A stretch of DNA of 64,000 nucleotides from contig NZ_NSKC01000008.1 of NCBI RefSeq assembly GCF_002286985.1, positions 248,001 through 312,000 on the forward strand, in the 5' to 3' direction. Position numbers and translations under genes: made by a program. The notes below the pieces were generated by a model, which saw nothing but the letters and a program-made list of their open reading frames with translations, did not search any database and was not told the DNA's origin. Shown in pieces: positions 1 to 64,000 of this stretch. This DNA comes from Halorubrum salipaludis. GTDB lineage: Archaea; Halobacteriota; Halobacteria; Halobacteriales; Haloferacaceae. The stretch's first letter is position 1. Each line of letters begins with the position of its first letter.

Positions 1-61
1 CGCAGTTCATTTATAAACAAATTCGACGGTATTCCTTCTTCCGACGGGGCTCCGCCCCCAC

Positions 62-634
62 CTACGACACGCGGGCAATCACGGCGAACGTCTCGGTGCG
101 CTCGGAGGCGGAGATCACCTCGAACCCGGCCGCTTCCAGCGCCGCGACCGCGTCGCTCGCGTCGAAGCGCTCGTCGGCCGGCGGACCGTGTTCGCCGTCG
201 CCCGCGGCCGACCAGTCGAAGAGCGCGAGCCGGCCATCGGTACGGATCGCGCGGGCCAGCTCCGCGAGGGCGTCGTCGCTCGCGAACTCGTGGTACGTCA
301 TCGTCGAGAAGGCGGCGTCGAGCTCGCCGTCCTCGAAGGGAAGCGACGCCACGTCGCTCTCGACGAGTTCGACGTTCTCGGGAACGCCCTTCTCGCGGTA
401 GAACGCGTGCATCTCGGCCTGCACGTCGACGCCGTAGACGGCCTCGACGTGAGGCGCGACCGCGTCGGTGTAGAAGCCGGTGCCGCTCCCGAGGTCGGCG
501 ACGGTCGCCGCCGCGCGGTCGGCGCCGGCGGCCGTCAGCGATCCGACGACCTCCTCGGCGGAGACCCAGCGGTACCGGACCGCGGGGCGCTCCAGTCGGT
601 CGGCCTGCTCGGCGTCGAACGTGTGAAATCCCAT
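62..634 (-). CDS. class I SAM-dependent methyltransferase
   Basis: Predicted soluble SAM-dependent methyltransferase of 190 aa. The glycine-rich SAM-binding loop DLGSGTG lies near residues 47-53, and an acidic residue follows at the end of strand 2 (GVDVQ). The fold matches the Methyltransf_11/25 type. Nothing identifies the substrate. The ATG is the natural start, just before the short gap to the aminotransferase that is transcribed towards it. Family is secure, specific role unknown. Confidence 0.85.
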   Translation of the reverse strand: MGFHTFDAEQADRLERPAVRYRWVSAEEVVGSLTAAGADRAAATVADLGSGTGFYTDAVAPHVEAVYGVDVQAEMHAFYREKGVPENVELVESDVASLPFEDGELDAAFSTMTYHEFASDDALAELARAIRTDGRLALFDWSAAGDGEHGPPADERFDASDAVAALEAAGFEVISASERTETFAVIARVS

Positions 635-679
635 ACGCGGTCTTGTGCGTGAACCACTAAAACGCGTCCGGTCGCGGGC

Positions 680-1828
680 TCACCACTCGGCGGCGAGCGC
701 GTCGACCAAGCGGTCGATCTCGGCCTCGGTGGAGACGGCGTGGACCGACGCCCGGACCGCGTCCGGGTGCGGCAGCGAGCGGACCACGATCCCCTCGTCG
801 GCGAGTCGCTCGACCGTCGCCTCGGGGTCGTCGACCTCAACCGTGACGAGCCCGGTCTCGTACTCGCGCGGGCTCAGCAGCCGGTCGTCGGGAACGCCGT
901 CCTTGAGCCGGTCGGTGAGCGACGCGATCCGGTCTTCGATCGTCGAGATCCCGACCGCGTCGATCGCGTCGAGGGCCGCGACCAGCCCGGCGTGGGCCGC
1001 CGGGGTCGTCGTCCCGACCTCGAAGCGCTTCGCGCCCTGCTTAAACGCGATCTCGTCGGCGTCGGGGTCCTCGACGCTCCGGTAGCCGACCGCGCGCGGC
1101 GCCAGCTCGGCCGCGGCCTCGCGGTCGACGTAGAGGAAGCCGGACCCCCACGGGCCGAGCAGCCACTTGTGGCCCGCCGCCGCCACCGCGTCGGCGCCCC
1201 ATTCCGAGACGTCCATCGCGACCTGGCCGGGGGACTGGACCGCGTCGACGAGCGTGAACGCGCCCGCCTCGTCAGCGATCTCGACGAGGTCCGCGACCGG
1301 GAGCCGCGTCCCGTGGGTCCACGTGATCGCGCTGAAGCAGACGAGCCGCGCGTCCGTCACGGCCTCGGCGTACGCCTCGCGGTCGATCCGCCCGCTCTCC
1401 GTCTCGACGACCCGCACCTCGACGCCCTCGCGTTCGAGCCGCTGCCACGGGAGGACGCCGGCGGGGTGTTCCAGGTCCGTCCGGACGACGACGTCGCCGG
1501 GCTCCCAGTCGATCGCGCCCGCGATCCGGGTGATCCCGTCGGTCGTGCTCTCGGTCAGGGCGACCTCGTCGGGCTCGGCGCCGACGAAGTCGGCGACGCG
1601 CTCGCGCACCGTCTCGTACGTTCCGAAGGCGCGCTCGTACGGGTCGGTCGTCCCGGATCCGAACTCGTGGTCCGCGACGTAGTCGGACGCGGCCTCGACG
1701 ACGCGCTCGGGGCTCGGCCCGTGCGCGCCGAAGTTGAAGTACGCGGCCTCGCCGAGCGCCGGCACGTCCGCGCGCAGCTCGCGGAGCTCCCGCGAGGTCA
1801 TCCCGGTATCGGCCTCGAAATCGGCCAT
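680..1828 (-). CDS. class V PLP-dependent aminotransferase (cysteine desulfurase/selenocysteine lyase-like)
   Basis: 382-aa fold-type I PLP enzyme. The likely Schiff-base lysine is K221 in AGHKWLLGPWG, and the PLP-ring aspartate is in LVDAVQSPG near residue 195. These resemble the SufS/NifS-like and isopenicillin-N-epimerase-like branches. I see no clear catalytic Cys loop, so true cysteine desulfurase activity is uncertain. The ATG follows the thioredoxin stop codon with no gap, so the two are probably co-transcribed and translationally coupled. Confidence 0.88.
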   Translation of the reverse strand: MADFEADTGMTSRELRELRADVPALGEAAYFNFGAHGPSPERVVEAASDYVADHEFGSGTTDPYERAFGTYETVRERVADFVGAEPDEVALTESTTDGITRIAGAIDWEPGDVVVRTDLEHPAGVLPWQRLEREGVEVRVVETESGRIDREAYAEAVTDARLVCFSAITWTHGTRLPVADLVEIADEAGAFTLVDAVQSPGQVAMDVSEWGADAVAAAGHKWLLGPWGSGFLYVDREAAAELAPRAVGYRSVEDPDADEIAFKQGAKRFEVGTTTPAAHAGLVAALDAIDAVGISTIEDRIASLTDRLKDGVPDDRLLSPREYETGLVTVEVDDPEATVERLADEGIVVRSLPHPDAVRASVHAVSTEAEIDRLVDALAAEW

Positions 1829-2167
1829 TCAGGCGGTGTGCTCCGCGATCGAGTCGGCGAGCGCGTCCTCCGTCTGCGCGCCGACCATCCGCTCCGCGAG
1901 CTCGCCGCCGGCAAACACGAGCAGCGTCGGGATGCTCTGGACGCCGTACTCGCCGGCCAGCCCCTGGTGTTCGTCGACGTCGATCTTCAGGACGGTCGCA
2001 TCGGTGTCGCTCGCGACCGCCTCGACGGCCGGCTCCATCATCTGGCACGGGCCGCACCAGTCCGCGTAGAAGTCGACGAGGACCACGCCCTCGGCGACGT
2101 AGTCGTCGAACGCGTCGGGGTCGGTCAGCTGAATCGGTTCCGCGGGGGCAGCGTCAGGTGAACTCAT
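1829..2167 (-). CDS. trxA: thioredoxin
   Basis: 112-aa cytosolic thioredoxin. It has the redox centre WCGPC at residues 37-41, the preceding DFYAD strand and the cis-proline segment SIPTLLVF. The N-terminus has about 15 extra acidic and proline-rich residues, as is usual for haloarchaeal proteins. It is first in a two-gene unit with the class V aminotransferase, which suggests thiol or persulfide chemistry as a shared theme; this last point is inference. Confidence 0.93.
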   Translation of the reverse strand: MSSPDAAPAEPIQLTDPDAFDDYVAEGVVLVDFYADWCGPCQMMEPAVEAVASDTDATVLKIDVDEHQGLAGEYGVQSIPTLLVFAGGELAERMVGAQTEDALADSIAEHTA

Positions 2168-2310
2168 CGCTTCGTAGTACGCGCCCCACGCGGATAATGG
2201 TTTTGAACGAGTAACACAATACCGCCCGGCCGGTCGGAGGGGCGAGGCGCGTTCGAGAGAGGGCGACGCGCGTCCGAGGGTTCAAATTCGGGGGCGACGA
2301 ACCGGGGCGC

Positions 2311-2841
2311 ATGTACGCGGTCGTCGGCTGCAACGAGTGCGCGGCGATGTGGCTCCTCGCGGACCCGCGGACGAGCGACAGCGCGCAGTGCCCCCGCTGC
2401 GGGAAGACGCACCGGACGGCGAAGCTCAAGCGGTTCTTCGAGTCGGACGACCGCGAGGCGGCCCGCGAGGCCCGGGCCGCGCTGCTCGCGAAGAAGCGCG
2501 ACGAGAGCGCGGCGTTCGCCAAGATCGACCACGTCTCGGAGCTCGAACGCGCCGTCGACGAGGCGGGGATCGACGACCGCGAGTACCTGGAAGCGTCCGG
2601 GATCGACGCCGACGCCGTCGACGAGGCGGGCGCCCGCGCTGAGGGCGGCGGGTCGGGCTCGCGGAGCCGGACCGAAGTCGTCCGTGACGCGGTCGAGGCG
2701 GTCGACGACCCCACCGAGGAGCGCGTCGTGGCGCACGCGAGCGAACGCGGGGTCCCCGCCGAGACGGCCCGAGAGATCCTGACGCGGCTCGCCCGCCGCG
2801 GGGAGCTCTCCGAGTCGGGCGGGCGCTACCGGGCCCTCTGA
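2311..2841 (+). CDS. zinc-ribbon DUF5817-type protein
   Basis: 176-aa haloarchaeal protein. The N-terminal zinc ribbon has C7/C10 (GCNEC) and C27/C30 (CPRCGK). A charged helical segment follows, and the C-terminal ~60 residues look like a winged helix (REILTRLARRGELSESGGRYRAL). It matches what I recall of the DUF5817 family. A nucleic-acid-binding role is plausible from zinc ribbon plus wHTH but unproven. It is divergent from the thioredoxin gene. Confidence 0.8.
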   Translation: MYAVVGCNECAAMWLLADPRTSDSAQCPRCGKTHRTAKLKRFFESDDREAAREARAALLAKKRDESAAFAKIDHVSELERAVDEAGIDDREYLEASGIDADAVDEAGARAEGGGSGSRSRTEVVRDAVEAVDDPTEERVVAHASERGVPAETAREILTRLARRGELSESGGRYRAL

Positions 2842-2932
2842 GGGCGTCGGTCCGCGATCGAAGCCCGGTTTCCTGACGACGACGCCCGATTCCCTGACAA
2901 AGCACTTATACTATCGTTCAGACGTGTCGCGT

Positions 2933-3949
2933 ATGGACACGCGAACTGCCCTCCTGGCGGCCGCCGCCGCGCTCCTGCTCGCGGGCGCGATCGGCGCCGT
3001 CGCCGCGCCGGACGCGATCGTCGACCCGCGCGAGGCCGACGAGCGCCCCGGCGACGTACGCATCGTGGACACGGTCGTCTCGCCGGGCGAAGTGCGCGGC
3101 GAGACCGCGGAGCTCCGGCTCGGAGTCGACCTCCGACACCGGGGTTCGGCCGTCGAGAACGTCACGGTCCGCCACCGCGCTATCGGCGCCGACTCGGGGC
3201 TGCTCGTCGACGAGACGACGGTCGACGTCGGCGACGTCGACGGCGGCGGCGAGCGCACCGTGAACGGCTCCGTCGACGTGGACCGCGAAGGCGGCTACCG
3301 GATCGAGACCGTCGTCTTCGCCGACGGCGAACGGCGGGCGAGCCAGACGACGCGCGTCGGCGGCGTCGCGGCGCTCACGCCCGACTACGCCGACTCGCGG
3401 GTCGGCTTCACCGAGGGGAACGTCTGGCCGACCGTGGCGGTCAGCGTGCGCGAGGCCGACAACGAGACGGCGACGCTGTCGGTGTCTATCTCGGTGACGA
3501 ACCGCGGGGACGCCGCCTCGGAGCCGCTCGACCTCCGAGTGCTCTTCCGGCAGTCGGAGTCGAACGTGATCGCCGACGAGGCGAGCGAGACGGTCGGCGA
3601 GGTCCGGCCCGGCCGGACCGACACCGTGACGACGACCGTCGAGGTGCCGGCGAACTACAACTACTACGTCGACGCCGCGCTGTGGAGCGACGACGTGCTC
3701 ATCGACGAGACGCAGGGCGTCGCCAACCTGAACCCGCGAGAGACGATCAGCGCGGACGAGACGGTCGAGGAGGTCGAGTTCGCCGTCGAGGACTTCACGG
3801 GGGGCACGGGGGGCGACGACGCGGCGGACGAAGCCGGCGCTCCCGACCGCGGAGAGGACGGCGCCGGGGACTCGACCCCCGGTTTCGGCCCCCTCGTCGC
3901 GCTCGTCGCGCTCGTCGCCGCGGCCCTCGTCGCACGGAGGCGACCATGA
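2933..3949 (+). CDS. PGF-CTERM-anchored surface protein (DUF7490-like)
   Basis: Secreted protein of 338 aa from the ATG at 2933; an in-frame GTG lies 9 bases upstream. A hydrophobic signal peptide covers residues 1-25. Two Ig/CARDB-like beta domains with several N-glycosylation sequons follow, then an Asp/Gly-rich linker. The C-terminus has the tripartite sorting signal: TPGFGP, a hydrophobic helix, and ARRRP. This is the archaeosortase A (PGF-CTERM) signal, which leads to lipid anchoring at the S-layer. The stop overlaps the next gene as ATGA. Confidence 0.85.
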   Translation: MDTRTALLAAAAALLLAGAIGAVAAPDAIVDPREADERPGDVRIVDTVVSPGEVRGETAELRLGVDLRHRGSAVENVTVRHRAIGADSGLLVDETTVDVGDVDGGGERTVNGSVDVDREGGYRIETVVFADGERRASQTTRVGGVAALTPDYADSRVGFTEGNVWPTVAVSVREADNETATLSVSISVTNRGDAASEPLDLRVLFRQSESNVIADEASETVGEVRPGRTDTVTTTVEVPANYNYYVDAALWSDDVLIDETQGVANLNPRETISADETVEEVEFAVEDFTGGTGGDDAADEAGAPDRGEDGAGDSTPGFGPLVALVALVAAALVARRRP

Positions 3950-4383
3950 CCGACGACCGAGACCGCGTCGACTCGGACGGCGATCCCGACGACACCACCG
4001 ACACACCACCCGGACCCATGACCGACACCACCACCGACGAGACCGCCACCGCCGACCGCGAACCGCGCACGACCGACGCCGGAAGCGACGCGACCGGAGA
4101 CGCCGACGGAGGCGGCTGGTTCGATCCGATCTCGGCCGGCGACCTCCGCGGGCTCATCGACCGGATCGGGCTCGCCGCGCTGATACTGCTCGCGCTGATC
4201 GCGGGGTGGAGCTTCTACAGCCAGGCCGGCCGGGCGATCCGGACGTGGCTCGACCCGGCCTACCAGCCGATCGCCCTCGCGGCGTTCAACCTCGCGGTGC
4301 TGCTCGTCGCGCTCGCGGGCGTCGCTCACCAGCTGTACCGGATCCGTCGGAGCGAGGGAGGAGGCGGGAAGGCGGCGGAGTGA
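3946..4383 (+). CDS. small two-TM membrane protein (DUF8060-like)
   Basis: 145-aa protein. A disordered acidic Thr/Asp-rich N-terminus of about 60 residues is followed by two membrane helices (LAALILLALIAGWSFY and LAAFNLAVLLVALAGVAHQL) and a basic tail. It overlaps the PGF-CTERM gene by ATGA, so it is translationally coupled and probably works with it at the membrane. An alternative ATG lies at 4018. I do not recognise a biochemical function. Confidence 0.75.
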   Translation: MTDDRDRVDSDGDPDDTTDTPPGPMTDTTTDETATADREPRTTDAGSDATGDADGGGWFDPISAGDLRGLIDRIGLAALILLALIAGWSFYSQAGRAIRTWLDPAYQPIALAAFNLAVLLVALAGVAHQLYRIRRSEGGGGKAAE

Positions 4384-4409
4384 GTAGCGGTCGACTCCCC
4401 CGAAGCCGC

Positions 4410-4778
4410 CTACTCTTCGGGGAGGTCGTCGGTGTTCGTCGGAACCCGCTCGACCTGCCCCGCGAGCGTCGCCGCGTCGCCCGCGACGGTGGAGGCGTCG
4501 ACGCCCGCCTCGTTCGCGACCAGCCGAACGTGCGCGGCCAGCAGGGCGAGCGCGCGAAGCCCCTCGTTCTCCGCGTCGCCGTCTCCCCGCTGAGCGAACG
4601 TGGTGTCGACCTCGCCGTCGCGGACGACGCCGACGTGGACCGCCTCGATCCCCTCGCCGTCGAGGAGGTCTCGGGCGCGGTCGACCTCGGCGGCGAACGG
4701 GCCGGCGTCCGGGCCCTCGTCCGAGCCGTCCGCGTCGTCGGCCGTCGCTCCGTCTGCGGGGACATCGTCGTCGCTCAT
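4410..4778 (-). CDS. conserved acidic haloarchaeal protein of unknown function
   Basis: 122-aa soluble acidic protein. A disordered N-terminus (ADGATADDADGSDEGPD) precedes one compact alpha/beta domain containing AVHVGVVRDGEVDTTF and a helical C-terminus. Cysteines and recognisable active-site motifs are absent. It is convergent with the DUF8060-like gene and lies downstream of the Rieske gene on the same strand (about 100 bp gap). Probably a DUF8113-type protein; I cannot assign a role. Confidence 0.7.
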   Translation of the reverse strand: MSDDDVPADGATADDADGSDEGPDAGPFAAEVDRARDLLDGEGIEAVHVGVVRDGEVDTTFAQRGDGDAENEGLRALALLAAHVRLVANEAGVDASTVAGDAATLAGQVERVPTNTDDLPEE

Positions 4779-4876
4779 GGAACGGGGTACGCGAAGCGGG
4801 GAGAAAAGCGCGGCGCCCGGCGGAGCGCGCGGGGGCCGCGGTTGCCGCGGTTCGGGCGCGCGCGTCCGTTCGCCGG

Positions 4877-5713
4877 CTACTCGTCCGGACGAGGCCGGGC
4901 GATGAACAGCGACTCTTCGAGGGTGAACGGGTCGTACGTCGACTGGTGGCAGACGCAGTAGGTCCCGTTGGCGGCGTCGTACCGGGCGGACTCCTCTAAC
5001 ACCTTGTAGTCGGGGATACAACAGAAGTGCGTACAGACGTTGAGGTACGCGATGAACCCCTGGTCCGTCGAGGCGGAGACCCACTCGTCGTTCTCCGCGG
5101 CCTCCTCGATCCGCGGCGAGCGGATGACGATAGCGTTGAGGTCGGTGTCGGCGTCCTCGGAGCGCCACGTGACGGACGCCGGCTTCCCGACGCCGTCGTC
5201 GCCGACCCCGTTGCCCCACTCGGCGTAGTCGTCGAAGTCGTCGACGTGGATCTGGTCGCCCGCGTCGTAGGTCTCGTCCTGCCAGTCGTACTTCCCGGGG
5301 GCCGCCCGGAACAGGTTGTCCGACTCGAAGTTCGGATCGATGTTCTCCTGCGACTCGACGCCGCAGTACTGGAACCACTCGCCGGAGTAGGTCCGGCCGC
5401 CGAGCTGCTCCTGTGCGACCTCGATCTCTCGGCCCTCCTGCGTGACGGTCTGGACCTCGGGCCAGATCCCGCGGATGTACCCGTCGTCGGTGACCTCAAC
5501 CGGGATCTGCGGGAGGCCGCGCGGCGCCGGGCCGCCGGTGTGAGCGATCGACATCGCGACGGTCGACCCGCCGCCGACGCCGCCGGAGGTCGTCAGGGTG
5601 TTCACCGTTGCCGACCCCATCGCGCCGACCCCCGCCAGGGCCGCGCCCCCGACGACGCCCTTGACGAAGCGACGCCGGCCGGACTCGGCCGGATACTTGT
5701 CGGACTGACTCAT
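4877..5713 (-). CDS. Rieske [2Fe-2S] protein, Tat-exported, bc1/b6f type
   Basis: 278-aa Rieske protein. The N-terminus has a Tat motif (GRRRFVKGVV, residues 12-21) and a hydrophobic helix that would stay as a membrane anchor. The C-terminal cluster boxes are CTHFCC (residues 227-232) and CVCHQSTYDP (residues 253-262), which give the two Cys and two His ligands plus the disulfide cysteines. It would act on the outer face, passing electrons from quinol to halocyanin. No cytochrome b gene is adjacent. The start at 5713 places the Tat motif correctly; longer versions do not. Confidence 0.88.
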   Translation of the reverse strand: MSQSDKYPAESGRRRFVKGVVGGAALAGVGAMGSATVNTLTTSGGVGGGSTVAMSIAHTGGPAPRGLPQIPVEVTDDGYIRGIWPEVQTVTQEGREIEVAQEQLGGRTYSGEWFQYCGVESQENIDPNFESDNLFRAAPGKYDWQDETYDAGDQIHVDDFDDYAEWGNGVGDDGVGKPASVTWRSEDADTDLNAIVIRSPRIEEAAENDEWVSASTDQGFIAYLNVCTHFCCIPDYKVLEESARYDAANGTYCVCHQSTYDPFTLEESLFIARPRPDE

Positions 5714-5955
5714 ACTCGCTGTTCGGGTTGGGCCGGTAAAAAGGGTGACGAACCCTCCACCCGACGAGCGCGACGACCGGGTTCGGGCGCCGGCCGTCCG
5801 GGTCGCGACCCCGTCCGAACCGATGGGGCCGAACCTGGACCCCCGCGTCTGGATCCGGGAGCTGTCGAACGATCGATCGATACGTTTATTCGAAACCGAG
5901 GCAAACCTTCGTTCGGACACCGCTTTTAACCCACCGCAATGGGTGTACCTGTGGT

Positions 5956-8658
5956 ATGGTGTTGCACAATCGAGACGTGCGGACGGACGTCCGGGAGCTC
6001 GGCGCGCTCGTCGGGGACGTCCTCGCCGCGCAGGCCTCCACCGAGGCGTACGAGACCGTCGAGGACCTCCGGAACGCGGCGATCGACTACCGGCGCGGCG
6101 ACGCGGCGAGCCGCGACGCGCTCCACGAGTCGGTCGGCGAGCTGTCGACGACCCGGGAGGAGATCGTCGCCCGCGCGTTCACGACCTACTTCGAGCTGAT
6201 CAACCTCGCGGAGGAGCGGGAGCGCGTCCGGGCCATCCGGGGCGCAGACGAGGAGGGAGCGCTCCACGACTCCTTCGACGCCACGATCGCCGAGTTCGCG
6301 GCGGCCGGCGTCGAGCCGGAGGAACTGGAGGAACTGCTCGCGGACGTGCTCATCGAGCCGACGTTCACCGCCCACCCCACCGAGGCGCGGAGAGCCACAG
6401 TGAAGGCGAAGCTCCGGTCGATCGCCAACCACCTGGAGGAGCTCGACGAGCGCAACCTCACCGAGCGCGAGCGCAACGGGATCTGGCGCGACGTCACCGC
6501 CGAGGTGACCAGCCTCTGGGGGACCCGGCAGGTGCGCCAGCGCAGCCCGGAGCCGGAAGACGAGGCGCGGAACGTCCAGTGGTACTTGGAGAACACCCTC
6601 TTCGACGTGGTGGGCGACGCCTACGAGGAGTTCGAGGAGACCATCTCGAAGGAGTACGACGACGTGGACTGCCCGAAGCTCTTCGAGTTCCGGTCGTGGG
6701 CGGGCTCGGACCGCGACGGCAACCCGTTCGTCACGCCCGAGGTGACCGACGAGACGCTGGCGCGGCAGCGCGAGGTCGCCGTCGAGAAGTACCGCGACCG
6801 GTGTAAGCGGCTCTCGGCCGTGTTGAGCCAGGACGGCGAGCGCTACGCGGTCGACGACAAGCTCACGGAGTCGCTCTCGGCCGACGCCGAGCGGTTCCCG
6901 ACCGTCGTCGAGGAGGCGCGCGAGCGCTACCCCGACGAGCCGTACCGCCAGAAGCTCCGCCTGATGCGCGAGCGGCTCGACCGGGTCGACGACGTGCGCC
7001 CCGGCGAGTACCCCGACGGCGACGCCTTCCTCGCGGATCTGGACGTGATCGCCGACTCGCTGGCGGCGGACGGCCAGGACGCGGTCCGCGAGTCGTTCGT
7101 CGAACCGCTCCGCCGGCAGGTGGACACGTTCGGGTTCACGCTCGCGTCGCTGGACCTCCGCGACCACCGCGAGAACCACACCGAGGCCGTCGCCGAGGCG
7201 GTCGCGACCGAGGGCGTCGACTACCGCGGGATGGACGAGGACGCCCGAGAGGAGTTCCTCACCGAGGCGATCCTCCAAGAGGACCCGGTCGTCGACGCCG
7301 ACGAGCCCGGCGACGTCTCCGAGACCACCGAACGGGTGCTCCGCCGGTTCCAGGAGCTCGCCGAGTGGCAGGACGAGTACGGCGCGCAGGCGATCGACAC
7401 CTACTGCATCTCGATGACCGAGGAGCCGAGCCACGTGCTCGAAGTGCTCTTCTTGGCCGATCAGGTCGGCGTCGTCTCGCTGCCGGACCACTGCGGCCTC
7501 GACGTGGTCCCCCTGTTGGAGACGGAGTCCGCGCTCAACGGCGCCGAGCGCATCCTCGGGACCCTCTTCGAGAACGAGGCGTATGCGACGGCGCTGGAGG
7601 TCCGCGACGAGGTCCAGGAGGTCATGCTCGGCTACTCCGACTCCAACAAGGAGAACGGGTTCCTCGCCGCGAACTGGGACCTCTACGAGAACCAGCGCCG
7701 GATCGCGCGGTTCTGCCGCGAGGAGGAGGTCACCCTGCGGCTGTTCCACGGCCGCGGCGGCTCCATCTCGCGGGGCGGCGGCCCCATGAACGAGGCGCTG
7801 CTCGCGCTCCCCAACGAGACGGTGACGGGGCAGGTGAAGTTCACTGAGCAGGGCGAGGCGATCGCCGAGAAGTACGCCAACCCGCGGATCGCCGAGCGGG
7901 AGCTCGAACAGATGCTCGACGCGCAGATCCGCGCGCGCCACGAGGCCAACGAGGAGCCCACCGAGGACGTGCCCGACGAGTGGGTCGACGCGATGGAGAC
8001 GATGGCCCCCGCCGCCCGGAAGACGTACCGCGATCTGTTGAACACCGACGGGTTCGTCGACTACTTCGGACAGGCGACCCCGATCTCCGTCGTCGAGAAC
8101 CTCAACCTCGGCTCGCGCCCCGCCTCGCGCTCCGGCGAGCGCACCGTCGAGGACCTCCGCGCCATCCCGTGGGTGTTCTCGTGGACCCAGACCCGGCTCA
8201 TCCTCCCGGGCTGGTACTCGCTCGCGTCCGGGCTCGATGCCTACCTCGACGCGGTCGGCGAGGAGGAGGGCCTCGAAACCCTCCGAGAGATGTACGACGA
8301 GTGGCCGTTCTTCCGCACGACCCTCGACAACGCCGCGCTCGCGCTCGCCCGCACCGACCCCGAGATCGCCGCCGAGTACGCCGACCTCGCGGACGACGAC
8401 CTCCGCGAGCGCTTCTTCCCCGAGCTGATCGGGGAGTACGAGCGCGGCCGCGAACTCGTCCTGTCGATCAGCGGCCGCGACGACCTGATCCGTCGCGAGT
8501 GGCTCGAAGAGAGCCTCGACCGGCGGAACCCCTACGTCGACCCACTCAACCTGCTGCAGGCGAACCTGCTCGGGCGGACCCACCGCACCGACGAGGAGGA
8601 GCGGACCCTCCGGCTCACCGTCAACGGCATCGCCGCCGGGATGAAGAACACGGGGTAG
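5956..8658 (+). CDS. ppc: phosphoenolpyruvate carboxylase
   Basis: 900-aa bacterial-type PEP carboxylase that makes oxaloacetate from PEP and bicarbonate (anaplerosis). The catalytic His is in FTAHPTEARR (about residue 138). PEP-site loops are GSDRDGNPFVT and GYSDSNKENG, and the glycine-rich loop is FHGRGGSISRGGGP. The C-terminus ends MKNTG, like the family's RNTG. A TATA-like GCTTTTAA about 27-30 bases upstream suggests a leaderless transcript. Full length for the family. Confidence 0.95.
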   Translation: MVLHNRDVRTDVRELGALVGDVLAAQASTEAYETVEDLRNAAIDYRRGDAASRDALHESVGELSTTREEIVARAFTTYFELINLAEERERVRAIRGADEEGALHDSFDATIAEFAAAGVEPEELEELLADVLIEPTFTAHPTEARRATVKAKLRSIANHLEELDERNLTERERNGIWRDVTAEVTSLWGTRQVRQRSPEPEDEARNVQWYLENTLFDVVGDAYEEFEETISKEYDDVDCPKLFEFRSWAGSDRDGNPFVTPEVTDETLARQREVAVEKYRDRCKRLSAVLSQDGERYAVDDKLTESLSADAERFPTVVEEARERYPDEPYRQKLRLMRERLDRVDDVRPGEYPDGDAFLADLDVIADSLAADGQDAVRESFVEPLRRQVDTFGFTLASLDLRDHRENHTEAVAEAVATEGVDYRGMDEDAREEFLTEAILQEDPVVDADEPGDVSETTERVLRRFQELAEWQDEYGAQAIDTYCISMTEEPSHVLEVLFLADQVGVVSLPDHCGLDVVPLLETESALNGAERILGTLFENEAYATALEVRDEVQEVMLGYSDSNKENGFLAANWDLYENQRRIARFCREEEVTLRLFHGRGGSISRGGGPMNEALLALPNETVTGQVKFTEQGEAIAEKYANPRIAERELEQMLDAQIRARHEANEEPTEDVPDEWVDAMETMAPAARKTYRDLLNTDGFVDYFGQATPISVVENLNLGSRPASRSGERTVEDLRAIPWVFSWTQTRLILPGWYSLASGLDAYLDAVGEEEGLETLREMYDEWPFFRTTLDNAALALARTDPEIAAEYADLADDDLRERFFPELIGEYERGRELVLSISGRDDLIRREWLEESLDRRNPYVDPLNLLQANLLGRTHRTDEEERTLRLTVNGIAAGMKNTG

Positions 8659-8739
8659 TCCGCCCGTTCGCTCGCCTCGGCGGCGGCTCCTCCGTTCGGA
8701 GGCGGAGCGGGCCGGCCGGAGACGGGTGCCCTCGCTGTG

Positions 8740-11196
8740 CTACTCGACGGTCACGGTCCCGACCATGCCGGCGGCCTCGTGGGGGATACAGACGTACTCG
8801 TGGACCCCGGCGGTCTCGAACGTGTGGACGAACGACTCACCGGACTGCACAGCGCCCTCTCCCTCCTCCCAGCCGCTTCGGGCGGCCTCCTCCGAGTCGA
8901 ATCTGCCGGAGGCCCAGTACTCGGCTTCCGCCGGGATCCCGTCCTGGGACGCGCTCACCGAGTGAGGTTCCCCGGCCGCGAACCGCCACGCAACCGTGTC
9001 GCCCCGAGAGACGGTGAGATCGGCGGGCTCGAACGCGACCGCGGTCATGTCGACGACGTGGTCGGCGTCGTCGGGAACGCCTTCGACGACGTTCGGCCCG
9101 CCTTCGAGGTCGGCCTCGCCGTCGTCCCCGTGGTCGGACCCGGTCTCCCCCTCGCCGCCGGCGCCGGCGAGTTCGAGGTCGAGCGGGAGCTCTTCGACGC
9201 CGTCCACGAGCGCGAACTGGGCGTATTGGGCGGCGCGAGCGAACGACTCGGCGGCGCCGGACACGTCGCCACCCTCCCGAACCGCCGCGACGTACCGGTC
9301 GAGGGCCCCCTCGAACGCCTCGTAGGCGTTCCGATCGGCCGCTTCGAGCGCGTCGTGGACGCGGGCCTCCTCGAAGCGGGCGAACGTCGCCTCCAGCAGG
9401 TCGGCCGCGGCCGACGCACCCGGTCCGCCCGCGCTCTCGACGACGGCGTAGGCCGCGGCCACCGCCTCCGCGTCGAACCGCACCGCGGCCGGGTACACGT
9501 CCTCGTCCCCGTCGGCAGCCGCGACCACGGCTTCGAGCCGCTCTTCGAACGACTCGTACAGCGACTCGTCCGCGGACTCCAGCGCCTCGTGGAACCCCGC
9601 CGCGTCCGACTCGAAGTGTTCGAAGACCCCCTGCGCGACGCTCCGCGCTCGATCGCCCGCACCGACCGCGTCGAGCGCGGCCGCGTCGAACCCCCTCGCC
9701 GTCACGTACGGCGCCTCGGCGGCGCTCGCGGTCGCGGCGTCGCCGGCCGCCGTCGCGAACTCGAGCAGCGTCGATCGCGCCCCCTCCTCGTGGGTCGCGA
9801 CGGCCGAGTCGTCGCCGTTCTCGAACGCGTCGACGAGCGCACCGAGGTGTTCGTCTTCGAACCGGACGTACAGGTCCTCGCTCGTCGACTCCACGGCTTC
9901 GTGGAGGCCGAGCTCGTCCCGCTCGAAGCGGTCGAACGTCGCCGTCGCGATCGACGCCGCCGCGTCCGTCTCTCCAGAGCGATAGCGCTCTCGGGCATCG
10001 GCCAGCCGCACCCGGAAGAACGCCGCTTCGAGCAGCGGCGCGTCCGCCCCCGCGAGCGCGTCGATACCGGCCACGAGGGCCGAGTCGATCGCCGCCACGG
10101 CCTCGTCGACCCCCTCGAGGTCGGCCGCCGAGGCGGCCGACCGGAGGTCGGAGAGTCCGTCCTCAAACCCCTCGTACGCCCCGTGATCAGCCGATTCGAT
10201 GGCCTCGTGGGCTCGGGCCTCCTCAAAGTGTGCGAACACGTCGCTCGCGACCGCGGCGGCCCGGTCGGTCTCGCCCGCCGCGGCGAGGCGTCGGGCGTCG
10301 TAGGCGCGGGCTCGGTACGCGGTCAGCGTCGCCGCGTGTGCGAACCCGGTCGACGGACCTCCCGCCGACGCCAGCGCGGCGGCGTCCCACCCGCGGGCCT
10401 GCAGCGCGGCGACGTGGCCCGCGCTCGCGGCCGACTCGGAACCGGCCAGCGCGTAGCTGCCCGCCGTCGCCGCAGAGAACGCTGCTTCGGCGTTGGACCG
10501 GACGGTCCCCGCGTCACCCTCGGCTGCGGCGTCGGCCGTCGCCCTCGCGGCGTCCGCGAAGGCCTCGCGGGCGTCGGGGTCCGCGGAGTCGAGCGCTCCG
10601 CTGACGGCCGCCTCGTCGAACCGATCCACGGCGTCTCGGACGGCGGTCTCGGCCGCCTCGAAACGGTCCGCGGGGGCGAGAAACGCCGCGTCGACGACCG
10701 CGGCGCCGAACAGCTGGAGTTCCAACGCGTCCGCCGTGTCGTCGTCCGTGATCCGACGCTGCGCCTCCGCGAGCTGCGTGTCGGCGATCACCGTCTCCTC
10801 CCGGGCGCGTTCGATATCACCCGGTTCGAGGCCGGCCGTCCGGAGCTCGCCAAGCGCCTCCTCGAACTCGGCGTAGTTCCCCTCGTTCGCCTCCTCGAGC
10901 GCCTCGTGGGCGCCGCGTTCGCCCGAGGCCTCCTCGAAGCGCGCGAACGTCTCCCGCGCGAGGGCCGCCCCGGTCTCGGCGTCCCCCGCGCGCCCCAGCG
11001 CAAGGGCGTCCCACAGCCGGGCGCGCATCGCGTTCCACTCGGCCGCGACGGCCGAATCCGCCGTCGGAGGCGTCGACGTCGCCGTCGATGACGGCTCCTC
11101 TCCGGCCCCGTCCCCCTGAGAGGCGTTACAGCCGGCCAGTCCGGTTCCGAGCGCTACGCCAGCGGTCGCCAGCAAATGCCGTCTGCGGAGTCGCAT
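8740..11196 (-). CDS. DUF5059 repeat lipoprotein with C-terminal cupredoxin (halocyanin-like) domain
   Basis: 818-aa exported lipoprotein. The twin-arginine N-terminus RRRHLLATAG is followed by the lipobox LAGC near residues 19-22. The middle has at least six degenerate helical repeats of about 100 aa, each with an F-x-x-F-E-E ... H-E-A-L-E-x-A-(D/N) ... Y-x-x-F-E signature (DUF5059). The C-terminal ~110 residues are a type 1 copper domain with ligands in EPHSVS, CIPHE and AGMVG. It likely sits outside the membrane as an electron carrier or metal-handling protein. A DtxR-like operator touches its start, suggesting metal control. Confidence 0.87.
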   Translation of the reverse strand: MRLRRRHLLATAGVALGTGLAGCNASQGDGAGEEPSSTATSTPPTADSAVAAEWNAMRARLWDALALGRAGDAETGAALARETFARFEEASGERGAHEALEEANEGNYAEFEEALGELRTAGLEPGDIERAREETVIADTQLAEAQRRITDDDTADALELQLFGAAVVDAAFLAPADRFEAAETAVRDAVDRFDEAAVSGALDSADPDAREAFADAARATADAAAEGDAGTVRSNAEAAFSAATAGSYALAGSESAASAGHVAALQARGWDAAALASAGGPSTGFAHAATLTAYRARAYDARRLAAAGETDRAAAVASDVFAHFEEARAHEAIESADHGAYEGFEDGLSDLRSAASAADLEGVDEAVAAIDSALVAGIDALAGADAPLLEAAFFRVRLADARERYRSGETDAAASIATATFDRFERDELGLHEAVESTSEDLYVRFEDEHLGALVDAFENGDDSAVATHEEGARSTLLEFATAAGDAATASAAEAPYVTARGFDAAALDAVGAGDRARSVAQGVFEHFESDAAGFHEALESADESLYESFEERLEAVVAAADGDEDVYPAAVRFDAEAVAAAYAVVESAGGPGASAAADLLEATFARFEEARVHDALEAADRNAYEAFEGALDRYVAAVREGGDVSGAAESFARAAQYAQFALVDGVEELPLDLELAGAGGEGETGSDHGDDGEADLEGGPNVVEGVPDDADHVVDMTAVAFEPADLTVSRGDTVAWRFAAGEPHSVSASQDGIPAEAEYWASGRFDSEEAARSGWEEGEGAVQSGESFVHTFETAGVHEYVCIPHEAAGMVGTVTVE

Positions 11197-11199
11197 ACG

Positions 11200-11217
11200 T
11201 TTTTGGCCAGCCTAAAA
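11200..11217 (-). promoter_or_regulatory. DtxR/SirR-like palindromic operator at the cupredoxin lipoprotein promoter
   Basis: Inverted repeat read on the plus strand as TTTTTGGC-CA-GCCTAAAA; 7 of 8 positions match between arms. It lies 4-21 bases upstream of the start codon, between it and a TATA-like ATTAATTTTT, so a bound repressor would cover the initiation site. The shape (TTAGGC..GCCTAA) resembles operators of metal-responsive DtxR/SirR/Idr regulators. Function is inferred from shape and position. Confidence 0.6.
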
Positions 11218-11218
11218 A

Positions 11219-11555
11219 TTAATAACGCTGTCGGCCGTTTTCCGGTTCCGGTAATCCGGCGTTTGAAACTCATTAAACTGCGATTTCGGGAACCGAGTAG
11301 AATCGGGAGAACGTCAGCCGAGATGATCCGACCGGATCGGTCGTTCGTCAGTTGGACTGCGGGTAGACTGCAGGCCGCCGATATAATTCCATATAGCGAT
11401 ATACAATACATCCAGAGCGAATCGGCTCAGTCACAGCGAAACGAGATCGGAGCGGCTCAGGGCGCGAGGCGCCGCTCTCGACGAGAGAGACGGAGTCGGA
11501 ACTCGAAGTCGGCGGAGCGACGCAAGAAACGGAGCTTCGATCGACGGACCGGGAA
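11219..11555. other. gene-less A+T-rich intergenic stretch
   Basis: Region between the S19e gene's stop and the lipoprotein promoter. It is noticeably A+T-richer than its surroundings, with runs such as GATATAATTCCATATAG near 11380-11400. The plus-strand reading frame across it has arginine-rich low-complexity sequence and no recognisable domain, so I do not call it a gene. I see no tRNA or clear hairpin. Confidence 0.5.
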
Positions 11556-12011
11556 TTACGCGTAGCGTTCGAGTTCCGGCCGGTCGAGGTCCTCGAAGAC
11601 GTCGGCGGCGACCTCGGAGAGGAAGGCCTCGCCCTCGTCGGAGACGCGGCGCCCCTCGCCGGCAGCGGTCGTCACGAGCCCGTCGTCTTCCAGCGCCTGC
11701 AGCGACGCGCGGATGAGCTTGCGGGAGCCGCCCTCGTGCTCGCCGGGGCGGACGGAGTAGCGGTTCGAACCGCGCTTCTTCGAACCGTACTCGGTGGCGA
11801 GCCGCTCGATGCCGATCGGCTCGTTCTGGGCGACCTTCCGGAGGAGGCTGGCGGAGCGCACGTACCAGAAGTCCTCCTGCTCCGGCGGAAGCTCCTTGCC
11901 GGCGCCGCTCTTGGCGAACTCGACCCAGTCGGGCTCGTCGATCCGGTCCTCGAGTCGTGCGGCGACCTCCTCGATGAGGGCGTCGGCCGGCACGTCGTAG
12001 ATGGTTACCAT
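11556..12011 (-). CDS. rps19e: 30S ribosomal protein S19e
   Basis: 151-aa archaeal/eukaryotic-type small-subunit protein. It matches S19e throughout: VTIYDVPADALIEEVA at the N-terminus, WVEFAKSGAGKELPP, FWYVRSASLLRKVA, GSKKRGSNRYSVRP, and the winged-helix end (LIRASLQALEDDGLV). The start at 12011 gives the conserved MVTIYDV beginning; a longer frame adds 12 unconserved residues. A TATA-like TTTAAAC lies about 30 bases upstream. Confidence 0.95.
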   Translation of the reverse strand: MVTIYDVPADALIEEVAARLEDRIDEPDWVEFAKSGAGKELPPEQEDFWYVRSASLLRKVAQNEPIGIERLATEYGSKKRGSNRYSVRPGEHEGGSRKLIRASLQALEDDGLVTTAAGEGRRVSDEGEAFLSEVAADVFEDLDRPELERYA

Positions 12012-12165
12012 TGAGGGGAATTTCAGCCTAACGTCGTTTAAACCCATCGTATTCGAGAGGCGTCGTGTGACCCGTTTTCACGGGTAGCGGAGCCACAGAA
12101 GGGGATCGCGACGCCGGAACCGGGAGAGAAGCTCGCCGTCGACTCGCCGACCCGCTGCTCGACGG

Positions 12166-13509
12166 CTACTCGACGTACTCGTACTTCCGCTCGTTCATCC
12201 GGCCCCAGCCGGTGAAGACGAACTCCGCCTCCGGCTGCGTGAACTCCTCGATCTCGCGGTCGACATCCATGTCGTACTCGTGAACGTCGTGGACGTCCTC
12301 GTACTCCTCCCACGTGAGGTCGTAGCGCGCCGCGAGCTGGTCGTCGATGTCGAGCCCCTCGATCTCCGCGCGCCAGCCCTCGCGGACCGTCTCCGCGTGG
12401 ATCTCGGCCTGCGCGCCGGAGCCGTAGGAGGCGACGAGCAGCGTGTCGTCGACGAGATCCCGATCACGGGTCAGGGCGTCTCGCAGGGCGCTCACGCGGG
12501 CGATGTGGACCGAGCTGGTGTACCAGTTCCCGACCTCCCGGGAGAGCCCGAGCGTCGGTTCCACGGCGCTGTCGTACCACGTCTGATACTGCTCGGTCGT
12601 CTTCAGCTCGTCCATGTAGTCGCGGATGGCCTCCTCGTAGGCCTCGCGGTCCGCGTAGTCGGCCTCGCGGGGCTGGCGGCCGATCTCGTCGGCGAGCGCG
12701 TCCTCGTACTCCGTGTCGCGGATGACGTGCCGGTACGCTAAGAGGGCCGCCTTCCGGACCATCCCCGGGAACGGCGTGTGGAACGGGGCGTACGCGAAGT
12801 CGTCGAGGGAGATGTCGTCGGTGACGGACTCGTAGTCCTCCAGCGCCTCGCGCATCCGGGCGAGGTACACCTGCACCGAGCGCTTCCCGTCGACGCTGGG
12901 GAACTGCTGGTTCGGCTTCAGGAAGTCGGTCTCGTCCTTCGAGCCGTACCCCTGATCGGTCGAGAGCGCGACGATCGAGGGATCCTCATCGATCAGCATC
13001 GCGACGGCGCCGGCGCCCTGCGTCGCCTCGCCGGGGTCGCCGCGGGCGTACAGCGCGGTGTCGGTCGTGATGACGAGCGCGGGGCGATCGCGGTTTCGGC
13101 CGGCCCGGATCCAGTTGTACGCGTCGTCTATCGCCTGCGTGCCGGCCAGACACGCGAACTTGCGCTCGCCCTTGTTGGCGTGGGTGAAGTCGCCGTCGTA
13201 CACCTGCTCCAGACAGCCGGCGATGTACGTCGACACCGGCTTCGAGTGGTCGAACGCCGACTCCGTCGCCACGTCGATCCGGCCGATGTCCTCGGGAACG
13301 AGGCCCTCGCGGTCCATCAGCCCCTTCGCGGCGTTCGCCCCCATCGTGACAATGTCCTCGTACACGTCGGGGAACGAGGAGTTGTTGAGCCCGAGCCCCT
13401 TCGTGTACTTCTCCGGGTCGTCGCCCTTCTCCGGCGCGAACGTGCCCGGCAAGTCGAGCTTGAGCTTTCCGGTCCAGATCTCGACGGCGTCGATGCCGAC
13501 TTCGGTCAT
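12166..13509 (-). CDS. hmgB: hydroxymethylglutaryl-CoA synthase
   Basis: 447-aa cytosolic enzyme that condenses acetyl-CoA and acetoacetyl-CoA to HMG-CoA, the entry to the mevalonate route for archaeal lipid isoprenoids. The nucleophilic Cys is C120 in FACLAGTQ, the general-base Glu lies in VATESAFDHSKP (about 83), and the conserved His is in FHTPFPGM. Full-length and intact. It sits alone, upstream of S19e on the same strand with a 150-bp gap. Confidence 0.94.
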   Translation of the reverse strand: MTEVGIDAVEIWTGKLKLDLPGTFAPEKGDDPEKYTKGLGLNNSSFPDVYEDIVTMGANAAKGLMDREGLVPEDIGRIDVATESAFDHSKPVSTYIAGCLEQVYDGDFTHANKGERKFACLAGTQAIDDAYNWIRAGRNRDRPALVITTDTALYARGDPGEATQGAGAVAMLIDEDPSIVALSTDQGYGSKDETDFLKPNQQFPSVDGKRSVQVYLARMREALEDYESVTDDISLDDFAYAPFHTPFPGMVRKAALLAYRHVIRDTEYEDALADEIGRQPREADYADREAYEEAIRDYMDELKTTEQYQTWYDSAVEPTLGLSREVGNWYTSSVHIARVSALRDALTRDRDLVDDTLLVASYGSGAQAEIHAETVREGWRAEIEGLDIDDQLAARYDLTWEEYEDVHDVHEYDMDVDREIEEFTQPEAEFVFTGWGRMNERKYEYVE

Positions 13510-13571
13510 ACACGGTCGTTCATGCGGCCGGCATATGGGCTTGTCGATGGTCGATTACGTCGATCGTGGTA

Positions 13572-15137
13572 CTATTCGTCGTCGGACTCGATCGTCGGTT
13601 CGGGGTCGAACGCCGCGCCGGTCGCGGCGACGGTCCCGCCGTCGCTCGCGATCCGGATCGTCCCGTCGGCGAATCCGAACCACGACCGCCCGGTCGCGTC
13701 GAACGCGCCCTCGCGCACGTCCACGTCCCCCGCCGCGGAGACGTCGATGTCGCCGGCTGACACGCCGAAGAGCGCTCGTGCGGCGGTCGTCACGCCGACG
13801 CCGCGCGCGTCGACGTCGCCCTCCGAACGGACCGTCACGTCGCCCGCCGACGCCCCGACGAACCGATCGCTCGACGCGTCGAGCGTCGACCCGTCGCCGA
13901 GCGAGACGCCGTCCGTGCCGACCAGTTCGATCGCGGTCGCGGAGAGCGTCACGCCCTCCTCGACGACGACGCGGTCGGCCCGCACCCCGACGGAGCCGAC
14001 GACCTCGGCGTCTTCGAACACGACGAACCGCCCGTCGAGCCCGTTCAGAAACGCCAGCTCCGCCGCCGTGAACGTCTCGTCGGCCGAGCCGTCCCCGTCG
14101 CGGTCGACGTACGCGACCGCGTCGGTCTCGGCGTCCAGCACCTCGACGGTCGTCGTCGCCGTGTCGTCCTCGCTCGCGACCGCGAGTTCGACCTCGCCCG
14201 CGTCTGCCGGGAGCGTCTGCCACGCCAACGAGACCCGGCGGCGCTCGCCGCCCGCGAGGGTGATCTCCTCCCCGTCGACGACGGCGCCGGCGGCGGAGAG
14301 TTCGACCCGTTGGGTCCCCTGCTCGTCGCCGACGTTCTCGACGGTCGCGTTCACGACGACGGGATCTCCCGCGTCGACGCGGGCGTCGACATCGTCGATC
14401 CGCACCGCGAACTCGGCGGGCGCGAGGGGGTCGAGCGTGACATCCGCGGTCGTCGTCTCGTTCGATCTGACTGTGACAGACTTGCTCGCCGAAGCGAATC
14501 CGGCGGCCGACACCGAGAGCTCGTACGTTCCCGGTTCGATCCCCTCGATCCGGTACGCGCCGCCGGCGGCCGTGGTCGTCTCGGCAACGCGTCCGACGCC
14601 CTCGACGGCGACCGTCGCGCCCGACACGGGAGCGACGGAGCGGCGGAGCCCGAACGCGGCGCCCGAGGCGACGAGCGAGGACGCCCCGGACCCGACGACG
14701 GTCCCCTCGACGGCGCCGGGTTCGGCCGCCGGTTCGGGGGTCGGCCTGAGCGAGGCCCGAGCGATCTCCTCGCCGGAGGGTTCGTGGACGAGCCGGACCT
14801 CGTTGGTCGCGTTCGCGACGAGCGCGTCGGGGAACGTCCGCTCGTCGCCGGGTCCGAAGCGGCCGTCGGGCGGCGCGAACGCGAGTCGGGTGGCGTTCCC
14901 CTCGGCCCTGACGACCGCCGTGAGCTCGTCGTTGGGGAGGGCGTCGCCGCCGAGGTGGCTGACGCGGAGATCGGTCCCGTCGGCATCGATTTTCGTCGAC
15001 AGCAGCATCTCGTCGTCCGGAGTCGTCTCGTTTACCAGGGTGGCGCCGAGCGTGGTGGCCAAGATGAGAAACACCGCTGCGAGTAGGATCACACCGATCG
15101 TACTCGACTGAGCGCGGCCGTGGGTAATGGGCACCAT
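13572..15137 (-). CDS. type IV pilin-like surface protein with carboxypeptidase-regulatory and CARDB-like domains
   Basis: 521 aa from the ATG at 15137 (an upstream ATG at 15164 is possible). The class III-type signal reads HGRAQ followed by SSTIGVILLAAVFLIL, the haloarchaeal prepilin pattern cut before the hydrophobic helix. After the DUF1628-like pilin head come a carboxypeptidase-regulatory Ig-like domain (about 150-230), a CARDB-like domain (about 235-330), and a C-terminal Asp/Ser-rich beta-helix-like part. Probably an extracellular pilus or adhesin component. It lies downstream of a second pilin-like gene on the same strand. Confidence 0.75.
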   Translation of the reverse strand: MVPITHGRAQSSTIGVILLAAVFLILATTLGATLVNETTPDDEMLLSTKIDADGTDLRVSHLGGDALPNDELTAVVRAEGNATRLAFAPPDGRFGPGDERTFPDALVANATNEVRLVHEPSGEEIARASLRPTPEPAAEPGAVEGTVVGSGASSLVASGAAFGLRRSVAPVSGATVAVEGVGRVAETTTAAGGAYRIEGIEPGTYELSVSAAGFASASKSVTVRSNETTTADVTLDPLAPAEFAVRIDDVDARVDAGDPVVVNATVENVGDEQGTQRVELSAAGAVVDGEEITLAGGERRRVSLAWQTLPADAGEVELAVASEDDTATTTVEVLDAETDAVAYVDRDGDGSADETFTAAELAFLNGLDGRFVVFEDAEVVGSVGVRADRVVVEEGVTLSATAIELVGTDGVSLGDGSTLDASSDRFVGASAGDVTVRSEGDVDARGVGVTTAARALFGVSAGDIDVSAAGDVDVREGAFDATGRSWFGFADGTIRIASDGGTVAATGAAFDPEPTIESDDE

Positions 15138-15272
15138 ATCAGATTTGACCAAAGTCGTTGGCATTCCGTGAGAGCGGCATATGAGGTTCCGGACCCGTAT
15201 ATTGAATGCGATAACTGGAGAGAGGATCGACAACACTGGAAGGGATCGACGGCAACTGACCGTCGTTCGCCC

Positions 15273-16763
15273 TCAGCTAGGATCGTTTCCGTCCGCCGTG
15301 TCATCGACGATCCGACTATCGACGACGGCGCCAGACTCGTCGAGTACGAGAACGGCGAGTTTATACGACGTACCCGTCCCGTCGTTCGGATTTACTTCGA
15401 CGTTGTTCGCGGTGCGCGAAGCGACAACAGTGGAGCCGGAAGCGCCGTTCCCGTTCCGATTGAGGGCGTAGAGACGCGTCTCCGAGAACGATCCGGTCGA
15501 TGAGAGGTCATAAGTAAACCGGTATCTGACGCCGTTGTTCCCAGTGTTGGATTGATCTTTGATCTGGGTGCTTTGGATCGCTGCGCTATCGGATCGTGAC
15601 AGGTCGTCGTTCTCGGTGCTTGGGTTCTGCGTGTCGGCGTTGGTGTAAATTGTCTGTTGGGCGACTGTGCTTCCGTTTCTGAATGCTCTGACGGTCACCG
15701 CAAACTCCTGACCTTGACCGAATCCGGGCGAGAGCGACACGCCACCTCGTCCATCGAAGAGGGACGCCGAATCCCTAGCGGTGGATTCAGTACTCGTAGC
15801 GGAGGCTTCGATCCCGTCGAAATCTCCGCTAACGTCGTACGAGACGTAAAATCTAGGGTTGTTCGGTCGACGGTTGGTAACGTCGTCGACTCGTATCGCG
15901 ACCTGTGGAGTAGGTCCGGCACCGGGGTCGCCGGTCGTGGGCGATCGAATGTTCTGTCTGGCGCCACCTTCCTTCGGTGTTTCCTCGATTCCGACCGTAT
16001 TGACCCGTACATCGTCCGAATCCGTCCGGAGAGTGAGGGCGTGGACTCCTGTAGCGTAAGAGTCGTCGTCAACGCCCGTATACACGCTTTCGTCACCGAT
16101 CGCGTCGTCCCAGTACTCGGTCCCGTTGAGCCGGGTTGGCAACGTGACGTTCAGGGTTCCGGTCGGTAATGCTTCGGCGGAACCCGAATCAGTGGGGTAG
16201 AGATCGACGTTCACTCGTCCCGTGCCGCTCCGACGGAAGTCGTTCTGGAGCAGCGTGATCCGGACGGTACCGTTGTCGACGAGATTCTGGTCTTCGACGA
16301 TAGCGATATTACCTCCGCCGTCCCGCTCGTCCAGATACAGAACAGAGTTGTCATACCACGTGGGCGACCGGCTAATCTCGTTGTACCCGGGACGGTACTG
16401 GATGAACCGAGAGGGAATCGTGACATTGGTCGTTTCGTTTGAGACCGTCACGTTGTATGTCGCGCTCGTCTGGAGCGTTCCAGCCGGCGACGGTGGATTG
16501 ATCGCAAAGAGCCTGTTTGGATAGTTCGTGCCCAGTCGCACCGATTCGAACTGAGGGGTATTGGCCTGTCCGGCGGTTGAGATCCCTCCCCGGAGTTCGA
16601 CGAGATCGTTGCGAACATCCTCGAAGTGCTGGAACTCCACCTGTGCGTTCTCCTGTGGGACGACCTGTACCTGATACAGCGAGAGCGCGAGGATCAAGAA
16701 CCCGAACAGGATCACCGTTCCGATCACGACCGACTGGCCCCGACGGTCGCGATTGAAGCGCAT
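15273..16763 (-). CDS. pilin-like surface protein (DUF7289-type)
   Basis: 496-aa exported protein. The start RFNRDRRGQ followed by SVVIGTVILFGFLILALSLYQ is a prepilin-type signal plus helix. The rest is beta-rich with many N-x-S/T sequons and matches my memory of DUF7289 proteins. Its DNA is visibly less G+C-rich than neighbours (many A/T third positions), a sign of recent acquisition or diversifying exchange. Likely acts at the cell surface with the pilin downstream; function is inferred. Confidence 0.72.
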   Translation of the reverse strand: MRFNRDRRGQSVVIGTVILFGFLILALSLYQVQVVPQENAQVEFQHFEDVRNDLVELRGGISTAGQANTPQFESVRLGTNYPNRLFAINPPSPAGTLQTSATYNVTVSNETTNVTIPSRFIQYRPGYNEISRSPTWYDNSVLYLDERDGGGNIAIVEDQNLVDNGTVRITLLQNDFRRSGTGRVNVDLYPTDSGSAEALPTGTLNVTLPTRLNGTEYWDDAIGDESVYTGVDDDSYATGVHALTLRTDSDDVRVNTVGIEETPKEGGARQNIRSPTTGDPGAGPTPQVAIRVDDVTNRRPNNPRFYVSYDVSGDFDGIEASATSTESTARDSASLFDGRGGVSLSPGFGQGQEFAVTVRAFRNGSTVAQQTIYTNADTQNPSTENDDLSRSDSAAIQSTQIKDQSNTGNNGVRYRFTYDLSSTGSFSETRLYALNRNGNGASGSTVVASRTANNVEVNPNDGTGTSYKLAVLVLDESGAVVDSRIVDDTADGNDPS

Positions 16764-16862
16764 TGGGGTATATCGACGGCGGACAGGTATAAAATCCTCC
16801 GTCCAACCTCTCAGTTGCGATAACCGCCGTGCGGCCGAGGCCGGCGTCGCAGCCGTCGAGAC

Positions 16863-17063
16863 TTACTCACCGCTCGCTCGTCGCGCCGTCAGCCGCGCCG
16901 ACAGGACGGCGACGGACCCGGAGAGCCCGCCGATCAGCACGGCCTGCGTCCAGTTGAAGCCGAGCAGCGTCCCGGCGATCGGCGTGATGAGGAGGAACGT
17001 GACGACGAGCGCGCCGATCGACGCGGCGAGCGAGACGGCGGCGGGGTCGTCGGAGTCGCTCAT
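16863..17063 (-). CDS. small two-TM membrane protein
   Basis: 66-aa protein with a short acidic N-terminus (SDSDDPAA), two membrane helices (ASIGALVVTFLLITPIAGTLL and QAVLIGGLSGSVAVLSA) and a basic end (RLTARRASGE). The start at 17063 is the only ATG that gives a sensible hydrophobic protein. No family recognised. It is divergent from the nucleoside phosphorylase gene. Confidence 0.65.
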   Translation of the reverse strand: MSDSDDPAAVSLAASIGALVVTFLLITPIAGTLLGFNWTQAVLIGGLSGSVAVLSARLTARRASGE

Positions 17064-17250
17064 GCCCGACCCTGGCGAGGGCGGGCGATAAACCGGCCGA
17101 TCCGTCGGCGTCGACGCGCTCGTCGGAGAGATGGGGTCAGTCCCGATACGCCAGCTATAAATCACATTCCGCGATATCAAATTGCCATCTCGGCCGCCTT
17201 CCCGCCTCCCGACCGGTCCGTTTTTGCGCGCGGCGGGTGTCTCGCCGCGT

Positions 17251-17976
17251 ATGGCGAAACAGCCGCACCTGCTGGTCGAAGAGGGCGACGTCCACGAGAT
17301 CGCGATCATCCCCGGCGACCCGGGGCGCGTCGACCGGATCGCGGACCTCTGTGACGACAGCGAGCTCGTCGCGCAGAACCGCGAGTACAAGGTCGTCAAC
17401 GCGAGCTACGAGGGCGTCGACCTCACCATCTGTTCGACCGGGATCGGCTGTCCGTCGGCCGCGATCGCGATCGAGGAGCTCTCGCGGGTCGGCGTCGAGA
17501 CGTTCCTCCGGTGTGGCACCTGCGGCGCCCTGCAGGCGGACATGGAGGTCGGCGACATGGTGGTCGCGACGGGCGCGGCCAAGGAGGAGGGGACGAGCAA
17601 GCGCTACGAGTCCGTCGAGTACCCCGCGGTCCCCGACTACGACGCGCTCACCGAGCTCGTCGGCGCCGCAGAGGACAACGGCGAGGAGATCCACGTCGGG
17701 CCGATCGTCTCCGACGACGCGTTCTACAACGAGAGCGACGAGTACATCGACGACTGGGAGGACGCGAACCTCCTCGCGATCGAGATGGAGGCGGCGACCG
17801 TCTTCGCGCTCGCGCGGCGCAAGGGGCTGCGGGCCGGCGCGATCTGCACCGTCGACGGCAACCTCGTCGCGGGCACGCAGAAGGGCGCGGACTCGGACGA
17901 CGAGCTGCCGGAGAAGGCCAAGGACAACGTCGAACGGGCGATCCGGATCACGCTGAACGCGGTCACGGCGCTGTAG
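17251..17976 (+). CDS. udp: nucleoside phosphorylase (uridine phosphorylase family)
   Basis: 241-aa PNP/UDP-family phosphorylase that cleaves nucleosides with phosphate in salvage. The phosphate-binding start IIPGDPGRVDRI, the STGIGCPSAAIAIEEL segment, the core FLRCGTCGALQ and the substrate loop LLAIEMEAATVFALA are all present. Uridine versus purine preference cannot be fixed from sequence alone. The ATG at 17251 is right for the family; upstream codons are unconserved. Confidence 0.9.
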   Translation: MAKQPHLLVEEGDVHEIAIIPGDPGRVDRIADLCDDSELVAQNREYKVVNASYEGVDLTICSTGIGCPSAAIAIEELSRVGVETFLRCGTCGALQADMEVGDMVVATGAAKEEGTSKRYESVEYPAVPDYDALTELVGAAEDNGEEIHVGPIVSDDAFYNESDEYIDDWEDANLLAIEMEAATVFALARRKGLRAGAICTVDGNLVAGTQKGADSDDELPEKAKDNVERAIRITLNAVTAL

Positions 17977-17997
17977 GCGTCGGTCGCGGTCGGTCCG

Positions 17998-18444
17998 CTA
18001 CTCCTCCGCCCGGAACTCCACCAGCGTCAGGTCTCGGTCGAGCGCACAGGTGTCGTGCGGCGGCTCGCCGAGCACCTGGTCGATCACGCGCTCGTCGTCG
18101 AAGTCGGCGCCGTCTGGGACGCAGTACCCGTGGCTCGGGCACTCGGTGTGCGGGCACGGTCCCGCGAGCGACACGCGGCCGCCGGCGTACGCCTGCTTCG
18201 ACGGGACGTTCGCGGGGACGGGCGCGGGCTCGACCTCGACGGCGCGGACGCCGGCGTCGTGGACGGCGCAGTCGAGCGTCTGCGCGTTCTCCCGGATCCC
18301 CGTCACGCGGTACCGGGTCCCCTCGGAGAGGTTGAGACACTGGCCCCGGTAGGGACACCCCTCGCAGTCGGGCGACTCGCCCTGATAGACGAACTCGCGG
18401 CCGGTGTCCGCGAGCCGCGTGCCGATGAGCGTGACCGTGGTCAT
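17998..18444 (-). CDS. UPF0179 family protein
   Basis: 148-aa archaeal protein of the UPF0179 family, with function unknown. It is cysteine-rich: CEGCPYRGQC near residues 28-37, then CAVHDAG, and CPHTECPSHGYC around 98-109, an arrangement that could hold a metal or Fe-S cluster. The start at 18444 gives MTTVTLIG, as in relatives. Convergent with the nucleoside phosphorylase gene. Confidence 0.85.
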   Translation of the reverse strand: MTTVTLIGTRLADTGREFVYQGESPDCEGCPYRGQCLNLSEGTRYRVTGIRENAQTLDCAVHDAGVRAVEVEPAPVPANVPSKQAYAGGRVSLAGPCPHTECPSHGYCVPDGADFDDERVIDQVLGEPPHDTCALDRDLTLVEFRAEE

Positions 18445-18569
18445 GGGCGACACGACGCTCCGCGCCGCCGTAAGCCTCCCGCCTCGGGCGGCAAGGGCGC
18501 GCACCCGGAGAGGCGCGGCGCGCCCGGAGGGGAAGACACATCCGGGCGCTCCGGCAACCACGACCAACG

Positions 18570-20993
18570 ATGATCGCGGCGCTGGCACGAGACGCGAATC
18601 GGGAGGCCGAGGCGGCGAACGAGCGGCGCGTCCTCGTGCTCGCCGGCGACCGCGACCGCGGGTTCGACGCGGCCTACGACGCGATCGAGGCGGTCGATCC
18701 CACTTCGACCGCGATCGTCTCCACGCGAGAGGGGTTCCGGTTCGAGGAGCATCGCCCGCGGAACGCCGACGAGCTGCTGGGCCGCACCCGCGAGGTCGTC
18801 GTCCTCGACTGCCACGAGCGGTTCGTCCCGAACGCGCTCGGCCGCTGCGTGGGTGCCGTCGACGGCGGCGGCCTCCTCGTCCTCCTGACCCCGGACCTCG
18901 ACGAGTGGCCCGCGGTCCGCGACCGGTTCGACGACTCGCTCGCGGTCCCGCCGTACGGGGTCGACGACGTGACGGGGCGGTTCCGCGAGCGCTTCGTCGG
19001 GACGCTCCGGTCGCATCCGGGGATCGCGGTCGTCTCGCTCGGGGAAGACGGGCCGGCGGGCGACGCGGTCGAGCGCGACGGGCTCACCGGTCCGCGGGAG
19101 GAGACGACCGCGGAGTCGACCGTCCCGCCGAGCGCCCCGCCGAGCGCCCCACCGAACGCGGCGTTCCCGGCCGCGGCCTACGAGGCCTGCCTCACGGGCG
19201 ATCAGGTCCGGGCGGTGCGGGCGTTCGAGTCGCTCGCGACGCCGGGACACGCGGTCGTCGCCGAGGCGGACCGCGGGCGCGGGAAGTCGAGCGCGGCCGG
19301 GATCGCGGCGGGCGCGCTCGCGCTCGCGGGCGCCGACGTGCTCGTCACGGCGCCGGCGTTCCGCAACGCGTCGGAGGTGTTCGCGCGGGCGAGCGAGCTG
19401 ATCGGCGAAGGGGAGACCGATTCTGAGACCGCTCCCCGCCGCCTCGACGCGCCGGACGGCGGGCGGGTCCGGTTCCTCGCTCCCGCCGAGGCGGCCGAGC
19501 TCCCCGACGACCCGGACGCGGTGATCGTCGACGAGGCGGCCGCGCTCCCGGTGCGGCTGTTGGAGCGGTTCCTCGACGCGCCGGCGGTCGCGTTCTGCAC
19601 GACGGTCCACGGCTACGAGGGCGCAGGCCGCGGGTTCGCGATCCGGTTCACGGAACGCCTGCGCGCGAGCCGCTTTTCGGTGCGGGAGGTGCGGCTCGAC
19701 GAGCCGATCCGGTACGCGCGGAACGACCCGGTGGAGGCGTGGGCGTCGCGGGCGCTCCTGTTGGACGCGCGCCCGGCGGTCGACGAGGCGGTCGCGGGGA
19801 GCGCGGTCGGGGACGCGACGTACCGCGCGCTTCCGGCCGACGACCTGCTCGGGGACGAGGCCCTGCTCCGGGAGGCGTTCGGGCTGCTCGTCGCTGCCCA
19901 CTACCGCACCGAGCCGAACGACCTCGCGCGGCTGCTCGACGCGCCGAACCTCACGGCGCGGGCCCTGACGGCCGAGGGCCGGGTCGTCGCCGTCGCGCTG
20001 CTCGCGCGGGAGGGCGGGCTCGACGCCGAGACGCGCCGGCGGATGTACGAGGGCGAGCGGATTCGGGGGAACATGGTGCCGGACGTGCTCACGAGCCAGC
20101 TCCGCGACGAGGAGGCCGCCGCGCCGCGGGGGCTGCGGACGGTCCGGATCGCGACCCACCACGCGCTCAGGGGCGAGGGGTTCGGCACGCGCCTGCTCGA
20201 CGAGGTGCACGCGGAGTTCGGCGGGGAGGGCGAGGAGCGCGGGGAGGGCGAGGAGCGCGGGGAGGGCAAAGAGGGCGAGGAGCGCGGGGAGGGCGAGGAG
20301 CGCGGGGAGGGCGAGGAGCACGGGGAGGGCGAGGGGGTCGACGCCGAGGTCGACTACTTCTCGGTCGGCTACGGCGCGACCCCGCGCCTGCTCCGCTTCT
20401 GGCGGCGGGCGGGCTACCGGACGGTCCACCTCTCGACCTCCCGCAACGACGCCTCCGGGGAGTACTCCGCGATCATGGTGCGGCCGGTGACCGCGGCCGG
20501 CGAGGGGGGACCGGGAAGCGCGCTGCTCGACCGCCACGCCGCCGCCTTCCGCGACCGCGAGCGCGACGGGCTCTCGGACGCCCACCGCGACGCGGACCCC
20601 GACGTGGTCGCCGGTGCGCTCCGGGCCTGCTCGGCGTCGGTGTCCGTCGACCTGACCGAGACCGAGTGGCGCTCCGCGGTGGGCGCGTCGTTCGGTCCGG
20701 GGATGTACGACAGCGCGCCCGGCGCGTTCCGCGACCTCGCCATCGCGGCGCTGATCGAGGGCGGGAGAGAGAGCGACGACGGCGACGGCGACCCCCTCGA
20801 CGACCGCGAGAAGCGCCTGCTCGTCCGGAAGGTCCTGCAGGGCCGCCCGAGCGAGTCGGTCGCCGACGAGCTGGGGTACGTGTCGGCCGGGGCCTGCATG
20901 CGCGCGCTCGGCGACGCCTACGAGCCCCTCGTCGAGCGGTACGGGACCGAGTTCGCGCTCGCGGAGCGGGAGCGGTTTATAAACTCCGAGTGA
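18570..20993 (+). CDS. tmcA: tRNA(Met) cytidine acetyltransferase TmcA
   Basis: 807-aa enzyme that makes N4-acetylcytidine in RNA using acetyl-CoA and ATP. Domains in order: TmcA N-terminal domain (1-190), RecD-like ATPase with Walker A ADRGRGKSSAAG (about 232-243) and Walker B VIVDEAAALP (about 315), GNAT acetyltransferase (about 430-660), and a C-terminal tRNA-binding helical part. An acidic GEGEER repeat of about 38 residues is inserted in the GNAT domain (about 551-589), encoded by an 18-bp microsatellite. The enzyme otherwise appears intact. Confidence 0.92.
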   Translation: MIAALARDANREAEAANERRVLVLAGDRDRGFDAAYDAIEAVDPTSTAIVSTREGFRFEEHRPRNADELLGRTREVVVLDCHERFVPNALGRCVGAVDGGGLLVLLTPDLDEWPAVRDRFDDSLAVPPYGVDDVTGRFRERFVGTLRSHPGIAVVSLGEDGPAGDAVERDGLTGPREETTAESTVPPSAPPSAPPNAAFPAAAYEACLTGDQVRAVRAFESLATPGHAVVAEADRGRGKSSAAGIAAGALALAGADVLVTAPAFRNASEVFARASELIGEGETDSETAPRRLDAPDGGRVRFLAPAEAAELPDDPDAVIVDEAAALPVRLLERFLDAPAVAFCTTVHGYEGAGRGFAIRFTERLRASRFSVREVRLDEPIRYARNDPVEAWASRALLLDARPAVDEAVAGSAVGDATYRALPADDLLGDEALLREAFGLLVAAHYRTEPNDLARLLDAPNLTARALTAEGRVVAVALLAREGGLDAETRRRMYEGERIRGNMVPDVLTSQLRDEEAAAPRGLRTVRIATHHALRGEGFGTRLLDEVHAEFGGEGEERGEGEERGEGKEGEERGEGEERGEGEEHGEGEGVDAEVDYFSVGYGATPRLLRFWRRAGYRTVHLSTSRNDASGEYSAIMVRPVTAAGEGGPGSALLDRHAAAFRDRERDGLSDAHRDADPDVVAGALRACSASVSVDLTETEWRSAVGASFGPGMYDSAPGAFRDLAIAALIEGGRESDDGDGDPLDDREKRLLVRKVLQGRPSESVADELGYVSAGACMRALGDAYEPLVERYGTEFALAERERFINSE
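20221..20335 (+). repeat. 18-bp tandem microsatellite inside tmcA
   Basis: About six imperfect copies of GAGGAGCGCGGGGAGGGC, one shortened by a GGGCAAAGAG interruption. Each copy encodes a Glu/Gly/Arg-rich hexapeptide (GEERGE). The array length is a multiple of three, so the frame is kept. Slippage could change copy number between strains. Confidence 0.85.
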
Positions 20994-21115
20994 GCCGCGC
21001 GGCGAGCGGGTACAGACCGAGTCGACCGGCGCCGCGAACCGGCCGCGGCGACCGCACTCGGTCCCGGCCGTCCGCGGCCGACGCGCTTTTTCCCGCCGAC
21101 CGCGAAGCCGAGGCC

Positions 21116-22126
21116 ATGAGCCAGCACACCCTCGCCGCCGACGGGAGCGAGCTCGCCCCCGAGACGGCGGCGAAAGCGGCGGCCGCCCGCGACGCGCTCG
21201 CCGAGCGCGACGGCGTCCTCGTCGCCTTCTCCGGCGGGGTCGACTCCTCGGTCGTCGCGGCGCTCGCGCGCGACGCGCTCGGCGACGACGCGGTCGCGTG
21301 CACGGCGCGGAGCGAGACGCTGCCGGCCGCGGAACTCGACGACGCGAAGCGGGTCGCCGGCGAGATCGGGATCGCCCACGAGACGGTCACCTTCTCCGAG
21401 CTCGACGACCCGAACTTCGTCGCCAACGACGGCGACCGCTGTTACCACTGCCGGACGATGCGGCTCGGTCGGATGTACGAGACGGCACAGGAGCTCGGCA
21501 TCGACACCGTCTGCGACGGGACGAACGCCGACGACCCCGGCGAGGGCCACCGTCCCGGCCTCCGCGCGGTCGAGGAGCTGGACGTGTTCTCGCCGCTTCT
21601 GGACGCGGCGATCACGAAAGACGAGGTCCGGGAGATCGCCGAGGCGTACGACCTCTCGGTCGCCGACAAGCCCTCGATGGCGTGTCTCTCCTCGCGGATC
21701 CCGACCGGACTGGAGGTGACGGAGGAGCGGCTGACCCGCGTCGAGAAGGCCGAACGGGTGCTCCGCGAGTGGGGATTCGAGGGGTTTCGGGTGCGCGACC
21801 ACGATGGGCTCGCGCGCGTCGAGATCGCGCCCGACGAGCTGGAGCGCGCCCTCGATCCCGCCTTCGCCGACGCGGTCCACGAGCACCTCACCGACGTGGG
21901 GTTCGAGTACGTCACCCTCGACATGGCCGGCTACCGCACCGGGAGCGTGAGTCCGGGCGGCGGCGATGGCGGGGAGGAGGACGACGGCGAGGACGCGGCG
22001 AGCGGCGAGGGGACAGAGAGCGACCAGGGGGCGGGAAGCGGCGAGGACGCGGAGAGCCGCGATGGGACGGACGACGCGAGCGGCGACAGGACCGTCGTCG
22101 ATCTCGGCAGACAGTACCCCCGCTGA
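21116..22126 (+). CDS. larE: LarE-type ATP-dependent sulfur transferase
   Basis: 336-aa PP-loop protein. The ATP loop is SGGVDSS (39-45), followed by CYHC (about 106-109) and KPSMACLSSRIPTG (about 185-198), whose Cys aligns with the sacrificial cysteine region of LarE. LarE adds sulfur to pyridinium dicarboxylate mononucleotide in nickel-pincer cofactor synthesis. No larB or larC lies nearby, so a different thiolation role is possible. The last ~55 residues are an acidic Gly/Glu/Asp tail absent from typical members. The ATG lies about 120 bp after tmcA. Confidence 0.82.
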   Translation: MSQHTLAADGSELAPETAAKAAAARDALAERDGVLVAFSGGVDSSVVAALARDALGDDAVACTARSETLPAAELDDAKRVAGEIGIAHETVTFSELDDPNFVANDGDRCYHCRTMRLGRMYETAQELGIDTVCDGTNADDPGEGHRPGLRAVEELDVFSPLLDAAITKDEVREIAEAYDLSVADKPSMACLSSRIPTGLEVTEERLTRVEKAERVLREWGFEGFRVRDHDGLARVEIAPDELERALDPAFADAVHEHLTDVGFEYVTLDMAGYRTGSVSPGGGDGGEEDDGEDAASGEGTESDQGAGSGEDAESRDGTDDASGDRTVVDLGRQYPR

Positions 22127-22229
22127 GGCGTCGCGGGCCGGGCGTGACGCCGGCCGCCCGCGACGGGCCGTTATCACCCGAGAGAACCCGACGCGAACGT
22201 TTATCTCCCGTGTTGCCGAACCGACAGCT

Positions 22230-22433
22230 ATGAGCGAGGCGAAGACGCTCGCGATCATCGCGGGCGGCGTGGGCGGAGCCGTCGGCGCGTTCGTCGGCGT
22301 CGCCGTCGGCGGGGACGCGCTCGGCGTGACTCTGACGACGCTCGTCGTCGCGGTGCTCGTCGGCGCGGCGGTGATCGCGAGCGCCGTCATCGCGGGCGAC
22401 GTGGAGTTCTTCGTGAGCGCCGACGGCGAGTGA
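22230..22433 (+). CDS. small two-TM membrane protein
   Basis: 67-aa hydrophobic protein with two Gly/Ala/Val-rich membrane helices (IIAGGVGGAVGAFVGVAVG and LTTLVVAVLVGAAVIASAVIA) and an acidic tail (DVEFFVSADGE). A TATA-like TTTATC lies about 25-30 bases upstream, consistent with a leaderless transcript. No family recognised. It is the last gene before structured element A. Confidence 0.65.
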   Translation: MSEAKTLAIIAGGVGGAVGAFVGVAVGGDALGVTLTTLVVAVLVGAAVIASAVIAGDVEFFVSADGE

Positions 22434-22569
22434 ATCGGCCTTCCTGAGCGGGCCCATTGAACTCCCCAGCCGGAGGCACGTTCCGCCCCGATGGCGATTG
22501 ATTGCGGGAGTGAGTATTGCAGATCAGTGGTGGTGAGAGAATGTTTAAAAGGGATGTGGGCGACGGCGA

Positions 22570-23100
22570 CGATCGCTTATAAACCGATTGTGGTGGCGCG
22601 TGCCTCCGAGGCCGCTTCGCGGCCGAGGAGCACGCGCGAGGGAGTCGGCCGGCGCTTATAAGCGCCGGCCGACGAGGCTGGGGAGGCGTGAGGCTGCGGT
22701 CCCGCGAGCGACCGAAGGGAGCGAGCGGGAGCACGGAAGTCGCAGCCCGCGCAGCGAACGGTGCGAGGTGCGAGCGAAGCGAGCACCTCGACTGGCGAGC
22801 GGCGAAGCCGCGAGCAGTGAGCGAGCAGGACCGTCTTCCGGCGGTGCTGTGCAGGGTGGGACTCAAAGGGGCAGTCGCCGGCGGCGGAGCCGCCGGCTGC
22901 CAGAGGCGCGAAGCGCCTCGCTGCCGCGAGGACGAAGCACGGCGACGCAAGCACTGGAAAGAGCGAGCGCAGCGAGCGACTGAAGCGCGCAGCGAGCCGC
23001 GCGAGTCCTCGCGGCTGGGGCTTTGGAGGTATTCACCGCGGCCACATCGATCACTTATAAACACTCGTCAGCAACACCCAAATTCAACTTATAAACAACC
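22570..23100. ncRNA. structured intergenic element A (candidate ncRNA or MITE-like element)
   Basis: Gene-less 800-bp gap between convergent genes, filled by strong inverted repeats. In order: a hairpin GCGCGTG...CACGCGC (22597-22637), a perfect 30-bp palindrome (22644-22673) flanked by GAGGGA and GAGGCTGGGGAGG, smaller GC hairpins including CGAGGTGC/GCACCTCG, then a long-range stem CAAAG-GGG-CAGTCGC (22864-22878) pairing with GCGGCTG-GGG-CTTTG (23011-23025). The end has two ACTTATAAAC words. Element B at 52.3 kb shares flanks and architecture with different stem sequences. Transcription and strand are unknown; no protein is supported. Confidence 0.6.
22644..22673. repeat. perfect 30-bp palindrome of element A
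   Basis: Left arm GTCGGCCGGCGCTT, centre AT, right arm exactly complementary. The equivalent palindrome in element B (52435-52464) differs at six positions per arm and stays fully paired. Confidence 0.95.
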
Positions 23101-23240
23101 GATCAGCCAATTTGCGATACCCACTCCCGCCATCGATCAAGAGCAGTCGATTGGCGGCCGACCCCGTCGGATGAGACGCTGTCTGAAAAACCGTCCGACG
23201 GGGCCTCGGGATCCCTCGTAACGAGGTTGTAACCGCGGTC

Positions 23241-24425
23241 TCAGAACAGGCCGGGGCCGCCCTCGGCCCCCTGTCGGCGCCCGCTGATGATGCTCGGGGT
23301 GCCGCCCGTCTGGATGATGTTGAACGCGGTCATCAGGTCCGTCCGAGAGATGATCCCGACCAGCTCGCCGCTCCGGTCGACCACCGGGAGCCGGCCGACG
23401 CCGTTCTCCTGCATCGTCTGCAGCGCGGTCATCGCGTCGGCCTCGGGGCCGATGCCGACCAGATCGGTCTCCATCACGTCGTCGACTCGATAGGCGTCCC
23501 GCTCGACGTCCCGGACCGATCGGGCGTCCTCTAAGGTCACCATGCCGACGAGGTCGTCGCCGTGGAGCACGGGGTAGCCGGTGTGCCGCTCCTCGAACAT
23601 CCGGCTCATCAGGTCGGCGACCGAGGTGTCCGCGGTGACCGTGTGGAGGTCCTCGCGGCGGGTCATCACGTCGGCGACGGTGACGTCCTCGAAGGCGGCC
23701 TTCAGGGTCGTCTGCTGGGCCTCGCCGGAGGCGGCGATGTAGATGAAGAAGGCCAACACGATGAGCAGCAGTTGGAAGTTCAGTACCCCGATTAACCCCA
23801 TGATGAAGGCGAACACCTTACCCACGGAGGCGGCGCGCTGGGTCGCCTGCGCGTGCGGCTGGTTCCGCGCGAGGAGCGCCCGGAGGACGCGGCCGCCGTC
23901 CATCGGGAAGGCGGGGAGCATGTTGAACACGGCGAGCACGACGTTCAACAGCGCGAGGTAGCCGAAGAGGAACAGCACGGCGTTCGAGCCGACCGGCGCG
24001 AGCGCGAACACGCCGAAACAGGCGAGCCCGACCGCGACGCTGACGACCGGGCCCGCGATCGCGATCCAGAACTCGTGTTTCCAGTCCTCGGGGAACTCCG
24101 CGAAGTTCGCGAGCCCGCCGAGCAGCCACAGGGTGATCGACTCGATCTCGTAGCCGTACCGCATGGCGACGATCGAGTGACCGAACTCGTGGAGGAGGAC
24201 GCCGCCGAACAGCCCGAGCGCGGCGGCCAGGCCGAGCGCCCAGGGCGTGAAGCCGCCGGCGAGCGCGGCCGGGTCGATGCCGGCGCCGAGCGACTGGTTC
24301 ATCACCTCGGCGATCATTCCGACCTGCGAGCCGATGAGATAGGCGAAAAGCGGCAGTACGATCAGAAACGTCCAGTTGAGCCTGACCGGGATCCCCAACA
24401 CGGTCCCGACCTTGATTCCACGCAT
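23241..24425 (-). CDS. site-2 protease family (M50) membrane metalloprotease with CBS pair
   Basis: 394-aa polytopic protein. The zinc site HEFGH (79-83) is followed by the third-ligand motif FPMDGGR (about 172-178), both within membrane helices. Two CBS domains occupy about 245-370 and may sense an adenine nucleotide. Such rhomboid-like/S2P proteases cut membrane-bound regulators or anti-sigma-like proteins. Substrate unknown. The ATG at 24425 gives the typical MRGIKVGTVLGIPVRLNW start. Confidence 0.9.
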   Translation of the reverse strand: MRGIKVGTVLGIPVRLNWTFLIVLPLFAYLIGSQVGMIAEVMNQSLGAGIDPAALAGGFTPWALGLAAALGLFGGVLLHEFGHSIVAMRYGYEIESITLWLLGGLANFAEFPEDWKHEFWIAIAGPVVSVAVGLACFGVFALAPVGSNAVLFLFGYLALLNVVLAVFNMLPAFPMDGGRVLRALLARNQPHAQATQRAASVGKVFAFIMGLIGVLNFQLLLIVLAFFIYIAASGEAQQTTLKAAFEDVTVADVMTRREDLHTVTADTSVADLMSRMFEERHTGYPVLHGDDLVGMVTLEDARSVRDVERDAYRVDDVMETDLVGIGPEADAMTALQTMQENGVGRLPVVDRSGELVGIISRTDLMTAFNIIQTGGTPSIISGRRQGAEGGPGLF

Positions 24426-25175
24426 ACCCGCGAGTTAGACGGGCGGGTGGATAAACGTCGGGGGGATCACAACCGTCGATCGATCTCGAATCCGGCGTCT
24501 ATCTGCGCTAACCTACCAAATTCACAGAATAGTATGTGATTTTGTTTATTTTCGAGTATGAGTTCGGCCAGAGGTCCGCAGCGGGACTCACAGAACAGAT
24601 CTCCGGCCGGAACCGAGCCGGTCTCTGTCTCGGGGTGACGGTCGGTGGAGGGGCGGTGAAAACGGGAAGCCGTCACTTTCGCACCGACCTGTTTGAAATA
24701 TACTGCTATATAAAACAGAACCGAACGAATTTTCGAAATAGGCTTCCAATTCATAAAATTCGAACGGGACAATCGGTAGGTACCGTCTCGATCGACGAAA
24801 CCGAGTCGACTTGGGCGTCCCGTCGAAACAGCGACCCTGTTATGAGAAGGCACGGCTCAAGTGATCGGCGCCAATTATAACAGATATCCTATTTAATATC
24901 GAAATAGTCGTTTCCTGAACTACTTGAACGCCGGCGATCGTCGGCGACGAAAACGCACCGGGTCACACCGGGTTGGGGGTGACGAACCGGCGAGCGCTCC
25001 GGAACGGATTCGGGTCCCGTTCGACCGCGTGATCGTGGGGGAACGCGAAGCGAGCCTGACTCAACGTTCGTTCGCAGAGAGGAAACGTTACACGAGTAGC
25101 TCGATCCGATCGGAGCCGCCATTCGATCCGGGACTGCGGTGAATCGGCCGCGTCCGACGCGAACCGACGCGGGTC

Positions 25176-25221
25176 CCGGTGGTCGACCGCTCACTGACCG
25201 GCACCGGTGGTCGACCGCTCA
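25176..25221. repeat. two exact 18-bp direct repeats, 28 bp apart
   Basis: CCGGTGGTCGACCGCTCA occurs at 25176-25193 and 25204-25221. After each copy the sequence continues (C/G)TGA, so the duplicated unit is slightly longer with one mismatch. It lies in gene-less DNA; function unknown. Confidence 0.9.
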
Positions 25222-25443
25222 GTGATTCCACGACTCGACGCGGCGGCGTCGGGGCCGAACCGGACCCGCTCGGTCCGACGCGGCCGGCCCGGACCCACGC
25301 TCTGCGATCGACGAGCCGTCGTTTATCCGAAAACATGTGCGCCAATAGCGAACGCTGCTTCGCCCGCGTGAGCGCCCAACGACGACGGGTCCGAGTCCCG
25401 TCCCGCCGGAACCGCGGTGAGGACCGACGGACCGCCGATAAAA

Positions 25444-25465
25444 TTACAATCTTATGTTTGTAATC
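25444..25465. promoter_or_regulatory. TTACA-N10-TGTAA inverted repeat (copy 1)
   Basis: Inverted repeat ATTACAA-N8-TTGTAAT with TATGTT inside, about 100 bases downstream of the FAA hydrolase stop. A close relative occurs at 42844-42863, about 75 bases downstream of the carbonic anhydrase gene. Neither lies near a known start codon, so a 3' processing, operator or insertion-scar role is open. Confidence 0.45.
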
Positions 25466-25564
25466 TCTGTGCGGCTGGCCGTCTCGCTCGGCGCCCGTCC
25501 GGAAGCGCCGGCTTCGCGTTTCGGAACCTTTGTTCTCTGTGAGCGAACGTCCGGCTCGGGGCGC

Positions 25565-26437
25565 CTACCCGTCCTTGTTCACGTCGACGTCGGAGAAGGC
25601 CGTGTCGCGCTCCGTCACGTCGACGGTCATCGAACCGACGTCCTCGATGGTGGCGTCGATCGTGTCGCCGTCCGACAGCGCGCCGACTCCTTCCGGCGTT
25701 CCCGTCGTGACCACGTCTCCAGCCTCGAGGGTGGCGCCGATCGACGCGTACTGGACGATGTTCCCGCACGTGTACACCATGTCGGCGGTGCTGTCGTCCT
25801 GCTTGGTGTCCCCGTTGAGCTGGAGCTCGAGCGAGAGGTTCTGCGGGTCGTCGACCTCGTCGGCGGTGACGACGCTCGGTCCGACGACCGTGAACGTGTC
25901 GTAGGACTTGCGGTTCGAGCGGTCCTGGTCGCCGCGGACGGAGATGTCGAGGAGGATCGTGTACCCGAAGATCGCGTCCCACGCCTCCTCGACCGAGGCG
26001 TCCTTGACGTCTTTGCCCATGACGAACGCGAGCTCGATCTCGTGGTCGCAGCGCCGGTCGGAGAAGGGGAGCTCGATCCCGTGGTCGGGGCCGACGACGC
26101 TGGACGGGGCCTTCAGGAAGTACCCCTTGTCCTCGATGGTGAACCACTCGTCGGTGGTGATGTCCTTGTCAGCGATCGCCTCCTCGATGTGGTTCTCGTA
26201 GTTCAGCGGCGCGGCGATCACCTTCCCGGGGCGGCGGACCGGGGCTCCGATCTCGACCTCGTCGCGGGCGACGTCGGCCGGCTCGTCGGCGTACTCGCTC
26301 GCGTCGAGCCCCCGGTCGAGGTACTCCTGAAGCGGGTCCTCGCTCTCGAGGTCGAGCCGGTCGGTGAGATCGACGATGCCGTCGCCGTCTTCGGTGAGCA
26401 GTCCCAGCCGCCCGTCGTCGTACTGGACGAATCGCAT
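25565..26437 (-). CDS. fumarylacetoacetate hydrolase family protein (likely acylpyruvate hydrolase)
   Basis: 290-aa FAA-hydrolase. The metal site includes HEIELAFVMG and GYTILLDISVRGDQDR, with the conserved GTPEGVG near the end. In gentisate pathways this family cleaves fumarylpyruvate or maleylpyruvate to pyruvate and a C4 acid, matching the gentisate dioxygenase in the same cluster. A TATA-like GTTTTATAAC (26459-26468, minus strand) sits about 27 bases before the ATG at 26437, so the transcript is probably leaderless. Divergent from the acyl-CoA ligase gene. Confidence 0.88.
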   Translation of the reverse strand: MRFVQYDDGRLGLLTEDGDGIVDLTDRLDLESEDPLQEYLDRGLDASEYADEPADVARDEVEIGAPVRRPGKVIAAPLNYENHIEEAIADKDITTDEWFTIEDKGYFLKAPSSVVGPDHGIELPFSDRRCDHEIELAFVMGKDVKDASVEEAWDAIFGYTILLDISVRGDQDRSNRKSYDTFTVVGPSVVTADEVDDPQNLSLELQLNGDTKQDDSTADMVYTCGNIVQYASIGATLEAGDVVTTGTPEGVGALSDGDTIDATIEDVGSMTVDVTERDTAFSDVDVNKDG

Positions 26438-26581
26438 ACGCCAGCCTACTCGGCGAGCGTTATAAAACATCCCCTGTCGACCAGTATCGACGGTTCCCGC
26501 GGGAACGCCCGGCGGTCGAGATCGCGTCGTCGGGGACGGGCGAACCGGGGCCCGGAGCGCTCGCCGATCAGGCCCCTGCGG

Positions 26582-26628
26582 ATACCACAATAGTTAATGT
26601 CATTTGTCGACGTGTCAGTGGTACCCAC
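26582..26628. promoter_or_regulatory. divergent promoter with two GTGGTA-type words
   Basis: Contains TTGTGGTAT (minus strand, 26582-26590), a TATA-like TAGTTAAT (26591-26598) and GTGGTACCCAC (26618-26628), just before the ligase start. The GTGGTA(A/C)C-like word recurs at other promoters of the cluster. Regulatory role is inferred. Confidence 0.4.
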
Positions 26629-26629
26629 G

Positions 26630-28162
26630 ATGGTCATGAACTGTATCGACGCATTCGACAGGTCCGTCCGATGTCATCCGAAGCGGGACGCGGTTCGGAC
26701 CGAGGACGGGCGGCGGCTCACGTACGCCGAACTCGACGAGCGGACCGACCGGCTCGCGGCCGGCCTCGATTCGCTGGTCGGTTCGGACCGCATCGCCACG
26801 ATCGCCCATACGAGCGCTGAGGCGGTCGAGGCGATGATCGCGAGCCAGAAGCGCGGCGCCGCCAACGCCCAGCTCCCGTTCCGGTCGAGTCCGGGGGAGC
26901 TCGTCGGGATGCTCGAACCGACGGACGCGTCCCTGCTGCTCTTCGACGCGCCGAACGCCGAGACGGCGCTCGCGGTGCTCGATCGGACCGACATCGAGGT
27001 GGCGGTGAGCGTCGGCGGCGAGGCCACCGACCGCGACGACGTTCGCGACTACGAGGCCCTCCTCGAGGAGACCGACCCCGAACGCCCGGACCCGCACGGG
27101 AACGAGCACGGGATCCTCTACACGAGCGGGACCACCACGGCCTCCAAGGGCGTGTTGTTCGAGCAGGACCAGCTCTGGTACGGGAGCACGCAGGTCGTCA
27201 TGGAACACGGGATCGACCGCCACGACGTCGCCGTCGTGACGACGCCGTGGTATCACATGGTGACGACGGACGCGTGGATCCTCCCGCACCTCCAGGCGGG
27301 CGCCACGCTGGTCATCCAGGAGGCGTTTGACCCGCCGGAGACGCTCTCGCTCATCGACGAGCACGACGCTACGGGGGTGCTCGCCGTCCCGACGCAGCTC
27401 CACGGGCTCGTCGACGCCGCCGAGGCGGGCGAGTACGACCTCTCGGCGCTCTCGTACATCCGGACCGGCGGATCGGTGGTGACGGAGGACCTCGCGACGG
27501 CCGCCGGCGAACACCTCACGGACGGGATCTACAACACCTACGGGCTGACCGAGGGGGGACCGAACCTCGCGTTCGCCGACCCCGAGATCCAGACGGAGAA
27601 GCCCGGAACCATCGGCAAGGAGTCGTTCACGTGGGAGCTCCGCGTCGTCGAGACGCCGCCCTCGCCCGACGAGTTCGACCCGACCGCGGAGGTCGACGCC
27701 GGCGAGACCGGCGAGGTGATCGGGCGCTCCCCCGGGATGTGTGACGGCTACCTCGACCGCCCGGAGCGCACCGAGGAGCTGTTCGCGGACGGGTGGTTAC
27801 GGACGGGTGACGTCGCGCGGATCGACGAGGACGGGTACCTCTACATCGTCGATCGGGTCGACAACATGATCATCAGCGGCGGCGAGAACGTCTACCCGCA
27901 GGAGGTTGAGGAGGTGATCGCGCGGCATCCGGACGTCGAGGAGGTCGCCGTCGTCGGCCTCGACGACGAGACGTGGGGGAGCCGGATCGCCGCGGTCGTC
28001 CGGGGAGACACCGACGAGGAGACGCTCGACGAGTTCCTGCGCGACAGCGACGACCTCGCCGACTTCAAGCGCCCCCGCGAGTACGTGATCGGCGCCGACT
28101 CCCTGCCGCGGACCAGCACCGGGAAGATCCGGAGAGAAGAGGTCCACTCGGAGTTCTTCTGA
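26630..28162 (+). CDS. acyl-CoA ligase (AMP-forming), likely aromatic-acid specific
   Basis: 510 aa from the ATG at 26630; ATGs at 26597 and 26636 are alternatives, and the TATA position argues against 26597. Adenylate-forming motifs: YTSGTTTASKG (A3), YGLTEGG (A5), LRTGDVARIDEDGYLY (A7), DNMIISGGENVYPQEVEE (A8) and the catalytic Lys in STGKIRREEV (A10). It activates a carboxylate to its CoA thioester. Position with a gentisate dioxygenase, thioesterase and FAD hydroxylase suggests a hydroxybenzoate-CoA ligase; substrate is inference. Confidence 0.87.
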   Translation: MVMNCIDAFDRSVRCHPKRDAVRTEDGRRLTYAELDERTDRLAAGLDSLVGSDRIATIAHTSAEAVEAMIASQKRGAANAQLPFRSSPGELVGMLEPTDASLLLFDAPNAETALAVLDRTDIEVAVSVGGEATDRDDVRDYEALLEETDPERPDPHGNEHGILYTSGTTTASKGVLFEQDQLWYGSTQVVMEHGIDRHDVAVVTTPWYHMVTTDAWILPHLQAGATLVIQEAFDPPETLSLIDEHDATGVLAVPTQLHGLVDAAEAGEYDLSALSYIRTGGSVVTEDLATAAGEHLTDGIYNTYGLTEGGPNLAFADPEIQTEKPGTIGKESFTWELRVVETPPSPDEFDPTAEVDAGETGEVIGRSPGMCDGYLDRPERTEELFADGWLRTGDVARIDEDGYLYIVDRVDNMIISGGENVYPQEVEEVIARHPDVEEVAVVGLDDETWGSRIAAVVRGDTDEETLDEFLRDSDDLADFKRPREYVIGADSLPRTSTGKIRREEVHSEFF

Positions 28163-28221
28163 AGCGGGTCGGACGCACGTGTACTGAGACCATCATAATC
28201 ATTAAACCGTTACAAAATAGG

Positions 28222-28230
28222 GTTACCACA
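28222..28230. promoter_or_regulatory. GTTACCACA word at the livH start
   Basis: GTTACCACA lies immediately before the livH ATG, 20-25 bases after a TATA-like CATTAAAC. The same GTTACCAC/GTGGTAAC word occurs upstream of the gentisate dioxygenase and aldehyde dehydrogenase genes. A repressor-binding role at the initiation site is inferred. Confidence 0.4.
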
Positions 28231-28232
28231 AA

Positions 28233-29093
28233 ATGGATACCGGAATACGACTGATTGAACTGTTGATCGACGGGATATCCCGCGGGATGGTGTTCGCGCT
28301 CCTCGGGGTCGGCATCACCGTCGTGTTCGGACTCGGCGGCGTGTTGAACCTCGCGCTCGGCGTGTTCTCCGTGATCGCGATCATCCTCGCGATGGAGCTG
28401 TTCGGTCTCACGGGGACCCTCTTCGCCGCGATCCCGCTCGCCGTCCTCGCGGTCTCGCTCCTCGGGCTGGCCGTCGACCGCTCGCTGCTCTCGCTCGTGT
28501 ACCGCTCGGAGGGCGACGAGCGGATCCTGCTCGGGATCTTCACCACGCTCGGGCTCGCGACGTTCCTCGACGGGATCCTGTTTATCACCTACCCCTCGAG
28601 CTACTCGCTGAGCAGCGGGATCGCGTCCGTCTCGCTGGCCGGCGTGCAGATACGCGGCTCGTCGATCGCGGTGATCGCGATCGCGGCCGCGGTGTTCGCC
28701 GCGTTGTACTACTTCTTCAGCCGGACGTACCTCGGCGGGGCCATGCGGACCGTCCTGCAGGACGAGACGGGTGCGATCCTCTGCGGGATCAGCCCGCGGC
28801 GCATGCGGACGTACGTGTTCCTGTTGAGCACCGCCGTCGCCGGGCTCGCCGGTATCCTGTACAGCTTCACCTTCGAGGTCTCGGTGGCCACCGCGTTCGA
28901 GCTCACGATCTACGCGATCATCGTCTCGATCGTGGGCGGCGTGACGAGCGTCCTCGGCGCCGCCGTCGCCGGGCTGCTCCTGGGGATCGTCGTCACGTTC
29001 ACGAGCGCGTTCGTCGGCGCGTACATCTCCGAGATCGTCCTCTTCGGCGTCGCCATCGCCGTGTTGATCGCCCGCCCCGAACAGATCAAGTGA
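28233..29093 (+). CDS. livH: branched-chain-type ABC transporter permease LivH
   Basis: 286-aa membrane protein with about eight hydrophobic helices and the family start LIELLIDGISRGMVFALLGVG. The cytoplasmic coupling region includes GAMRTVLQDETGAILCGIS. LivH and LivM form the pore for substrates delivered by LivK and powered by LivF/LivG. Given the aromatic genes nearby, the imported substrate may be an aromatic acid rather than an amino acid; that is inference. It ends 4 bases before livM. Confidence 0.9.
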   Translation: MDTGIRLIELLIDGISRGMVFALLGVGITVVFGLGGVLNLALGVFSVIAIILAMELFGLTGTLFAAIPLAVLAVSLLGLAVDRSLLSLVYRSEGDERILLGIFTTLGLATFLDGILFITYPSSYSLSSGIASVSLAGVQIRGSSIAVIAIAAAVFAALYYFFSRTYLGGAMRTVLQDETGAILCGISPRRMRTYVFLLSTAVAGLAGILYSFTFEVSVATAFELTIYAIIVSIVGGVTSVLGAAVAGLLLGIVVTFTSAFVGAYISEIVLFGVAIAVLIARPEQIK

Positions 29094-29097
29094 ACCA

Positions 29098-30120
29098 ATG
29101 TCAACCGAAACCACACGCTCCGGCCTGACGTGGGATCGCCTCCGAATACCGGTCGTCGTCGCGGTGCTCGCGGCGCTGCCGCTCCTGTTTTTCGACCCGA
29201 GCTACACGTACATCTCGCGGCTGTTCATCCTCACCTTGGTGTTCGCCACGCTGGCGCTGGCGCTGAACATCGTCTTCGGCCACACCGACCAGCTGTTCCT
29301 GTTCGTGGGCGCGCTCACCGGGATCGGCGCGTACGCGACGGCGCTCACCGCGGACGCGCTCGGCGTGTCGCCGTGGGTGACGCTCCTCTTCGGGGCGACG
29401 CTGGCCGGCGTGCTCGGCGCGCTCGTCTGTTACGTGGCCGCCCGCCGTCGGTTCACCGTCATCCTGATCGCGATCCTCACGCTCTCGTTACAGCTGGCGA
29501 TCATCGAGATATTCGTCGGCGCGCGCGACATTACCGGGGGAAGCACCGGGTTCCGGTTCTCCGGACTCGGGCTCGAGTCCGTGCAGAACGCCCTCGGCGT
29601 CCACGAGCACATGGTGCTGTACTACGTCGTGCTCGCGCTGCTCACCGGCGTGTTGGCGCTGTACCACTACATCCGGAACTCGAAGTACGGGATGGCCTTC
29701 GACGCGATCCGGCAGGACGAGATCGCGGCCGAGGCGATCGGCGTCGACGTGGTCCGGTACAAGACCCTCGCCGGGTTCGTGAGCGCGTTCGTCATCGGGC
29801 TCACCGGACCGATGTACGCGCAGCTCGAGTCGCTCGTGCTCCCGGGGATGTTCGAGTTCAACGTCATCGACGTGCTCGTGCTGATCATCCTCATCGTCGG
29901 CGGGATCCGGACGATGCTCGGGCCGATCGTCGGCGCGGCGGTCATCATCTACGTCAACGAGGAGCTCCAGGCGACCGGACAGTGGCGGACCGTCGTGTTC
30001 GGGTTCCTGCTCATCGTGCTGTTCCTCTACTTCCGGAGCGGGATCGTCCCCTACCTCGACGACGTGTTGAACGAGCGGCTGGGGCTCAAAGCCCGGATCA
30101 GATCGCTCGTCGCGGACTGA
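29098..30120 (+). CDS. livM: branched-chain-type ABC transporter permease LivM
   Basis: 340-aa membrane permease. It shows the LivM pattern FATLALALNIVFGHTDQ, multiple helices and the coupling helix GMAFDAIRQDEIAAEAIG (about 198-215). It follows livH by 4 bases, clearly the same operon. It has no fused ATPase domain, unlike many bacterial LivM-LivG fusions. Confidence 0.9.
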   Translation: MSTETTRSGLTWDRLRIPVVVAVLAALPLLFFDPSYTYISRLFILTLVFATLALALNIVFGHTDQLFLFVGALTGIGAYATALTADALGVSPWVTLLFGATLAGVLGALVCYVAARRRFTVILIAILTLSLQLAIIEIFVGARDITGGSTGFRFSGLGLESVQNALGVHEHMVLYYVVLALLTGVLALYHYIRNSKYGMAFDAIRQDEIAAEAIGVDVVRYKTLAGFVSAFVIGLTGPMYAQLESLVLPGMFEFNVIDVLVLIILIVGGIRTMLGPIVGAAVIIYVNEELQATGQWRTVVFGFLLIVLFLYFRSGIVPYLDDVLNERLGLKARIRSLVAD

Positions 30121-30235
30121 CCGCGCGATCCGCTTTTCGCGATGACGCGCCGTTCGGCACCGACTCGCCGCGGCCGAGGTCAGTAGCATAAAAACATTAA
30201 AGATGGGGAAGAACGCATACACGTTTCGAAGCCGC

Positions 30236-31474
30236 ATGACAAACGATATCACGAGATCATCGAACAGGCGACAGTTTCTGAAGGCGACCGGCGCCGGGAC
30301 CGGCGTGGCGGCGCTCGCCGGGTGTCTCGTCGGCGACAGCGGCGGGGACGGCGGCGACGGCAGCGACGACGAACCGATCGTCGTCGCCGGGCTGCAGCCC
30401 TACTCCGGGCCGTTCGCCCTGTACGGTGACACTCACACGAGCGGCATCGAGTACGCGTTCGAGGAGGTCAACGCCGACGGCGGGGTCGAGGGGCGCGAGC
30501 TCGAGCACAACGCGATCGACACCGAGTCCGATCCGGGCGAGGCGTCGTCCATCCTGACGAGCGAGGTCGAGTCGGAGGACGCCGTCGCGGCCGTCGGTCC
30601 GGTGTCGAGCGACGTCGGGGTCACGGCCGCACAGACCGCCGAGGACCTCGAGGTGCCGCTGTTCTTACACGCCGCCGGCGACATCGACATCCTCAGCCGC
30701 GACTCGCGGTACACGTTCCGCACCGCGCTGCCGCCGGCGCCGGCGTTCATCCGGGGCGTCGCCGGGATCATCGACGACCGGGGGTTCGACACGGTGGGCG
30801 CGATCAACGGCGACTACGCGTGGGGGATCGCCGCCGAGACCGCCATCGAGCGGGAGTTCCCCGAGAGCCTCGATCTCACGATGTCGATGGCGCCCGCGGG
30901 CGAGAGCGACTTCGTGCCGTACCTCCGCGACATGCCCGACGACCTCGAGATCCTCGTCGGCTCCGGCCACCCGCCCGGGCTGAACGACATGTATCGGCAG
31001 ATGCTCGAGGTCGACCTCGAGCCGGAGGTGTTCACCGCGGCGGTGTCGCCGCCCGAATCGAACTACGGCGCGATCGGCGACGACGTCGCCGAGGGGTTCC
31101 TCTTCGGTCACCTGCCCGACGTCTACTCCGAGGAGTACCAGTCCATCGCCGAGGAGTTCTACGAGGAGACCGGCGAGTACTTCGGTCCCACGCAGGCGGT
31201 CGGGTACGTGACCGGCCATCTCATCGCGGAGGGGCTCAGGCAGGCCGACGAGGTCAGTCGGCAGGCGCTCAGCGACGCGATGCGCGACATCGAGTTCGAC
31301 ACGATCTACGCGAACCCGATCCAGTACACCGAGTGGGGAGAGCTCGACCAGTACGAGCTCATCTGGAGCGGCTTCGAGCTCGAGGCCCCCGACTACTACC
31401 CGGACGGGGACTTCGACCTCGTCGAGGAGTTCCGGACGGAGAGCCTGGACGCGGTCGACCCCGAGGACTACTGA
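30236..31474 (+). CDS. livK: branched-chain-type ABC transporter substrate-binding lipoprotein LivK
   Basis: 412 aa from the ATG at 30236. The N-terminus has a Tat motif SNRRQFLKATG and a lipobox LAGC (about 28-31), then a Gly/Asp linker and a type I periplasmic-binding fold (Peripla_BP_6: PIVVAGLQPYSGPFALYG, AAVGPVSSDVGVTAAQ). It captures the substrate outside the cell for LivHM. An in-frame ATG at 30203 is too close to the TATA-like CATAAAAAC and would put the Tat motif too far in. Confidence 0.9.
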   Translation: MTNDITRSSNRRQFLKATGAGTGVAALAGCLVGDSGGDGGDGSDDEPIVVAGLQPYSGPFALYGDTHTSGIEYAFEEVNADGGVEGRELEHNAIDTESDPGEASSILTSEVESEDAVAAVGPVSSDVGVTAAQTAEDLEVPLFLHAAGDIDILSRDSRYTFRTALPPAPAFIRGVAGIIDDRGFDTVGAINGDYAWGIAAETAIEREFPESLDLTMSMAPAGESDFVPYLRDMPDDLEILVGSGHPPGLNDMYRQMLEVDLEPEVFTAAVSPPESNYGAIGDDVAEGFLFGHLPDVYSEEYQSIAEEFYEETGEYFGPTQAVGYVTGHLIAEGLRQADEVSRQALSDAMRDIEFDTIYANPIQYTEWGELDQYELIWSGFELEAPDYYPDGDFDLVEEFRTESLDAVDPEDY

Positions 31475-31562
31475 CGGCGCGGACGCTCCGTCTGCCGCGT
31501 CCCCACCGCGTTCGGCGGGAGAATTATTATCCGGGTGGCCGTATCTCCGCCGTGATCCGACG

Positions 31563-32018
31563 ATGACAGATCCCGACGTGTCCACGGTCAAGGGCGTGGA
31601 GATGACCGACGAACAGGTGGATCGAACCCTCGAGGAGCTGGGTCACGGGACCCTCTCGCTCGCCGGCGACGGCGACGCGTACGGCGTGCCCGTCTCGTTC
31701 GGCTACGACGGCGAGCGCGTGTTCCTGACGCTGCTCCGGTTCGGCGAGGAGAGCCGGAAGCTGTCGCTCGTCGAGGAGACGGAGACGGCGACGCTCACGG
31801 CCTACGAGACGACCACCAAGTTCGACTGGCGCAGCGTGATCGCCTCGGGACCGCTGTCGGACGTGGCCGAGGCGGACGTCGAACACATGGAGGAGACGAT
31901 GGACGACAACGCGTGGTTCCCGACGATCTTCCCGCCGTCGGAGCCCATCACGGGATCACGACGGGTCGAGCTCCGGATCGAGAGCGCGACGGGACGGAAG
32001 GGAGAGGAGTACGACTAG
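31563..32018 (+). CDS. pyridoxamine 5'-phosphate oxidase-family flavin-binding protein
   Basis: 151-aa split-barrel flavin-binding protein. It has GTLSLAGDGDAYGVPVSFGYDGERV and the core TATLTAYETTTKFDWRSVIASG. Members bind FMN or F420. Within the catabolic cluster it could reduce flavin for the monooxygenase or act independently; sequence does not decide. Convergent with livF, with a gap of only 23 bases. Confidence 0.82.
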   Translation: MTDPDVSTVKGVEMTDEQVDRTLEELGHGTLSLAGDGDAYGVPVSFGYDGERVFLTLLRFGEESRKLSLVEETETATLTAYETTTKFDWRSVIASGPLSDVAEADVEHMEETMDDNAWFPTIFPPSEPITGSRRVELRIESATGRKGEEYD

Positions 32019-32041
32019 CGCCCCCGCGGGCGGAACAGGGG

Positions 32042-32746
32042 TTACCCGCTCAGGTACGCGTCGCGGACGTGGTCGCTCTCGAGCATTTCTTGCCCGGTTC
32101 CGGCCTGCGTGATGCGACCGTTCTCGAGGAGGTACGCGCTGTCGGCCAGGTCGAGCGCGCGGTCGACGTGCTGTTCGACGAGGAGGACGGTCACGTCGTC
32201 GCTTATCTCTTCGATCTTCTCGAAGACGCGCTCCGCGAGCTGCGGCGCCAGCGCCCCGGAGGGCTCGTCGAGCGCGAGCAGCTTCGGCTGCGCCATCAGC
32301 CCGCGGCCGATGGCGAGCATCTGCTGTTCGCCGCCGCTGAGCGTCCCGGCGTCCTGATCGCGTCGCTCCGCTAACACCGGGAACATCTCGTACACCTCTT
32401 CGAGGGTGTCCTTGAACTCGTCGCGGTGCTGGTACGCCCCCATCCGGAGGTTCTCGTAGACGGACATGTCGCCGAAGAGGTTCCGGCCCTCCGAGACCTG
32501 CACGAACCCGAGCGAGACGATCTCGTCGGCGTCGTACGCCGAGACGTCCTCGCCGAGCAGCTCGATCCGCCCGCTCGTCGGCTCGACGATCCCGGAGAGC
32601 GTCTTCATCAGCGTCGTTTTCCCCGTTCCGTTCGGCCCGACCAGCGCGACGACGTCGTCGTCCGCCTCGATCGTCATCGAGACGTCCCACAGCACCTGGA
32701 GGTCGCCGTAGCCGACGTTCAGGTCCTCGACCTCGAGCATCGTCAT
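32042..32746 (-). CDS. livF: branched-chain-type ABC transporter ATPase LivF
   Basis: 234-aa ATPase. Walker A GPNGTGKTT, signature LSGGEQQ, Walker B LLALDEPSGAL and switch His VEQHVD are all intact. It pairs with LivG to drive LivHM. The start overlaps the livG stop as ATGA, so they are translationally coupled. A second ATG (MLEVEDL) lies 6 bases downstream. Confidence 0.92.
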   Translation of the reverse strand: MTMLEVEDLNVGYGDLQVLWDVSMTIEADDDVVALVGPNGTGKTTLMKTLSGIVEPTSGRIELLGEDVSAYDADEIVSLGFVQVSEGRNLFGDMSVYENLRMGAYQHRDEFKDTLEEVYEMFPVLAERRDQDAGTLSGGEQQMLAIGRGLMAQPKLLALDEPSGALAPQLAERVFEKIEEISDDVTVLLVEQHVDRALDLADSAYLLENGRITQAGTGQEMLESDHVRDAYLSG

Positions 32747-33462
32747 TCGTCGCCACCCCCGAGGTACGCCTCCGTGACGCGCTCGTCGTTCCGGACCTCC
32801 TCCGGCGGCCCGTCGGCGATCTTCTGGCCCTGATCGAGGACGATGATCCGGTCGGTCGCGCCCATAATCGCGTCCATGATGTGTTCGATCCAGAAGACGG
32901 AGATCCCGCGGTCGTGGCAGGTCCGCTCGAGCGTGTCGGTGAGGGTCTGCAGCTCCGCGGGGGTGAGCCCGCTCCCGATCTCGTCGACCAGCATGAAGTT
33001 CGGGTCGGTCGCGAGCCCGCGGGCCAGCTCCAGCAGCTTCCGGTCGGCGAGGTTGAGCCCCGACACCTCCGCGTCCGCCTGGTCTTCCAACCCGACGAAC
33101 GAGAGGCACTCCCGGGCGGTCTCCTCGGCCGCGTCCGGGTCCTGTCCGTCGCCGAAGACCGCGCCGACGGTGACGTTCTCGAGGACGGTCGACTCGTTGA
33201 ACGTCCGCGCCGTCTGGAACGTGCGGACGACGCCCTGTTGGGCGATCTCGAAGGGCTTTCTCCCGGTCAGCTCCGTGCCGTCGAGCGTGATCGTCCCCTG
33301 GTTCGGCGGGTGGACGCCCGTGATCGTGTTGAAAAGCGTCGTCTTGCCCGCGCCGTTCGGACCGATCAGCCCGACGATCTCCTCGTCGTCGACGCTGAAG
33401 CTCACGTCGTTGACGGCGACGAGCCCGCCGAACGACTTTGTCACGCCCTCTGCCTGTAACAT
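32743..33462 (-). CDS. livG: branched-chain-type ABC transporter ATPase LivG
   Basis: 239-aa ATPase. Walker A is GPNGAGKTT and Walker B is FMLVDEIGSGL. The usual LSYGQ signature is replaced by GLNLADRKLLELARGLA, as in some LivG-type proteins that lean on LivF. The switch His lies in FWIEHIMD. A TATA-like TTTTATAAC is about 25 bases before the ATG at 33462. livG-livF run opposite to livHMK. Confidence 0.9.
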   Translation of the reverse strand: MLQAEGVTKSFGGLVAVNDVSFSVDDEEIVGLIGPNGAGKTTLFNTITGVHPPNQGTITLDGTELTGRKPFEIAQQGVVRTFQTARTFNESTVLENVTVGAVFGDGQDPDAAEETARECLSFVGLEDQADAEVSGLNLADRKLLELARGLATDPNFMLVDEIGSGLTPAELQTLTDTLERTCHDRGISVFWIEHIMDAIMGATDRIIVLDQGQKIADGPPEEVRNDERVTEAYLGGGDE

Positions 33463-33579
33463 ATCCGCACCCAACGGAGCGTGGGTTATAAAATATTTGG
33501 TACGACACAACATGCCGGGAGGCGAGCGGTCTCGCGTGGCTCGGCCTGACGCCACGGTTCGACGATCCGTCCCGACGGA

Positions 33580-34560
33580 TCAGACGAGCAGGCGGAGGAT
33601 CCCCCCGCAGGCCGCGTCCCCCGCCAGACAGACGGGCGCGACGAGCAGCGCGGCGAGCGGGTACAGCGACGCCATCTGCGCGAGCACGGAGCGCCGACGG
33701 GGGCGCGCGAAGACGGCCGCCGCGCTCGCGGGACAGACGGCCGCCGCGGCCAGCGCCCCCCAGGGGAGCGCGCCCGCGGCGACGGCGACGGCGACGGTCG
33801 CCCCGGCCGCGAGGAACAGCGTCGCGGCGAGCCGATCGGCCGCGGCGGCCCCGAGCGCGACGGGGACCGTCTGCTTGCCGATCTGCCGGTCGAACGCGGC
33901 GTCGAGGGCGTCGACGGAGACCGTGACGGCGACCAGCGCGAGCCCCAGCGCCGCGGCGACCGCGAGCACGTCCGGGGCGAGCGCCCCCGTCTGAAGGGCG
34001 TACCCCCCGACGAGGGCCAGGGCGACGCCGACCGCGTAGTCGGTCGCGGAGCCGACGGGAGTCACGTCGAGGTGCGGCGCGTGGAGCGCCGCGAGCGCCC
34101 AGAGCGGGCCGACCGCGAGGGCGGCCACCGGTCCGACCGTCCACCAGAGCCCTGCGACGACGGCCCAGAACGCCAGCGACGCCGCGACGAACGCCCGGCG
34201 GAGCAGCCGTGGCGTCGTTCCGCCGGGCGGCTCCTCGCCGCGGCGGAACCGGTCGACGAGGGCGTCGCGGAGGTGCGCGGCGTACACCGCGAGCCCGACC
34301 GCGAGCGCGTGCCCGACCAGGACGGGACCAGCGGGCGCCGGCGCCAGCAGCCCGCCGACGGCCGCGGTCGCGACCGCGGGACCGAGGAACGCCGGCCGGA
34401 CGAGCCGAGCGAGCGCGACCGCCCGGTCTCGGTGCCCCGGCGTCTCCGAGGGGTCGGGGCCCTCCGAGGGGTCGGACGCCTCTGCGGGCCCGGACGCCTC
34501 CGGGCGCCCGGGGCCCTCCGGGGAGTCTGCAGCCGAGTCGGTCGGCCGAGGGTCACTCAT
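33580..34560 (-). CDS. UbiA-family prenyltransferase-like membrane protein
   Basis: 326-aa polytopic protein with an acidic, proline-rich N-terminus of about 45 residues. The second UbiA aspartate motif is present (DAAFDRQIGKQTVPVALG). The first appears as HLRDALVDRF, weaker than the NDxxDxxxD consensus. UbiA proteins transfer prenyl chains to quinones, lipids or other acceptors. Acceptor unknown. Downstream of the gentisate dioxygenase on the same strand, but a pathway link is not obvious. Confidence 0.72.
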   Translation of the reverse strand: MSDPRPTDSAADSPEGPGRPEASGPAEASDPSEGPDPSETPGHRDRAVALARLVRPAFLGPAVATAAVGGLLAPAPAGPVLVGHALAVGLAVYAAHLRDALVDRFRRGEEPPGGTTPRLLRRAFVAASLAFWAVVAGLWWTVGPVAALAVGPLWALAALHAPHLDVTPVGSATDYAVGVALALVGGYALQTGALAPDVLAVAAALGLALVAVTVSVDALDAAFDRQIGKQTVPVALGAAAADRLAATLFLAAGATVAVAVAAGALPWGALAAAAVCPASAAAVFARPRRRSVLAQMASLYPLAALLVAPVCLAGDAACGGILRLLV

Positions 34561-34613
34561 CGGTCGGCGTTGGACCCCTCGACACTTCAAGCGCTCGACC
34601 GGGGCGAACCGCG

Positions 34614-35699
34614 TTACGACGACGGTTCGGCCTCGGCGTAGAAGTTGAACGCCTCGTACACCGGCCGGTCGCTCATCCCGAGGAGCGTGGCCTCGTCGTC
34701 GGGCTCGTGGTGGTGGGTGGCGTCCGGCGGCACGACGAAGATGTCCCACTTGCCCCACTCGAGTGCCTCGCCGTCGACGTGGGTCGCCCCCTCGCCGTCG
34801 ATGACGAAGAACACCTCGGTCGCGTTGTGGAAGTGCGGGTCGGTCGGCCCCTCGTTGAGCAGCTGCGCGCGGAACGACATGGTCGGGAACAGGGGGTCGT
34901 TCCCGGTGGCGGGGTTCACGTACGAGAGGCTGTACCCGTCGTGCGGGTCGGGGTCGTCGTTGTCGGCGCGCTGGCGGAGCGACTCGAGCATCTCGTCCCA
35001 CCCGAACCGGTACGGCGGCGTCGGCTCGCGGATCCCCTCGAACGGTCCCGGGATGTCGCCGCCGGGCCGCTCGCCGGTCGGCCGACCGCGACCGTACTGG
35101 GAGTCCCAGTACCCCTGCGTCTTCGTCACCGGCTGGCGCTCGAGCTCGTGGTTCTCGAAGACGTTCGAGGCGTTGAGCGAGTCGAGCACCAAGGGGAGAT
35201 CGAGGACGTCGAGCCACGCGGCGGTCTCGTCGGAGTCGTTGACGTGGTCGTGCCACTCCCACTGCGGGGTGGTGATCAGGTCGTTGTCCTTCATCGGGAA
35301 CTCCTCGCCCGCCACGACCGTCTTCATCTCCTCGGCGCCGTCGATCGTGAAGCGGAGCGCGTTCGCGCCGTGTCGGTGCGAGGGCGCGGTCTCGCCGGGC
35401 GAGACCGTCTGGATCCCGACGTAGATCGTGTTCGAGATCGCGTTCCCGATCGAGGCGTTGATCGGGACGGCCACCCGGCGCTGGAACCCCGGCGGGAGGT
35501 CGGCGATCGGCACGTCCTCCTCGATGTGGTCGATCGCCGACTGGATCTCGTCCCACTTCCAGATGTCGGCCTCGAGGTCGTCGAAGACGTTCCCGAAGTC
35601 GTCCTCGACCTCCCACAGCGGGCGGAGTCGCTGTTCTTCCAGTATCGTTCGGGTCTCGGAGCTGAGCTCTAACAGCTCCTCGGGATCCTGCTGGGCCAT
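34614..35699 (-). CDS. gdoA: gentisate 1,2-dioxygenase
   Basis: 361-aa bicupin Fe(II) enzyme that opens the gentisate ring to maleylpyruvate. The N-terminal cupin has the metal motif PSHRHGANALRF (about 106-117) and the downstream His in WEWHDHVND. The C-terminal cupin has DPHFHNATEVFFVIDGEG. Both match gentisate dioxygenases, including the enzyme known from Haloferax/Haloarcula aromatic degraders. A GTTACCACA word lies 12 bases upstream of its start. Confidence 0.93.
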   Translation of the reverse strand: MAQQDPEELLELSSETRTILEEQRLRPLWEVEDDFGNVFDDLEADIWKWDEIQSAIDHIEEDVPIADLPPGFQRRVAVPINASIGNAISNTIYVGIQTVSPGETAPSHRHGANALRFTIDGAEEMKTVVAGEEFPMKDNDLITTPQWEWHDHVNDSDETAAWLDVLDLPLVLDSLNASNVFENHELERQPVTKTQGYWDSQYGRGRPTGERPGGDIPGPFEGIREPTPPYRFGWDEMLESLRQRADNDDPDPHDGYSLSYVNPATGNDPLFPTMSFRAQLLNEGPTDPHFHNATEVFFVIDGEGATHVDGEALEWGKWDIFVVPPDATHHHEPDDEATLLGMSDRPVYEAFNFYAEAEPSS

Positions 35700-35710
35700 G
35701 TCGTACTATT

Positions 35711-35719
35711 GTTACCACA
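35711..35719. promoter_or_regulatory. GTGGTAAC word at the gentisate dioxygenase promoter
   Basis: Plus-strand GTTACCACA, 12 bases before the dioxygenase start codon and just after a TATA-like CTTATGATT (minus strand). Same word as upstream of livH and the aldehyde dehydrogenase gene. Confidence 0.4.
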
Positions 35720-35763
35720 GCCCAATCATAAGTGTTTTGTCGCCGAGAGGGGCTGGAACGCCG

Positions 35764-35943
35764 CTACGCGCCGGTCGCCTGCGCGTCGAACACGTCCGTC
35801 GACCGGAACGTGCTCCGGCAGTCCTCACACACCATGCTCCCCTGGATCGCGTACTCCCAGAGCTTGCCGCCGCACTCCAGGCAGTCGAAGTGCGCTTCGA
35901 CGAACGGGTCCTCGGCCGCGTACGGGTTCTCGAACTCAGCCAT
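35764..35943 (-). CDS. small zinc-ribbon protein
   Basis: 59-aa protein with two CxxC pairs (CLEC at about 20-23 and CEDC at about 39-42) in the context HFDCLECGGKLWEY and MVCEDCRSTF, which would form one zinc ribbon. The ATG at 35943 gives MAEFENPYAAEDP. Function unknown. It lies upstream of the gentisate dioxygenase, same strand, with a 64-bp gap. Confidence 0.72.
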   Translation of the reverse strand: MAEFENPYAAEDPFVEAHFDCLECGGKLWEYAIQGSMVCEDCRSTFRSTDVFDAQATGA

Positions 35944-36128
35944 ACCTCCAGTTGCGGTTTGGCTCGCAAAAAGATGTCGCCGGCGTCGGCGATTCCGCCG
36001 CCGCTCCGCTATCTCCGCCGCGCCGGCGCCGAGTCCGCCGCGGTACCGGCGTGTCCGCCGCGGTGACCGCGATACCGATGCGTCCGGCACGGTAACGTTG
36101 AACACGCAGGCGCCCCGAGGGACCGACG

Positions 36129-36764
36129 ATGACGCAGATCACCGAACTGCGGTCGGGCGTGTACGACGTGACGGTCCGCGAGGCGAACGGCGGCCGCTAC
36201 CGGGTGTTCGTCCTCGACGGCGAGACGCCGACGATCGTCGACGCGGGGTTCGCGGACACGGTCGGAGAGGTCGTCGACGCCGTCGACGAGCTGGGTATCG
36301 CTCCCGAGCGGATAGCGGTCACGCACGGCGACGGCGACCACGTCGGCGGGCTGGCGGGGCTCGTCGAGGCCCTGGACCTCGAGTCGTGGGTGCCCGCGGA
36401 GTGCGAGGCCGACCTCGGCGTCGAGCCCGACCACCGGTTCGGAGACGGGGACGCGGTCGGCCGCTTCGAGGCGGTCCACGTCCCGGGCCACACCGAGGAC
36501 GCCTACGCGCTCGTCGATGAGGCGGGCGACCTCGCGGTGCTCGGCGACGCGGTCTTCGGCGCGGACGCGCGGGGACTCCCCGAGGGGTATTTCGTGCTCC
36601 CCGCCGGGTACTACTCCGCGGACCTGAACCGCGCGGACGAGAGCCTCGGACGGCTGCTCGACTACGAGTTCGACATGGGGCTCGTCTTCCACGGCGAGAG
36701 CGTCACCGCGGACGCGAGCCGGAAGCTGGAGCGGTTCGTCCGGTTCGCGGGGCGGCCCGACTGA
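36129..36764 (+). CDS. MBL-fold metallo-hydrolase
   Basis: 211-aa metallo-beta-lactamase-fold hydrolase. The core motif is THGDGDHVGG, where the usual HxHxDH is changed to HGDGDH and keeps the Asp and second His. A downstream His is in HVPGHTEDAY, and LAVLGDAVFGADARG provides the bridging Asp. Glyoxalase II- or lactonase-like activity is possible; substrate unknown. It may be part of the aromatic cluster. Confidence 0.82.
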   Translation: MTQITELRSGVYDVTVREANGGRYRVFVLDGETPTIVDAGFADTVGEVVDAVDELGIAPERIAVTHGDGDHVGGLAGLVEALDLESWVPAECEADLGVEPDHRFGDGDAVGRFEAVHVPGHTEDAYALVDEAGDLAVLGDAVFGADARGLPEGYFVLPAGYYSADLNRADESLGRLLDYEFDMGLVFHGESVTADASRKLERFVRFAGRPD

Positions 36765-36837
36765 CGGCGCCCCGCGGGAGGCCCCGAGTCGTTGACGACG
36801 CCGAAACTGATATCCAACCGGTATCTGTAATGGGCCC

Positions 36838-38217
36838 ATGGACGTAGGAACACTGTTTCACCCGCGGTCGATCGCGGTGGTCGGCGCGTCGTCGTCGCCC
36901 GAGAAGATCGGCCACGAGGTGATGGCGAACCTCAGTCGCTTCGACGGACGGGTGTACCCGGTGAACCCGTCCGCCGACGGGGAGCTGTTCGGGGAACCGT
37001 TCGTCGAGTCGATCGCGGCGATCGACGATCCGGTCGATCTGGCGATCCTCGCCGTGCCCGCGGGGGCCGTCCCGGACGTGGTCGCGGAGTGCGCCGCCGC
37101 CGGCGTCTCGGCGGTCGTGATCTACGCCGGGGGGTTCGCGGAGTCCGGGGCCGAGGGCGAGCGCCGGCAGGAGCGGATCGCCGAGACGGCGGCCGAACAC
37201 GACGTGGCCGTCCTCGGGCCCAACACCAGCGGGTTCGTGATCCCGGGCGACGGGCTGCTCGGCTCGTTCGCGAGCGGCATCGACGAGCTCGGCGCGGGCG
37301 ACGTCGCCGTGATCGCGCAGAGCGGGGGGGTCGCCCACGCGCTCGCCTTCCAGGCGCTGCGGGAGGGGCGCGGGCTCTCCGCGATGGTCGGGCTCGGGAA
37401 CCGGGTCGCGGTCGGCTTCCCCGAGGCGATCCGGTACTTCGACGCGCACGCCGACACCGAGGCGATCGTCCTCCACGTGGAGGGGACCGACCGCGGCCGC
37501 GAGCTGCTCGAGGCCTGCCGCGCCGCGGAGACGCCCGTGCTCGCGTACAAGGTCGGCGAGTCCGACGTCGGCGACTTCGCGGAGTCGCACACCGGCGCGC
37601 TCACCGGCGACCACGACCTGTACGTCGCCGGGTTCGAGCAGTACGGCGTCCCGACGGTCTCGTCGACGACGGAGCTGCTCGACGGGGCGACCGCCCTCGC
37701 CGGCGGTCCCGTCCCCGACGGGCCGAACGTCGGCGTCGTCACGGCGCAGGCGGGTCCCGGGATCATCGTCGCCGACCGGATCCAGCGGGCCGGCGGTCGG
37801 CTCCCGAGCCTGAGCGACGAGACGGAGGCGACGCTCGAAGAGCTGCTCCCGGGGATCACCTACGCGGACAACCCCGTCGACACGGGCCGACCGATGCCGG
37901 CGTTCGGCGACGTGGTGGCGACCGTCGCGCGCGACGACGCGGTCGACGTGGTCCTCGTGTACGAGCTGTACGAGGCGTCGATCGGCCTCCCGGTCGACCG
38001 GATGGAGGCGTTAGTCGAGGCGGTCGACAAGCCGGTGCTGTTCGCGACCGACGGCCCCGACGCCGACGTGGCCGACGACGCCGCCGCCCTGGAATCCCTC
38101 GGCGTTCCGGTTCTCCGGACCCCCGAGCGGGCGGCGGACCTCGCCGGCGTGCTCGCCCGGTACGGGGCGCTCCGCGCCCGCGACGCGGCCGACGCGGAGG
38201 TGGTCGCCCGTGAGTGA
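36838..38217 (+). CDS. acyl-CoA synthetase (NDP-forming) alpha subunit
   Basis: 459-aa CoA-binding/ligase subunit of the ADP-forming acetyl-CoA synthetase family, which interconverts an acyl-CoA and ADP with acid and ATP. N-terminal CoA-binding Rossmann domain (AVVGASSSPEKIGHEVM, about 15-31), then succinyl-CoA-ligase domains. The phosphorylatable His lies in ESHTGALTGD (about 252-261). The beta subunit follows with an 8-base overlap. Substrate may be an aromatic or C4 acid given the neighbours. Confidence 0.87.
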   Translation: MDVGTLFHPRSIAVVGASSSPEKIGHEVMANLSRFDGRVYPVNPSADGELFGEPFVESIAAIDDPVDLAILAVPAGAVPDVVAECAAAGVSAVVIYAGGFAESGAEGERRQERIAETAAEHDVAVLGPNTSGFVIPGDGLLGSFASGIDELGAGDVAVIAQSGGVAHALAFQALREGRGLSAMVGLGNRVAVGFPEAIRYFDAHADTEAIVLHVEGTDRGRELLEACRAAETPVLAYKVGESDVGDFAESHTGALTGDHDLYVAGFEQYGVPTVSSTTELLDGATALAGGPVPDGPNVGVVTAQAGPGIIVADRIQRAGGRLPSLSDETEATLEELLPGITYADNPVDTGRPMPAFGDVVATVARDDAVDVVLVYELYEASIGLPVDRMEALVEAVDKPVLFATDGPDADVADDAAALESLGVPVLRTPERAADLAGVLARYGALRARDAADAEVVARE

Positions 38218-38986
38218 CCCGTCGCCGCTCGCGGACGCGGTCGACGAGGCCGCGGCGTCCGCCCGCGCGGAGGGCCGAACGACCCTCACCGAAGCGGAGG
38301 CCAAAGGGCTGCTGTCGGCGGTCGGGGTGGCGACACCCGAGTTCGAGCTCGCCGCGGACCCCGACGCCGCCGTCGACGCGGCCGAGCGGATCGGCTACCC
38401 GGTCGTCGCGAAGGTCTCGTCGCCGGCGGTCACCCACAAGAGCGAGTGGGGCGACGGCGCGGGCGTCGCGGTCGGCCTCGACGGCCCCGAGGCGGTCCGG
38501 CGCGCGGCCGCCCGGATCGACGAGGCGGCGGCCGACCGCGGGATCGCGGCGTCGGTGCTGGTCGAGTCGGCGGTCGATGTCGACGCCGGCACCGAGGTGA
38601 TCGTCGGCGGGACCAACGACCCCTCGTTCGGCCCCGTGACGCTCGTCGGGCTCGGCGGGACGTTCACCGAGGTGTACGGGGACGTCGCGCACCGGATCGC
38701 GCCGGTCACGGAGCGCGAGGCCCGCGAGGCGGTGACGTCGCTCACCGCGGCGCCCCTGCTCTCCGGCTACCGCGGCCGGGTGCCGGCGGACCTCGACGCG
38801 CTCGTGGACGTGGTCCGGACGGTGGGCGACCTGCTCGACGCGTCGCCGGAGATCGCCGAGATCGACCTGAACCCGGTGCTCGCCGCCTCTGACGGGGCGA
38901 CCGCGCTCGACGGGCTGGTGGTGCTCTCGGAGGCGGACGGAGCGGGCGACGCCGAGGCCGGCGACGCCGGGGGTGCCGACCGATGA
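38210..38986 (+). CDS. acyl-CoA synthetase (NDP-forming) beta subunit, ATP-grasp
   Basis: 258-aa ATP-grasp subunit starting with GTG at 38210, inside the alpha gene. Family motifs: GYPVVAKVSSPAVTHKSEWG, GGTNDPSFGPVTLVGLGGTF and EIDLNPVLA. It would provide the nucleotide-binding half of the complex with the preceding subunit. The stop overlaps the thioesterase start as ATGA, so the three genes are coupled. Confidence 0.87.
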   Translation: MSDPSPLADAVDEAAASARAEGRTTLTEAEAKGLLSAVGVATPEFELAADPDAAVDAAERIGYPVVAKVSSPAVTHKSEWGDGAGVAVGLDGPEAVRRAAARIDEAAADRGIAASVLVESAVDVDAGTEVIVGGTNDPSFGPVTLVGLGGTFTEVYGDVAHRIAPVTEREAREAVTSLTAAPLLSGYRGRVPADLDALVDVVRTVGDLLDASPEIAEIDLNPVLAASDGATALDGLVVLSEADGAGDAEAGDAGGADR

Positions 38987-39375
38987 CGTACACCCGCGAG
39001 TGGACCGTGCGGTTCTCCGACAGCGACCCGTTCGGCATCGCGCACTACCCGCGGATCGTCGACGCGTTCCAGGAGACCGCCGACATGTACATGGAGTCGA
39101 TCGGGCACCCGTTCTGGGCGATCCAGACCAGCTTCGGCGTGGGACTGCCGGTCGGGTCCATGGACGTCGACTTCGAGCGCCCGGTGGAGAGCGGCGACGT
39201 CGTCGACTTCGAGCTGGAGACCGAGGTCGGGACGACGAGCGTCACGTTCGAGTACGCGGGGACCGTCGACGGCGAGCTCCGCTTCTCCGGCACCGAGCGG
39301 CGGGTCTGCGTCGACGTGGAGGACGGGCGGCCGACGCCGGTCCCGGACCCGCTTCGGGAGGCCCTGACGGAATGA
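38983..39375 (+). CDS. 4-hydroxybenzoyl-CoA thioesterase-family acyl-CoA thioesterase
   Basis: 130-aa single hot-dog domain. The catalytic Asp region is FSDSDPFGIAHYPR (about 10-23), typical of 4HBT/YbgC thioesterases. It hydrolyses an aryl- or acyl-CoA to the free acid. In the proposed pathway it would free gentisate from gentisyl-CoA. It is translationally coupled to the acyl-CoA synthetase beta gene. Confidence 0.88.
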   Translation: MTYTREWTVRFSDSDPFGIAHYPRIVDAFQETADMYMESIGHPFWAIQTSFGVGLPVGSMDVDFERPVESGDVVDFELETEVGTTSVTFEYAGTVDGELRFSGTERRVCVDVEDGRPTPVPDPLREALTE

Positions 39376-39453
39376 CGGCGTCGGAGCCGGGACGGACCGA
39401 ACGGAGCGCCGAGCGGGGACCCGCTCCCGCGCGGAGCGACGCCTGACACGCTC

Positions 39454-40905
39454 ATGGCCCGGACCGTCGTCTCGGCGGCGAAGGCCCCGCGCGTCGCGTT
39501 CCCGCTCGCGCTCCTCGCCGGGGTGGCGACAGTCGCGTCGATCGGCGGCGACGGGGGCGCGATCGCCGGGATCGCCGCGGGGAGCATCGTCCTCTGGGTG
39601 CTCACGCCGGTCGCGCCCGCGTACACGGGGATCCTCGCGATCGGCGCCATCGCCGCGGCGCTGTCGCCCGCCGCCGCACTCACGGGGTTCCGCTCGTCTG
39701 CGACGTGGCTCATCGGCTTCGGGCTGCTCATGGGGATCGCCACCCGGCGGAGCGGCCTCGCCGACGCGGCGGGCCGCGTGCTGACGCGCCGCGCGCTTCC
39801 GAGCGACGGGTCGGTCGACGCCCGGGTCGTCTACCGCCGGTTCCTCGTGGCGCTGTCGCTCGCCGCGCACGCGCTCGCGCTGCTCATCCCCTCCTCGCTC
39901 GTCCGGGTGCTGCTGCTCGCGCCGATCCTCTCGGAGATCGGGGAGCGGTTCGACTCGCGTCAGGCCCGGGTCGGCGTCTACCTCGGCCCCCTGTTCGCGA
40001 CGTTCTACGGGTCCTCGGGCGTGTTGACCGCCGACCTGCCGAACATCATCATTTCGGGGCTCGGCGAGTCCGTCGCCGGGCACCCGATCGCCTGGACCGA
40101 GTGGCTCGTCCACATGTACCCGGTGATGGGGCTGACGCGGGTGGTCGTCGTCGTCGCCGTCGTGTACGCGATGTTCCGCCCGCCGGCGGGGAGTGCGGTC
40201 GACCGCTCCCTCGACGACGGGTCGGCCGAGGGCGTCGCCGGCGACGCGACCGGCGAGGCGGGGATCGGTCCCGCGGCCTCGGACGCACCGACGGGCCGGT
40301 CTCCCGCCCGGATGCTCGCGTTCCTGAGCGTCGGCGTCGCCGTCTGGCTCACCGACTTCCTCCACGGGCTCGACCCGGTCGTCGGCGCGATCGCCGTCGT
40401 CGCGCTCGCGTTCGCCCCGGGCGTCGGGGTCGCGCGGTTCGAGGAGGTCGGCGAGGAGCTCGACGTCTCGATCCTGTTCTTCGTCGCCGCCGTGCTCGCG
40501 ATCGGCGACGGGCTCGCGGCGACCGGGCTCTCCGAGCGCGCGGCGACGACGCTCCTCGGGACGGTCCCCGCGGACGCGCCGCTCGTCGTCGCGCTCGCGC
40601 TCGTGTTCGCGACGACGGTGCTCCTCGCGTTCGCGATGGAGGGGCTCGCCGTCGCCAGCGTCCTGACGCCCGTCGTGATCACCTACGCGGAGTCGGCCGG
40701 GCTGCCGCTGACCCCGGTGTTGATGATCGAGGCGCTGGGGCTGAGCAACTACTTCTTCCCCTACCAGTCGGCGGTGCTCATCGCCATCCTCGCCGAGGGG
40801 GACGTCGAGACGAGCGAACTGATCCGGACCACGGCGGCCTGCACCCTCGCGACGATCGCGGTGCTGCTGCCGATCCACCTGGGGTGGATGGCGGCGCTGT
40901 ACTGA
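39454..40905 (+). CDS. SLC13/DASS-type anion permease
   Basis: 483-aa polytopic permease with about 11-12 helices. Two repeats carry the family's hairpin-like regions (LPNIIISGLGESVAG and GLSNYFFPYQSAVLIAILAEG), where sodium and anion binding occur in DASS transporters. A hydrophilic loop of about 30 residues lies mid-protein. It may import or export a carboxylate of the cluster, for example a dicarboxylate or aromatic acid; substrate unproven. Confidence 0.82.
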   Translation: MARTVVSAAKAPRVAFPLALLAGVATVASIGGDGGAIAGIAAGSIVLWVLTPVAPAYTGILAIGAIAAALSPAAALTGFRSSATWLIGFGLLMGIATRRSGLADAAGRVLTRRALPSDGSVDARVVYRRFLVALSLAAHALALLIPSSLVRVLLLAPILSEIGERFDSRQARVGVYLGPLFATFYGSSGVLTADLPNIIISGLGESVAGHPIAWTEWLVHMYPVMGLTRVVVVVAVVYAMFRPPAGSAVDRSLDDGSAEGVAGDATGEAGIGPAASDAPTGRSPARMLAFLSVGVAVWLTDFLHGLDPVVGAIAVVALAFAPGVGVARFEEVGEELDVSILFFVAAVLAIGDGLAATGLSERAATTLLGTVPADAPLVVALALVFATTVLLAFAMEGLAVASVLTPVVITYAESAGLPLTPVLMIEALGLSNYFFPYQSAVLIAILAEGDVETSELIRTTAACTLATIAVLLPIHLGWMAALY

Positions 40906-40937
40906 CTCGCGGGAACGACCCCAAACGCTTTTGTCGT

Positions 40938-40959
40938 GGTACGTGAAGACATACGTACC
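40938..40959. promoter_or_regulatory. 7-bp perfect inverted repeat operator before the FAD monooxygenase gene
   Basis: GGTACGT-N8-ACGTACC ends 3 bases before the ATG at 40963. Just upstream is a T-rich GCTTTTG stretch. The position across the likely initiation site fits a repressor operator. The left half extends to GTGGTACGT, related to the words at other cluster promoters. The IclR regulator nearby is a candidate binder. Confidence 0.55.
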
Positions 40960-40962
40960 TGT

Positions 40963-42192
40963 ATGAGCGACACCAGTACGGACGAACCGGTGCTTATCGC
41001 CGGGGCCGGTCCCGTGGGGATGACGACGGCGCTGGCGTTACACGCCCGCGGCGTCGACGCGACCATTCTGGAGGCGGAGTCGGCGGACCGAGACCGGTCC
41101 GGCAGCCGCGCGATCTACGTCCACGGGTCGACCCTTCGGACGCTCGAGCGGGTCCACCCCGGGCTCGGGAAACGGCTCGTCGACGACGGCGTCGTCTGGC
41201 CCACCCGCCACACGCGCTGGCGCGGCAAGCAGGTGTTCCGCCGGACCTACGACTCGCCGGGCGGCGACGGCGAGATCCCGCACTTCACGAGCATTCCCCA
41301 GGAGTGGACCGAGGAGTACATGCACGAGGCCCTCGATGAGGCCGGCGTCGAGATCCACTGGGAGGCCGAGGTCGAGAGCGTGGAGACGACCGCGGACGGC
41401 GTCCACGTCGAGACCGCCGACGGGCGCGAGTGGGAGGGCGAGTACCTCGTCGGCGCCGACGGCGGCGGCTCGACGGTCCGCAAGGAGATCGGCGCCGAGT
41501 TTGAGGGGTCCCAGTCGGAGAACTCCTTCATCATCGCCGACGTCGAGGAGGTCGAGGAGGACCCGTACCCCTGCGAGCGGCTCTTCCACTACGACGACCC
41601 CGCGGCCGACGGCCGCAACGTGATGCTCGTTCCCTTCACCGGCGGGTGGCGGCTCGACATCCAGTGTCTCCCCGACGACGACCCGGAGGAGCTCTCCTCG
41701 GACGAGCGGATGCGCGAGTTCGTCTCCTCGGTGATGGGCGAGCGCTACGCCGACAACGTCACCTGGGTGTCCAGCTACAAGTTCCTCCAGGTGATGGCGG
41801 ACACCTTCGTCGACGACAACCGGCGCGTGCTGCTCGCGGGCGAGGCCGCGCACCTGCTGGCGCCGTTCGGCGCCCGCGGGATGAACTCCGGGATCGCCGA
41901 CGCCGACGAGGCGGCCTCCGCGATCAGCGTCGCGGTCGACGCGCGGACGGAAGCGGTGGCTCGCGACGAGGTCGAGCTGTACGCCGCCCGCCGCGAGAAG
42001 GCGGCGCAGTACAACCTCGAGGCGGCCGGACAGGCGCTCGAGTACCTCCAGGGGGACCACCCGGTCCCCGTCCTCCGGAAGGAGGTCGCCGCGTCGCTGG
42101 CCGACCAGTTCGAGGTCGCCGGCGAGTACCTCGACGACGCGCCGTACGGCCCCCACGGGACGCCGCCGATCGTCTCGACCGGGAACTACTGA
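40963..42192 (+). CDS. FAD-dependent aromatic monooxygenase (group A hydroxylase)
   Basis: 409-aa flavoprotein. FAD-binding GAGPVG at 14-19, the DG motif in GADGGGSTVRKEIG (about 163), and the GD-like motif VLLAGEAAHLLAPFGARGMN (about 290). Such enzymes hydroxylate phenolic rings with NAD(P)H and O2. With a CoA ligase, thioesterase and gentisate dioxygenase nearby, it may act on a hydroxybenzoyl-CoA or hydroxybenzoate to give gentisate. A perfect inverted repeat precedes its start; upstream in-frame GTG would read through the operator. Confidence 0.88.
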   Translation: MSDTSTDEPVLIAGAGPVGMTTALALHARGVDATILEAESADRDRSGSRAIYVHGSTLRTLERVHPGLGKRLVDDGVVWPTRHTRWRGKQVFRRTYDSPGGDGEIPHFTSIPQEWTEEYMHEALDEAGVEIHWEAEVESVETTADGVHVETADGREWEGEYLVGADGGGSTVRKEIGAEFEGSQSENSFIIADVEEVEEDPYPCERLFHYDDPAADGRNVMLVPFTGGWRLDIQCLPDDDPEELSSDERMREFVSSVMGERYADNVTWVSSYKFLQVMADTFVDDNRRVLLAGEAAHLLAPFGARGMNSGIADADEAASAISVAVDARTEAVARDEVELYAARREKAAQYNLEAAGQALEYLQGDHPVPVLRKEVAASLADQFEVAGEYLDDAPYGPHGTPPIVSTGNY

Positions 42193-42254
42193 ATCGACGG
42201 GGGCACCCCACCCCCGCGAATGGGAATCATTTACATAGATCGGGGCGATAAGTG

Positions 42255-42587
42255 ATGACGAACATGGTGCTTCAAGGCGACCTCGAGGACGTCGCTGCAT
42301 CGCACGACGACCTCCCGGACGCGGAAGAGGTGTACGACCGGGACGAGCCGATCCCGCTCACGGAGGTGTTCGACGACGAGTTCGTGGGCGAACACACGGC
42401 GTTCGAGACGTTCGACGACCTCGTCGCCGCGAGCCCGTCCGACGCCGCGTCGGCGGCCGAGCTCGACTACGTGGCGGACGGCGACTGGGACGAGTTCGTC
42501 GCCGAGGAGACCGAGTTCGACGACGAGGAGGCGTTCGTGACCGCCGGCCGCGACCACTGGGTCGCGACGCGGCTCGGCCTCGCGTAA
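42255..42587 (+). CDS. acidic hypothetical protein
   Basis: 110-aa very acidic soluble protein with no cysteines or known motifs (PLTEVFDDEFVGEHTAFETF is typical). A TATA-like TTTACATAG lies about 25 bases before the ATG at 42255; an in-frame ATG follows at 42264. It comes right after the monooxygenase with a 62-bp gap. I do not recognise the family. Confidence 0.65.
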   Translation: MTNMVLQGDLEDVAASHDDLPDAEEVYDRDEPIPLTEVFDDEFVGEHTAFETFDDLVAASPSDAASAAELDYVADGDWDEFVAEETEFDDEEAFVTAGRDHWVATRLGLA

Positions 42588-42949
42588 CTCGTTCGCCGCC
42601 GCCTCGAACAGCGTTCTCGCAACGCCTTCCGTTCTCGCTACGTGTTCCCGGTATCGCCGGTGTCCGAGAGCGCCCGCATCGATCGGGCGCAGCCACGCCG
42701 ATCGTGAGCGGACACGCCGATCGCGACGGCGGCTCCGTCTGAATCGTTTCCGTATAGCGAACATAATCGTCTTAGTCGATCATGATCGTCGTCGGACGCG
42801 GTCCCGGTCTCGCCCCGTCTCCGCCTCTCGATCGGTGATGGCGTTACATTACTATGTTTGTAATTTGTGTCGGATCCCCAATGATCGATCGGCCGAAATA
42901 TGTTCTCTCACAAGAAACAGCGTGTCGTACGGCGCGTCCGCGGCCCGTG
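42588..42949. other. gene-less intergenic stretch with an inverted repeat
   Basis: 362 bp between convergent genes. No coding potential that I trust. It contains a TTACA-N10-TGTAA inverted repeat near 42844-42863, closely related to the one at 25445-25464. Confidence 0.5.
42844..42865. promoter_or_regulatory. TTACA-N10-TGTAA inverted repeat (copy 2)
   Basis: TTACA-N10-TGTAA with the same internal TATGTT and the same arm spacing as at 25445-25464. In both places an AGAGAACA word (minus strand) lies between this repeat and the end of a minus-strand gene. Role unknown. Confidence 0.45.
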
Positions 42950-43483
42950 TCACTCCTCGGAGCCCCGTTCCGGTGGCACGCGATACGCGTCGGTTTCCGC
43001 CCGCGCGAACCGCTTCGAGAGCGTCGCGTAGTGTTCGTGCACCTGCGAGATCTGTTCGCGTTGTCCGTCGGTGAGGGGCCTGGTCTCGGCCGGCGTCCCG
43101 TACGCCAGGTGCCCCTCGGGGACCGTCGTCCCGCTCGGCACGACCGCGTTCGCGGCGACGAGGCAGTTCGACTCGACCGTCGCCCCCTGAAGCACGGACG
43201 ACTGCATGCCCACGAGGACGTCGTCCGCGACGGTCGCGAAGTCGACGACGGCGCCGTGGCCGACCGAGACGCGGTCGCCCAGCTCGGCGCCGTGCAGCGT
43301 CGTGAACTCCTGGACGTTCGTCTCCTCGCCGACGGCGACCGGACCGCGGTCGCCGCGGAGGGAGACGAGCGGCCACACGCTGGCACCGGACGCGACCGCC
43401 ACGTCGCCGGACAGGACGGCGGTTCGGGAGACGTACGCGTCGTCGGCCACCTCGGGATCGGACCCGTCGAAGGGAATGCGCAT
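42950..43483 (-). CDS. gamma carbonic anhydrase-family left-handed beta-helix protein
   Basis: 177-aa hexapeptide-repeat protein of the gamma-CA/PaaY type (VAVASGASVWPLVSLRGDRGP, TTLHGAELGDRVSVGHGAV). Metal-ligand histidines appear in LHGAEL and VGHGAVV; the third of the usual trio is not clear. The C-terminal helix ends RFARAETDAYRV. PaaY-like members help aromatic-CoA metabolism by hydrolysing CoA thioesters, which would fit the cluster; true carbonic anhydrase activity is uncertain. Confidence 0.83.
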   Translation of the reverse strand: MRIPFDGSDPEVADDAYVSRTAVLSGDVAVASGASVWPLVSLRGDRGPVAVGEETNVQEFTTLHGAELGDRVSVGHGAVVDFATVADDVLVGMQSSVLQGATVESNCLVAANAVVPSGTTVPEGHLAYGTPAETRPLTDGQREQISQVHEHYATLSKRFARAETDAYRVPPERGSEE

Positions 43484-43556
43484 GGGTCGCCCTCGCAGGG
43501 GCGACGTAAATGCGTGCAGGCGGGAGCGGGGCGACGGCGAGGGAACGCGATCCCGC

Positions 43557-44318
43557 TCAGCGGTACGTGAGGTTCAGCTCGAGGTCGTTGACCGCCGTCA
43601 ACAGCCGGTCCGCGTACTCGTCGTGGCACCGCTCCTCGGTCAGCCGGTTCGCCGCCCCGGCGATCGAGAGCGCGCCCTGCACCTCCTCGCGGTGAACGAT
43701 CGGCGCGCCGATCGCGTGGATCCCCGTGAGATCCTCCTCGAGGTTCAGCGCGTACCCCCGGTCGCGGGTCCGCTCGAGCTCGGCCAGCAGCTCGTCGACG
43801 TCGGTGATCGTCCGAGCGGTCCGCCGGGGGAGGCCGTGCTCGTCGACGATCTCGCGGACCCGCTCCTCGGAGAACTGCGAGAGGATCGCCTTGCCGCCCG
43901 AGTTGAGGTGGAGGTGCGTCCACGTGCCGACGAGCGAGTCCACGTTGATGTCGAGCGACCCGCCGTCGCCGAACAGGTACATCGCCATCCCGTTCTCCTC
44001 GACGATGAGCCACACCATCTCGCCGGTCTCCTCGGCGAGTTCGCGCACTCGCGGCTTCGCCTTGTGGAACACGTCGTACCCGTTCCGAACGAACGAGCCG
44101 TACTGAAACAGCCCGAGGCCGAGCCGGTACTCGTCGCCGCGCTGGACGACGCACCGCTGGTCGACGAGCGTGGCGAGGTGCTTGTGCACCGCGCTCTTCG
44201 AGAGGTCGAGCTCGTTCGCGATCTCCGTGACTCCGGCCCCGCCGCGGTCCTGTAACACGCCGATGACCGCGAAGGTCGTCTCGACCGCCCCGACCGTTTG
44301 CGGATCCGTTTCGTCCAT
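43557..44318 (-). CDS. IclR-family transcriptional regulator
   Basis: 253-aa regulator. N-terminal winged helix (GVTEIANELDLSKSAVHKHL, about 30-49) and C-terminal IclR effector domain (MVWLIVEENGMAMYLF ... LHLNSGGKAILSQF ... AIGAPIVHREEVQGALSIAG). IclR proteins often control aromatic catabolism by sensing a pathway acid. A TATA-like TTTTTTATCC lies about 25 bases before the ATG. Four GTGAAC repeats upstream are candidate autoregulatory sites. Likely regulator of the surrounding island. Confidence 0.92.
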   Translation of the reverse strand: MDETDPQTVGAVETTFAVIGVLQDRGGAGVTEIANELDLSKSAVHKHLATLVDQRCVVQRGDEYRLGLGLFQYGSFVRNGYDVFHKAKPRVRELAEETGEMVWLIVEENGMAMYLFGDGGSLDINVDSLVGTWTHLHLNSGGKAILSQFSEERVREIVDEHGLPRRTARTITDVDELLAELERTRDRGYALNLEEDLTGIHAIGAPIVHREEVQGALSIAGAANRLTEERCHDEYADRLLTAVNDLELNLTYR

Positions 44319-44365
44319 ACGTGTCGCCTGTGGGGCCAGGATAAAAAAGATCGTGTTCGTCAATC

Positions 44366-44432
44366 GTGAACGATCCCGAGTCGACTGTGAACGACTCCGG
44401 GGGCTGTGAACAATCCCAGAGTGGTCGTGAAC
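44366..44432. promoter_or_regulatory. four GTGAAC direct repeats upstream of the IclR promoter
   Basis: GTGAAC occurs at 44366, 44387, 44406 and 44427, spacing 21, 19 and 21 bases (about two helical turns), mostly within a longer GTGAACRAYCC frame. The array fills the gap between the aldehyde dehydrogenase stop and the IclR promoter. All copies would face one side of the helix, suggesting cooperative binding of a dimeric regulator. Confidence 0.65.
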
Positions 44433-44463
44433 GGCCCCCCGGGGGCGACTCGGCGCTCCCCGC

Positions 44464-45951
44464 TCAGAACGGGTACTCGCGCGGCTCGTGCTGGATCGAG
44501 ATCCACTTGTTCTCGGTGACTTCTCGGAGGAACTCGTCGGTGTTGTATCCGCCCATGCCCGAGGCGCCGGTGCCGCTGAACGGGACGTGCGCCTCGTCGT
44601 TGATCGGCTGGTCGCCGATGTGGACCATGCCGGTCTCCATGCGGTCCGCGATATCCTTCGCCGTGCCGAGATCACCCGCGTGGACCGACCCGGAGAGGCC
44701 GTACTCGGTGTCGTTCGCCAGCGCGACCGCCTCGTCCACGTCGGAGAACGGGATGACCGGCGCGATGGGGCCGAAGTGCTCGTTACACGCCGCCGCCATG
44801 TCGTTGGTCACGTCCGAGAGGACGGTGGGTTCGACGACCAAGGAGTCCTCGACCCCGTCGAGGTCGACGATCCCGCCACCGGTTTCGAGGGTCGCGCCGG
44901 CGTCGACCGTCTCCTCGACGTACGCCAGCATCTTGTCGCGCTGCGTCTCGTCGATGACGGGGCCGAGGTGGACCTCGTCGTGCGCGCTGCCCGCGGCCAA
45001 CCCCTCGGCGCGCTCGGTCAGCTTCGCGACGTACTCGTCGTAGGCGTCCTCGTGGACGAGGTGGCGGTTGATGGAGATACACACCTGTCCCTGGTGGATG
45101 AACGACCCGAACACGGCGCTGTCGACCGCGCGGTCGACGTCGGCGTCGCCGGTGACGACGTGGGCGTTGTTTCCGCCGAGCTCCATCGCCGGCACCGCGA
45201 GGTTCTCGCCGGCGGCGGCGGCCACGCGCCGCCCGACCTCGGTCGAGCCGGTGAACGCCACCACGTCGCTCTCGGGGTGTCCCGCGACGCGGTCGCCGAT
45301 CTCCGAGCCGCGGCCGGTGACGACGTTGAGCGCGCCCGCCGGGAGGTCGGTCTCCTCGAAGAGCTTCGCGAACAGCAGCCCGCCGCTTATCGGGGTGTTC
45401 GTCGCCGGCTTCAACACGACCGCGTTGCCCGCGGCGAGCGCGGGGAACACGGCCCGCGCGCTCAGGTTCAGCGGGAAGTTCCACGGCGAGATCACCGTCA
45501 CCACGCCCTTGGGCTCGCGCTGGACGAGGTTCTCCTTGCCGGGGATGTTCGAGGCGATGTGCTCGCCCTTCATCCGACGGGGGAGCGTGGCGGCCTCGCC
45601 GGCCTGATCCATCGCCAGGTGGTGTGAGGTGTGTCCGTACCCGGCGGTTCCGCCCGCCTCGTGCGACATCAGCTCGACGATGTCCGCCTCGGCGTCGTCG
45701 AGCGCCCGCAGGGCCTCTCTGACGACCTCCTCGCGGGCCGCCGGGGGCGTCGCTCCCCACTCGTCGCTCGCGCTCGCGGCCGCCTCGTAGGCCGCGTCGA
45801 CGTCCGCCTCCGTCGCGGCCGCCACCTCGGTGAACGACTCGCGCGTCGAGGGGTTCTCGACGGGAATCGTCTCCCCGTCGGCCGCGTCGACCCACGACCC
45901 GTCGATGTACAGGCTGTCCCAGTCGCTGTCAGGGCTGATGTCGTCTGGCAT
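44464..45951 (-). CDS. aldehyde dehydrogenase (NAD(P)-dependent), aromatic-type
   Basis: 495-aa ALDH. NAD-site VISPWNFPLNLSARAVFPAL, the GSTEVGRRV loop, the general-base Glu in AMELGGNNAH and the catalytic Cys in HQGQVCISINR are all in place. Closest in style to benzaldehyde/vanillin dehydrogenases, which oxidise aromatic aldehydes to benzoates that could feed the gentisate route. A GTGGTAAC word lies 38 bases upstream. It is upstream of the IclR gene on the same strand. Confidence 0.92.
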   Translation of the reverse strand: MPDDISPDSDWDSLYIDGSWVDAADGETIPVENPSTRESFTEVAAATEADVDAAYEAAASASDEWGATPPAAREEVVREALRALDDAEADIVELMSHEAGGTAGYGHTSHHLAMDQAGEAATLPRRMKGEHIASNIPGKENLVQREPKGVVTVISPWNFPLNLSARAVFPALAAGNAVVLKPATNTPISGGLLFAKLFEETDLPAGALNVVTGRGSEIGDRVAGHPESDVVAFTGSTEVGRRVAAAAGENLAVPAMELGGNNAHVVTGDADVDRAVDSAVFGSFIHQGQVCISINRHLVHEDAYDEYVAKLTERAEGLAAGSAHDEVHLGPVIDETQRDKMLAYVEETVDAGATLETGGGIVDLDGVEDSLVVEPTVLSDVTNDMAAACNEHFGPIAPVIPFSDVDEAVALANDTEYGLSGSVHAGDLGTAKDIADRMETGMVHIGDQPINDEAHVPFSGTGASGMGGYNTDEFLREVTENKWISIQHEPREYPF

Positions 45952-45988
45952 CGTCGGTGGTAGCTCCGTCCGCCGACCTAATAGGTGT

Positions 45989-45996
45989 GTGGTAAC
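45989..45996. promoter_or_regulatory. GTGGTAAC word at the aldehyde dehydrogenase promoter
   Basis: GTGGTAAC on the plus strand, just upstream of a TATA-like CCTATTAGG and 38 bases before the start codon. Same word as at livH and the gentisate dioxygenase. Confidence 0.4.
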
Positions 45997-46067
45997 AGTC
46001 GTGACACCGGAGGGGCCGCATGCGCTCGCCGACCGGGGTCCGGCCGCCGATCGCCTCGCGGCGCCGG

Positions 46068-47396
46068 TCACTCGTCGGCCAGTTCGAGGAGCGCACCGAC
46101 CGCGCTCGCCCCGCGCTCGGGCGCCTGAAACGTCGGGATCCCGGCCGCTTCCATCTCCAGTCGCTCCTCCTCGAATCTCCTCGGACCCGCGACCGTAAAG
46201 CAGATCGGCTTGTCGAGGTCGTCGGCCAGCGCCTCCAGCTCCTCGACCGGATACCCGAGCGACCGCTCGTAGATCTCGTAGACGACGACCGCGTCGACGG
46301 CGTCGTCCCGGGCGACCGCGTCGATCACCTCGCCGAACTCGGGGAGCGGCCGACCGGTGTCGACCGGGTTCTCCGTGTAGGTGATCCCCTGTAACAGCTC
46401 CGTCACCCGTTCGTCCGTCTCCTCGGCGAGGGCGGGGAACGACGCCCCGCGCTCGCGCAGCTCGTCGGCGACCAGGATCCCCGGTCCCGCCTGCGCCGTG
46501 ACCAGCCCGACGTTCCGGCCGTCCGGCGTCGGCGCGGACGCGATGGCCCGCGCGGCGTCGACGAGCTCCGTCACGGTGTCGACGAAGACGACGCCCTCGC
46601 CCGCCAGCGCGTCCTCGTAGGTCTCGCGGCGCTGTATCGGCGCCCCGGTGTGGGAGCCGACGAAGTCGCCAAGCTCCTCGCTGCCGGCCTTGAGCATCAC
46701 CACCGGCGTCTCCGCGTCGCGGAACGCGGCGATCGCGTCGTCGACGTCGTCGGTCCCCTCGACGTGGACCGCGATCGCGTCCGTGTGCGGGTCGTCGTCG
46801 AGGACCGGGACCAGGTCCGCGAAGTCGACGTTCGCGCGGTTCCCGAGCCCGAACATCGCCGAGACGCCGTACTCCTCGCGGTCGAGCTGGAAGGCCCCCG
46901 TGACGCCGATGCCGCCGCTCTGAGCGACGAGCGCGACGCCGCCCGTCTCGACGTCGCGGATCTCCGGGACGAACGATCCGTACAGATCGAGGTGCGGAAT
47001 GCAGTAGCCGGCGGTGTTCGGCCCGAGGACCGTCACGTCGTACTCCTCGGCGATCGCGGCGACCTCGGCCTCGCGCTCGCGGCCGGCCTCGTCGACCTCC
47101 CCGAACCCGCCCGCGAAGATCACCGCGGCGCCGACGCCGGCCTCGCCGCACTCCTCAAGGACCTCGGGGACGACCGGACTCGGGACGCAACACAGCGCCA
47201 GGTCCGCGTCGGTCTCGCCGACCGAGTCCACGAACTCGTACCCGTAGACGCTCCCTGTACTGCCGGGGTTCACCGGGTACACGTCGCCGTCGTACGAACG
47301 GATGTTGGTCATCGCGTCGTTGCCCAGCTTGCCGGGGGTCTTCGACGCGCCGATGACGGCGATCCCGTCCGGATCGAAGAAGTCAGTGACTCCCAT
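46068..47396 (-). CDS. acyl-CoA synthetase (NDP-forming) alpha-type subunit, no adjacent beta
   Basis: 442-aa protein paralogous to the subunit at 36.8 kb. CoA-binding start IAVIGASKTPGKLGNDAM, and the His motif is GSHTGAPIQR (the paralogue has SHTGALTG). No ATP-grasp gene flanks it. It may share the beta subunit at 38.2 kb or have another partner. An imperfect GTACT...AGTAC palindrome lies 8 bases before the ATG. Confidence 0.85.
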   Translation of the reverse strand: MGVTDFFDPDGIAVIGASKTPGKLGNDAMTNIRSYDGDVYPVNPGSTGSVYGYEFVDSVGETDADLALCCVPSPVVPEVLEECGEAGVGAAVIFAGGFGEVDEAGREREAEVAAIAEEYDVTVLGPNTAGYCIPHLDLYGSFVPEIRDVETGGVALVAQSGGIGVTGAFQLDREEYGVSAMFGLGNRANVDFADLVPVLDDDPHTDAIAVHVEGTDDVDDAIAAFRDAETPVVMLKAGSEELGDFVGSHTGAPIQRRETYEDALAGEGVVFVDTVTELVDAARAIASAPTPDGRNVGLVTAQAGPGILVADELRERGASFPALAEETDERVTELLQGITYTENPVDTGRPLPEFGEVIDAVARDDAVDAVVVYEIYERSLGYPVEELEALADDLDKPICFTVAGPRRFEEERLEMEAAGIPTFQAPERGASAVGALLELADE

Positions 47397-47403
47397 GGAA
47401 ACC

Positions 47404-47420
47404 GTACTATCGAACAGTAC
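47404..47420. promoter_or_regulatory. imperfect palindrome before the orphan acyl-CoA synthetase gene
   Basis: GTACTATCGAACAGTAC; outer five bases of each arm match, as does position 7. It ends 8 bases from the start codon and follows a TATA-like TATTTTCA (minus strand), so it sits at the likely initiation site. CGTACTAT also occurs at 35703, before the gentisate dioxygenase start. Confidence 0.4.
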
Positions 47421-48050
47421 AATGAAAATACCGGAGCCGGCGCCGGTCGATCGGCGGCACTCGAGGCGCGTCGCCGATCGGCCGGTCCCCTGGAACCCGC
47501 GTCGAGTTTCTCGCTCCGGCCCCGTAAAACTAAAAAATACGATAGTTCTGATATTATATAAGATTACGAATATAATCGTCCGAGTCGAGCTCGCGTCGTC
47601 GGTCCGCGAGGTCTCGATCGCGTCGTCACCGCTTTGTTCCGATAAATTGGCCGACTTATGTAGTTTCACGCCACTTCAGCAGACTACCGGCGTCCGCGTT
47701 GACCGATCGCTTCAGATGGACGAACGCTCGGTCGACGCGACTTTCTCGAACGTTCGAGTCGACGTATTCGGCCGTTTTAGACTATATAGACGCTTATTAT
47801 CCGTCGATCGGCCTCTCGATTCCACCGGTAGGCCAGATAGTATGGATGCAATTATGAATTTGATAGAAGATATACTTAAAATTGATAGGAAAGCCGATGC
47901 GCCGAGTGGTGTACGGGATCGACGGGGCGTCCGAACGCGGGAGTTTCGACCGCCGCGGTCCGATGTTCCTCGCGAACCACCGACCGCCCCTCGACGCGAG
48001 GGTCGGCTCCTCGGCGTGGTTTATAAGCCGTCCGCCGCCGATCGGCCGGT
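47421..48050. other. gene-less A+T-rich region
   Basis: About 630 bp. Low G+C in 47520-47590 and 47780-47900 against a G+C-rich background. A 7-bp inverted repeat ATTATAT-N10-ATATAAT lies at 47553-47576. The plus-strand frame crossing the region continues into the antisense of the synthetase gene and into the cupin gene out of frame, with no domain, so I reject it. A TATA-like TTTATAAG near 48020 probably drives the cupin gene. Confidence 0.5.
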
Positions 48051-48455
48051 ATGCGAGACACCACCGAGGACGCGGGCGGCGAGGCCGACGAGCCGATCCC
48101 CGTCGTGAAGCGCGGCGACGAGATCGGCTACGAGCCGGTCGACGCGGCCGAGGGGCTCCGGAAGGGAGTCCTGCTCGACGAGTCGGACGGGGCCCCGACC
48201 TTCGCGATGCGGCGCTTCGAGCTCGCGCCCGGCGCCGTCGTTCCCCGTCACACGAACGCGGTCGAACACGAGCAGTACGTGCTCGTCGGCGAGTACGTCG
48301 TCGGGATCGGCGAGGAGGAACGCGTCGTCGGCCCCGGCGACGCGCTCCTCATCCCGGCGGGCGTCGAACACTGGTACCGGAACGAGGGCGATGAACCGGG
48401 GGCGTTCATCTGCGCGGTGCCGAACGGGGACGACGAGATCGAACTGGTCGAGTAG
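48051..48455 (+). CDS. single-domain cupin protein
   Basis: 134-aa cupin. First motif GAVVPRHTNAVEHEQYVLVGEYVVG and second motif GDALLIPAGVEHWYRNEGD, with His and Glu residues placed to bind a metal. Such small cupins serve as dioxygenases, isomerases or sugar-binding proteins. TTTATAAG about 25 bases upstream suggests a leaderless message. Function unknown; convergent with the aspartoacylase-like gene. Confidence 0.83.
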   Translation: MRDTTEDAGGEADEPIPVVKRGDEIGYEPVDAAEGLRKGVLLDESDGAPTFAMRRFELAPGAVVPRHTNAVEHEQYVLVGEYVVGIGEEERVVGPGDALLIPAGVEHWYRNEGDEPGAFICAVPNGDDEIELVE

Positions 48456-48477
48456 CGGCGGCCCGGGTCGCCGCGCG

Positions 48478-49281
48478 CTACTCCAGCGTCCCGACCCTAT
48501 CCGCGACGTAGCCGAACTGGTCGCGGTAGCCGTACGGCGACAGCAACACCGGGTAGAAGGGCTCGTCGGCGCGGAGCTGCTCGTCGCCGGCGGCCGCGAA
48601 CGCCTCGCCCGTCTCGACGCGCTCGAAGTTGCGGGCGAACACCTCGTACGCCTCCGCCTCCGGCTTGGGGATCCGGTCCCGGAGCCGGAACACCTCCACG
48701 TCCTCGCGCCCGCCAGCGTCGACCACGTCCTCCGCGCCGGGCGCGGGGGCGACGCCGGTCGCCGCCAGGAACGCCCGCGCGAGCCAGTAGGCGTTGTCGG
48801 CGGCACCCTCGGAGCCCTGCAGGCCGGCCTCCACTTCGAGCGTGTGCGGGTGCTCGATGAGCCGGCCCTCGGTGAACGCGTCCGTCTGGATCACGGCGTC
48901 GACCGGGAGGTGCGGGGCGACGGCGCGGGCGACCTCGTCCATCGAGTCGACGACGGCGAACGGCTCGGCGTACGACTGCGTCGAGTGGATCGCGAGCGTG
49001 GAACAGCCGTCGAGCGCGTCGAGCAGCTCGGCGGCGAGCCGCTCCTCGTGCGCCTCCGCGTCCGGATCGCCGGGGAACGACCGGTTGAGGTCGACATCGA
49101 GGTACCGGACCCCGGCGTCGAGCGCCGCCTCGTTGGCGACGATCAGCCGGACCGGGCGCTCGACGTCGAGGTCGGCGTCAAGGAGCCGTCGGACCGCGCG
49201 GGCGCCGCAGGGCTCGTCGCCGTGGATCGCGCCGACGACCGCGACCTCCGGCTCCCCCTCGCCCAGATCGTGTACGTCCAT
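48478..49281 (-). CDS. succinylglutamate desuccinylase/aspartoacylase-family zinc hydrolase
   Basis: 267-aa zinc carboxypeptidase-fold enzyme. Zinc ligands lie in GAIHGDEPCGA (His and Glu, about 18-28), with DLNRSFPGD (about 67-75) for substrate binding and the third His in LAIHSTQSY. It removes an acyl group from an amino acid or similar amide. Substrate unknown. The ATG at 49281 gives MDVHDLGEGEPEVAVVGAIH. Confidence 0.87.
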   Translation of the reverse strand: MDVHDLGEGEPEVAVVGAIHGDEPCGARAVRRLLDADLDVERPVRLIVANEAALDAGVRYLDVDLNRSFPGDPDAEAHEERLAAELLDALDGCSTLAIHSTQSYAEPFAVVDSMDEVARAVAPHLPVDAVIQTDAFTEGRLIEHPHTLEVEAGLQGSEGAADNAYWLARAFLAATGVAPAPGAEDVVDAGGREDVEVFRLRDRIPKPEAEAYEVFARNFERVETGEAFAAAGDEQLRADEPFYPVLLSPYGYRDQFGYVADRVGTLE

Positions 49282-49387
49282 ACGACCGAGAGGGGCCCCG
49301 CCGATAAGTGGCGTTCGGATCGGAGACGCCGGTCGGCGGGTCGGCGCGTCTCTCGGCTCGATTTCCCCGTTCCGTACCGCCCGCCAG

Positions 49388-49978
49388 TTAGTGCGCCTCG
49401 TCGATCCGCTCCGCGTACTCGTAGTCGGCCGGGTACGCTTCCGGGCGGGCGCCGTCGATGGGAATCTTCCACCCGTCGATCGCGGCCGGGTCGTCGAGCG
49501 CGGCCCGGAGCGTCGCCCGGACCTCGTCGAGATCGACGCCGTAGAAGTCGCCCGGGAGCCCGCGGAGGTACTCCAGCGCGGTCTCGAACAGCGACCGCAT
49601 CCCGTCGTCGTTCCCGAAGTCGGCGCGCTTGTACGCCCCCGCCGCGACCTGCACCATCCCGTGGCAGAAGGCGCTCTCGGCGGTGCCGCTCCCGTAGTTA
49701 TACCACTCGTCCTCGAAGCAATCGTGCGATTCGTGGTAGTCGCCGGCGTTGAACAGCCGGACGCCGTGCTCGGTCGCGCGCCGGAGGGTGGCGTGCTCCC
49801 AGTGGCCGCCGGCGATCCGCGCGTCGGCGGGGGGCGCTTCGTCCGCGGCGTCGCCGCTCTCGCCGTCAGCGCCCTCGCTCGCGACGCCGTCGTCCGCGAC
49901 GCTCTCGCCCCCCGCGTGCCACCCGGTCGGATTCCCGAGCGGCGGGGCGACGCCGGGGTCCCGGGTGTGCTCGTCCAT
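49388..49978 (-). CDS. DUF309 family protein
   Basis: 196-aa protein. An acidic low-complexity N-terminus of about 60 residues is followed by the DUF309 helical domain with [19 protein letters not shown] and [16 protein letters not shown]309 proteins occur in bacteria, archaea and plastids with unknown function; the conserved His and Glu residues hint at a metal site. Upstream of the aspartoacylase-like gene. Confidence 0.87.
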
Positions 49979-50060
49979 GGGAACGCGTCGCGTCCGCAGC
50001 GACCTAACCGTTTCGCGGGGATCGAACGCTTCTTTCCCCCGCCGGGCGTCGGGTCCGGCA

Positions 50061-50954
50061 ATGGACGCCGGCCTCCTCTCAGCGATCGGCGCCGCGGTCG
50101 TCTGGGGGACCTACATCTTCGTGCTGAAGCGCTCCTTCTCCGGCTACCCGCCCGCCGGGCTCACGGTGCTGATCAACGCCTCGGCGATCGCGTGGTTCCT
50201 CCCGGTCACCGTCGCGACGACCGATCTCCCTCCCGACGGGGTCGGGGGGCTCGTCCGGGGAATAGCCGGCGTCGACCCCGCCGCCGTCGCCGTCGTCGCC
50301 GGGACCGCGGCGGCGACCGCGGCCGCGTTCGTGCTCTTCCTCCGGGCGATAGACGAGGGCGACGTGTCGTACGTGACCCCGATCAACAAGGTCGTCCCGA
50401 TGTTCGTGCTCCCGCTCGAGGTGCTGCTGCTCGGCGAGGTGCTCGCGCCGATACAGGTGGCCGGGGTGGTCGTCGCCACCGCCGCGGTGTACGTCGCGAA
50501 CTACGAGCCCGGCAGCCTGATCGCGCCGCTGGTCGGCGCCGTCCACTCGCGACCGGCCCAGCTCGCGCTGCTGAGCGCGGCGTGTTACGCGGTCTCCGAC
50601 CTCGGGAAGCGGGTGGGGCTCCAGGAGCTCGCGATCCCGGGGACGCTGTGGGTCCCCCTGCTGCTCGCGGGCGCCGGGCTGATCCTGCTGCCCGCCGCGG
50701 TCCGGACCCCGCCCGCGGTGAACAGAGCCGACGTACCGAAGTTCCTCGCGGCCGGCGCGCTGGTCGCGCTCGGCGAGCACCTGACGACGGTCGCGTTCGC
50801 GGCGCTGCCCGCGAGCGTCGCCTCTCCGGTGATCAACACGCAGGCCATCGTCGCCGTCGTCCTCGGCGGGGTCGTCCTCGGCGAGCGCTACTTCCGGGTC
50901 CGGCTCGTCGCCGCGCTCCTCGCGGTCGTCGGCGTCGCGATGATCGCGCTGTGA
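50061..50954 (+). CDS. EamA-family (DMT) membrane transporter
   Basis: 297-aa membrane protein with ten predicted helices in two EamA repeats (start [21 protein letters not shown]; second repeat near [19 protein letters not shown]). DMT transporters export metabolites or take up small molecules; substrate not predictable. The ATG at 50061 removes unconserved upstream residues. Divergent from the DUF309 gene. Confidence 0.88.
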
Positions 50955-51017
50955 CGGCCCGGCGAGAGTCCTGCCGCTACCCGAGACACACTTGTTCGCT
51001 CGGCACCTTCCCCGGGT

Positions 51018-52064
51018 ATGAACTCCGCGCCGGGATCCACGCCGATCGACCACGCGGGGTCGGTCGTCGACGCCCTCGGCGACGGCGCGTACGTCCTCGA
51101 CGCGGACCGGAACCGCGTCTTCGTCAACGACCGGCTCCGCGAGGTGACCGAATTCGACGAGGAAGACCTCCACGCGCCGCACCCGGAGCGGCTCGTCGAG
51201 GAGGGGTACTGGAGCGCGGACGCCGGCGAGCGCTACCGCGAGGCCGTCGAGCGGGTGCTCGCGGGCGCGTCCGACGACGAGCGCGTCCAGCTCACGACGA
51301 CGCTCGGCGACGGGTCGACGGTCACGACCGAGACGCGGCTGACGCCGATTGAGCGCGACGGGGCGGTCGTCGGTGTCGTCGGCGTGATCCGCGACGTGAC
51401 GGACCGCGTCGAGCGCGAGCGCGAGCTGGCGCGGCTCAACGAGCGGCTCGAACGCCTCGCGGGGTTCCTCTCGCACGACCTCCGGAACCCCCTGTCGGTG
51501 GCGAGGGGATACGTCGACCTCGCCCGGGAGACCGGGGAGGTCGACGGGCTCGACGCCGCGGAGAGCGCCCTCGGTCGGATCGAGGCGATGATCGACGAGG
51601 CGCTCGTGATGGCCCGCGATCCGGACGAGGTCGACACCGCGGCCGAGCCCGTCGACCTCGCTGCCCTCGCGGCCGACTGCGCCGAGTCCGGCGACTTCGG
51701 CGACGAGGTGGACCCGGCCGCGCTCGTCGTCGAGGACCCCGGCCCCGTCGGCGGCGACCCGACGCTGCTGCGCCGGGCGCTCGGGAACCTGATCGGGAAC
51801 GCCTTCGACCACGCCGGCGCGTCCCCCACGGTCCGCGTCGGCGTCGACGACCGCGGCGTCTACGTGGCGGACGACGGCCCGGGGATCGACGCGGACGACT
51901 TGGACGAGGTGGCCGCGTTCGGCGTCTCCCACGGGGGCGGCACCGGGATCGGGCTCGCCATCGTCAAGCGCGTCGCGGCTGCGCACGGGTGGGAGCTGGA
52001 CCTCGGCGAGTCCGACGCCGGGGGGTTCCGGGCGACGCTGGTCGGTGCGGAACCGATGAAATAA
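51018..52064 (+). CDS. cytosolic PAS-domain sensor histidine kinase
   Basis: 348-aa kinase with no membrane helices. PAS domain (about 18-130; YVLDADRNRVFVNDRLREV), HisKA with the phosphorylated His in FLSHDLRNPLSVARGY (about 152), and HATPase with N box NLIGNAFDHAG, G1 box DDGPGID and G2 box GGGTGIGLAIV. No response regulator nearby, a common situation in haloarchaea. Signal unknown. It ends 30 bases before tRNA-Leu. Confidence 0.92.
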   Translation: MNSAPGSTPIDHAGSVVDALGDGAYVLDADRNRVFVNDRLREVTEFDEEDLHAPHPERLVEEGYWSADAGERYREAVERVLAGASDDERVQLTTTLGDGSTVTTETRLTPIERDGAVVGVVGVIRDVTDRVERERELARLNERLERLAGFLSHDLRNPLSVARGYVDLARETGEVDGLDAAESALGRIEAMIDEALVMARDPDEVDTAAEPVDLAALAADCAESGDFGDEVDPAALVVEDPGPVGGDPTLLRRALGNLIGNAFDHAGASPTVRVGVDDRGVYVADDGPGIDADDLDEVAAFGVSHGGGTGIGLAIVKRVAAAHGWELDLGESDAGGFRATLVGAEPMK

Positions 52065-52094
52065 AAAGCGCCGCCGTCGAACGACGACTCGCGT

Positions 52095-52178
52095 GCGAGG
52101 GTAGCCAAGCCCGGAAACGGCGGCGGATTCAAGCTCCGCTCCTGTAGAGGTCCGTGGGTTCAAATCCCTCCCCTCGCA
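52095..52178 (+). tRNA. tRNA-Leu (anticodon CAA)
   Basis: 84-nt type II tRNA. The acceptor GCGAGGG pairs fully with CCCTCGC. Anticodon stem GCGGA/TCCGC closes the loop TTCAAGC, anticodon CAA (reads UUG). The long variable arm contains CCT-GTAG-AGG. T loop TTCAAAT, with a U-U mismatch in the T stem. CCA is not encoded. No intron. No integrase or repeated 3' end nearby. Confidence 0.95.
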
Positions 52179-52434
52179 TGAGCGCGTCACAGCGCGCGAA
52201 TGCGGAAGACCGCTCTCGGAGCGCTCTTCCCTCGCAACACTTCACTCGAACTCGCCTAGCGTCGGCTATTTATAAACGGGATCGGGAGCGGCGATCAGCG
52301 ACATCGATCACAGAGTCACTACGGATGCGGTGGCGCGCGCCTCCGAGCGCCCTGATAAGGGCGCGAGTAGTGAGAGACCGAAGGTCTCTCTGACAGCCGG
52401 CGGCGACGCCGCCGGCGAGAGCGCGTGCGAGGGA

Positions 52435-52464
52435 GTCGCTGGCGCCTTTTAAGGCGCCAGCGAC
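52435..52464. repeat. 14-bp inverted repeat of element B
   Basis: GTCGCTGGCGCCTT, centre TT, complementary right arm. Six positions per arm differ from element A, each compensated on the other arm. Confidence 0.95.
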
Positions 52465-52665
52465 GAGGCTGGGGAGGTCTGAGGTGCGGAGCGGTGCGGG
52501 GCGGGACTCAAAGGGGCAGCCGGGAGGTGGGCAGAGGCGATGCAAGCACCGCAACGAGTGAGCGAAGCGAACGAGTGAGGAGCGTGGTTCGAAACGGCGG
52601 AGCCGTTTCGTCATCACGAGACGCCGAAGGCGTCTCGAACGACAGCGAGCGTCTGCCCACCTCCC

Positions 52666-52776
52666 GGCTGGGGCTTTGGAGCTGTTCACCGGCGATCCGC
52701 AGTCAACGACTTATAAGCAAGCGGCTGGGGCTTTGGAGGCGTTCGCCGCGGAGCCACCGATTACTTATAAGCGGCC
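52666..52776. repeat. 57-bp tandem repeat at the end of element B
   Basis: GGCTGGGGCTTTGGAG starts at 52667 and 52724, each followed by (G/C)YGTTCRCCG and, about 30 bases on, ACTTATAAGC. The same module ends element A once (23014 onwards). Confidence 0.85.
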
Positions 52777-52810
52777 ACCGAGACCGCTGAAGCCGTTCTC
52801 CACTCCACCG

Positions 52811-53239
52811 CTAACCGCGTATCCGCGATCGACCCAGCGCGATCCCGGCGAACGCGACGACGGCGAGCTGGACGCCGACGGCGACCGCGGAGCCGAGCGT
52901 GGTGACGGCCGAGATCACCTCCTGACTGGGGCCGGTCCACAGCAGCACCGCGGCGGTCCCGACGAGGTACACGAGTCCGCCGACGGCGCCGGTGGCCAGC
53001 GTCGTCGCCCGGGCGTCGACCGCGCCGCCGGCGCGGCCGACCCGATACGCGGCGCCGAGCAGCAGCCCGTAGACGAGCACAAACGCGGCGAAGCGGCCTC
53101 CGAGCGTGTACAGGCTGAGCGCGCGCGGGCCGGGGACGCCGATCGACGACTCCATCACGACGGTCGGAACGCGACGCGTGACGCTGAGCGCGGCCGCGAC
53201 GACGGCCGCGACCGCGGGAGGGAGCGGGGACCAGGTCAT
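52811..53239 (-). CDS. four-TM membrane protein, unknown function
   Basis: 142-aa hydrophobic protein with four predicted helices (PAVAAVVAAALSVT, FAAFVLVYGLLLGAAY, LATGAVGGLVYLVGTAAVLL, VGVQLAVVAFAGIALG) and basic ends. The ATG at 53239 gives MTWSPLPPAV. Divergent from pyrG. No family recognised. Confidence 0.68.
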   Translation of the reverse strand: MTWSPLPPAVAAVVAAALSVTRRVPTVVMESSIGVPGPRALSLYTLGGRFAAFVLVYGLLLGAAYRVGRAGGAVDARATTLATGAVGGLVYLVGTAAVLLWTGPSQEVISAVTTLGSAVAVGVQLAVVAFAGIALGRSRIRG

Positions 53240-53407
53240 GGGTCGACCAGACGGTGCGCCCGCCCGCGATGAGTGCTTTTCGCTCCGTCGCGCCCCTTCC
53301 GTTCCGCGGTCGCGCCCGGTCCGCACGGCCGCCGCGGAATCCTCACGAACGTCCACCCGAAACGAAGGGTCCGAAACGGTTTTGCCGGCCCCTGACGGAC
53401 GGTCGAT

Positions 53408-55063
53408 ATGCCAACGGATCCCGACACAGGGTACGACCCCTCGCTGGGTCGGAAGTTCGTGTTCGTCACGGGCGGGGTGATGTCCGGACTGGGCAAGGGC
53501 ATCACCGCCGCCAGCACCGGGCGCCTCCTCGCGAACGCGGGCTTCGACGTCACCGCCGTGAAGGTGGACCCCTATCTCAACGTCGACGCCGGGACGATGA
53601 ACCCGTACGAGCACGGCGAGGTGTACGTCCTCAAGGACGGCGGCGAGGTCGACCTCGATTTAGGCAACTACGAGCGCTTCCTCGGCACCGACATGACGTT
53701 CGATCACAACGTCACCACGGGGAAGACCTACCAGCACGTCATCGAGCGCGAGCGCGCCGGCGACTACCTCGGCAAGACCGTCCAGATCATCCCGCACGTC
53801 ACCGACGACATCAAGCGGCGCATCCGGGAGGCCGCCGAGGGGAGCGACGTTTGTCTGATCGAGATCGGCGGGACGGTCGGCGACATCGAGTCGATGCCGT
53901 TCCTCGAGGCGCTCCGCCAGTTCGCCCACGAGGAGGACGACGAGGACATCCTCTTCACCCACGTCACGCTGGTCCCGTACTCGAAGAACGGCGAGCAGAA
54001 GACGAAGCCCACCCAGCACTCGGTGAAGGAGCTGCGGTCGATCGGGCTCCAGCCGGACATCCTGGTCGGGCGCTCGGAGGACCGGCTCGACCCCGAGACG
54101 AAAGAGAAGATCGCCCTGTTCTGTGACGTGCCCACGGATGCCGTCTTCTCGAACCCCGACGTCGAGGACATCTATCACGTCCCTCTGATGGTCGAAGACG
54201 AGGGGTTAGACGAGTACGTGATGGAGCGGCTCGGGCTCGCCGACGAGGCGCTCCCGAAGGCGGAGCGCTCGACGGAGTGGCGCGACCTGGTCACCCGGGA
54301 CCGCGAGGAGGAGATCGACGTGGCGCTCGTGGGCAAGTACGCCCTCGAAGACGCCTACATGTCGATCCACGAGGCGCTGAAACACGCCGGGATCCAGACG
54401 GAGACCGAGGTCAACGTGCTGTGGGTCGACGCCGACGAGACCCGCGCGGAACACGAGGAGCGCCTCGCCTCCGCCGACGCGGTCGTCGTCCCCGGCGGCT
54501 TCGGCTCCCGCGGGACGGACGGGAAGATCGAGGCGGTCCGGTACGCCCGCGAGAACGACGTGCCCTTCCTCGGGCTCTGTCTCGGCTTCCAGATGGCGGT
54601 CGTCGAGCACGCGCGCAACGTGCTCGGGCTGGAGGGCGCCCACTCCGCGGAGATCGACCCCGACACGCCCCACCCCGTCATCGACCTGCTCCCCGACCAG
54701 TACGAGACGGAGGACATGGGCGGGACGATGCGGCTCGGCGCCCACGAGACCGACATCGAGCCCGGCACGCTCGCCGCGGACGTGTACGACGCCGACTCCT
54801 GTACGGAGCGCCACCGCCACCGCTACGAGGTGAACCCCGAGTACATCGACGAGCTGGAGGCCGACGGGCTCACCTTCTCCGGGCGGGCCGACAACCGGAT
54901 GGAGATCCTCGAACGCGCGGATCACCCGTTCTTCTTCGGCACGCAGGCACACCCCGAGTTCCGGTCGCGGCCGGACCGCGCGAGTCCGCCGTTCGTCGCC
55001 CTCGTGAAGGCGGCGCTCGGATCGACGGACACAACCGAACGGAACGCGGACGTGAGGCTATAG
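53408..55063 (+). CDS. pyrG: CTP synthase
   Basis: 551-aa enzyme that aminates UTP to CTP with glutamine and ATP. Synthase domain: P-loop [13 protein letters not shown] (about 21-33) and [20 protein letters not shown]. Glutaminase domain: PGGFGSRG, nucleophile Cys in [10 protein letters not shown] (about 391), His/Glu in [13 protein letters not shown]-like GGTTTTG precedes the start. First gene of a pyrG-guaA-DUF7126 unit; guaA starts at the next base after its stop. Confidence 0.95.
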
Positions 55064-55981
55064 ATGGTCGAGACGGAGGAATTCATCGAGGAAGCGAAAG
55101 CGGAGATCCGGGAGGCGATCGGCGACGCGAACGCCGTGATCGCGCTCTCCGGGGGCGTCGACTCGTCGGTCGCGGCGACGCTCGCGTACGAGGCGGTCGG
55201 CGACCAGCTCACCCCGGTGTACGTCGACACGGGGCTGATGCGGAAAGGGGAGACCGAGGAGATCCGCGACACGTTCTCCTTCATGGAGTCGCTGCGGGTG
55301 ATCGAGGCGCAAGACCGGTTCTTCGACCGGCTCGCCGGCGTCACCGACCCGGAGGAGAAGCGCCACGTCATCGGCGAGGGGTTCATCGACGAGTTCGAGA
55401 CGGTCGCCCGCGACGTGGGCGCCGACTACCTCGTCCAGGGGACGATCTACCCCGACCGCATCGAGTCCGAGGGGAACATCAAGTCGCACCACAACGTCGG
55501 CGGGCTCCCCGAGGTCGTCGACTTCGAGGGGATCGTCGAGCCCGTCCGCGACCTCTACAAGGACGAGGTCCGCGAGGTCGCTCGGGCGCTCGGCTTAGAG
55601 GAGATCATCTCGGAGCGCATGCCGTTCCCCGGCCCGGGGCTCGCCGTCCGGATCGTCGGCGAGGTGACTCCGGAGAAGGCCGAAGTCGCCCGCGAGGCGA
55701 CCCACGTCGTCGAGGAGGAACTGGAGGAGTACGACCCGTGGCAGGCGTTCGCCGCGGTCCTCGGCAAGGCGACCGGCGTGAAGGGCGACAACCGCGTGCA
55801 CGGCTGGGTCGTCGCCGTGCGCTCGGTCGAGAGCCGCGACGGAATGACCGCGCGCGCCCAGGAGCTCGACTGGAGCACGCTCCAGCGCATCCAGAGCCGG
55901 ATCACCGGCGAGAACGAGAACGTCGCGCGTGTCGTCTACGACGTGACCCACAAGCCGCCGGCGACGATCGAGTACGAGTGA
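55064..55981 (+). CDS. guaAb: GMP synthase, ATP pyrophosphatase subunit (subunit B)
   Basis: 305-aa PP-loop subunit that adenylates XMP and uses ammonia to give GMP. PP-loop [15 protein letters not shown] (about 26-40), [37 protein letters not shown]. The glutaminase is a separate protein in archaea and is not here. It follows pyrG without a gap, linking CTP and GMP synthesis. Its stop overlaps the next start as TGATG. Confidence 0.94.
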
Positions 55982-56382
55982 TGGCGGACGCCACCGCCAC
56001 CACCGACGACGCTCGCCCCGACGGCGGTCGCGCCGAGGGTCGGATCGCCGTCGTCGCCGGCCCCGACGAGCACGGGCTCGGCGAGGAGCTCGCGGCACTC
56101 GGCGTCGAGATCCGCCGCATCGAGGGGCTCGTCACCGCCGACGCGCTCTCCGAGGCCGGCATCGACGAGGCCGCGTACTTCGTCCTCACCGACGTGGAGG
56201 AGGCCACCGGGATCCCGATCGCGAAGGAGCTGAACCCGGACGTGCTCGCGGTGACGTACGCGGAGCGGTCGCTGCCGGAGTTCGTCGCCGGCGTCGCCGA
56301 CCTCGCGGTCGACCCGGCGCTGATGGACCCGGAACTGGTCGCAGAAGAGCTGACGGACGACGCGGTCGACCCGTCGGCGTGA
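55981..56382 (+). CDS. DUF7126-type nucleotide-metabolism-linked protein
   Basis: 133-aa acidic protein. After a disordered start, IAVVAGPDEHGLGEELAALG resembles a Rossmann/TrkA-N-like nucleotide-binding beta strand and loop; the rest is alpha/beta. Its start overlaps the guaA stop (TGATG), so it is made with GMP synthase. Function unknown; a regulatory partner of CTP/GMP synthesis is possible from context only. Confidence 0.78.
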   Translation: MADATATTDDARPDGGRAEGRIAVVAGPDEHGLGEELAALGVEIRRIEGLVTADALSEAGIDEAAYFVLTDVEEATGIPIAKELNPDVLAVTYAERSLPEFVAGVADLAVDPALMDPELVAEELTDDAVDPSA

Positions 56383-56458
56383 GAGTCGTATAAAAAGTCG
56401 GTCGCGGTGCGGTGCCGTCAGTCGATTTCGGTTTCAGTTTGCAGTTCGGGTTCGCTTT

Positions 56459-57328
56459 TCAGGCCGTCTCCATCTCCCGCTCTAAGTCCCGGAGCCGCTC
56501 GATCCGGTTCTCCGTCGACGGGTGCGTCGAGGCGAGCTTGCCGACGATCCCCGACTTGATCGGGATGATGAAGAACGCGTTCATCTCCGCCTCCTCGCGG
56601 AGGTCCTCCTTCGGAACCCTGTCCATCCGGCCGTCGATCGTCATCAGCGCCGAGGCGAGCGCGCCGGGCTTCCCCGTGATGAGCGCGGCGCCGCGGTCCG
56701 CGGAGTACTCGCGGTACCGCGAGAGCGCCCGGATCAGCAGGAACGAGACGATCCAGACGACGATCGACACGAGAATGGCGACGATGACGGGCGCGCCCTG
56801 GCGGTTGTCGCCGCTGAACAGCCACCCCCACCGCACGATGAAGAACGCGATGGTCGAGAGGAACGAGGCGATGGTCATCACCATCACGTCGCGGTTCTTC
56901 ACGTGGGCGAGCTCGTGGGCGAGCACGGCGTCGAGCTCGTCGTCGTCCAGCGACCGGAGCAGCCCGGTGGTCACGGCGACGGTCGCGTTCTTCTTGTTCC
57001 GGCCGGTCGCGAACGCGTTCGGCACCTGCGTGTCGGCGACGGCGACCGTCGGCTTCGGGAGGTCGGCCTGCTGGCTCAGCCGGTCCATCCGCCGGTGGAG
57101 GTCCGGATACTCCTCGGGGGTCACCTCGCGGGCGCCCATACTCCGCAGGGCGAGCTTGTCGCTGAAGAAGTACTGCGCGATCGAGAACCCGCCGAGCATG
57201 ATCAGCGGGAACAGGAAGTCGCCGAAGTACACGGTCAACGCGCCGACGAAAACGACGTAGAGGGCGAAGAGCAGGAACATCGTGAACGCCATCCGTCCAC
57301 GCAGTCCCCAGTCGGTCTTCCATTCCAT
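56459..57328 (-). CDS. htpX: HtpX-type membrane zinc metalloprotease (M48)
   Basis: 289-aa membrane protease. Zinc motif LAHELAHVKNRDV (about 137-149) with the third ligand Glu in YREYSADRGAAL (about 210-221). Two hydrophobic segments precede the domain and two follow the zinc motif. It degrades damaged membrane proteins in the cytoplasmic membrane. Starts at 57328 with MEWKTDWGLRGR, usual for haloarchaeal HtpX. Confidence 0.92.
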   Translation of the reverse strand: MEWKTDWGLRGRMAFTMFLLFALYVVFVGALTVYFGDFLFPLIMLGGFSIAQYFFSDKLALRSMGAREVTPEEYPDLHRRMDRLSQQADLPKPTVAVADTQVPNAFATGRNKKNATVAVTTGLLRSLDDDELDAVLAHELAHVKNRDVMVMTIASFLSTIAFFIVRWGWLFSGDNRQGAPVIVAILVSIVVWIVSFLLIRALSRYREYSADRGAALITGKPGALASALMTIDGRMDRVPKEDLREEAEMNAFFIIPIKSGIVGKLASTHPSTENRIERLRDLEREMETA

Positions 57329-57443
57329 ACCCGAGTTTTACCGTTCGCCGGATTAAAGCCTGCCGGGGTTCCCGGAACGCGGTTGCGATCGCGCGGCGGC
57401 CGGACGACGGTGCGCTTTTGCCCCGCCCCGGCGATCCGCAGGC

Positions 57444-58382
57444 ATGGAGACCGTTCTCGTCACCGGCGGCCGCGGCGCCTCCGGGCGCTGGGTCGTCGAC
57501 CGGCTCGCGGGCGACTACGAGATCGTCGTCGTCGACTACGAGCACCCCGGTCCGGACGCCGACCCGGCCCCGAACGTCTCGTTCCGCGCCGCCGACCTCG
57601 CGGACCGGGGCGAAGCGCTCGACACCGTCGCCGCCGTCGACCCCGACGCGGTCGTCCACTGGGCGGCGATCCCTGTCGCCGGCACGCACCCCGATGGCCG
57701 GGTGTTCGAGACGAACGTCGGCGCCGCGAAGAACGTCCTTGACGCCGCCGGGCGCGCCGACGCCCGGATCGTGCAGGCGTCGAGCGACGGCGCGTACGGG
57801 TTCTTCTTCGCCGATCCGACGCCGTTTCCGGACGAGCTGCCGGTCACCGAGGACCACCCGCTTCGGCCGGAGGACCCGTACGGCCTCTCGAAGGTGACCG
57901 CGGAGGCGGCCGCGGGGGCGGTCGCGCGCCGCGAGGGCGTCCCGGCCGTCTCGATCCGCCCCTCGTGGATCCAGTTCCCCGGCGAGTACGCCTGCCGGAG
58001 CGACGGGTACGTCGCCGATCTGGACGCGGGCGCCGGCAACTTCTGGTCGTACGTCGACGCCCGCGACGTCGCCGACCTCGTCGCCGCCGCGCTCGCGGAG
58101 ACGGGGGGTCCGGAGCCGGCCGTCCCGTCCGGCACTCACGAGGCGGTCAACTGCGTTGCGGCCGACAACGCGCTGGGTCGGCCCCTGCTCGACCTGCTGC
58201 GGGAGGCGTACGGGGAGATCCCCGACGACTGCGCGGTCGACGGGAGCGCGCTCGCCGAGGGCGACGACCGGGGCGCGTACGCGATCGCGAAGGCCGAGCG
58301 GCTGTTCGGGTGGACACCCTCGCGCTCGTGGCGCGAGGCGGCGAGCGACGAGATCCCGGAGCCGACGCTGTTCGAGCGATAA
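57444..58382 (+). CDS. NAD-dependent epimerase/dehydratase (extended SDR)
   Basis: 312-aa extended SDR. The Rossmann start is VLVTGGRGASGRWVVDRLAG, catalytic Tyr/Lys are in DPYGLSKVTAEA (about 153-164), and an upstream Ser lies in VQASSDGAYG. Typical substrates are nucleotide sugars or small aldehydes; nothing here defines one. The start follows a TTTTG stretch by about 25 bases. Divergent from htpX. Confidence 0.88.
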   Translation: METVLVTGGRGASGRWVVDRLAGDYEIVVVDYEHPGPDADPAPNVSFRAADLADRGEALDTVAAVDPDAVVHWAAIPVAGTHPDGRVFETNVGAAKNVLDAAGRADARIVQASSDGAYGFFFADPTPFPDELPVTEDHPLRPEDPYGLSKVTAEAAAGAVARREGVPAVSIRPSWIQFPGEYACRSDGYVADLDAGAGNFWSYVDARDVADLVAAALAETGGPEPAVPSGTHEAVNCVAADNALGRPLLDLLREAYGEIPDDCAVDGSALAEGDDRGAYAIAKAERLFGWTPSRSWREAASDEIPEPTLFER

Positions 58383-58457
58383 CGCGATCGACGACCGCTC
58401 GACGCGCGGCGCGAGAAGAGCCGACCCCGCCGGGGTCGCCCCCGACGCCGACCGACC

Positions 58458-58658
58458 TCAGCCCTCGAGCTCGAACGCGACCTCGACCTCCGCCTGATAC
58501 TGTCGGTCGGCCGCGCTCTCCAGTTCGACGCCGAACTCCTCGACCTCCGCCCAGTAGACGTTCTCCAGCGTGTCCTCGGCGCGGTCGATCGCGTCGTCGG
58601 CGGCGGCGTCGAAGCTCTCGTCGCTCGTCCCGATCAGCGTGATCTTTTTAAACACCAT
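58458..58658 (-). CDS. dodecin
   Basis: 66-aa flavin-binding dodecamer protein. It matches the dodecin fold end to end: [20 protein letters not shown], the flavin-stacking Trp in [10 protein letters not shown] (about 35), and the Gln in [13 protein letters not shown] (about 55). Halophilic dodecins store riboflavin or lumichrome. A TATA-like TTTTATAC lies about 25 bases upstream on the minus strand. Confidence 0.95.
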
Positions 58659-58734
58659 GTCGCGTGCTAGTTGGACGCACGGGCGTATAAAAGCAGGTGG
58701 AAATCCGCGACAGGGCGTGCGCCTCCCGTCGCGG

Positions 58735-59073
58735 TCAGGGACTGCCGGGCGCGCCTTCCATCACCGCGAACTCCTCGCCGTCGGCCTCGATGCCGATCAC
58801 CGCCCAGTCGTACGGGGGCTTCTTGGAGACGAGCTGATCCCGCAGATCGGCCGCCCGGTCGCGCCACGTGACGAAACAGCGGAGCCGCGGGGCGTCGCCG
58901 CCGTCCGCGAGATACGGGTCCAGATCGTCGGTCTCCATACACAACACGGTCACGAGCACGCGCCGCCATTTCCGCTCCGCGACGAACTCCTGTCCGCCCT
59001 CGGAGACGGTGTACCCGAGTTCACGAAAGACGTCTCTGGCCTCCGTCGTCGGTGGGATGCTCGCAGTGGCCAT
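58735..59073 (-). CDS. conserved haloarchaeal protein (DUF7116-like)
   Basis: 112-aa alpha/beta protein with [18 protein letters not shown] at the start and a [20 protein letters not shown] core. It has conserved Trp and Cys residues but no known active site. Matches my memory of the DUF7116 haloarchaeal family. Function unknown; next to the dodecin gene on the same strand. Confidence 0.78.
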
Positions 59074-59110
59074 CTACGCGGGGATTCGTCGCCATCCGTG
59101 ATAAACTTTC

Positions 59111-60442
59111 TCACGATTTCACGCCGTCGCGATCGCCGGGGTCGGTCCCGTCGTGATCGGCCTCGTCGGCGTCGCTGCCGTCGGAGTCGTCTCCGCGGTC
59201 GCCGCCGCTCGACGCGGCCGAAAAGCGCACGAGCAGCAGGCCGCCGAGGACGACCGCGAGCCCGGCGATCGCCGCGAAGACGACGAAGAACGTCTCGGTA
59301 GACCCGTACGTCAGCACGGCGCCCGCGAGCGCCGCGCCGGCGGCGCCGACGCCGTACACGCCCAGGTAGAAGTAGCCGAACGAGAGCCCGCGGACGTCGG
59401 CCGCCGAGTACGCGGCCAGGAGCGCCTGCCGTATCGGCGCGGTCATGTATATCCCGGCGCCGAGCGCCCCGCAGACGACGAGCATCGGCGCGATCCCCGC
59501 GCTCGCCGCGGGGAGAAACGCCAGCGAGACGGCGACGATCCCCGCGTACGCGCCGATCAGCGCGTGTTCGATCCGAACGCGGTCGGTCAGCTTCCCGCCG
59601 ACGTACTGCCCGCCCGCGCCGAGGAGCAGCAGCCCCGCGAAGACGTACTGGCTCGGCTCGAACGACTCCGCGCCGATCGGCACGGGCGCGAAAAGCGGGA
59701 GGTCGGCGAGTATCTCGGGGAGAAACGAGATGACGCCCCGGGAGTAGACGCCGTGGACCATCATGATCGCGAACGCGACGACGAACCCGCCGGTGAACAG
59801 GCGTCGCGACTGCGCGAGGAACGCGGCGACTCCGGTCTCGCCGTCGGTCGCGGACGGGGCGTCGGGCTCGGCCGCCGGATCGACCCCCGCGGTCTCGTCG
59901 AAGTCGAACCGAAACGCGAGCGCCGCCGCGGCGACGGCCGGGAGCGCGAAGGCGAACGCCACCCACTCCCACGGGGCGAAGGTCAACAGCACGGCGGCCG
60001 CGAACGGACCGATCGCGGTGCCGACGTTGCCGGCGGCGCCGTGGTACGCGAGCGCGGTGCCCTGCTCCGCGGTCCCGCGGGTCAGGAGCGACAGCGCCGC
60101 GGGGTGATACAGGCTGGAGGCGGCCCCCCACGCGAGCAGCGCGAGGGAGAGCACCTCGATCCGCGGCGACAGCCCGATCAGGACGAAGGACCCGCCCATC
60201 CCGAGGATCGAGGCGGTCACCAGCCGCGCCGACCCGTACTTGTCCGCGAGCACGCCGCTGCCGAGCGCGCCGACCCCCACGAGCGCGAGCCCGCCGCCGA
60301 CGACCGCGCCGATCACGGCGGCCGACACGTCGAAATCGGCGAGCCAGTAGACGATGAAAAGCGGGATCGCGAGCTCGTAGAGGTGGAACGTGGCGTGACC
60401 GATCGTGGTGAACCCCACGATCGCGCGGTCGTTTCGGTTCAT
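59111..60442 (-). CDS. MFS transporter
   Basis: 443-aa permease with 12 predicted helices. The cytoplasmic loop after TM2 has GSGVLADKYGSARLV, the MFS motif A equivalent, and the second half has YVGGKLTDRVRIE. An acidic tail of about 30 residues ends the protein. The ATG at 60442 (MNRNDRAIVGF) suits MFS; an upstream extension is unconserved. Substrate unknown. Confidence 0.88.
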   Translation of the reverse strand: MNRNDRAIVGFTTIGHATFHLYELAIPLFIVYWLADFDVSAAVIGAVVGGGLALVGVGALGSGVLADKYGSARLVTASILGMGGSFVLIGLSPRIEVLSLALLAWGAASSLYHPAALSLLTRGTAEQGTALAYHGAAGNVGTAIGPFAAAVLLTFAPWEWVAFAFALPAVAAAALAFRFDFDETAGVDPAAEPDAPSATDGETGVAAFLAQSRRLFTGGFVVAFAIMMVHGVYSRGVISFLPEILADLPLFAPVPIGAESFEPSQYVFAGLLLLGAGGQYVGGKLTDRVRIEHALIGAYAGIVAVSLAFLPAASAGIAPMLVVCGALGAGIYMTAPIRQALLAAYSAADVRGLSFGYFYLGVYGVGAAGAALAGAVLTYGSTETFFVVFAAIAGLAVVLGGLLLVRFSAASSGGDRGDDSDGSDADEADHDGTDPGDRDGVKS

Positions 60443-60610
60443 CGGCGGTTCTGTGGGCCCGTTCGCCCACCGCCGAGCTAAAGGTACACCTCCCGGCAAT
60501 TCCGCCGCCGACCCGCCCTCACCGGTCGCGGCCGGCTCTCGGGGACCGTTCGCGGTCGGCTCTCTGAGGGTGGTCGGGTCCCGGGGATCCGGTTACCGGC
60601 GGGAACCCGG

Positions 60611-60856
60611 TCACTCGTGTGCGGCGTCCCACTCGTCCGGCTTTCGGAGGTTGCCGCACTCCGTACACTGGATCCGCCCCATCGTGTCCATCGCGGTGTC
60701 GAACGACTCGCAGTTGCCGCAGCGGTACCCCCACCGCGAGGCGCCGTCGGCGTCGGCAAACACGACGTAGAAGGGGCCGTCGGCGCCCCGCTCGACCATC
60801 GCCCGGTCGGTGTACACCCGCTCGCCGTCGGCCGTCGTCGACGCGTCGAGACTCAT
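60611..60856 (-). CDS. DUF5816 zinc-ribbon protein
   Basis: 81-aa protein with one zinc ribbon: CGNC (about 47-50) and CTEC (about 66-69) in RCGNCESFDTAMDTMGR and QCTECGNLRKPDEWDAAHE. This is the DUF5816 family, small haloarchaeal proteins of unknown function. Divergent promoter-sized gaps on both sides suggest its own transcript. Confidence 0.87.
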   Translation of the reverse strand: MSLDASTTADGERVYTDRAMVERGADGPFYVVFADADGASRWGYRCGNCESFDTAMDTMGRIQCTECGNLRKPDEWDAAHE

Positions 60857-60922
60857 GCGTGTCCGTATCGGCCGGAACCGCTTAAAAGCGTGACTCGACT
60901 GTCGGGACCGTCGGCCCCTTCG

Positions 60923-61297
60923 TTACGTCCGGAACGACTCGCCGCAGCCGCACTCGGAGACGACGTTCGGGTTCTCGACCTCGAAGCCGGCGGCCTGCAG
61001 GCCGTGCTCGTAGTCGAGCTTGCTCCCGCCGATGTAGTTCCGGCTCGCCGGGTCGACGAACACGCGCAGCCCGTGGTGTTCGACCACGAGGTCGTCGTCT
61101 TCCGGCTCCGTGTCGAATCGCATCCCGTACGAGAGGCCCGCGCAGCCGCCCTGCTGGACGAACAGCCGGAGTCCGGCCTCCTCGGTGTCGAGGCCCTCGC
61201 CCTCTAAGAGCGAGAGCGCCTCCTCCGCGGCGTCTGCGGTCACCTCGATCGCCGGGTCGCTCCCATCGTTCCCCGTATCGACCGTATCGGTGCTCAT
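60923..61297 (-). CDS. HesB/IscA-family iron-sulfur assembly protein
   Basis: 124-aa A-type carrier. Conserved cysteines appear in QQGGCAGLSYGMRF (about 53) and SECGCGESF (about 117 and 119), the CxnCGC pattern needed to hold and pass an Fe-S cluster. Acidic N-terminal extension. It acts in the cytosol on apoproteins. No other Fe-S assembly genes are adjacent. Confidence 0.92.
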   Translation of the reverse strand: MSTDTVDTGNDGSDPAIEVTADAAEEALSLLEGEGLDTEEAGLRLFVQQGGCAGLSYGMRFDTEPEDDDLVVEHHGLRVFVDPASRNYIGGSKLDYEHGLQAAGFEVENPNVVSECGCGESFRT

Positions 61298-61380
61298 GCG
61301 AACACGTTCCGTCCGAACGATAAAAACCCTGCCGGCGCCGGCGGTGGGGACGGGCCCGCCGCGGCGCGGGGCGCGGACGC

Positions 61381-62838
61381 TCAGTCGTCCGTCGACTCCG
61401 CGGCCGCCACCGGCTCGTCGACGTCGCCCGCGACGCTCCGGTCGGTGAGGTCGCCGCGGCGCCACGTCCCCCGGCGGTACCACGCGTACGCGACGACCGC
61501 GCCGACGACGTTCGATATCGCGAACGACAGCCAGACGCCGGTCTCGCCGAGCCGGCCGGCGGCGACCCACGCGATCGGGAACCGGACGACCCCGAGCATC
61601 AGCACCGAGATGGCCGCGGCGGTGAGCGTCTTCCCGGCCCCGCGGAAGCTCCCGGTGTACGCGCGCATGATGCCGATGAAGCCGAACGTCAGCGCGACGA
61701 TCCGGAGGAACTGCGAGCCGACCGCCACCACGCGGGCGGCGTCGGCCTGGTCGGCGCCGACGAAGACGGAGACGATCGGCTCGGGCACGAGGAAGACGAC
61801 CACGCCGGCGGCCGAGAGGACCGCGAACAGCGTCTTGGCCGCCAGGTTCGCGGCCCGTTCGGCCCGGTCGGGCTTCCCCGACCCGATGTTCTGGCCGGTC
61901 ATCGTCTCGACGCCGCGGGCGACCGCGATCGCCGGCAGGAAGATCACGGAGAACACCCGCGTGCCGATCCCGTAGGCGGCGACCACCGGGTCGGGGAACA
62001 GCGCGACGATGAAAAGCAGGAGGTTCATCGAGACCGCCCGCCCGGTCCCCTCGATCGAGGCCGGCAGGCCGATGCGGAGGAGCCGCCGCAGGTAGCTCAT
62101 GTCGGGGACCATGTCGGCGACGTTGATCCGGACTCCCCGCACCCCGCGGAACATGATCGCCAGCCCGACGACCAGCGCCAGCGCCCGCGAGAACACGGTC
62201 GCGATCGCCGCGCCCTCGATGCCGAGCGCGGGGAACGGTCCCCACCCGAAGATGAGGAACGGGTCGAGCGCGATGTTGAGCACGACGGAGCCGAACATCA
62301 CGAGCATGGGGGTGACCGTGTCGCCGTACCCCCGCATGAGCGCGATGAACACCGCGAAACCGAACATGGCGACGAGTCCCAGCGAGATGACCTCCATGTA
62401 GCTCGACGCGAGGGGTAACACGTCCGCCGACGCGCCCATCACGTCGAGGAACCGTCCGACGAAGAAGTAGCCGACGCCGCCGAGGAGCGCCGAGGCGAGC
62501 ACCGCGAAGGTCACCGTCTGTGAGGCGGCGTACTCGGCCTCGCGCGCCTCGCCCGCGCCGGTGTACTGGGCGACGAGCACGCTCCCCGCGACGGAGATCC
62601 CCATCCCGAGCGAGATGAGGAGGAAGACGAGCGGGAACGCGAAGCTGATCGCCGCCAGCGCGTCGGTGCTGTACTGCCCCAGCCAGAACGTGTCCGCCAG
62701 GTTGTACGCCGTCTGGAAGAGGTTGGTGACGACGATCGGCATCGAGAGGAAGAAGAGCGGCTTCGCGATCCCGCCCGACGTGAGGTCGAACTCCTCGGGG
62801 CCCTTGAACAGGGCGTCGACGCGGTCGATGAGTCCCAT
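61381..62838 (-). CDS. MATE-family efflux transporter
   Basis: 485-aa multidrug/toxin exporter with 12 helices in two MatE repeats; start region SGGIAKPLFFLSMPIVVTNL. It uses a Na+ or H+ gradient. Its ATG overlaps the stop of a 38-codon ORF (TGATG), which suggests translational coupling; an in-frame GTG at 62862 is an alternative. Divergent from a TetR regulator with a palindromic operator between them. Confidence 0.9.
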   Translation of the reverse strand: MGLIDRVDALFKGPEEFDLTSGGIAKPLFFLSMPIVVTNLFQTAYNLADTFWLGQYSTDALAAISFAFPLVFLLISLGMGISVAGSVLVAQYTGAGEAREAEYAASQTVTFAVLASALLGGVGYFFVGRFLDVMGASADVLPLASSYMEVISLGLVAMFGFAVFIALMRGYGDTVTPMLVMFGSVVLNIALDPFLIFGWGPFPALGIEGAAIATVFSRALALVVGLAIMFRGVRGVRINVADMVPDMSYLRRLLRIGLPASIEGTGRAVSMNLLLFIVALFPDPVVAAYGIGTRVFSVIFLPAIAVARGVETMTGQNIGSGKPDRAERAANLAAKTLFAVLSAAGVVVFLVPEPIVSVFVGADQADAARVVAVGSQFLRIVALTFGFIGIMRAYTGSFRGAGKTLTAAAISVLMLGVVRFPIAWVAAGRLGETGVWLSFAISNVVGAVVAYAWYRRGTWRRGDLTDRSVAGDVDEPVAAAESTDD

Positions 62839-62954
62839 CAGGGCCCCTCCGCCGGCGTCCACGGCCCGTCAGGCGCGAGTCCGGTCTCCGAGCCTCCGCG
62901 CTCGCGGTCGGTACGGAACGTCGCTTTCGGGGTCGCGGCAGCTCCGTCTTCCAT
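62838..62954 (-). CDS. 38-aa leader ORF coupled to the MATE gene
   Basis: ATG at 62954, stop TGA at 62840-62838, overlapping the MATE start as TGATG. The encoded peptide (MEDGAAATPKATFRTDRERG...) is charged with no hydrophobic helix. Its ATG is just downstream of the palindromic operator and a TTTTGACTAA box, where transcription would begin, so a ribosome would meet this ORF first. Could be a microprotein or a simple coupling device. Confidence 0.45.
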   Translation of the reverse strand: MEDGAAATPKATFRTDRERGGSETGLAPDGPWTPAEGP

Positions 62955-62970
62955 CGTGGTGATGTCGTAC

Positions 62971-62988
62971 TTACTGACCAGTTAGTCA
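62971..62988. promoter_or_regulatory. TetR-type palindromic operator between MATE and TetR genes
   Basis: TTACTGAC-CA-GTTAGTCA: half-site T(T/G)ACT(G/A)AC with 7 of 8 non-central positions compatible between arms, centred between divergent genes and about 17 bases from the leader ORF start. Most likely bound by the adjacent TetR protein to repress the exporter. Confidence 0.55.
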
Positions 62989-63136
62989 AAAGGCTTCGGA
63001 AGCCGGCGTTTCCGTTCGAAACTCTCTCGATACCCGGATTAGGGGTGGTACGCCGATGACTGTACGGTCAGATCGTTCGAGCGTCCGGGCGGCTCGGCCG
63101 CAATGGTTATTCGCCCGCGGCCGGAAGCGACGCGAC

Positions 63137-63739
63137 ATGGCCGAGCCATCGGGGCGGACCTTCTCGGAGACGGACGAGGAGATCATGGGGGCGACCTATC
63201 GAGCGCTCCGCGAGCACGGGTACGCCGACCTCACGATCAAGCGGATCGCGGCGGAGTACGGCAAGTCGACCGCCGCGATACACTACCACTACGACACGAA
63301 AGAGGAGCTGTTGGCGGCGTTTCTCGACTACATCCTGAACCGGTTCGTCGCCTCCGTCCGCGAGGTCGAAACGACCGACCCCGAGGAGCGCCTGACGATC
63401 CTGCTCGACAGGCTGCTCGTCGCGCCGCAGGAGAACCCGGACCTCTCGGTCGCGCTGCTGGAGATGCGGAGTCAGGCCCCCTACAACGAGGCGTTCGCAG
63501 AGCGGTTCCGGCAGAACGACGAGTACGTCCGCTACCTGGTCAAGGCCGTCATCAACCACGGCATCGACGAGGGCGTCTTCGCCGACGTCGACGCCGACCG
63601 CGTCACCCGATCGCTGATGACGATCGTCGACGGCGCCCGCACCCGATCGGTGGTGTTCGACGACGCGGGCGAGTACGAACGCGCGCGGGAGACCGCGGCG
63701 GAGTACGTCGACGCGACGCTCCGCGATCCCGACGCTTAG
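63137..63739 (+). CDS. TetR/AcrR-family transcriptional regulator
   Basis: 200-aa regulator from the ATG at 63137; an upstream ATG at 63056 adds unconserved residues. N-terminal HTH: ATYRALREHGYADLTIKRIA and KSTAAIHYHYDTKEELLAAF (about 18-62), the usual YxHFxxKeeL helix. The C-terminal all-helical ligand domain would sense a drug or toxin. Divergent from the MATE exporter, which it probably represses. Confidence 0.9.
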   Translation: MAEPSGRTFSETDEEIMGATYRALREHGYADLTIKRIAAEYGKSTAAIHYHYDTKEELLAAFLDYILNRFVASVREVETTDPEERLTILLDRLLVAPQENPDLSVALLEMRSQAPYNEAFAERFRQNDEYVRYLVKAVINHGIDEGVFADVDADRVTRSLMTIVDGARTRSVVFDDAGEYERARETAAEYVDATLRDPDA

Positions 63740-64000
63740 CGTTCCGACCCCCCGTTCTCGGCGGCACCGGAGCCGGCCTCCGCACCGGCCGAAAGCTCCG
63801 CAGTACACCAGTGGCAGAAGTCGAGCTCCGGGTCGACGTCCTTCCCGCAGTTCGGACAGGAGTCGACCGTCCCCTCGACCCCGTTCCCGGTTTCAGTTTC
63901 GGCCCGCGAGTCCGTGCTCCGCGTCTCTCCGGTCGCCGCCGTCGCCTGCGCGATGGCGTTCTGCGCGCGGGCGACGACGTACGCGTCCACGACGCTGGCG
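63736..64000 (-). CDS. C-terminal part of a zinc-ribbon protein, truncated by the window edge
   Basis: The frame is open to the window end, so only the last ~87 residues are seen; a GTG at 63990 is unlikely to be the true start. A disordered Ala/Thr/Glu linker leads to one zinc ribbon: CPNC (about 45-48 from that GTG) and CHWC (about 59-62), in a DUF7575-like arrangement, then an acidic tail. It overlaps the TetR gene's 3' end by 4 bases, convergently. Confidence 0.75.
   Translation of the reverse strand, partial: ASVVDAYVVARAQNAIAQATAATGETRSTDSRAETETGNGVEGTVDSCPNCGKDVDPELDFCHWCTAELSAGAEAGSGAAENGGSER

What the first reader, a model, noticed from the sequence alone, without database searches (positions are those of the whole stretch)
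44366..44432. Four helically phased GTGAAC repeats before the IclR gene
The copies start at 44366, 44387, 44406 and 44427, spaced 21, 19 and 21 bases, so they lie on one face of DNA. They lie just upstream of the IclR TATA box and downstream of the aldehyde dehydrogenase gene. Such an array is unusual for haloarchaeal promoters, which usually have one palindrome, and fits a cooperative activator or autoregulator.
Basis: seen in the sequence. Interest (0 to 1): 0.6.

Follow-up and report, generated by a model that had tools for sequence, protein, structure and literature searches.

The report
Extended operator before haloarchaeal IclR gene
Four repeats in front of a salt-loving archaeon's regulator gene are real: one is half of the DNA site that this family of regulators probably uses to control its own gene, and the other three are extra half-sites, two DNA turns apart, that the one known close relative lacks.

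Summary
The four GTGAAC copies (GTTCAC on the IclR strand) are exactly where reported, spaced 21/19/21. In 60,000 dinucleotide shuffles of the 145-bp intergenic region no hexamer occurred four times at 18-22 bp spacing. The same frame, GTTC-N9-GAAC, lies upstream of 28 of 70 haloarchaeal IclR homologues (0.6 expected; only at spacer 9), so copy 1 very probably belongs to the IclR operator. The only orthologue found (Halorubrum sp. Boch-26, 90% protein identity, same neighbours) keeps palindrome and TATA but lacks copies 2-4; its intergenic region is 63 bp shorter, about three units. Copies 2-4 match only the left arm and its 5' flank. Best reading: an autoregulatory IclR operator that carries three additional phased upstream half-sites for cooperative binding. 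Tandem IclR sites 18-22 bp apart and an external direct half-site (PcaU) are known in bacteria, so the kind is known; three extra half-sites in a row is a variant. Main rival: neutral minisatellite expansion. Binding and the sign of regulation are untested.

The parts
43557..44318 (-). IclR-family regulator gene (253 aa), ATG at 44318
   Evidence: PF09339 HTH_IclR and PF01614 IclR_C above cut-off
44340..44348 (-). TATA-like element TTTTTTATC of the IclR promoter
   Evidence: seen in sequence; its left part is kept in the orthologue
44355..44371 (-). Palindrome GTTCACGATTGACGAAC, probable core IclR operator; contains repeat copy 1 (44366-44371)
   Evidence: frame GTTC-N9-GAAC in 28 of 70 IclR upstream regions, 0.6 expected; kept in orthologue
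44387..44392 (-). Half-site copy 2 (GTTCAC), 21 bp upstream of copy 1
   Evidence: no right arm; absent in Boch-26
44406..44411 (-). Half-site copy 3 (GTTCAC), 19 bp upstream of copy 2
   Evidence: no right arm; absent in Boch-26
44427..44432 (-). Half-site copy 4 (GTTCAC), 21 bp upstream of copy 3
   Evidence: no right arm; absent in Boch-26
44464..45891 (-). Aldehyde dehydrogenase gene upstream of the array, same strand (start approximate)
   Evidence: PF00171; syntenic in Boch-26

Best explanation
The array is an enlarged autoregulatory operator of the IclR-family protein encoded just downstream. An IclR dimer binds the 17-bp palindrome (44355-44371) next to the TATA box, as its relatives probably do at their own promoters. 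Three further copies of the left half-site (GTTCAC with a G-rich 5' flank), each about two DNA turns upstream of the last, offer weaker sites on the same face, so that further dimers or a tetramer can bind cooperatively upstream of the promoter. The extra half-sites probably arose by tandem duplication of a ~20-bp unit. Shown: the array, its non-randomness, the palindrome, the family-wide frame, the absence of copies 2-4 in the orthologue. Inferred: binding by this IclR, cooperativity, autoregulation, duplication and its direction. Sign of regulation: unknown; characterised haloarchaeal IclR proteins act as activators, but a palindrome so close to the TATA box would also suit repression.
For: Array beyond chance. 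Copy 1 is an arm of GTTC-N9-GAAC, which stands upstream of 28 of 70 IclR homologues against 0.63 expected, specific for spacer 9, mostly at -52 to -80 just before an A+T-rich TATA-like stretch, and of 5 of 8 plasmid-borne homologues. Palindrome and TATA context kept in the orthologue. Spacing 19-21 equals the preferred distance of tandem bacterial IclR sites (PMC8222616); an external direct half-site is required by PcaU. Shared 5' flank of the four half-sites.
Against: Copies 2-4 lack the right arm and are absent from the only orthologue. Two-turn tandem sites are not enriched upstream of other haloarchaeal IclR genes. No binding data. No other GTTC-N9-GAAC in the window, and none at the promoter of the upstream catabolic genes.
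Confidence: 0.55

Rival explanations
1. Copy 1 is a real operator arm, but copies 2-4 are a neutral minisatellite: a ~20-bp unit that duplicated by slippage in one lineage and has no function.
For: Absent from the orthologue, and the length difference is about three whole units. Another ~20-bp-period array without an IclR gene beside it lies at 35994-36062 of the same window, and GTGAAC arrays elsewhere in the class are not near IclR genes.
Against: The GTTCAC core is identical in all four copies while the 3' flanks have diverged to chance level, which fits selection on the half-site better than drift, though with four copies this is weak.
Confidence: 0.3
2. Copies 2-4 are sites of a different, unidentified transcription factor (activator) that only resembles the IclR arm.
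For: They lack the right arm; haloarchaeal activators commonly act upstream of the TATA/BRE (general knowledge).
Against: They share the arm and 5' flank with copy 1, which is part of an IclR-type palindrome; the genome has no other three-copy array of this box.
Confidence: 0.1
3. The repeats act in RNA, as a 3' end or structured element of the aldehyde dehydrogenase transcript.
For: The array starts 31 bp after the ALDH stop codon and contains G+C-rich inverted repeats.
Against: The predicted fold is not clearly more stable than shuffles (z -1.4); no Rfam family reaches its threshold there.
Confidence: 0.05

Closest known systems
Tandem IclR-family operators of bacteria, 18-22 bp between centres (comparative survey, PMC8222616)
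   Same: IclR family; boxes with GTTC/GAAC arms; repeats about two DNA turns apart on one face; upstream of the regulator gene
   Different: There both tandem sites are palindromes; here only the promoter-proximal one is, and three single half-sites follow. Arms are 9 bases apart here, mostly 7-8 in the bacterial group 1 sites. Archaeal promoter.
PcaU / PobR / HmgR three-box operators (PMC8222616 and references there)
   Same: A palindrome plus an external direct repeat of one half-site
   Different: One extra box there, three here, at two turns each; requirement for binding shown for PcaU, untested here; this protein scores far below the PcaR/PcaU/PobR subfamily cut-off (110 vs 285 bits)
Haloarchaeal IclR regulators XacR, GacR, RhcR, MscR (PMC11519228)
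   Same: Same protein family and host group, beside catabolic genes
   Different: Sugar and sugar-alcohol pathways; no operator motif was found in the papers I could read

Membership tests
IclR-family transcription factor (downstream gene) | N-terminal HTH_IclR and C-terminal IclR_C domains | tested here: met
   PF09339 46.6 bits (cut-off 22), PF01614 113 bits (cut-off 24)
IclR operator (haloarchaeal frame GTTC-N9-GAAC) | Palindromic GTTC/GAAC arms at fixed spacing close to the promoter of the regulator gene | tested here: met
   Copy 1 palindrome 44355-44371; 28 of 70 homologues
IclR operator (haloarchaeal frame GTTC-N9-GAAC) | Bound by the IclR protein | not testable with these tools
   needs EMSA or footprint
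Tandem IclR sites 18-22 bp apart | Repeats spaced 18-22 bp | tested here: met
   21, 19, 21
Tandem IclR sites 18-22 bp apart | Each tandem site is itself a palindrome | tested here: not met
   copies 2-4 miss 2-4 of the 8 arm positions; only copy 1 is complete
PcaU-like operator with external half-site | Palindrome plus an additional direct half-site repeat | tested here: met
   palindrome plus three direct half-sites
Conserved regulatory array | Copies 2-4 kept in orthologous loci | tested here: not met
   absent in Boch-26; only one orthologue available

The most novel reading that the evidence does not exclude
A haloarchaeal IclR regulator nucleates on a promoter-proximal palindrome and spreads cooperatively over a lineage-specific run of single direct half-sites, so that promoter response evolves by adding or losing 20-bp units. 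The next-closest Halorubrum homologue examined (L007, 49% identity) has a different three-copy array (TCCGGG at -109, -88, -68) in nearly the same place, which hints that such arrays arise repeatedly.
Probability: 0.15. Interest if true: 0.6.

Novelty: new variant of a known kind. Interest (0 to 1): 0.35.

Why it matters
It gives a concrete, testable operator for haloarchaeal IclR regulators (YGTTC-N9-GAACR beside the TATA box), for which I found no motif in the papers I could search, and a natural pair of promoters, with and without three added half-sites, in two related Halorubrum genomes. Comparing them would show directly whether adding phased half-sites changes the output of an archaeal promoter.

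Tried and rejected
Rfam: nothing above threshold. RNA fold: z -1.4. GTGAAC arrays across 391 genomes of the class: 23 genomes (about 8 for the reversed pattern, my count), but among the loci fetched only this one encodes an IclR protein within 1.5 kb, so the others are unrelated. A search of the genome for the palindrome used a spacer one base too long and was discarded; the corrected search gave three exact hits, this one and two others that look to be in coding sequence (judged by eye). Tandem second palindromes upstream of other haloarchaeal IclR genes: no enrichment at two turns. Promoter of the upstream acyl-CoA synthetase/ALDH genes: no GTTC-N9-GAAC. More orthologues: the genome-contig scan found only Boch-26, the genus search of 52 genomes no other; plasmid homologues (50-55% identity) have the palindrome but no array. 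A second GTGAAC pair of the genome (L001) does not lie at an IclR gene that I could see.

Full report
Setting. The window lies in a Halorubrum genome (3.5 Mb, 27 contigs); the genus is inferred from the nearest record with this locus, Halorubrum sp. Boch-26, held as a same-genus genome. The IclR gene is 43557-44318 on the minus strand (253 aa; PF09339 and PF01614). Upstream of it on the same strand are an aldehyde dehydrogenase (44464 to about 45891) and an acyl-CoA-synthetase-like gene; downstream is a gamma-carbonic-anhydrase-like hexapeptide protein. The gap before IclR is 145 bp (44319-44463).

Observation. All four GTGAAC copies are present at the given positions, and the similarity extends over 12 nt. 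In dinucleotide shuffles of the gap four GTGAAC never occurred (0 of 19,957), and no hexamer occurred four times at 18-22 bp spacing (0 of 60,000). A looser count, any hexamer four times anywhere in the gap with overlaps allowed, was reached in 112 of 19,957 shuffles, so it is the regular spacing that makes the array rare. Two other places in the window have a hexamer four times at such spacing: an 18-bp repeat at 20271 and TCCGCC at 35994.

What copy 1 is. On the IclR strand copy 1 reads GTTCAC and is the left arm of GTTCACGATTGACGAAC (44355-44371), which ends six bases before the TATA-like TTTTTTATC. I collected 70 upstream regions of haloarchaeal IclR homologues. GTTC-N9-GAAC occurs in 28 of them against 0.63 expected; spacers 3-8 and 10-15 give 0-2 each. 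Most hits lie between -52 and -80, with a pyrimidine before and nearly always a purine after, followed by an A+T-rich TATA-like stretch. Five of eight plasmid-borne haloarchaeal homologues have it exactly. The 70 regions include related genes and are not fully independent, but the spacer specificity cannot come from base composition. The frame resembles the GTTC/GAAC boxes of bacterial IclR sites (PMC8222616), most of which have 7-8 bases between the arms; here it is 9. Copy 1 therefore very probably belongs to an IclR operator.

What copies 2-4 are. They keep the left arm and share the 5' flank beyond chance (p about 0.005) but not the 3' flank (p 0.40), and none has a complete right arm. In Boch-26 the gap is 82 bp instead of 145. 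The flanking local alignments leave 80 bp here against 19 bp there, a difference of 61 bp, which equals 21+19+21. Palindrome and TATA context are kept there (GTTCGCTCTCGACGAAC then ACGATCTTTTTTA). So three units were gained here or lost there; without a third species the direction is open. The units differ in sequence (for example 75% over 20 nt between copies 1 and 2), so collapse in the Boch-26 assembly is unlikely (inference).

How it may work. IclR proteins bind as dimers or tetramers. In a survey of bacterial sites, regulators of 94 orthologous groups have tandem sites 18-22 bp apart, explained by dimers on one face of the DNA (PMC8222616), and PcaU needs an external direct half-site. The array fits that geometry. 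I therefore favour an autoregulatory operator with three added, weaker, phased half-sites. The sign is open: the haloarchaeal IclR regulators XacR, GacR, RhcR and MscR are described as activators (PMC11519228), while a palindrome next to the TATA box suits repression too.

Limits. There are no binding or expression data. Only one orthologue was found, in 52 genomes of the genus and in the genome-contig scan. Two-turn upstream boxes are not a general feature of haloarchaeal IclR promoters. The one similar case among 70, L007 (49% identity, the closest homologue after Boch-26), has TCCGGG at -109, -88 and -68; with 70 regions scanned this could be chance. Neutral minisatellite growth from an operator arm remains a serious rival (0.3).

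Verdict. It is a variant of a known kind of IclR operator, of moderate interest.

Noticed in passing
Upstream regions of IclR homologues (L005-L034, L086-L125, L156-L163): A palindrome YGTTC-N9-GAACR beside the TATA box is shared by about 40% of haloarchaeal IclR genes from several families: a likely general autoregulatory operator.
   Followed up: partly
L007, 1370-1503: Upstream of another Halorubrum IclR gene (49% identity) a different box, TCCGGG, occurs three times at 21 and 20 bp spacing, at -109, -88 and -68, upstream of a one-mismatch palindrome.
   Followed up: partly
L114, L116, L119, L122: A third box GAAC lies a few bases upstream of the palindrome (GAAC at offset -8), like the three-box IclR sites with alternating direction described for bacteria.
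   Followed up: no
35994-36062: TCCGCC four times at exactly 20 bp spacing, largely intergenic, upstream of a gene with metallo-hydrolase-like sequence at 36129.
   Followed up: no
L056-L085: Arrays of three or more GTGAAC at 18-22 bp occur in 23 of 391 genomes of the class, about 8 for the reversed pattern; many are near-perfect minisatellites and, apart from this locus, none lies near an IclR gene.
   Followed up: partly
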